Assembly (NCBI GenBank): GCA_000442015.1
Contig: KE560735.1
Coordinates: 6,953-49,532, forward strand
Length of the DNA: 42,580 bases
From: Rozella allomycis CSF55
Taxonomy: Eukaryota > Rozellomycota
Direction of reading: 5' to 3'
Part shown: one piece after another, positions 1-42,580 of the stretch
How positions within the stretch are numbered: the stretch's first letter is position 1
Layout of the letters: each line of letters starts with the position of its first letter
Program-made: the position numbers and the translations under genes
Notes under the pieces: model-generated
Told to the model about the DNA's origin: nothing
The model's database searches: none
The model's input: the letters and a program-made list of their open reading frames with translations, nothing else

Positions 1-92
1 AATTAAAACATTAATATATTTAAATTCTAATAATGAACACATGTAAGTCAATACACCATTGTTATGATAGGAATTTCTGAAATATTTAAAAA

Positions 93-580
93 ATGACATC
101 CACAGCTGACACTCCATATTTTTCATCAGAGGAGGAAAAGAAATCAGTGTTAATTTTTCTAGAAGAACAGCGTAAAATTTATTCTAAGCTTTGATAAGTG
201 CAAAGCAAATTGGAGCTCTTAAACAAACACGAGGTTTTACTTACAGATAGTTTGAAGCTTCAGATGGAACTTGAACTATCGAAATTGCCTTTGCATGTAC
301 GAGAAATGCGGGTTGATGATTTTGAACGGGAGTCTACTGATAGTAATGAGCCTACCTTTTAATTTCAGTCACAAAACCAGTTTCCCAAAGCCTTCACAGC
401 ACGCCATTGCCTCATGAAAAAAACAGGACTGGGAAGAATACATTAAGGGAAACACTTGCTTCAGCACCTATAGAGTCACAATTGGAACAGATTGCTAGCC
501 ATTCGGATCAGAAAGAGGCCAAGGAATACCTACTTGAACTGCAGGCACAACTCTCTTCCATGCTTCAAACTATGAAATAG
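93..580 (+). CDS. Hypothetical small coiled-coil protein, three exons
   Basis: I do not recognise this 144-residue protein. The start at 93 opens a frame that is interrupted by two tiny introns, 172-198 (27 nt) and 343-368 (26 nt), each with a GTAA donor and AG acceptor. Splicing joins three open segments and removes two in-frame stops in the first intron and one in the second. The product is hydrophilic, with two leucine- and glutamate-rich helical stretches (about residues 14-55 and 110-144) and a Ser/Thr-rich linker between them, a layout common in small subunits of coiled-coil assemblies. It has no signal peptide or membrane segment. It lies 172 bp upstream of the SNARE gene on the same strand. 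The gene structure is well supported; the function is open. Confidence 0.6.
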
Positions 581-752
581 TAATAAATGTAGTTATAGAA
601 ATATTTCGTCAGTCTTTTTTAATTCGGTTTGCTTCCGGGCAGTTAATATTGCATATTCAACATCAAATATTTGATTTATCTTGCATTTCATTTTTAATAC
701 GAATAAGAATGAGGTGGCAGTTTATTTTGTTGTTCTTGTTGTTATTATTGAC

Positions 753-1897
753 ATGGATTTTAGAATTGCTGTTCGAAAATTAGAATTGATCTACAACGAA
801 TGTTCATTGGTAAAACTTTGAGGCACAAGTCATTTTAAGGAAGCAGAAAAACGAAAGAATGAAGAATCTCAATTAGATGCCTTCAGTAAATTAAGAAAAC
901 AGCTGCATCGAGAAATAAAGGAAGTCAGAAAAGTATACATGTTTTAATTTGTTGCAAAAGATGATACAAGAGAGAGATTCTTTGAAATCCAACAATGCCC
1001 GCGAAAATGCAGAAGCGTCACATAAAATCAGGCAGAAAATTAGAGACGTCAAAGGAAAGTTTGCTGAAATTAATGACGTATTGAAAGATGAGGAAAAGAA
1101 GTTGGCAAAGGTAAAAATTATTAGTCAAGTTTTCTAGCTAAAATCAGGAGGAAAGAGCGAGAAAATAGATGAAATACAAAAAGAAGTAGTAATGCATAGA
1201 GAAGTAGTTGATCTTGTATCAAAGCACATTGAAGAGTGCGAAACATTGGAAAAAAGGCGATTTCTTGATAAAATGTCAAGCTCCGATAAAACTGCTCTCT
1301 TGTCTGGAGGAACTGGCCAAACTCGATTTACACGTGAAGCACCAAATTTAGGTATGTCTGTAAAAAATGTATCTTAAGATAGAGGTCCTATCGCTAATGC
1401 TCTATTTGCTGGAGGATCAAAAGGAGCTGGGAGTAGTGGCGATAAGACAGGAAACTCAGATAGTCCATTACCAGACATAGATGTAGACGAGGATTTAAAA
1501 ATGCTACAAGATCGTAATAATTTAATCGTAAGACTCATGAAAATAATCGATGTTAGGACCAAGATTTGGATGAAATTGGAACAGGAGTGGGTCGAGTAAA
1601 AGATTTGGCTTTAGAAATGCAAAGAGTAGTGTCATAATGGTTATTGTTATTTTAGGAGCTAGCCAGACAAAATGATATCTTAACAAATATTGATACGAAA
1701 GCAGATAAGGCTCAAGAAAAATTGGACAACATTAATGTTCAAATGAAAAATTCAATTGAGAAAGTAAAAACGGTATTTGCAAAAGAAAGGTAATGAAAGG
1801 AGATAGATTTCTAATGAATTGCATCTTGTTCGTCATTCTACTTTGCATAATTGGATTCATTGTGTCATACGTTGTGCCTCCGTCATCTACAAGCTAA
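753..1897 (+). CDS. SYP7-type Qc-SNARE (syntaxin), tail-anchored
   Basis: This is a membrane-fusion SNARE. Eight exons joined by seven introns (26-33 nt) give about 313 residues: an N-terminal helical region, a Gly/Ser-rich linker, a SNARE motif starting near DQDLDEIGTGVGRVKDLA and running to QMKNSIEKV, then a C-terminal membrane anchor (CILFVILLCIIGFIVSYVV) ending in a short lumenal PPSSTS tail. The order and spacing of motif and anchor resemble plant SYP71-73 Qc-SNAREs. The zero-layer residue should be the glutamine in the motif core (LARQNDIL). The last intron has two readings; the 26-nt one (1768-1793) keeps the motif-to-anchor distance of the family and is preferred. SYP7 proteins act at the ER, Golgi and plasma membrane; the site in this organism is unknown. 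Confidence 0.82.
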
Positions 1898-1935
1898 ATA
1901 TATTAAATACCAGTTTATATTTTTCAATCTTCGCT

Positions 1936-2942
1936 TTATTCAGTGATATCCATCTGGGACGTATTGTCGGATCTTCTTCTTGAAGCAACTACACTGAGAA
2001 ATACATCAAGACCACCAAATGAACCATTTACACTAGAATCAATCCCATAATGATTAGTCGCGGCTGTTAATTTGTTCGTAACTAGAGCGACATGTAATGC
2101 TTGCAACCTCTGAACATTATTGGCTATTCTGTGGACTTACCTCTATAGCGCGATTATTAGATTTAATATGTTCAATCAAAGAATCATTAACCGGTGCATT
2201 TTGATCCAAAAACGGTAGTATTGAATTCTTGAGCTCAGCGTCTCGTAGCAAGGGCCCCAAATATTGCATATTTAGCAAGCGGTTGAGAGCAGCTGCGGGT
2301 AAAGCTTGCATAGCGGCACCTTGGTTTATATTCATTGTAACATTTACTTGGATTGGTTATTGAAGATATTACAGTATCAAAGTTAGTTGACTGGTTTGTC
2401 GTCGTTTGGGAAGACCCACTAGAATTATTTTGATTACCACCTAGGCCAGAGCCCCTTAACATTGCGGACAACATTTCATTTTGATTTTGAGAGCCAATAG
2501 ATCCACCAAACACATTAGTGCTATTATGGCTTGCCGAAGGTGGATTGTTGATCATTACGTTTACTCTTTTTACAATATCTGAATCATTTTTATCATTTGA
2601 GTCTTGCATCCAAATAAAAAATCTTTGAGAAGAAGTCTTATATTTTAAAACAAAAACACGGCCAGTTGTGCATTGAGGAACATGAACCAATTCAGCCTCG
2701 TCCGGAAAAACTATCAAATCCTTAAATTGGAATAAATAATTTTGTACATCTTCAGTCATGTTAGTTCTCCTATCGATCCACATTAAATGTAACAATCCAT
2801 CATCACTTATTTTAACTGAAATTAAGCCTTTCCTAGGATCGGGTACAACTAGCCTTCCCTGTTGACTTAATTTGCCTGCTTTGAATTCTATTCTATCGCT
2901 TGATGTACTAGCTGCCACAGGCGCTGCGAAAATCGATGACAT
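1936..2942 (-). CDS. RPN13: 26S proteasome ubiquitin receptor Rpn13/ADRM1
   Basis: Spliced protein of 315 residues. The N-terminal Pru domain (about residues 14-130; FKAGKLS, a W in HLMWIDR, and FPDEAELVHV) is the part of Rpn13 that docks on Rpn2 and binds ubiquitin. A Ser/Asn/Gln-rich linker follows. The C-terminal DEUBAD domain, which recruits the deubiquitinase UCH37 in animals, starts after the first intron at about 2317 (LNRLLNMQYLGPLLRD). Introns are about 28 and 31 nt; the second falls just after the AIE of the DEUBAD and the last exon ends at 1936. The start at 2942 is the only ATG before the Pru domain. It is divergent from DPH7 across 115 bp, so the two probably share a promoter region. 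The DEUBAD means this is the long form, unlike the short yeast Rpn13. Confidence 0.9.
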
Positions 2943-3057
2943 TCAATAAGACCAGGGATCAAATACGTAATAAATTGTTGAAAAATGAGACACACATATT
3001 AATTATCTGAGCATCTCATAATCATTTTTCAAGTGATTTATTTTGAGGCTGAAAATA

Positions 3058-4125
3058 ATGGAAAAAGAGAGTTGCAAAATTTTGTTCAAAGATGACACTT
3101 ACTTCTATGCTGACGAGGTTTTGTGCGTGGATGTCCACAGCTTTATATATGTTATATGTGCAACTTATCAACTTGATGAAATATCAGGCAAACGAAACGG
3201 GTCGGTTTTACTGTACAAGAAATTACACGATGAAAAATCCTTTGTATTGTTAAAAAGATTAAAGTGTGATGGTATTTATAATATGAAATTGTTTAAACAT
3301 GATGGGAAGGTATTACTTTTCTCGGCATGCGCGCAAGCCAAGATAAACGTATACACACTTGAAAATGATGATTTAACATTAGTAAAAATGAAATTGGTTT
3401 TTCATAGACTGCAAAATTTGAAGGAAACGAATCTGATTTATTTTTGTCGATTGATACCATGAACTCATTGAACGAACTGTTCGTAGTCGCTTCCAACAAT
3501 ATTGGCATGATAAGTGTATATAAATACTATGGAGAATCATTTGAATGTGTTATAGAATGGAAAGCTCATCATTATGAAACTTGGGCTGTGTGTTTTGAGG
3601 TTGGAAACAATAGTGAAGTCTTTTCTGGTGCAGATGACGGTGCGCTTGTAAGATGGAAGTTGGATTATAGTACGAATAATGCATATCCACTAAAAAAGAA
3701 GCAGTAGTTAAGTAATTGACATTACATAGGCATGAAATGGGAATATGCTCAATTCTAAATCATCCTAGTGATTCTAATCTTCTAGCGTATGGGAGTTATG
3801 ATGAGCATGTTCGTATACTGAACAAAGATACAAGCCAAATAATTTATAGCGTTAATACGAACGGCGGTGTCTGGCGATTTAATTTCAGTCCCAACGACGA
3901 GAATCTCATTGCTACAGCCTCTATGCATGGTGGGGTCTGTATAATCAATATTAAAGAACGTAAAGTTATTTCATAGAATGAAATTTAGAGAAAATCCTTC
4001 AAAATTTTCGAGGTCATGAGTCTATAGCGTATGGCGTAGATTGGATTGATTCAACAACATTAGCCTCTTGCTCATTTTATGATCACACATTTTTAATTTG
4101 GACTTATCTAGATAATAGAGTATAA
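3058..4125 (+). CDS. DPH7: Diphthine methylesterase DPH7 (WD-repeat)
   Basis: DPH7 removes the methyl ester from methylated diphthine on elongation factor 2 before the final amidation of diphthamide. Four exons (introns 3382-3407, 3704-3729, and a 29-nt one near 3950-3990) give 328 residues with WD40 repeats. Family motifs are clear: WKAHHYETWAVCF, SGADDGALVRWKL, HEMGICSI, YGSYDEHVRI, GGVWRFNFSP, then GHESIAYGVDW and ASCSFYDHTFLIW near the C-terminus. The start is the ATG at 3058; the frame upstream of it has only a TTG. No other diphthamide gene lies in the window. Confidence 0.9.
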
Positions 4126-4217
4126 TAAGCTTTAATAAAGCATTTTAGTAGCAATGATGTGCTTAATTTGAGTAATATTGTTCTTTGAGTCGTTTCATTG
4201 TTTTGTTGGATACCGAA

Positions 4218-4673
4218 ATGGATGTGGACTACTTGAAGCAAACAGTGGCATTGCCTTTAAAGAAGGCAATTTTGCAGACAACAATTGTTCAACCAGTGGA
4301 TCCAATTGAATTCATGGCCCAATATTTACTTTCCCATACAAAATACGAAAAAGCTAGAGATCTTGAAACCACTGTGAAAAAAGATTTCCAGACCAGACTT
4401 AATGACATCCATGAACTAAAGAAAATCCACAATAGAAAGAACGCCGAGCTATCTACGGAAGAAAAACCGGAATCATCAGATGTTCTTGTAGAAAATGAAA
4501 AGCATTTAATAGATGAATCTAAGCCCGATACAGTAACAATTGAAAGTCCAAAGGAGAATACGGAAGAACTAGAAGAAGCTGTTATCGAGAGCAGTTTAAG
4601 TAATAAAGACAGTAGAGTGGCACAAGACGAGCAAGTTAATCCTGATGCCGAAGAAAGCGCTCAAGATGTATGA
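4218..4673 (+). CDS. Dpy-30 motif protein with acidic tail
   Basis: Intronless gene for a 151-residue protein. The N-terminus carries a Dpy-30 motif (about residues 4-42; YLKQTVALPLKKAILQT followed by PVDPIEFMAQYLL), the dimerisation helix pair that binds amphipathic helices of partners. After it come a charged coiled-coil (about 50-85) and a Glu/Asp/Ser-rich tail. Having the motif at the N-terminus followed by a coiled coil resembles animal DYDC proteins and flagellar radial-spoke-type Dpy-30 proteins more than yeast Sdc1 (COMPASS), where the motif is C-terminal. A flagellar role would fit the AK9 gene in this window, but a COMPASS role cannot be excluded. It precedes endonuclease V by 66 bp on the same strand. 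Confidence 0.72.
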   Translation: MDVDYLKQTVALPLKKAILQTTIVQPVDPIEFMAQYLLSHTKYEKARDLETTVKKDFQTRLNDIHELKKIHNRKNAELSTEEKPESSDVLVENEKHLIDESKPDTVTIESPKENTEELEEAVIESSLSNKDSRVAQDEQVNPDAEESAQDV

Positions 4674-4739
4674 AAGATTGGGAATGTCAATAAAAAGTCT
4701 TAAATTTCGCTTATTATTACCCTGACTGTGGCTTTTATC

Positions 4740-5330
4740 ATGTCAACAGTTATAGCGGGTTTTGATACTTCCTTTACGTCAACTAAATCCATAGCAGCAA
4801 TCGTAATTTTAGAATATCCTTCTTTTAAAGTTCTATACCAAAATTATCTTGTTTATGAGCAGTCGATGGAATACAAAGCTGGATTTTTAGGACAAAAAGA
4901 GTGTCCTAAATATTTCTCATTATTGAATTCCAGTCCTATAAAACCCGACATAATTTTTGTTGACGGTTTCGGGCTTTTACATCCAGAAAAATATGGTTCG
5001 GCAACAAGACTTGGAACCACTGTTGAAATACCTACAATTGGTGTTGCTAAAAACTTAATGGAAACTGTTGTTTCTGTCAGTAGGGACGATTTGAAAAGTT
5101 CACAGGAAAACATGGTTTACCTTCCATCGTCTTCAACAAATGAGATATTAGGAGTTGCTTGGAGAAATCCTCCCAAGTTTAGTAAATATATATACATTAG
5201 TATTGGATGGGGATTATTACTTGAGGAATGTATCGATTGGACTAGGAAGTGCTGTATTCATAGGATACCAGAGCCTATCCGGCTGGCCGATTTATATTCC
5301 CGTAGCATTGCAAGAGAAATAGAAGCTTAA
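4740..5330 (+). CDS. Endonuclease V
   Basis: Endonuclease V cleaves one phosphodiester 3' of inosine, mainly in RNA in eukaryotes. The intronless 196-residue frame has the family core: AGFDTSF with metal ligand Asp9, FLGQKECP with Glu54, and IIFVDGFGLLHPEKYG with Asp75 and His81. The IPTIGVAKNL strand and a C-terminal RIPEPIRLADLYSR follow. The usual VDGNG or VDGHG loop reads VDGFG. The first 25-30 residues seen in bacterial and animal enzymes are missing: the frame begins almost directly on the first core strand, so the N-terminus may be short or an upstream exon was missed. A decayed second copy of this gene lies at 8998-9231. Confidence 0.88.
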   Translation: MSTVIAGFDTSFTSTKSIAAIVILEYPSFKVLYQNYLVYEQSMEYKAGFLGQKECPKYFSLLNSSPIKPDIIFVDGFGLLHPEKYGSATRLGTTVEIPTIGVAKNLMETVVSVSRDDLKSSQENMVYLPSSSTNEILGVAWRNPPKFSKYIYISIGWGLLLEECIDWTRKCCIHRIPEPIRLADLYSRSIAREIEA

Positions 5331-5354
5331 ATAATATTAATGAATTTTATGAAT

Positions 5355-5582
5355 TTATTTTGCGTCGTGTCGAACCTTTTTGAATAAAATTATCTCTCTT
5401 GGAACTCCTGCCTCAAATATTCTGGCATCCAAAATTTCAATTTTATATCCATTCATTAAATATATTTTATGAAAATGCTGGTAGATCCACCTAGCCCAAG
5501 GTCACGATTAAAATCCCATTTTCGTAAGTGCATGATGAAAAAGACGCAATAATGAATCATACTAAGTCATATATTTTTTCCT
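5355..5582 (-). pseudogene. Degenerate 3' fragment of METTL18
   Basis: This stretch aligns with the 3' end of the intact METTL18 gene (9257-9512) in the same orientation and at the same distance from the end of the endonuclease V sequence. The first 100 bp next to the stop codon are almost identical to the intact copy. Beyond that it has lost bases, including the region of the AKRYYFGLGG motif, so the frame is broken. The match then jumps to bHLH-derived sequence at 5588. It is a relic of the duplicated block. Confidence 0.8.
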
Positions 5583-5587
5583 AGTGG

Positions 5588-5757
5588 TTTTAATTCAAAT
5601 GATTCTGGAGAACGCGGTGTCTAGAATTTAATCGTTCCCATTCTCAAATCCACTGAATGTTGTAGTGAAGAAGTTATTGGAATCATATTTGACCAATCAA
5701 GAAGCGTTTAGGGTCTGTAAGCAACGGATAAACAGAATTGGAAAGGTTCACCATAAA
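5588..5757 (-). pseudogene. Degenerate fragments of the bHLH-zipper gene
   Basis: Two pieces of the N-terminal part of the bHLH gene are fused here: about 5588-5633 matches 11289-11338, and about 5638-5757 matches 11571-11710, with the coding sequence between them deleted. Small indels and an internal stop break the frame, and the initiating ATG pair is altered (CAC in place of CAT on the plus strand). With the METTL18 fragment next to it, this marks the left copy of the tandem duplication. Confidence 0.8.
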
Positions 5758-5837
5758 CTACAAGAGTTGTATTGCCCGCACCAGGCTGTGCTTTTAAACC
5801 GATAAAATGTAAACAGAAATGGATCATTTATTCAACT

Positions 5838-7780
5838 TTATTTTAACACTTTTCGGCAATTCTGGTACGATCTGATGGAACCCAAAACTTTCCAAAGTTT
5901 GTGATAAACATTCTTCAGGTAGACAACTGCAACATTTTCTTCATCATGAGTGAAATCATCGCTTGCTACAAACAAACCTTCAATCGATAAGTGATTTTCA
6001 TCCGCAATGGGTTTCCAGGTTTCGAAAAATCTAGTCCATGAATTGTAAGTGCTGGCGATAGTCACCTGGATTCCAACAATTGCCGTCTCAGTCACTAAAA
6101 CCATATCAACGCCAGCATAATTGTAAATATGTGGGTCATACAATCTCCAATGATCTTGTGTAGAAGGAATGAATGTACCCTTCTCCCTCCCAGGCATGAA
6201 AAACTTTCTCTCTATCACGATGTAATTCTTTTTAATATACTTTGATATTCCATCTCTGCAGACTACTGCTTTAATAACGTCACCTACCAAAAAGCAAAAA
6301 CTAGATCCATTGAGAGTGTAGCCTTTCAAGAGATGCGGCCAATTTGTTATGATCTGATTATCAGCTGCCTTCATTTTCCAAACAGAATATAGCAGGGTGG
6401 TTGATATTTCACCTGTTGCCAACAATTGGCCATGATTCACATAAAAGAAGCGACGGTCAATATGGTCTTTCTCAATAACCATTGACTTTGAAAGTAGGGC
6501 ATAATAAACCTTCCAAACAATCGCAGCGTCAAAAGGCTTGTAAAATTGAACCAGGCAGTCTTTGAATTTCTTAATTCTGATGTCTGCCATCACAGCTTCC
6601 ACAAGTGAATCCCACGTAATGTTCTCGTGATAAAGCGATTCGAAGATGGAAAGATATAATGGGACCCGGCCAGTCAAGCGCACTAGTTCATCTTTGTTTA
6701 CTTCAAATAGTTTCCGATTCAAGGTTTCTGTTTGATTCTTTATCCATTCACTAAATTCCTCTTCGTCAAATCCGCCATAAAAGAAAATGTTGGTCTCGCT
6801 TTGTTCCTTGTTCTTCATCAAATTCCACACAGTTGAGTTCATTGACATTCCCTTGACAATACATTTCATAGGCCCAAACAGCTCAAAAAATCGGTGCCTA
6901 ATAGACTCGTACTCTTTCGCATCAATTGAGTTCCATTGGTCAGCAATCACAATCCATTTGTACTTGTTAGTCGCAATTATCGCACAAACTTGATCATAAT
7001 TGGAGACACTTGGGAACAGCATTTTAAATGCCAAAAAAATTGTTTTCTTATAGTCAGTCAATAACTGGCTGCAACTAGGGATGTAAATAACAGGATACTT
7101 TTCTTTTGTCAATTGAGCTGCCAAGGCTGCTAACATATACGATTTTCCAAAGCCAACAGTTCCAATAACATTCACACATGAACTTGACGGGCCATTGCGC
7201 GTCTCTTTAATTGTTTTCCAAAGAGATTGAAGGCAATTTCTTCCCTGGTATGTAAAACATCTATCTTTGTCCAAGGAAAAGAGATCGGTTTCTTGTATTA
7301 TTGACGCAAAAGGGACAGACATAATATGTTTCAGAGCCAATAAATTTTCCTTTACATTGCGAATGCCAGAGAGTAACTTGGCACTACTGAAATCGTTAGA
7401 TATCTCCGCGGTTCCCAAAGTCCCTTCTAACTTTACATTATTCGCATAGTTTTACCAGAAGGAGCATCGTTACTTTTTTTTTCTATAAAATCATCGAAAG
7501 CAAGCTTCATCTTTTTTGGTGCGAAATCTTCTGTATGTAAGGATTTCACACTTTCAGCCCCTAAATATTATCAACCAGTAACTGGATCCTTACTTTTTCG
7601 GTGTATATAGTTGTAGATAGCACGTCCCTCTGATCCAAACTCGGCGACCCAATCCTCTTTGGTAAAGTCCTTTAAAACTTCAAAGGAAAATTTTTGGAAA
7701 AAGGACTTAATTGATTTCACTTGTGATTCATTGCTTAGGTTGACCTCTATCCACTGAATGAGTTGTTCTTTGTTTTCCAT
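5838..7780 (-). CDS. Crinkler (CRN)-type protein: helical N-domain, P-loop NTPase, REase-fold domain
   Basis: Three exons (introns of 33 and 29 nt near 7569-7602 and 7421-7450) give 626 residues from the ATG at 7780. The first 62 residues form a SAM-like helical domain (KEQLIQWIEVN, then FTKEDWVAEFG, then AIYNYIHRK). A linker follows. Next is a STAND/AAA-like NTPase with Walker A GTVGFGKS (about 186-193) and a Walker B strand WIVIAD (Asp about 260). The C-terminus has a PD-(D/E)XK-like core, GVDMVLV (Asp about 538) and GIQVT (Gln about 551), with Gln in place of the usual acidic residue. This architecture is known from CRN effectors of oomycetes, chytrids and other protists. The frame stays open upstream of 7780 and the decayed second copy matches there, so a further 5' exon (possible ATG at 7929, unusual GTC donor) is likely. 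Confidence 0.8.
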
Positions 7781-7929
7781 GTTGTGACAGGGGTATTGAA
7801 AAGCTTTGATTGGGGTATCGACAATTTTTTTAAATAATTCAACTTGTCTAATGTCTTATTGATCAATGAAAATGTTCTGAACAAATCAAGGCGCCGACCT
7901 GATTTTCCAATTTGTTTCGTTTGAAGCAT

Positions 7930-8216
7930 TAATTTAACTAGCGGTTGTACTCGCTTCGCAGTTCGCTCGCATTAAAAAATTGATTTTAAATATTTTCGCT
8001 ATTTTTCACAAAGCATCGTATGATTTTGCAATTTGATAAATTAATAAGCATCTACACTCCATATTTGCGCTTTACAAAAATCACTTTTTTCTAGAGGTTT
8101 TCATCGCTTCGCTCACATTAATAGATTCACATAAGTTAGCACATATGGGCTATGGCCACGGGTTCCAACCACATTGTCCATAGTTAAGTTTGTACTCGCT
8201 TCACTAGCATTCGTTT
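7930..8216. repeat. Spacer with short CGCTTCG-type direct repeats
   Basis: No gene is visible. Three related short words recur here on the plus strand: TGTACTCGCTTCGCAG at 7946, ATCGCTTCGCTCACATTA at 8103 and TGTACTCGCTTCACTAG at 8191. The first and third copies are about 245 bp apart and flank the 5' side of the CRN gene and of the decayed CRN copy. They may be remnants of the shared upstream region of two tandem CRN genes rather than a mobile-element end. Confidence 0.4.
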
Positions 8217-8641
8217 CTACAGTGCCTTCTAACTTCGCATTAGTCTCTTATTTTACCTGTCGGAGAATTGTTAGCACTGTGGACCAATAACCATAAGGTT
8301 GCTTATCCCATTGACATTCGTTCAAAGCAAACAATGACTCATAAGGAGAGTTTATGGTGAAAGTCTTGATACATTCCTTCAGTGTTTTATTCGAACAGTT
8401 GCCTTAAACCCAATCCAAGAGCTGTTGTTTGCTCGATATTTTTTGACAGGTATTGTCTTTTTTCAAATGAAGAAATATTTCGATTGTTGTAATGTTGTTG
8501 AACACTATATTTTTTAATAAGTTAAAAAAAATATTTAATGAGTAAATTTTTCTTCAAAACTTCAAGAGCGTAAGAATGAGCCATGAGAATGTCTATTTCT
8601 TCCTTCAAAGGCTTCCCTAGGTTTAACGTTTCAAAGAACAT
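8217..8641 (-). pseudogene. Decayed 5' part of a second CRN gene
   Basis: On the minus strand this region encodes a broken relative of the N-terminal domain of the CRN gene at 5838-7780. A segment reading KQQLLDWV, an internal stop, then SNKTLKECIKTF lines up with KEQLIQWIEVNLSNESQVKSIKSFF. The sequence just upstream (LLKNIV) lines up with the open frame upstream of 7780 (LFKKIV), and the junction at 8217-8260 matches 7425-7470. The NTPase and nuclease parts are absent. A short open stretch from an ATG at 8641 (FETLNLGKPLKEEIDILM) may be its first exon. This looks like an older tandem CRN copy. Confidence 0.55.
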
Positions 8642-8997
8642 GATGTATATTGTATACTGATAAACTGGATTCTTTTAAATGAATATTAAACTTTTCATTT
8701 ATGCAACCTATAAATTGTAGCACTGACTACAGGAAAAAAATTGTGAAAATTAGTGCATGGTACATTTAATGAACAGCTTGCACAGTTTTTTGATATATTT
8801 TGATCAAAAACTATATAGAAATTAGAAATAACATGAAATTTCAATGTCTAATAAGCCTCTAAAGTCTAAATGTACTAATTTTACATTAGGATATTATCTT
8901 GTTCATCAACTGAAATTCACATTGGTGTTTTAAACACCCAATATTTTGGTATAGACGTCCATTTTTGGTTCATTGAGATTCTGAGAAAAGAAAAATT
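8642..8997. other. Intergenic, no gene seen
   Basis: AT-rich stretch of about 350 bp between the CRN relic and the endonuclease V relic. No open frame, RNA gene or strong repeat is visible. It is probably decayed sequence at the junction of the duplicated blocks. Confidence 0.5.
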
Positions 8998-9231
8998 CTG
9001 TTCGGCCTGGCACAGTGGGCCGCGGCACTCCAATTTAGACCCAGGGTGTTGCCAAAAAAAACCTAATGGAAACGTTTGTTTCTGTAAGTAGGGGCCGGGG
9101 ACGATTTGAAAAGTTCACAGAAAACACGGTTTACGACTTACGTACAATCCTCTTTGTATTCATTAGATACGAGAGTCTATCTGGCTGGCCGATCTATATT
9201 CCCGTAGCATGGCAAGAGAAATAGAAGCTTA
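8998..9231 (+). pseudogene. Degenerate 3' part of endonuclease V
   Basis: This is a broken copy of the second half of the endonuclease V gene (about 4990-5330). Recognisable parts are the GVAKNLMET region at 9048-9075, the RDDLKSSQEN region with an insertion at 9093-9125, and a near-perfect last 55 bp including the stop at 9229-9231. About 100 bp in the middle are deleted and the frame is shifted several times. It lies immediately upstream of intact METTL18, exactly as the intact endonuclease V lies upstream of the METTL18 fragment. Confidence 0.85.
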
Positions 9232-9256
9232 AATAATATTAATGAATTTTATGAAT

Positions 9257-10175
9257 TTATTTTGCGTCGTGTCGAACCTTTTTGAATAAAATTATCTCTC
9301 TTGGAACTCCTGCCTCAAATATTCTGGCATCCAAAATTTCAAATTTATATCCATTCATTATTTTTGAAACATAGTTTTTAAAGATGTTGGTAGAACCACC
9401 TAGCCCAAAGTAATATCTTTTTGCGGCCACGATTAAAATCCCGTTTTCGGCGAGTGCGTGATGAAAAAGACGCAATAAAGAATCGTACTTGTTTAAATCA
9501 TATATTGTTTCAGAAGTTATCAACAAGTCATAATGTTCCTTGATTTCTTCATTATGAGACAAATCATCCCAGTCTCCAGGTATAAATCTATTATTGTTGA
9601 TTTTCTCATAATCATCGAGATTTATACGAAATTCTAAACTTTGAGTATCAATTATATTGTTGTTTAGCAGAATATTAGGTATCGTCACTGATTTTAGGAC
9701 TTGTTCATTCTATTTTAAGACACTCAAGGTATTACAAAATCTTGAAAATCTACAGTACAGTTTCGATATTTTGATAGATAAATTCCTGGAAGCCCTGCGC
9801 CGCATCCAATTTCAATACACGTTTTGCCTTCACAGGTCGCTATATCCAAATCCGCTAAATATTGAACCAAGTCTAAGGATGCTTCCCATACCTTCAGACC
9901 TCCTTCGTAAACTCCTGGAATTAAATCTTTTTTGTCGCAGATGCTTTGGACTACACCTTTATCGGCGAAATTTTCCTCGTTCTTTGCTATATCTACTTCA
10001 ACATCGGACAGTGTGCGCTTCCATAATAATATTTCTTCGCCAAAAGTAATATTTTCAATTTCAACGTGTAATGGCGCCTGTTATCAACGGCTTTATGTAT
10101 TACTTTCTCGACTTTTATGAAAGGCATACCAGCCACAAATTTTTGTTGTAGGTCGCCAGGGGATGAGTCATGCAT
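9257..10175 (-). CDS. METTL18: METTL18/HPM1-type protein-histidine methyltransferase
   Basis: Three exons joined by two 26-nt introns give 288 residues. METTL18/Hpm1 methylates a histidine of ribosomal protein uL3. Diagnostic motifs are DLIPGVYEGGLKVWEAS, the SAM-binding IEIGCGAGLPGIYLS, ITSETIYDL, and AAKRYYFGLGGS near the C-terminus, ending with a short strand after REIILF. The start is the ATG at 10175 (MHDSSPGDLQQ). It is divergent from the small membrane protein gene, with only 27 or 72 bp between them depending on that gene's start. A broken copy of its 3' end lies at 5355-5582. Confidence 0.9.
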
Positions 10176-10247
10176 AAATGTTAGATATAAAAATAGATAG
10201 TCATGCGTTGTGTATTTTACTTGGTATACTTTCTTTGGTTTTTGAAG

Positions 10248-10442
10248 ATGGTGTCCAATATTCAAACAGAGAATAAAAGAAAACAAGAAATGGATAAGTA
10301 TATCAGATATTTAAATAAAGCATCTAATGTCAACATTAATGATTCTTCGGGGATAAAAGGAATACGAGCAAGTGAAACGGTCAAATCTATCAGTCTATTC
10401 TCGTTAGGTGTAGTACCAATTCTAGTGGCAATATTACTATAA
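10248..10442 (+). CDS. Small predicted membrane protein (64 or 79 residues)
   Basis: A short intronless frame encodes a charged helical N-terminus (KRKQEMDKYIRYLNKAS), a polar linker, and a hydrophobic C-terminal segment (SISLFSLGVVPILVAILL) that ends at the stop, the layout of a tail-anchored protein. The ATG at 10248 is preferred. An in-frame ATG at 10203 would add a hydrophobic leader (FYLVYFLWFL) but would leave only 27 bp to the divergent METTL18 start. I do not recognise the family. Its small size and lack of homology to a named protein keep confidence moderate. Confidence 0.5.
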   Translation: MVSNIQTENKRKQEMDKYIRYLNKASNVNINDSSGIKGIRASETVKSISLFSLGVVPILVAILL

Positions 10443-10478
10443 AACTTTCAAAAAATAAATAGTGCATTTATGAGGTTA

Positions 10479-11703
10479 TTAATTAGAGTTATTGTTGTTG
10501 TTTGATGTAGAGTTTGTGTTTGCATTAGTCATTTCATGAGCAACTAGTTTTTCTTTAAGTTGTTCATTTTCTATCTGTAGTTCAATTATATATTCATAAG
10601 CTAGTTTTAAGTTGAATATTAGCACATACCCTTTTGGAGAATTTCCATGCGGCTAGGCTGTTTATCTTTATCCATTGGAAGCATTTTACGCAATTCTTGA
10701 AAGCATTGTTTGATGCAATCCCTTCTTTTTTGTTCTGCTGCCTTGTGATGTGACCGACGTTGTTCTACTCCAACGCACATGACTTCAGTATTATAATCAT
10801 AGTAGTAGTTCCCAAAATTTGCTTGTTGTCTAACCATTTCGTTGATATCTTCTTGTAACACCATATTTTGATCTTTTAAAATAAAATATAGTCCCTACTT
10901 GGATGAATGGAAGGTGAAGGAAAAATTGTTGGCTGCATCGCCGGTGAATATGTGTTTCCATACATAGGCATTTGCATTTGAGCTTGATGAAAAACCATTG
11001 TTTCTGGAGTTGGAGTCAAGACAGGTGATTGCAAGGACATTGCCATCATAGCCTTATCGCCAAAGTTAGGCGATGCATAGGATTTATCATGGAAATTGTT
11101 TGTGGTGGGGGTGATGGGACTTTTCTGTGCTCCAACTTTCGCCATATTAAGCATCATAGCAGGCGTCACTGGTCTCATTGACGGGTTCGATGCACTGTTG
11201 CGTCTTTCAGACAACGGTTTTTTCGTATAAGGCTTTCCAACTGAAGTCGCTGTAGTAATTGATAGACCAGATGGTGTTTCCATTTTCTGTGGTTTTAACT
11301 GAAACGATTCTGGAGAAAGAGGTGTCTTGAATTTAATTTCATGGTTAGACAAGGAACGTCGTATTTTTTGTACATCATCAGGTGTTTCATTTATCCATTT
11401 TAAATCAAATGATGATGAAGTGAGCTGCTGATGTGGAATTGACTGATGTACTTGTGGAGGCTTCTTGTTTGCTTGTAAAACTGGTGACCCTATAGAAATA
11501 AATGAGTTTAAAGCCGTGGGAGCTATTGTTGTATCCAAGCTAGGTGAGATTGTAGGCGTAAATAGAGGGTCGTTCTCCATTCTCATATCCACCATTGAGT
11601 TTGAATGTTGTAGTGAGGAAGTCATTGGAATCATGTTTGACCAATCAAGAGGCGTCATAGGGTCTGTAAGCAACGGATCAACAGAATTGGAAAGGTTCAT
11701 CAT
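10479..11703 (-). CDS. bHLH-leucine zipper transcription factor
   Basis: Spliced protein of 389 residues (introns 26 and 29 nt). The N-terminal two thirds are a Ser/Pro/Thr/Met-rich low-complexity region typical of activation regions, with several SP and TP sites. The bHLH domain is at the C-terminus: basic region RRSHHKAAEQKRRD has the His-Glu-Arg triad that reads E-box DNA (CANNTG). Helix 1 is CIKQCFQELRKMLP, the loop is short, and helix 2 (SRMEILQKAYEYIIELQ) runs into a short zipper, IENEQLKEKLVAHE. An Asn-rich tail ends the protein. The second intron interrupts helix 2. Fragments of its N-terminal coding region are duplicated at 5588-5757. The family resembles MYC/MITF/SREBP-type bHLHZ proteins; no specific ortholog is claimed. 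Confidence 0.85.
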
Positions 11704-12402
11704 AGCTAAAAATTACTTTTGCGTCAAAAATTAACAGGGGTCAAATCGCTACGCCACTTTTTCTTGAGATGAAAGTCATTTAACAATTTGTAAATATCAA
11801 TTTAAGTTCCATATTGATATTAATTTTTCAGTCACTTCTTTTTTTCCTTTTCGAATATTTGAACTTTGACAGACAGACATAAGAAATTAAGAATGTCGAG
11901 AATTTCATTCCTTTAAGAAACTAACTCATAACTGTGATTCCAATTTTCAAAGACCTCCACTGCTAAGTAACCAAAAATCACCCTTGCGTTTTCCAGTCGC
12001 CAAACCATACCACCACGTGCCTCGTCTGAATTTCGCCTTCAAAATCGAAACAATTATGCTATCATTGACATTAGAATTCTTTTGTAAAATAAATTTAAAA
12101 TTTTTCAGCGAATCAGCTTTAGCCTTTATGTGACTATGTCTATAGCCATTTCAAAAGTTTACATCTTTCAATTGAAATGGTTTTCAGCCTTTCCAACTTC
12201 ATTGGTATTGTAATTCCAGTTTCCAAACGCAATTTATATTTGAGCTATTCATTTGAAAAGTATCTTCTGAAAATTCCCCAGTCGCGACGATATCCGTATA
12301 TGGAAAACTGGCAATTAGACTTTTGCGTTGTCAATATAATTCTGATATTTTCCTTTCCATTTTTCGATTATCATAATTACTAGAATTACTCATTTTTGAG
12401 TT
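11704..12402. other. 700-bp intergenic region, no gene supported
   Basis: This is one of the longest spacers in the window, between the divergent bHLH and cyclin genes, so it probably holds both promoters. An open stretch at 12177-12383 exists but has no recognisable domain and no support from splice sites. No tRNA-like fold or strong repeat was seen. Confidence 0.5.
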
Positions 12403-13287
12403 ATGGAAAATCACCACGACAAGGACCGAGATCTGGAAGCTATCTTTCTTAGTACACATAGATACATCCACTTACAAAATAATAATCAGATGGTTCAAAT
12501 TGAACGGGAAAAAGGAACATCATACTTTCTTTACAGAAAGTGGGAAGACCTATATTCACCGGTAGTGAGATCTAAATCGTACTTGAGCATCAGGAAACAA
12601 ATAATACAGTCTGTGCTATACGTATGAATAATTTATTATAAGTATTTAGATAGTTGATGCCTTTGAATACACACATGAGATATTCTACCTAACTATGTCG
12701 CTTTGCGATAGGTACTTTGAAAAGGTGCAGTGCAAATCAACACAAAGGGCATACATTATTTCATTTGCATGCTTTTTTATTACTGGGAAACTGATGGAAG
12801 ATGATGAGGAACCGCTATTTGAAGATCTGTACAGTTTCTGTAGTTCAAAGTCTATTTACTTTTCAAAGAAAGAGCTAATGGTATAATGGATTCTAAATTT
12901 TTAACTTAGAATGCTGAAAGACGAGTTTTATCTGCCCTTGATTGGGAAATCTCGCGACCATCATTGCAGTCAATAGCTTTAGAAATAGTGGATAAAATTA
13001 GCTGTCGGGAACTAAATTCGGTTTCTAAAGTATACCTCACTAAAAAGATTCAAAACTATATCGACATTATCTACTCAAGTAATAGAAAATTTGCGCATCA
13101 TATAGAATCACCCACAATTAGATATAGTGTTGCTAATGTTGCGATTGCATGTGTGCTGGTAAACCTTCTTGCCCTATTTGACCATACAAACTGGAAATTT
13201 GAAGTTCTCAAAATCTCTGGCATCTCTAACTTTCACATGGATGAGTGCTTAATAGAGTTTAAAAATGTTTTGTACTATTCCCAATAA
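12403..13287 (+). CDS. Cyclin (cyclin-box protein)
   Basis: Three exons (introns 28 and 29 nt) give 275 residues. The cyclin box runs from about residue 60: RKQIIQSVLYIVDAFE, then YLTMSLCDRYFEKV, an AYIISFACFFITGKLMED helix, and ERRVLSALDWEIS before the second fold (about 170-275). The LDRYL-like and L-x-x-LxW motifs are those of cyclins that bind and activate cyclin-dependent kinases, closest in feel to the A/B group. The N-terminus is short and shows no obvious RxxL destruction box, which is unusual for a mitotic cyclin. The assignment to the cyclin fold is firm; the subtype is not. Confidence 0.78.
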
Positions 13288-13340
13288 ATTTTGTTTTAGT
13301 TTTATATGCAGTGTGATAGATAGTTACGGGGCGCAGTCGT

Positions 13341-14788
13341 ATGGAATTATTTTCTAAACGATCCAAATCCGAAGTTCAAGATGTGCTTAAAAAACAAAAA
13401 GTCATTTCATTAGATAAAAATTCAGATGCTATTATTCCAAAAGACGATGCGGTAAAAATAGAGGACATAGATAATTTTGAAAAACTTGGATTAGATTCTT
13501 GGCTAGTACAAACATTACGCAACCTTTCCATTGTAAAACCTACTCCCGTCCAGGCCGCATGTATAAAACCAGCAGTACTTGGAAGAGATGTTATAGGAAG
13601 CGCTAAAACAGGGCAAGGAAAAACAGCAGCGTTTGCATTACCAATTTTACAGGGTCTTGCAAAAGATCCATTTGGTGTTTATGCACTTGTATTGACGCCT
13701 ACAAGGTATTTGGTGAATATATGTTCAATAGGGAACTGGCTTTTCAGATCGCGGAACAGTTTGCAGCGTTTGGAGAAGGGATATCGTTACAGACATGTGT
13801 TATTGTGGGCGGTTTAGACATGATGAAGCAAACTTTAGAGCTATCAAAAAGACCTCATGTTGTTGTTGCGACACCTGGAAGACTTGCTGATATTTTAAGA
13901 AGCAGCATTGATGCAGTCAATTTCAATGCGTTACACACGTTAGTTTTAGATGAAGCTGATAGATTGTTTGAAGAAAAATTTTTGCCGGACTTGTCTCAAA
14001 TTTTTGATACTCTACCAAAGAAAAGGCAAACAATGTTATTTAGTGCCACTCTAACACCCATCGTGGAAAGCGCAATGAAACTCAGTGATAACTCATTCAT
14101 ATGGAAAGAAAACGAAACGTAATTTATGTTTACTTTAACAATAGATTTGACACTGTTGAGAAATTAGATCAGCGATATTTGTGCGTCCCATCTAAGGTTA
14201 AGGATGCTTATCTTGTTCATTTACTGCAAAACGATTATAAAGATAAAAGTGTTATAATTTTCACTAATAAATGCATGTAAGAGGACTTGAAGATTATGAC
14301 GTAGAACATGTGAACTATTGAATGTTGCTTTGCGACAGCTGGAGATAAGAGTGACTGCAATGCACTCTAAAATGCAACAAAAAGACAGAATCGGGTCATT
14401 GGCCAAGTTTAAAGGAGGGATTGTTCCCATTTTGATTACAACTGATGTTGGATCAAGAGGATTAGATATTCCGAAAGTGCAAGTTGTTATTAATTATGAC
14501 ATTCCTAATGACCCTGTAGATTATATTCATAGAATAGGTAGAACAGCGCGTGCTGGAAGAGGCGGTTTGGCGATTTCATTAGTGTCAGAAATGGATATTT
14601 CTTTGCTCAAATCCATTGAACAGAAAACTAGTAATAAAAATTAAAAGAAACTATTCATAGAAAAACAATTAAATGAAGTTCAAGTTGAAGAAAGGAATGT
14701 TCTATCTCTAATTAAAAAGGTGCTTGCAGCTAGGCGGGTTGCTTCTAGTTACATTATAAATTCAAAATTTAAAAAGAAGACCAAATAA
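13341..14788 (+). CDS. DBP8: DEAD-box RNA helicase DBP8/DDX49
   Basis: Five exons with introns of 26-30 nt give 445 residues. All DEAD-box motifs are present: Q motif ([10 protein letters not shown]), motif [10 protein letters not shown], Ia PTRELA (formed across the first intron), TPGRLAD, DEAD in [13 protein letters not shown], then [12 protein letters not shown] and [13 protein letters not shown]. Size and the C-terminal [13 protein letters not shown] helix match DBP8/DDX49, which works in early cleavage steps of 18S pre-rRNA processing in the nucleolus. The third intron lies between TNKC and [13 protein letters not shown] and the fourth near 14621-14650. The start at 13341 gives a short charged N-terminus. 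It is convergent with DUS2, with 124 bp between the stops. Confidence 0.9.
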
Positions 14789-14912
14789 ATGCAAATAGTT
14801 TTATATCTCTTGTTTTAACAGTATTCAAGCTATAATTTCTAAGCAATATTCACAAATCTATTTATTCCTCTATTTTATGAATATAGATTGTCAAGATTGA
14901 TTCGGTAAAGGC

Positions 14913-16236
<1,324 letters not shown>

Positions 16237-16449
16237 TTAGAATTTAATCAAATATTAAAGACTCCCAGCTCCTTATTGATACGATTAGGTGTATTTAGAT
16301 TTTTCGAGTCAAATTGAGTGAAAGTTTTAATTACAATGTGATGATTGATCATTGAATAATTAATTATGAATTTTAAAAATAAATACGTTGCATCGTTAAT
16401 GTAATAATGAGTACAAAGATACAATCCTGAGGGGAAATTTTGCAAATTT

Positions 16450-17271
16450 ATGACATTTCGACCAACCGGTGCAATTGCCAAGGCTGGTCCTAATATCCCT
16501 CACATATACATTTACTCAATACCAATCCACAAAACTCACTCAGTTTACTTCGCGGACCCAACACCAATGAAGCATTTTATTCCACAAAGCGCCTTGAAAT
16601 ACGGGGGATACCTAGGCCGCTTAATTGATTTTAAAAATCAAAAGATAATGGAAATTAGTAGAATGCCTGAAGACAGTTTAATTGGCAAGATATTCAAGTG
16701 GTGCAAAGGTACTATTTTTAATACCACTGTAGACCATGATTTTGTAATCAACACAGATTATCCCTATCCATTCAAAAACAATCTGGAATACATATATTTT
16801 TATCCATCAAATGATGACAAGGAATTGCATCGTTCTACATTTTTTGAATACGTCAAAGAGTTGGAAGTTAGAAGCTATCGCAAGTATATTTATTCAAATT
16901 TGGCGTTACCTTTTACAGCGCTGATATTGCTGACCCCTATTCCTTCTTTCTTATTTTACTATAATATCTATTGTGCATATAGTCTATCTCGTCAATATTG
17001 GGTCTCACAAAACTTGAAGAGGATGCTTCAGGCAAATAGAGTAAAATTCAGACCAAGCTTTGTGACTTCAAAAATTACGGATTGCTACAAGACGTCTGGA
17101 AAGATTATTACCGATGAGTCAATTAAGAAGTTATCTGAAGATCTAAAAGCACCAGCGCTGGAATATCATTTAGTGAAAGCAAAATCCCTCTATTCTCACA
17201 TATTAGAATTCTACAATATGAAGAAAAAGGAAGAAGGTGCTAGTAATCTGAAGGAAACAGTTAAACAATAA
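16450..17271 (+). CDS. Probable mitochondrial K+/H+ exchange-related protein
   Basis: Intronless 273-residue protein. The N-terminal HIYIYSIPIHKTHSVYFAD stretch resembles the opening of the mitochondrial K+-H+ exchange-related family (Pfam Mit_KHE1; yeast YDL183C group). A basic middle segment with two conserved-looking Trp/Tyr patches follows. A single hydrophobic segment (about 150-177, LALPFTALILLTPIPSFLFYY) probably crosses the inner membrane, and the C-terminus is charged. The assignment rests on memory of the family pattern and length, so it is moderate. Nothing else in the frame suggests an alternative. It shares a 279-bp upstream region with the divergent DUS2 gene. Confidence 0.5.
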   Translation: MTFRPTGAIAKAGPNIPHIYIYSIPIHKTHSVYFADPTPMKHFIPQSALKYGGYLGRLIDFKNQKIMEISRMPEDSLIGKIFKWCKGTIFNTTVDHDFVINTDYPYPFKNNLEYIYFYPSNDDKELHRSTFFEYVKELEVRSYRKYIYSNLALPFTALILLTPIPSFLFYYNIYCAYSLSRQYWVSQNLKRMLQANRVKFRPSFVTSKITDCYKTSGKIITDESIKKLSEDLKAPALEYHLVKAKSLYSHILEFYNMKKKEEGASNLKETVKQ

Positions 17272-17485
17272 AAGTAGCCGCCTATTTTTTGATCTCCTTT
17301 ATTCATTTATAAGTTAAAGAAACTTTTTCAAATGTTCAACTAAGTATTCATTACTCATCAGTACTTTCAACCTGGAACTTATTAACTTTGGTGAAATAAT
17401 CATTCATTGAAATCTTTAAATATTAGATGAGACGTTTGGCGGGGTGTTAAATTTATTAATAGCTTTCTTTGGTTGCTATGACATC

Positions 17486-19561
17486 ATGTCCGTTAGGTCT
17501 TCGAGGTCTTCTGTGTTAGAGCCAACTAATCCTGAAAATGTGAAAGTGGCAATCAGAATTAAACCATTACTTGAAGATGATTTAAGAGAGAATAAGAAAT
17601 CTATCTGGATGAATTCTGCTCATTCGATTGGATTAAATCCTGAATTTGATAGCAAATATAACAGGCAATCAACATCGCATTCATATGGTATTATATTCAG
17701 TGCATTGATAGCAGATCATGTATTTACTGGAAGTAGTAACGAGGTTGTTTTTGAGAATATTGTGTCCCCAGTAATAAATTCATGTGTTATCGGTTACAAT
17801 GGTAAAAATATACGATATTTAGAAAATTTGGTATAGTGATAGCCTACGGTCAAACCGCATCCGGCAAAAGCTATACGATGAGTGGCCATCAAACGGAGCC
17901 CGGTGTAATTCCGAGGGCCATTGATCAAGTGTTTCGACTAATAGAAGAATCAAATGAAGATAAAGAATATTTATTAAGAGTTTCATTTCTTGAAATATAT
18001 AACGAAACAATAAGAGATCTCTTGGCGCCCGAGCAAAGAGATATTCGAATTTGTGAAGATCGCAAGGTACATAGCCGTTCTTATCGTGAAAGAGGGGAAT
18101 TTATCTTAGTCCGCTTAAAGAAGAAATAGTCACTTGTCGAGAGCATGTAATGTCAGTTATAAATAACGGGGAAATGAACAGACATATATCAGAAACCGAT
18201 TTCAATACATATAGCAGTCGGTCGCATACCATCTTCCAAATGGTATCCAGTTTTTGATTAATCTTTTCAGGTTATTGAGAGTCGTGATAGGTCTCAGGGA
18301 TCAGCTGCAATGAGCAAAACTAATTCCGTAGGATCGCTGAAGAGCTTAAGGCGAATTAATTCGAGATCATCAATCTCTCAATCTCCAGTGAGGGTTTCAT
18401 GTCTAGTATGACTTTAAATATATCGTTTCAAGAGTTTAATAGACTTGGCTGGGTCAGAAAAGGCATCGTCGAATTCCGACAGGCGGAAGGAAGGCGCATT
18501 CATCAACAAATCTCTCCTTACACTTGGAACCGTTATATCAAAGTTAACTGAGAATATCCAGTATCACGATATTTATTTTAACATAGATCTCATATTCCAT
18601 TTAGAGATTCCAAACTAACCAGAATCCTGCAACCATCATTAACAGGAAATGCAAAGGTCGCGATTATCTGCACCATATCGCCCGTGTACGAAAACCTAGA
18701 AGAAACAATAAACACTCTTAAATTTGCTTCCAGAGTAAAGCGGATCACGCTGAAGCCAGAATTGTATGAGGTATCTAAAATATTATGAAGGTGAATAGGT
18801 TATGGATGAAAAGGCGTTGTTGCAAAAGTACAAGGCTGAAATAGAAGAATTGAAAGAAAAACTTAGATTGACGAATTTGCATTATGAAATCCAGCGGGAG
18901 CAAGAACAATCGCAGCTGTATCAGGAAAAACAAAAGATTGAAGAAGAAATGCAAGAGCAGCAGCTTTTGAGAACAGCGTTTAAAGAGCGAATCGACCATT
19001 TGGCAAAGTTGATACTGACATCAAATACAGGCAAAAAGTCTCAAGTGCAATCACCAGTAGAATTTTAGTTTAATGTTTATTGAGAGTGTATTGTCACCAA
19101 CTTCATCATCGCTAAATGTGAATAACATACTTGTAGAGAACAGCGAGTTGAAAGCAAGAATTGCCATTTTGGAGAAGAAAGAAGAGATGTTTGAGCAAAG
19201 TGAGAAAGTAATTATACGTATCTTTTATGAATAGATTGAAAATGAGTATGAAAAATTAAGAGTAGCTTATGCGAATTTGGAGGAGCAAATGTTGACTCAG
19301 ACTGAGCAGCTGTTGAAAACACTGTCTGAAAAGGATCAAAGAATAAGCGAGTTGGAAAATTTAAAACAGATAGACACTACTCTTGTTGGACAGATTGAGG
19401 AATACTCAAGAATGGTGAAAGACCTCAATGATAGGCTACAAGAAGAGAGATTACTTAGATGCGACATGGAAACGATATACAGCGACCAGATTAAAGATTT
19501 AACAACCAGACTGGCATTATTAAAATCTGCTGCATCACTAAACAAATGGGAGGTTGAATAA
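17486..19561 (+). CDS. N-terminal kinesin motor protein with coiled coil
   Basis: Ten exons (introns 24-35 nt) give 608 residues. The motor is N-terminal: [12 protein letters not shown], the P-loop [11 protein letters not shown], switch [10 protein letters not shown], switch [12 protein letters not shown], and [14 protein letters not shown], ending at [12 protein letters not shown] and FASRVKRI. The rest is a coiled coil in three blocks (about 400-608). The [11 protein letters not shown] and YSSRSHTIF sequences resemble the CENP-E/KIP2 (kinesin-7) group, but the tail is far shorter than CENP-E. The strand before the P-loop reads GYN-VIAYGQT, two residues shorter than the usual GYNGTIFAYGQT; this follows from the acceptor chosen for the 35-nt intron. 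Insertion of a Ser-rich loop before DLAGSE ([16 protein letters not shown]) is unusual. Confidence 0.85.
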
Positions 19562-19799
19562 CTGACGAAATTCACATAAATAAACGCTATTTACTTTTTT
19601 TCTACCAATGCTTGCTATAAATTATTTTTCGCACAATCTATTTTTTGCCTTATCCAACTTGATCATTTAATATAATATATAAATATATTTAATATTTTCA
19701 TGTCATTTCCCTGCACTTTCTAATATTAAATTTAGCTTTAGCACCTGCCCGACATCCCTAGAAATTTCCAAAAACCCTTGTAATCATTGTCAGCCGACT
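19562..19799. other. Short AT-rich intergenic region
   Basis: About 240 bp between the kinesin stop and the ubiquitin ligase start. The left part is very AT-rich with TATATAAATATATTTAATAT at 19674, which may serve as the promoter core of the ligase gene or the 3' end of the kinesin transcript. No gene is visible. Confidence 0.4.
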
Positions 19800-29573
<9,774 letters not shown>

Positions 29574-29711
29574 ATAAAAGATATTAGTTGAAATTATTAG
29601 TTGAAATTAAAAAGATATTAGTTTAAATGGTATTAAATGGTATAAACTCATTTCTTAAATTTTAATTCAATTAGTTTAACGATTTTCTATCACTCTTTTT
29701 AAACTAGTAAT
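29574..29711. repeat. Short intergenic region with imperfect ATTAGTTGAAATT repeats
   Basis: The 138-bp gap between the convergent ligase and mitochondrial-protein genes contains a run of imperfect tandem words, GATATTAGTTGAAATT followed by ATTAGTTGAAATT, then a GATATTAGTTTAAAT variant and two GGTATTAAAT-like units (29580-29645). This is probably slippage-prone 3' untranslated sequence. Confidence 0.4.
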
Positions 29712-30534
29712 TTATTTAGTTTCTGGTGGCACATACCGCTTCATCTTTTCAAGTTCGTGCTGCTCCAACTCTTGTATCTTTTCAAACGCATCATTCTACC
29801 TCACCAAACTACCAAAATCTTACCATTTTCCCACTAGCCGCCATATAAAACAAGTACATTGCCAGAAACCCTAGCGCCACAGTCATCCCAATCAAAAACA
29901 CTTGCGCGATTTTGTGCACGACATCAAACACGACATTCAGCTTTGCATTCCAGATCACCCACCGCGGAATCTTGAGCTCCTTGATTAGCTCGGGAGATAG
30001 GTCGTTGATTTCTTTGAGCGTTAGTTTCAAAGATTTTCTGCCGTCGGTTTGGATGTCCAGCTTGGATTGCAGGTACTGCGGGATGCGGATGGGCGTCGTG
30101 GGAGTTATTTGTTGTAGGTAGCTGTCCATTGGCGAGAGATTGGAGTTGGATGGGAGAGTGTTTGAATTTGGGGTGGTTAATGGTGGTGATTGTTTAGCAG
30201 GTGAGTTCATTTGAGAGTCTGGGTTGTCTTTAAGTGGAGAGTCTGGGTTGTCTTTAAGTGGAATGTCGTAAATGTCTTGGAGTGGAGTCTCGTTTTTCAT
30301 ATGTAATGCTGCATTCACATTAGCATTGGCTGAATTGGTATTGCTTGAATTGGTATTGTTGAAAGGCGATTCTTTTTCATGTCCAACTTGAGGCTTTTCA
30401 TTCAACTTGCTGCTAGCATATCGCCTAAACCCAACAACAGCTGGCACTGGGACCATTCTAAACCTACAAATATTCAATAACCCTCTATCAAATCCTTTGC
30501 GCATCATTCCATAATTCATTTGTACAATACACAC
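29712..30534 (-). CDS. Predicted mitochondrial inner-membrane protein, one membrane span
   Basis: Two exons (one 28-nt intron near 29792-29819) give 264 residues. The N-terminus is rich in Arg and hydrophobic residues with no acids for about 40 residues and ends in a typical presequence cleavage context, FRRYASSK. A Ser/Pro/Asn-rich region follows with a short internal repeat (PLKDNPDSPLKDNPDS). The C-terminal part has the folded-looking LKLTLKEINDLSPELIKELKIPRWVIWN. One membrane segment (VFLIGMTVALGFLAMYLFYMAA) and a charged helix after the intron end the protein (KIQELEQHELEKMKRYVPP). I do not recognise the family. Location in the mitochondrial inner membrane is inferred from these features only. 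Confidence 0.65.
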
Positions 30535-30567
30535 TCTAAAATTTCTGAAATTTACAAGCTTCCTTCA

Positions 30568-30983
30568 ATGACTTCCAAAGGTCGACAAGTATCGTTCACG
30601 AAAGAAAGTACGCGCTCAAATATTCTAAAATAGTCCGTCAAATGATGTACGGCTTCGGCGATGTCCCCAAACCACGTTTGGATTCAGTAAAGGTTATGGA
30701 AGACCTAGTATCAGAGTTTCTGTTTGACGTGGTACGCTTATCTGCTTTTTTTCTTATGTAGCTGAACAAGGCGGCTAGTGTGCGCAAGGCAAAGGTAAAG
30801 ACGGAAGATGTTATCCATGTTATTCGCAAGGACGACAAGAAGAAGAGCAGGGTGGAGGAGCTGCTGTTTATGCAGGAGGAAATCAAGACCGCAAAGAGAG
30901 CGTTCCAGGAAAGTGAAATTCCTGGGCTGGATGAGAGTGAGCTGGCGTTGATGGCTGGCATTTCGACACCGTTGCCGAAATAA
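30568..30983 (+). CDS. TAF13: TFIID subunit TAF13
   Basis: Three exons (introns 26 and 30 nt) give 119 residues, the usual TAF13 size. TAF13 pairs with TAF11 through a histone fold inside TFIID and touches TBP. The signature MMYGFGDVPKPRLDSVKVME begins right after the first intron. It is followed by DLVSEFLFDV, the AKVKTEDVIHVIRKD helix, and the C-terminal VEELLFMQEEIKTAKRAF. The start is the ATG at 30568; its short basic N-terminus precedes the fold by only 15 residues. It is divergent from the mitochondrial protein gene (33 bp between starts) and convergent with AK9 (72 bp). Confidence 0.92.
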
Positions 30984-31055
30984 CGAAGCTTTGAATAGTG
31001 AATTGGAAATATGGGGTGTTTAGATTACTAATAAATGAATAAAAGTTTTGGATGA

Positions 31056-34000
31056 TTAGGTTTTATTACTGACACCCTTTGACTGGTTGTACTCGTTAAT
31101 GGACATTTTCAAATGTTCAGATAATTTGGATGAATTAATGTAGCCTCCAACACTGGTAGCTTCTGTCAAGTCTCGGAGACATTGGCATGTCATTTTGAAC
31201 TTGTCAAGTCGCTTTTGATAAGCCTCCCGCACAAATGGTTTGAGACTTTTGTTGTTTGCTATTAGAGAGATCTGTAGCTAGTACCTTTCAGATACATGGC
31301 TAGAAATTCAATAGCCGACTGATCAAGTGTCTTTGAAGGATGCTTTGGTCTGATACTGCCAACAGAGACGAGTGCTTTGTTAATCATATCGCCAAGGTTC
31401 TGTTCAATGTAGCCTAGTGTCGGTAAACCCTTCACATCGATCCCTACAATTGGCGGTGGAAGTTTATGAGGTAGCTTCAAGTCTACGTATTCCCAAGGTT
31501 GTCTATGAAAATCAATTAAATGAATCGTACTGCATAAATTCATCTTGTGCTGCAGCATTGATGAATGCGTATGTGTTGCCTTTGTATTCTACACAATGCA
31601 GCAACTCGCCCTTTACAATTGATTCAAATCTAGCATGAATGTTTTCCAAAACTTGTACTTTGAGCCATAGTTTTTAAATGTTACTGGGCAGTATCCTCGG
31701 AATGCTAGCTCGGGCGGTTTCTGAAAGAATGTAAACTTTTTCCGCAAGGGAACATCCTCTGGAATATTCTTTTCATTTGTTGCGTAGTACTGTGGATTGT
31801 TGATAAACTTTTCTTTGCAACCTTCACCTCCAAGAAAGTAGTAGAGATCCTCTTTATATTTTCAAATCAATTTACGTTAAATTCAACGATGAGATTTTCA
31901 TTGTAAGAATCAAATAATAAAAGTTTGTTGTGATCTACAAAATGAACTGGGCAATAAAGTTTAAATTTTGATTGGTGTGATTCAACGTAGTCATGATGTA
32001 CACCGCAATTTAGGATGCACGCTGGTTTGTCTATTAAACTTAATTGATGCAGTTACTATTATTTCTGGTATGAATAAATTCTTGTCGTTTTCTTATAGAA
32101 TTAGATACAAAGCCGGCCAATGTATCATACACTTTCCATTTGCTTTGTGTAGAATCCACGTAAAAAGTAATAGAACGCCCATAGTCATAAGTTTCTTTGA
32201 TGTAACATTCATTCTTTTCGTATTTTTGATATCGTTTCTCTATTTCCGCTTTAGATTCCAAACAAATATCATATTGGATGTTTTTCTTCAACAAAGCCTC
32301 TTGAAATGACAATATATCGTTAGAACTTCTGTTTAGTGATGTTTCTAAATTGCAAGTAAGCAGCAGAACACAAGAAGGTAATATACCCTCATTTTCTAGC
32401 TCATTAAGCTCAGATTCTTCTTCAGGGAAGCCTTCCAGAATCCAACCTTTTGATAAGCAGTCCCGCTGTCTTAAAACTGATTTCAAGCATTGCATTAGCA
32501 AAGGCAAGGGGACTGTACCTCCCGAACACATTGAATCTAACAGCTGACTTTTTAAAAAGCAGCGGTTTTCTTTTGCCAAAATTCTATCCAAAATTTTATT
32601 AACAGAAAGATTAACAAATCCAAAACGTTGTTCTAATCTGTTTGCCATCGTGGTCTTTCCAGATTTTGGTGGGCCAAGAATAAACGCTGATGGTGGTGAT
32701 TTTGAAGATGCTGACTTTTGATTAATGTATTTGAGAGGATTCTTAATAAATTCCTCTAAAGTTTTAGCAACAATCTTACCTTGGCTTGGGCCTTTGATTT
32801 TACGGAGTACAGTTTTCTGTCAACAACAAACATTCTTTCACCAATAGAAGAATGGCAAAAGAAACCATCTCTAAAGTACTCTACTGGGCAATACTTTCCA
32901 AATGAGCTTGTTTGAACAAAACCATTATTTAACAACGACTTTGCATTCTTTTTAGTCAGGGGAATCGCATTACAAAATATGCTTTCCCTCTAGAAATCTT
33001 TTAAGTTATATATTTTTACCCCTTGTAAATAATTGTTTAATTTGGATTTTATCTTGAATTCTGATATTCTCAATGCTCTCTCGGCTTCAACAGATACCAC
33101 AGGCATTTTCATTGCAGATTTCAAATATTCCACAATTTCTTCTTGTTGTTCACATTCTTTTTCATAAATATTCTTTAGTTCCGATATAGCGAAATCTCCG
33201 ACGTTTTCAATATCTTTTTCTTGGCCTTGATCCATTTCTTTTGATCTTGCATTAAAGTATTAAATTAAGGCTACTTTTCAATTCGCAGCTTTAAAGATTC
33301 AAAATGAGAATTGAAGTTTCTTTTAATGTAAATGGCTTCATTATTTAATTTAACATCAATAAGTGCATCAGGCTGATACCCAAAGTGATCCAACATTTCA
33401 GCTTCTTTTCTGGTTTTAGGAAACCCTTCAATTAAAAAAGACTGGAAATCAATTAATTTATAGATTACTTTACTAAATAAGTCGTCCATTAATCTTTGAA
33501 ACATCTTTTCAGGAAGGAATTCAACTTCTCCTTTCATGAATGAGTTAATTGTATTAATATCATTCTGATCAGAAAATTCAGTTCTTTTTTCAGCAAGATA
33601 TTGATTATAATTTATAATCGGTGTTTCAGCTATCTTGGAAATTCTATGTAGTATTTCAGTCTATCCATAACAATTCAGATTGAATACCTTTCCAGACTTT
33701 GTTGGACCGATGCAAACAATTCTTGTCTTGGGGATTTGAATTGACTCGTCAAAATTTGTATAATATTCAGGCGAATTCATAAATGCTTCCATTTTCTCTT
33801 TCGTACACATCAAGTATATTTTATTCTTTTCTAAATTCCCTGTTGGTTTTACTTTATAGAGAACCGCCAAAGTCAAATCGCCCTTAATCAAGACATTTCT
33901 TTCTATAAAAGATACGACGCAAAAATCTTTGGTAAACCCAAAATGCAAATTCGGATTATTCAAAGCTCCTTCATCGAGCAAAATATTCGCTTTGTTTTAA

Positions 34001-36013
34001 GGAATAATCGTTTACCAGGAATCGGGGTCAAAACATCAAATGCTTTCCTCACGCTATGCAACAGCATTTGTAACTTTTTTTCGGCTTTTAGAACTGAAAA
34101 ACTTGTAGAAAGTATTTCTTTAAACGAATCAATTTGCGAGACAATTTTTTCATTCAACTGCTGATAAAACTCTTTCTCGGGCGTCTCAAATAATCCTTTT
34201 GGTTCTTCAATAGCTTCCTTGAATTGTTTAAATTCTCTAAAGAGTAAAGGATTTGTATCATTTATTTCTCTTTTGATTAGTTTATTATGTTTTAGGCTGA
34301 AAACGTTGACAGGTTTTGAATCGATTTCATCAGATTGAATGAAGATTAAATGATCTATATTTTGCTGTTCAGTAAAAATTTTGAGCTTTAATGACTAAAT
34401 AAGAGCCTGTTTTACTTGGTTTGCATCTACAATGAAGCCATCAATAATGAAACTGGTCAAACTTTTCTCTTTGATATACGAAATCAAATCATTTTCATCA
34501 ATTTCTTCTCCGTTAAATAGTTTTTCAAATTATATTTAAATTATCAATTTACCTTGACATTTTTCGTTATCTAACAACGTTTTATAATCAATCAAATCAA
34601 TATTGTAGATTTTTGATATTGCCTGTGCTAAATGACTTTTTCCAGACAATGGAGACCCAGTTATTACTAATCTAAAATCTCGTTTCAATGGATTTGCTAT
34701 TAAATATTTATCAGGGAACACTGTAAATTTATTGAAGGCGTCAATGTCGCTCATATAGTAAACTTGATTCTGAAATCATTTATTGAATAAATCACTCACT
34801 TGGTATAACACAGCCAAACTGTTCTTTCCTTCTGTTAATATCCCAGACGTAGCAAAAGTGACGGGGCAGTAGATTTTGAACTTTCCTAACGTCTTCTTTG
34901 GCGATGACAAAGCGTCACCATCAACTGACAAATGCTTTGTTACTACATCTTCTTTTGCCATGTCATCAAAAATTTCTCTATCTTCTTCGACGACTAATTG
35001 TTTTGGTCTACAAACTGGTGGAACTAGATTCAACCTGTTGAGAAAGTCATCTATACACCCGAAGATTTCTTCCACAGTTTGACTCCCATCAATGCAAATA
35101 GAATTGCTAATGGGAATAATGCTCTTCAATTTTGAAATTAAATTGCCTGACATATTATACCTTTCCAGTTCCTTAGATATGTTGTGGTTAAAGTTTAATG
35201 GATCTTTGACCAACCTTTCTAATACATCAAATGTCATTTTTGGCTTTTTCATTTTTATTTTCTTCCCCTCTTCACCATCATTTTCTTCATCCTCGTCGTT
35301 ATCTCTTTCATTTTCCATTTCTTCTTGTTCATCCCCATCCTCATCACTTTTTACAGATTCTAGATCAATATCCTCATCATCTTCTTCATTTTGTAAAATA
35401 CTATCTTCCTTTTTTTCATTTTCATCGGTCTCATCATCATCATCTTCAATGTTCGAGTTTCTCTTTTTTTGCGCAAAATATTTTTTAGCGTATTGAACCT
35501 CTTCTTCTGTATACTGTGAAGATGTCACATGATCAAAATATAAAATTGTTCGCGATTCAGTGATATCGGAATCTTCAAATTCAATTTCACAGAAAAGCGG
35601 TTCTACTTGGTACTCTTGGAGTTTGTTAAAGATACATCCAAATTTATCTTTTATAACGCCCATCATATCACTATTTATACATAAGCTTTCAAGGTTGTAC
35701 AGTACACACCCTCTTTTGATTGCAATGATATGTGTACCTTGAAAGATTGTTTCATCACTTGTAAGAGTTTCACAAAGTAACTCTAAAGCAGACAAAGGAT
35801 CACATGCTTCTCCACAATACATAAGTTCCATAATCTGAAATATTAAATGAGTCGAAGTACTTTGTCTTTCGCCTTGGATGCCGAAAAATTGAAAGCATTT
35901 TCAACGTTCAATACCTTCAAAGCATATTCTTTCTCAAGCAGCTTTGTTACTTTGTCTAAATCAGGTGACGCTTTAGAATGAATAATTATAAATGGCTTTC
36001 GGCTTGGATTCAT
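31056..36013 (-). CDS. AK9: Adenylate kinase 9-type multidomain kinase
   Basis: Fifteen exons joined by 14 introns (26-45 nt) give 1,517 residues. Several adenylate-kinase-like units alternate with a small beta module containing CPV (CPVTFATSG, CPVEYF, CPVHF, CPVTFKN). P-loops appear in units two to four: GSPLSGKSHLAQ near 34640, GPTKSGK near 33690, and GPPKSGKTTMANRL near 32660. The first unit (IIIHSKASPDLDKV) has lost its P-loop. A long acidic insertion (about 35240-35480) lies in the first linker. The C-terminus LPHKLPPP, then KHPSKTLDQSAIEFLAMYLK, matches the closing region of animal AK9. AK9 is a nucleotide-phosphate kinase linked to cilia and flagella. The start at 36013 follows a possible 5'-UTR intron of 37 nt (donor GTATGT near 36072). 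Confidence 0.9.
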
Positions 36014-36146
36014 TTGTTTATCTTTGGACAAAAACCTGGTATTAAATTGAAATGACGTTAAGCTCAACATACAAAAAAATTTAAATTGAAATGGTGATAT
36101 TAATTTGACAAATACCAAAAATATCTTTTATTTAGATTTTATGTTC

Positions 36147-37406
36147 TCATTTTTTACTTAGATATCGATCTTCATCTTCATGAGACCCATAAAAGTCATA
36201 AAAATTCTTTTCAAAATTAACCGTATCCGATTCTTGTTGTGAATTGACGTTATAGAAACTATTTTCAGCGTTCAACAGGGTCAAATCATCATTTTGACGC
36301 GCTTGTTTCTTGTTCATGAATGGTGTATCCAAAGTGGCAAGAGGTGACAAAAGGTATTCTCTCTGTCCCCCTAAAGATGGAAAAGAACTGGGTGTTTCTA
36401 CATTTTCATCAAAAAAGCGATTTATCTTGCGTGAAAAGGGAGTTAAAAAGTCCTCATGAAAAACTTCACCATTTTTTACGTTGTATGAATCATAGCCGTC
36501 AGGGGCTACCTCAGAATCGACCTCGTCAGGATTCTCTTCATTATCATCACCTTCTTCATGGTAATCTTCATCGTCATCTTCTTCATAAATATTCCCACTA
36601 TTCTCTAAATCAATGGCTGGTGCTTTTTTAGATGGGCGTTTGCCGTATGTAATTCCTTCTTCTTCTTCCTCTGCAGCACTAGATTCTGAATAGGTTTGGC
36701 TCTCATCATGATCTTGATCATCTACTTCTTGTAAACCACCGACGCTTCCAAATTTACTACGGCCTTTTTTCCCTTTAGATGGTCTTTTTCCGTTTTGCAT
36801 TTTACTATTGATAGGACCTCTTTTGCCGCGTTTTCCAGATCTTTTTCCGTTTGATTTCACCAATTCAAAATCATCACTATCCTCACCATCAAACGATTGA
36901 GAACTAAACAAAAAAATGTATATTGAATACTTTGAAACTTCTTTACCATTAATTTCTACAATGGTAGGTATACTCTCCACTAATTTTGATTCATTAATCC
37001 CTGTATCTTCTATTGCGACACTAATAAGAAGTGGAAGATCAGCCTGATTATATCATATATCTTCGATTACCAATATATCGATGCAAATATCATCAAGAGG
37101 ATTTCCACGTAAATCTACTTCAACAAGAGCTGTGCATTTTTCAATTCCAGCAATACTTTTTAACTCATTAAAAGCAACGTTTAAATGTTTCAGCTTTAAA
37201 AGTTTCGGTAAGCCTAGTAATGATGATAACGAGCAGCCTTCCAAGGATAATGTTGACAAGTTGAAAAAGTTGTGGAGAGAGAATGGCAGTTTTGGATCTG
37301 CAATAAGAGAAAGGGAAGGAAGATAGCAATCATCGAGTATCAACTGCGTCGTATGCAATGGCGAATGAGAAGAAAGAATCTCTAAAGCCGTGGGTTCCTT
37401 TGGCAT
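36147..37406 (-). CDS. Leucine-rich-repeat protein with acidic/basic C-terminal half
   Basis: Three exons (introns of 27 nt at about 37030-37056 and 36904-36930) give 401 residues. The first third has leucine-rich repeats (LSTLSLEGCSLSSL, LKHLNVAFNELKSI, LVEVDLRGNPLDDI). A cap-like segment follows. The second half is intrinsically disordered: a Lys/Arg-Gly block (KRSGKRGKRGP and repeated GKRPSK), then Asp/Glu runs, and a C-terminal Tyr/Asp/Asn-rich part. LRRs plus an acidic tail recall ANP32-type nuclear proteins, but the basic GKRPSK repeats and the long tail differ, so I give no name. The second intron is 27 nt and free of stops, so an unspliced reading stays open. It is divergent from the spacer before the F-box gene and sits 133 bp from the AK9 start. 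Confidence 0.68.
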
Positions 37407-37961
37407 GGTGTGGCTAAGTTGTTTGGTTTCAGATCCTGGTCAGAACTAAATTGGTGATTTCAGAAATTTTCAGAATCGAATTGGCATTATTCTGAACGTT
37501 TTAGCACTACTTAATTACAATACAAAAAACTTTAACATGATCTGTTTGTATTCCACTTTAAAATTTAATCGCAAACTAAAACATATACAATAAGGTTCAT
37601 AGGCGGCAGAGCGATGGCGAGCGGGTGATTGGGGGATGTGCGTGGGGTGGTAAGCCGGGGCTGTGGACGGCTTCGTATGCATAATGCAACAGTGAAGATA
37701 TGAAACTTTAAAGTAGCTATGGAGTCGCTGATTGGAATCCTAGAAGTCATTTACCTCATCTGATCATTTATTCATTTACGAGTTATTATGTCGCTTATCA
37801 CCAAATTACAAACACTTTGCGGATGTCCATGTCCAGAACCAACTATATCATGACTTGTGCACTATTAAAAGCGGTGCTTTGACACATTGAAAGTAAATTA
37901 TAGACGCAAGATTTGGATTTACTCATAAAAAACAAAAAAATTCCGCCAGGCCCCAAGCCAC
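37407..37961. other. 555-bp intergenic region with a GC-rich island
   Basis: Between the divergent LRR and F-box genes. Positions 37601-37670 contain 49 G or C in 70 bases, against roughly one third in surrounding spacers, with G strongly enriched on the plus strand. No credible coding frame fits: a 61-codon minus-strand frame across it has no recognisable motif. The island could be part of a structured RNA gene, but I could not match it to a known RNA family. Confidence 0.45.
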
Positions 37962-39524
37962 ATGAAACTTTTATTTTACAGCTGTTTCATGATTATATTA
38001 GCATCTTGTATTGCCACCAATTTGTTAGCCAAAAAGGGGCATATTCATGACTTGTCAGAGGAAACGGTGTCACGCATCTGCTACAACTTGGACGTTAGTT
38101 CCTTCTTTCGATTTCAAAGAACCTGTAAACGTTTTCATAAAAGCGCGCTTGAGAATCAAGAATTGTTTGAAATCCAAAAAGAATATGCTAATTCCTTAAA
38201 AAATTCACCTTTTAGAAACATTAAAGGAGGATTTTTCCTTGAAGATGTTGTTAGAAAGGTCAAGCGATTTTTTGGGGAAAGACAACTCAAAGTGAAAGGG
38301 ATCACCAAGAGAATAAATTTCCCCGATTTTTACGCATATCTTATTGCTAATAGTATGGACAACTGCTATTTGCTTAAGACTATTTTCGCGGAACTTAAGA
38401 TTAGCACAACCGTAAAATTGGTCGAAGTTACGGAATATATGTTAAGAAGTGACATTTTCGATTCTGCTGGCTTGGATAAATTTTATAGCGGTGATTTTGT
38501 GGAGAAATATAAAAAATTGAAGTTTGAGCTGATTACAATTTTAGGCATCGGTTATGGGAAATTTCGATTGGGATATGTAGATTTCTTTTCTTTCCAAAAC
38601 TTGAATATCAATTTCGATTTAGTGCTTGAAGATTGTGTGGAAAGATCTGCTTTACTCACGCTTGCATTTATTAACAAAGAATTCGTCAGATCTTCAACTA
38701 ATTTTATCATTAGTCAAATGCAAAAGTATGTAGTAGATATGGAAAATTCTTATGCAGAAAAAATTCGTGGATTGGGTATAGAAAGTAGACGCTCGTTTGT
38801 GTTTGAAACATCACAAGCGAAGCCTCTGTTTTCCGATGAAATGATTATTTTGGAAATTTTAAGATTTGATAACTTAGATGCGCTTATTTCATTATACAAA
38901 AATAAGCCATTAAGAGTCAAAACCCCTCGCAATCTTGAAAACGCGATTAAATTAAAGTCTGTGAATATTCTACTTAATTGGGGATTGCTAATAGATAAGG
39001 GCGACATAAATAATGAGATACAGTTGAATGAAAGACGGGAAATAATGGACAAAATCCTTAAAAGAGGAGATTATTCACTGTTACAAAGCTTGCTACAATC
39101 ATTTGACAAGTACGTTCAACTCACGGTAGAATCTATTAATTCTTTAAATTTATTTCTATTGGAAAACATGGACATAATGCAAAACGTTGGCGACTTTAGC
39201 TTTTTCGTTAAGCTAGCTGACAACTACATATTTAAATTCAAAAATTATCATGACAACGATATTAAAATAGAATGCATTGCGTTAGGAGATGTCCTGCTTC
39301 AATTATCTGAGAAAGTTGGCGAGCAAAATGACTCACTTGACCAGTTGATCGTTCGAATCATTAATGAATTTCCAGTTGAATACTTTCCTCTCTTAGCGTC
39401 TATACACTTACAAATAATCAATTATATAGCTGCTCACCCTCACCAAATAGAACTTTCAGGTGAGCGCAAAAATGAACTAAATCGTGTCTTGCAAGATGAT
39501 GTGATGCAACTAGATGAGGTCTGA
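37962..39524 (+). CDS. Predicted secreted F-box protein (effector candidate)
   Basis: Intronless gene for 520 residues. The N-terminus is a signal peptide: Lys2, a hydrophobic run (LLFYSCFMIILASCIA), and a likely cleavage after residue 18-19. An F-box follows at once (about 28-72): IHDLSEETVSRICYNLDV, then SSFFRFQRTCKRFHKSA. F-boxes bind Skp1 in SCF ubiquitin ligases, which are cytosolic or nuclear, so an F-box on a secreted protein points to action inside another cell. The remaining 440 residues are helical without membrane segments; short stretches such as DALISLYKNKPLRVKTPRNLENAIKLKSVNILLNWG, split here only for length, look like degenerate ankyrin-type pairs. No ATG lies in frame upstream. 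It converges on another predicted secreted protein 46 bp away. Confidence 0.72.
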   Translation: MKLLFYSCFMIILASCIATNLLAKKGHIHDLSEETVSRICYNLDVSSFFRFQRTCKRFHKSALENQELFEIQKEYANSLKNSPFRNIKGGFFLEDVVRKVKRFFGERQLKVKGITKRINFPDFYAYLIANSMDNCYLLKTIFAELKISTTVKLVEVTEYMLRSDIFDSAGLDKFYSGDFVEKYKKLKFELITILGIGYGKFRLGYVDFFSFQNLNINFDLVLEDCVERSALLTLAFINKEFVRSSTNFIISQMQKYVVDMENSYAEKIRGLGIESRRSFVFETSQAKPLFSDEMIILEILRFDNLDALISLYKNKPLRVKTPRNLENAIKLKSVNILLNWGLLIDKGDINNEIQLNERREIMDKILKRGDYSLLQSLLQSFDKYVQLTVESINSLNLFLLENMDIMQNVGDFSFFVKLADNYIFKFKNYHDNDIKIECIALGDVLLQLSEKVGEQNDSLDQLIVRIINEFPVEYFPLLASIHLQIINYIAAHPHQIELSGERKNELNRVLQDDVMQLDEV

Positions 39525-39570
39525 ATAAATAAACTGTCGTTACACAATCAATTTCAATTAAATTCATTAT

Positions 39571-40755
39571 TTATTGGCCATTTAAACATTCTTCATTCAA
39601 GAGATCTTTAGCCATTACCAAATCTAATTTTGAAACAGACTTATCTTTATTCAAAAGGTCTTTCGAGGCATAAATAATTTTCTTAGAATCGAAATGCATT
39701 CGGATATATTCTTTAACCTCGGAAATCGGTGCCACAGTAGTTTTAAAACGCCCGCCCAATAATCTATCCGGTACGCTTTTATCAAAGAGAAAATACGGAT
39801 GAAACGTAGAACCTGCCTTGTACAAGCCGTCTTCTATTGGAGTGTTAGGCAATATGAAATGTTTTTCAGCCTCTAAGGGCGTAAATTCTAAATAATAAGC
39901 TATGTAGCTGTCCTGTCTAAGGTACCCATGGGTGCAAGCAAGATTTGTTAAATCACCATTTCTGTAAAAATATCCAGCAAAGAGAGTGTATGAATATGAA
40001 TAAATAATAGCAAGAGCATTATTTCTTGGGTTGAGAACTGAAGAACGTATCAATTCGCAAATGTCCTCGCCCTTCTTGCTCATTATTAGGGGATCCAGGG
40101 CGACCTTTTCCTTGCCATCTACTATTGTTTTAATTATTTTTGTAGATCTATAAAGCAATATCTTATTGTTTTGTATCGCATTCATTTCTGCCTTTACTAG
40201 AGTTTCGTAGACTGAATCACTAATGAAAGGCCCCTTGTAACATCCAGGCAAGTTTGTATTTAACATAAATTTTTGATAAATTTTAGCAGAAAGATCATAA
40301 TCATTGGGCGAAATGTGTGACATTTCAAGATACCCTTGATACTCAATGAACAATTTAAGAAAGTTGTAAAATTGAAATGTGCTACTGTATAAAAATGAAT
40401 TTGGAATTTGATGTGGACCTTCCGCATAGTCATTATGCATTTGAATAGCGAATAGTTCGAAAACTGTTGAAGGTACTTTTAGAACACCTACAAACATGTC
40501 GTTTTCCAAATGGATTCCGGTTTTTAGCTGATTATCGATTTCAGTAAAGTCTCCTTTAAACACAGGCCATGTATACTCTTTCAGAATCTTAAAACACTCT
40601 ATTTCTACTGATGACTTAGTTTCTGAAAACAGAGAGTTGTAAATTGTGTTTTCGGATTCTTCAAGTGGTGCTATAAGACCGGATCTATCCGCTACAAATG
40701 GTATGTGCACGACAGACGTTGCTACCACCGCAAGTAGAATCCAAAAAAAATTCAT
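39571..40755 (-). CDS. Predicted secreted protein of unknown function
   Basis: Intronless gene for 394 residues starting with a clear signal peptide (MNFFWILLAVVATSVVHIP, cleavage near residue 20-22). No membrane segment follows. The middle has YRSTKI, then IIYSYSYTLFAGYFYRNG, an ACTHGYLR patch, and near the end ILPNTPIEDGLYKAGSTFHP. From memory this order of patches (an arginine strand, an S-x-S-x-x-LFAG segment, a C-terminal FHP) resembles uncharacterised proteins of intracellular bacteria and loosely the R-S-E layout of ADP-ribosyltransferases; neither is verified. It is tail-to-tail with the secreted F-box gene. Product size and signal peptide are firm; the role is unknown. Confidence 0.68.
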   Translation of the reverse strand: MNFFWILLAVVATSVVHIPFVADRSGLIAPLEESENTIYNSLFSETKSSVEIECFKILKEYTWPVFKGDFTEIDNQLKTGIHLENDMFVGVLKVPSTVFELFAIQMHNDYAEGPHQIPNSFLYSSTFQFYNFLKLFIEYQGYLEMSHISPNDYDLSAKIYQKFMLNTNLPGCYKGPFISDSVYETLVKAEMNAIQNNKILLYRSTKIIKTIVDGKEKVALDPLIMSKKGEDICELIRSSVLNPRNNALAIIYSYSYTLFAGYFYRNGDLTNLACTHGYLRQDSYIAYYLEFTPLEAEKHFILPNTPIEDGLYKAGSTFHPYFLFDKSVPDRLLGGRFKTTVAPISEVKEYIRMHFDSKKIIYASKDLLNKDKSVSKLDLVMAKDLLNEECLNGQ

Positions 40756-41191
40756 GTGGCTTGTTCGTGAATAACTTATTTAGAGGCTTGTTTCCTTTCC
40801 ATAGATTTCTGAATTACTTAAGCCATATCATTGATTATAAGCGATAATCGATCAGAAAGTTTTTCTTCATAGATATTGGAATCGTACCAAAAATGATAAT
40901 TTGCTCTAAATCTATTCTATCAGATTTTCAGAATGTGTTTCCATAGAGTATAATTCGCTGAAAAGCTGGNTTTCCATAGAGTATAATTCGCTGAAAAGCT
41001 GGCAATATTTAAAAATAAATCAACGCTGCAGATTTACCCTATAGTTTTTGGAATAAACGGCATTTCTTGAAACAATTGACATATTTAAGTAAGATAAGTT
41101 TGTTTTATGTTGAAAAAATATAATTTTGAGTGAGATTTTTTGTTCACCTATTTTCTATCTTCAAATTACAAATTTCAATCACCCTGGCATT
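40756..41191. other. Intergenic region containing an assembly join
   Basis: About 435 bp between divergent genes. It is AT-rich and has no gene. The sequence at 40938-40969 is repeated exactly at 40971-41002, with the single N of the window between them at 40970. Confidence 0.7.
40938..41002. repeat. Exact 32-bp direct repeat around an N (assembly scar)
   Basis: Two identical 32-bp copies, 40938-40969 and 40971-41002, begin with TTTCCATAGAG and end with GAAAAGCTGG and are separated only by N at 40970. An identical overlap on both sides of an N is what remains when two contigs that overlap are joined without merging. The true genome probably has one copy. Confidence 0.85.
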
Positions 41192-42518
41192 ATGATATCA
41201 CCCTCAAAGATAAGATACATATCAATTTTATTACACCTAACTGGAATGCTATACATAACTCTGTATCCCAAAGTTTGGCGTAACACATACATATCTGAAA
41301 ATGCCCTAATGCCGGATTACGCGTCTACTACCTTCAATATCAATCACTGGGAGCAAATGAAAAAGATAAAATCAAATTTTCAAAGTAACTTATCGTTTGA
41401 GGACATTCAATCCTTGCTTCCAAAACATTTTTGTACTTTTTCTGACGAAACGTTACTTTTCAATTCAAATACCGGCTTATCGCACCGATGGCACAGAGGC
41501 TGTAATATTTGGTTTCCCTTTCAAAGAAAGCAATATATGGGGTATATCAATGGGAGTTGTATTAAGCAATCTATTTTCCAGCTTTAATTACATGGCGAAA
41601 GATGTGCACTTGGTATTTTATAGAGAATCTTTAAAAGATTGGCTACATTCTTATTATTTAGAAAAAAAAATTGTGGATATAGACGAGCAAGAATGTTTTG
41701 GCGGCATTTTACAGGCTGGTTTGGTACTGGACATAGAGCTTCCAAAAGAAGCAGAACAGGGGAAAGCATACGTTAAATATGAAGGACCGGATGGTTTACT
41801 CCCCAATTTGGATTTACTAAACTCATTCTTTAGGATCGCAAGTGTTCATGGTAATATCGGGCTGTCATCAATATCGTACTTGTTAAACAATGATGTAGTT
41901 GGATATTTCAAGGGGCTGTTTTCAATATTGTTTTCTCTTGGCACAAGAGCAATTTTTTATGATTCTGAACATCATGGTGCTTTACTCAAATACAGAATCG
42001 AAGCATTTACGCTTGGAATGATGGATTCAGATCGAAAAAACCCGAATATTGATACCAGATTATACGACTTGTTTCCAATGATTGAGTCATTATGGAGAAG
42101 CGTTAATAATATTTTGGAGCGATTCCACCAGTCATTCTTCTTCTATCTACTGCCAGATCAGTTGCATTACATATCAATTTCCTATTATATGCCGGCGGTT
42201 GGTCTTTTTATATTATCTCAAGCAATAATGTTAATAACAATTTGGAATAATTTTAGGTCGGACATCTCAAAACACCATACGTATGGTAAAGTTACTTCGT
42301 CTGCTTTGACTTTATCATTCTTCTTCATCGCGTTAATTAAAGAACGTCTAATTTTGTCATTGCTTTTGGTGATAATATGGAAAACTATATGTGGAAATGT
42401 ATTTAAAGACACCTTAGCTAGATTCATGCTCATTGCTTGGATAGTGACTGTTTCATCTTACGACTTTGCTTTGGTCTATATTTGTTCCCCTCTATTTTAT
42501 ATTACTCTGCTTAAATAA
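41192..42518 (+). CDS. GAA1: GPI transamidase subunit GAA1, with one apparent frameshift
   Basis: GAA1 is part of the ER complex that attaches GPI anchors to proteins. The first frame (from ATG 41192) carries a membrane segment and the hallmark NTYISENALMP. The second frame carries TDGTEAVIFGFPF, AKDVHLVF, GILQAGLVLDIELP, EGPDGLLPNLDLLN, ALLKYRIEAFTLG, and NNILERFHQSFFFYLLP, then several membrane segments to the stop at 42518. The two frames cross over between about 41400 and 41455 and the total length is one base over a multiple of three. No GT-AG intron can bridge the gap without deleting conserved residues. A single extra base in a homopolymer (T5 at 41428, T5 at 41436 or A3 at 41449) explains it. 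About 441 residues would result, shorter than yeast GAA1. Confidence 0.85.
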
Positions 42519-42537
42519 AAAAATAGCTTACTCTATC

Positions 42538-42545
42538 AAAAAAAA
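42538..42545 (-). terminator. Pol III terminator of the edge tRNA gene
   Basis: A run of eight A on the plus strand is eight T directly after the tRNA 3' end on the minus strand, a standard RNA polymerase III stop. It lies 19 bp beyond the GAA1 stop codon. Confidence 0.65.
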
Positions 42546-42546
42546 G

Positions 42547-42580
42547 CACCCAACGCGAGGGTCGAACTCGCAACCTTGAG
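42547..42580 (-). tRNA. 3' part of a tRNA gene, cut by the window end
   Basis: Read on the minus strand, a 5-bp T stem (GCGAG with CTCGC) closes a TTCGACC loop, followed by a 7-nt acceptor strand GTTGGGT and a G discriminator base, then eight T. The anticodon and 5' half lie outside the window, so the isotype cannot be given. The matching 5' acceptor strand should read ACCCAAC. Confidence 0.85.

What the first reader, a model, noticed from the sequence alone, without database searches (positions are those of the whole stretch)
4740..11703. Tandem duplication of an endonuclease V-METTL18-bHLH block with complementary gene decay around a Crinkler locus
The left block has intact endonuclease V but only fragments of METTL18 (5355-5582) and bHLH (5588-5757). 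The right block has only a fragment of endonuclease V (8998-9231) but intact METTL18 and bHLH. Order and orientation agree in both. The two CRN copies (one intact, one decayed) lie exactly between. The simplest history is one tandem duplication followed by loss of opposite genes, with a CRN gene at the breakpoint or inserted there. Such a clean mosaic of reciprocal loss is rarely seen in one short window and may show how CRN genes spread.
Basis: partly seen in the sequence, partly recalled or inferred. Interest (0 to 1): 0.78.

Follow-up and report, generated by a model that had tools for sequence, protein, structure and literature searches.

The report
Partial tandem duplication around effector gene
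In the genome of Rozella allomycis, a parasite of water fungi, a small stretch holding three ordinary genes was copied in tandem and the spare pieces are rotting away on either side of an effector-like gene; the copy is real, but most of the apparent "opposite gene loss" follows from where the copy begins and ends.

Summary
Four colinear same-strand blocks link 5040-5755 with 9045-11704 (88-94% identical at ungapped sites; best E 4e-116); no other match was found in the 9.97-Mb genome, which is Rozella allomycis CSF55. EndoV is intact on the left; METTL18 and bHLH on the right; their partners are dead fragments. Homology starts inside EndoV (about 8989) and stops one base before the bHLH start codon (5755/11704), so both outer genes were probably truncated by the duplication itself; only METTL18 had a free choice. 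The 3.2-kb spacer holds an intact Crinkler-type NTPase gene, a fragment of a different family member and two dispersed repeats, one retroposon-like. The protein body matches an Aphanomyces Crinkler (36%), but the PF20147 header is absent. New: a 131-nt identical tract over both genes' 3' ends, and a second family locus (contig C168) also flanked by a direct duplicate, of a PIH1 gene's 5' end. Only 2 of 5 testable family loci show this (one is the discovery locus) against 0 of 6 controls (p=0.18), and local duplicates are common in repeat-rich stretches of this assembly. "CRN genes spread this way" is a lead, not a result.

The parts
4740..5330 (+). endonuclease V (196 aa), intact reading frame, left copy; the only EndoV match found in the genome
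   Evidence: PF04493 E 2e-41; single genomic match; alignment with 10 relatives
5355..5580 (-). dead 3' fragment of METTL18 (left copy)
   Evidence: colinear with 9257-9511; 7 indel events in the dead left segments, METTL18 and bHLH together
5584..5755 (-). two dead fragments of the bHLH gene (5584-5632, 5632-5755); homology stops one base upstream of the start codon
   Evidence: BLASTN with 11289-11337 and 11570-11704; no homology found beyond 5755 (287 of 500 and 234 of 500 shuffles reach the real score)
5310..5440 (.). 131-nt tract identical to 9212-9342; covers EndoV and METTL18 3' ends and an AATAAA on each strand (5383 +, 5354 -)
   Evidence: permutation P 8e-5 within the block, 4e-4 over all blocks; signals
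5838..7855 (-). intact Crinkler-type gene (O9G_003563): header exon within 7594-7780, 33-nt intron 7561-7593, NTPase body frame 5838-7451 (537 codons open)
   Evidence: P0019, 99%; body 36% over 527 columns to Aphanomyces euteiches P0020, which carries PF20147; intron read and consistent with P0019 at that junction, though P0019 as annotated has a shorter header
7937..8212 (.). dispersed repeat R1; abuts the end of the decayed second family member
   Evidence: genomic copies, several ending at 7937 and/or 8212
8213..8478 (-). decayed fragment of a different Crinkler-type family member, cut off at R1
   Evidence: 8343-8454 best aligned to C131 header (78%); 8213-8273 to exon 2 of the intact gene (76%) and of C156 (77%)
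8511..8809 (-). dispersed repeat R2, retroposon-like: 8 of 11 aligned copies share the poly-A end, the other end varies; ACTATAT at 8504-8510 and 8810-8816
8989..9231 (+). dead EndoV fragment (right copy), lacks about the first 82 codons
9257..10127 (-). METTL18-type protein-histidine methyltransferase, intact, introns 9710-9735 and 10078-10103
10479..11703 (-). bHLH transcription factor, intact, introns 10601-10629 and 10873-10898
   Evidence: PF00010 E 1e-12; splicing model

Best explanation
A stretch running from inside EndoV to the start codon of the convergent bHLH gene (about 2.7 kb as kept on the right) was duplicated in tandem, with Crinkler-type DNA ending up exactly at the junction, most simply by break repair or template switching that captured it. 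The duplication cut off the 5' part of the second EndoV and the upstream region of the first bHLH, so those copies were dead or impaired from birth and decayed by deletions and point changes; of the two METTL18 copies the left one was lost. EndoV, METTL18 and bHLH remain single-copy in their presumed old order, now split by a 3.2-kb spacer. Later the spacer took up repeats (R2 probably as a retroposon), R1 abutting the end of a second family member. The intact Crinkler-type gene was either kept by selection or arrived late. Shown: the blocks, their limits, the decay, the spacer content. Inferred: order of events, repair mechanism, truncation at birth.
For: Four colinear direct blocks, no other match found in the genome. 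Left-unit pieces lie only left of the spacer and right-unit pieces only right of it. Homology ends at the bHLH start codon and begins inside EndoV. At E 1e-3 no spacer sequence recurs outside the spacer in the window, so recombination between flanking repeats is unlikely. Outside the identical tract the copies differ at 44 of 450 ungapped sites (9.8%) with 10 indel events; at that rate an unconstrained 1,611-bp frame would collect about 9 nonsense changes and 36 indels, yet the Crinkler-type frame is open. No N in 4001-13000.
Against: No outgroup locus was available (this genome has no relatives held), so the ancestral order EndoV-METTL18-bHLH is inferred. Truncation at birth cannot be told from later loss of the ends. 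The indel count is small. If the gene arrived late, its open frame says nothing about selection. The 131-nt identical tract is not predicted by simple decay and needs gene conversion or constraint on shared 3' ends. The bias of changes towards A+T seen in the dead left pieces (17 against 6) is absent in the dead right piece (5 against 5).
Confidence: 0.67

Rival explanations
1. A complete tandem duplication came first, with both EndoV and both bHLH genes functional; opposite copies were then lost one by one, and the Crinkler-type DNA inserted independently.
For: Same blocks; any duplication may lose its edges later; the spacer clearly received several separate insertions.
Against: No trace found of EndoV before about 8989 or of the bHLH upstream region after 5755, although duplicated DNA still recognisable elsewhere is only about 10% diverged. 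An independent insertion would have to hit the junction exactly; none of the unit's recognised fragments lies on the wrong side of the spacer.
Confidence: 0.2
2. Crinkler-family genes of Rozella move as insertions that leave long direct target duplications (hundreds to thousands of bases), so this locus and the C168/PIH1 locus are two products of one process.
For: At C168 a family gene (header 4327-4515, body about 2941-4336 in L043) lies between direct copies of the 5' end and upstream DNA of a PIH1 gene: 1581-1930 ~ 4816-5195, 8.0% substitutions, close to 9.8% here. No other genomic match to the PIH1 stretch was listed (40 of 54 candidates scored).
Against: 3 of 5 testable loci (C177, C92, C191) show no flanking duplicate; Fisher p 0.18, with one positive being the discovery locus. 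Of 19 three-kb loci fetched only for R1 or R2, 11 also contain a local duplicate of 80 bp or more, many beside an N join or within a repeat, so duplicates are common in repeat-rich stretches. The two inserts share no ends. Linkage at C168 crosses a one-N assembly join with a perfect 453-bp overlap.
Confidence: 0.1
3. Assembly artefact: two haplotypes or unmerged contig ends placed in tandem.
For: This assembly does hold such joins: single Ns flanked by perfect 32-, 245- and 453-bp copies, and others by copies only 80-96% alike.
Against: No N in 4001-13000; the copies here have large complementary deletions, and each gene is whole in one copy only.
Confidence: 0.03

Closest known systems
Partial tandem (segmental) duplication with pseudogenised copies
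   Same: Direct, colinear, unique copies; outer genes truncated; decay by deletions and point changes
   Different: Crinkler-type DNA occupies the junction exactly, and one 131-nt tract is unusually conserved
Crinkler (CRN / CR) effectors of oomycetes and chytrids, NTPase-containing type
   Same: Body 36% identical over 527 columns to an Aphanomyces euteiches protein carrying PF20147; repeats nearby, as passages of two papers report for Phytophthora CRN genes (PMC5289972 and PMC3726527, passages seen)
   Different: PF20147 header absent; a Rozella header exon of about 70 residues instead, found at 7 loci including this one; the body search matched none of the other six
Non-LTR retroposons with poly-A tails (for R2 in the spacer)
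   Same: 8 of 11 aligned copies share the poly-A end, other ends vary; possible 7-bp target duplication in the window copy (13 of 300 shuffles as good)
   Different: The other 9 copies examined show no flanking repeat beyond chance; no parent element identified

Membership tests
Tandem segmental duplication | two copies in direct order and orientation at one locus | tested here: met
   four colinear plus/plus blocks
Tandem segmental duplication | copies unique to the locus, not a dispersed repeat | tested here: met
   no other genomic match found
Tandem segmental duplication | reads span the junction | not testable with these tools
   no reads held; no N in 4001-13000
Reciprocal gene loss after duplication | both copies of each gene were once complete | tested here: inconclusive
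   no trace found of the missing EndoV 5' part or bHLH upstream region; later loss not excluded
Crinkler (PF20147) effector | PF20147 header domain | tested here: not met
   no PF20147 in O9G_003563; no match over the cut-off in the genome, one weak match at C83 (E 0.024, below cut-off)
CR-type effector in the wider sense (variable header) | body homologous to a PF20147-bearing Crinkler body with P-loop NTPase | tested here: met
   36% over 527 columns to PF20147-bearing P0020; NTPase family matches are weak and below their cut-offs
CR-type effector in the wider sense (variable header) | restriction-endonuclease-like C-terminal fold | tested here: inconclusive
   model mean pLDDT 33, no fold search made; no significant solved relative (best E 0.2)
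CR-type effector in the wider sense (variable header) | export into a host cell | not testable with these tools
   no expression or localisation data

The most novel reading that the evidence does not exclude
Crinkler-family genes in Rozella settle into the genome through an event that duplicates hundreds to thousands of bases of the target in direct orientation, leaving the family gene between an intact and a truncated copy of a neighbouring host gene, as seen here (EndoV-METTL18-bHLH) and at C168 (PIH1); their nuclease-like bodies or associated retroposons might make the staggered breaks.
Probability: 0.1. Interest if true: 0.75.

Novelty: new member of a known kind. Interest (0 to 1): 0.35.

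Why it matters
As it stands it is a tidy example of a partial tandem duplication whose ends fix which gene survives in which copy, a caution against reading complementary loss as repeated chance. The second locus (C168, PIH1) gives a concrete, cheap test of how Crinkler-type genes are placed in an early-diverging fungal parasite: do their neighbours carry direct duplicates of host DNA more often than other genes? If yes, the duplicates would be footprints of insertion.

Tried and rejected
Recombination between flanking repeats or Crinkler copies: rejected, at E 1e-3 spacer sequence does not recur outside the spacer in the window. Extension of homology beyond the blocks: EndoV 5' part (144 of 500 shuffles reach the real score) and bHLH upstream DNA (287 and 234 of 500) not supported. 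Shared ends or inverted repeats of the two inserts: 6 comparisons, none convincing; the C168 inverted-end test, 12 of 300 shuffles, is not significant over six tests. Synteny by contig-length fingerprint: EndoV relative P0002 lies on a contig of 14,165 bp; none of the best 120 of 614 METTL18 hits lists a contig of that length. Structure of the Crinkler-type body: mean pLDDT 33, unusable, no fold search made. Enrichment of flanking duplicates at family loci: not significant (the counts were entered there by hand).

Of 12 family loci seen (C42, C131, C168, C188, C92, C177, C191, C156, C115, C13, C153, C100), 7 were dropped before the count: C156, C131 and C188 run into a contig end; C115 holds only a body-like piece beside many N joins and a contig end; C13 is partly withheld; for C153 and C100 only loci under 3 kb were held. 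A weak PF20147 match at C83 was not counted as a family locus. The C191 locus kept in the count has 10 single-N joins and about 1.5 kb beyond the body; the C92 member has stops in its header.

The local duplicates in repeat loci and the missing A+T bias of the right fragment were added.
Full report
Identity of the sequence. The window is contig C42:6953-49532 of a 9.97-Mb, 213-contig genome. The large frame at 5838-7451 matches O9G_003563 of Rozella allomycis CSF55 at 99%, and the METTL18 frame matches ROZALSC1DRAFT_27503 of the same species, differing at 1 of 272 residues. R. allomycis is listed as an endoparasite of Allomyces fungi (PMC6690862, passages seen). Crinkler proteins are mentioned as occurring in Rozella and/or Microsporidia (PMC6299283, one passage seen).

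The duplication is real. BLASTN finds four colinear direct blocks between 5040-5755 and 9045-11704. At ungapped sites identity is 92.5, 92.7, 87.8 and 93.5%. Searched against the genome, the blocks find only each other. Left: intact EndoV, then a METTL18 3' fragment and two bHLH fragments. Right: an EndoV fragment, then intact METTL18 (two 26-nt introns) and bHLH (26- and 29-nt introns). EndoV is the one PF04493 match found in the genome.

Why the loss looks complementary. Homology in the left copy ends at 5755/11704, one base before the bHLH start codon; the DNA beyond shows no similarity (287 of 500 and 234 of 500 shuffles as good). In the right copy EndoV homology begins at about 8989 (equivalent to 4985), weakly, and firmly at 9045; nothing earlier is recognisable (144 of 500). 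A tandem duplication with ends at these two points leaves the left EndoV and the right bHLH as the only complete outer genes. The pattern is therefore largely forced; the only free choice was which METTL18 died. This is an inference: later loss of the edges would look the same.

Decay. Outside one tract the copies differ at 44 of 450 ungapped sites with 10 indel events. In the left dead segments, changes from the intact to the dead copy run 17 GC>AT against 6 AT>GC, as neutral drift in a 35% GC genome might give; in the right dead segment they run 5 against 5. The left copy also lost about 1.8 kb between the METTL18 and bHLH fragments and 0.2 kb inside bHLH (from the block limits). One stretch stands out: 5310-5440 is identical to 9212-9342 over 131 nt (permutation P 8e-5 in its block, 4e-4 over all blocks). 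It covers the last codons of both convergent genes and an AATAAA on each strand. Gene conversion, or constraint because each copy still serves as the 3' end of one live gene, are the two explanations; I favour conversion slightly, and neither was tested.

The spacer. From 5756 to about 8988 it holds: the intact Crinkler-type gene (minus strand; header exon, 33-nt intron, 537-codon body frame); repeat R1 (7937-8212); a decayed piece of a different family member (8213-8478), which ends exactly at R1 and whose header part is closest to the C131 member (78% over 114 columns), not to its neighbour (only chance matches, best E 0.27); and repeat R2 (8511-8809). A search with 7400-9045 gave 48 matches in the genome (40 of 46 candidates scored); besides the query itself, one matched the intact gene's exon region (C156) and one the decayed header (C131), and the other 45 are copies of R1 or R2. 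Of 11 aligned R2 copies or pieces, 8 share the poly-A end while the other ends vary, like retroposons. The window copy is flanked by ACTATAT (13 of 300 shuffles as good); the other 9 copies tested gave nothing beyond chance.

What the protein is. Its body aligns over 527 columns at 36% with an Aphanomyces euteiches protein that carries the Crinkler header PF20147. The Rozella protein has no PF20147, and no locus of this genome passes that family's cut-off (one weak match at C83, E 0.024). Instead a Rozella header exon of about 70 residues is found at 7 loci including this one. The body search gave 3 matches: itself, C156 (first 62 residues) and C115 (a piece with a stop); it hit none of the other six header loci, so one header goes with different bodies. 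A review reports that CR headers vary between organisms and that NTPase plus REase bodies are common (PMC5289972, passages seen). I therefore call it Crinkler-type by its body, not a canonical PF20147 Crinkler. The structure model failed (mean pLDDT 33), so the nuclease fold is untested. If the gene was there since the duplication, neutrality would predict about 9 nonsense changes and 36 indels in the body frame; the frame is open, so it was selected or came late.

Does it show how such genes spread? At contig C168 a second family gene lies between direct copies of a stretch of DNA: L043 1581-1930 and 4816-5195, 322 of 350 ungapped sites identical. This is the 5' end and upstream DNA of a PIH1 gene (PF08190 E 2e-26), whose frame is open on one side and a fragment on the other, with dispersed repeats in between. 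No other genomic match to the duplicated stretch was listed, with 40 of 54 candidates scored. The resemblance to the present locus is striking, and the divergence is close (8.0 against 9.8%). But C177, C92 and C191 show nothing of the kind: 2 of 5 testable loci of 12 seen, one being the discovery locus. Six control segments (three fetched, 7-9 kb; three 9-kb pieces of the window) have none at 80% identity or more, though two of them contain 68-71% similar local duplicates. Fisher one-sided p is 0.18. Against a special link, 11 of the 19 short loci fetched only for R1 or R2 (two of them overlapping) also hold a local duplicate of 80 bp or more, many beside an N join or within a repeat. The C168 linkage crosses a one-N join with a perfect 453-bp overlap. 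The two inserts share no ends.

Literature. A search for Crinkler with 'target site duplication' returned 2 papers; neither title nor the abstract start shown deals with this (listing only). For P. sojae CRN genes, tandem, segmental and singleton duplication and nearby transposable elements are described (PMC3726527, passages seen). 'Reciprocal gene loss' with 'tandem duplication' and 'fungi' gave 15 papers, 8 listed, none read. Other searches were seen as listings, apart from the four papers named above.

Verdict. Observation confirmed; interpretation partly supported. The event is a partial tandem duplication with Crinkler-type DNA at its junction. The broader claim is a testable lead.

Noticed in passing
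window 40938-41002: Two identical 32-nt copies flank the window's only N (40970). Perfect copies flank single Ns at L043:3432 (453 bp) and L047:5381 (245 bp); these look like unmerged assembly joins. Others are 80-96% alike.
   Followed up: partly
window 4740-5330: EndoV starts directly at the first catalytic motif and has W where 8 of the 10 aligned relatives have H (SIGH motif). The nearest relative, P0002, also lacks the N-terminal part and has Y there, so the enzyme may be altered in this lineage.
   Followed up: partly
window 8511-8809 (minus strand): Repeat R2 carries a short frame (MFFETLNLGKP...) recognisable at protein level in dispersed copies, perhaps the tail of a retroelement protein.
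   Followed up: partly
window 9000-9100: The dead EndoV copy contains G+C-rich runs not seen in the live copy, in an otherwise A+T-rich genome; they look like filler at a repair site.
   Followed up: no
L041:587-2284, L044:2354-4558, L047:2963-4544, L048:1522-4393: Other genes or fragments of the Rozella Crinkler-type family with different bodies; the C92 member has a weak, below-cut-off match to the retrotransposon hot spot P-loop family (E 0.008).
   Followed up: partly
window 9257-10127: METTL18 differs at residue 116 (T here, I there) from record P0022 of the same species.
   Followed up: no
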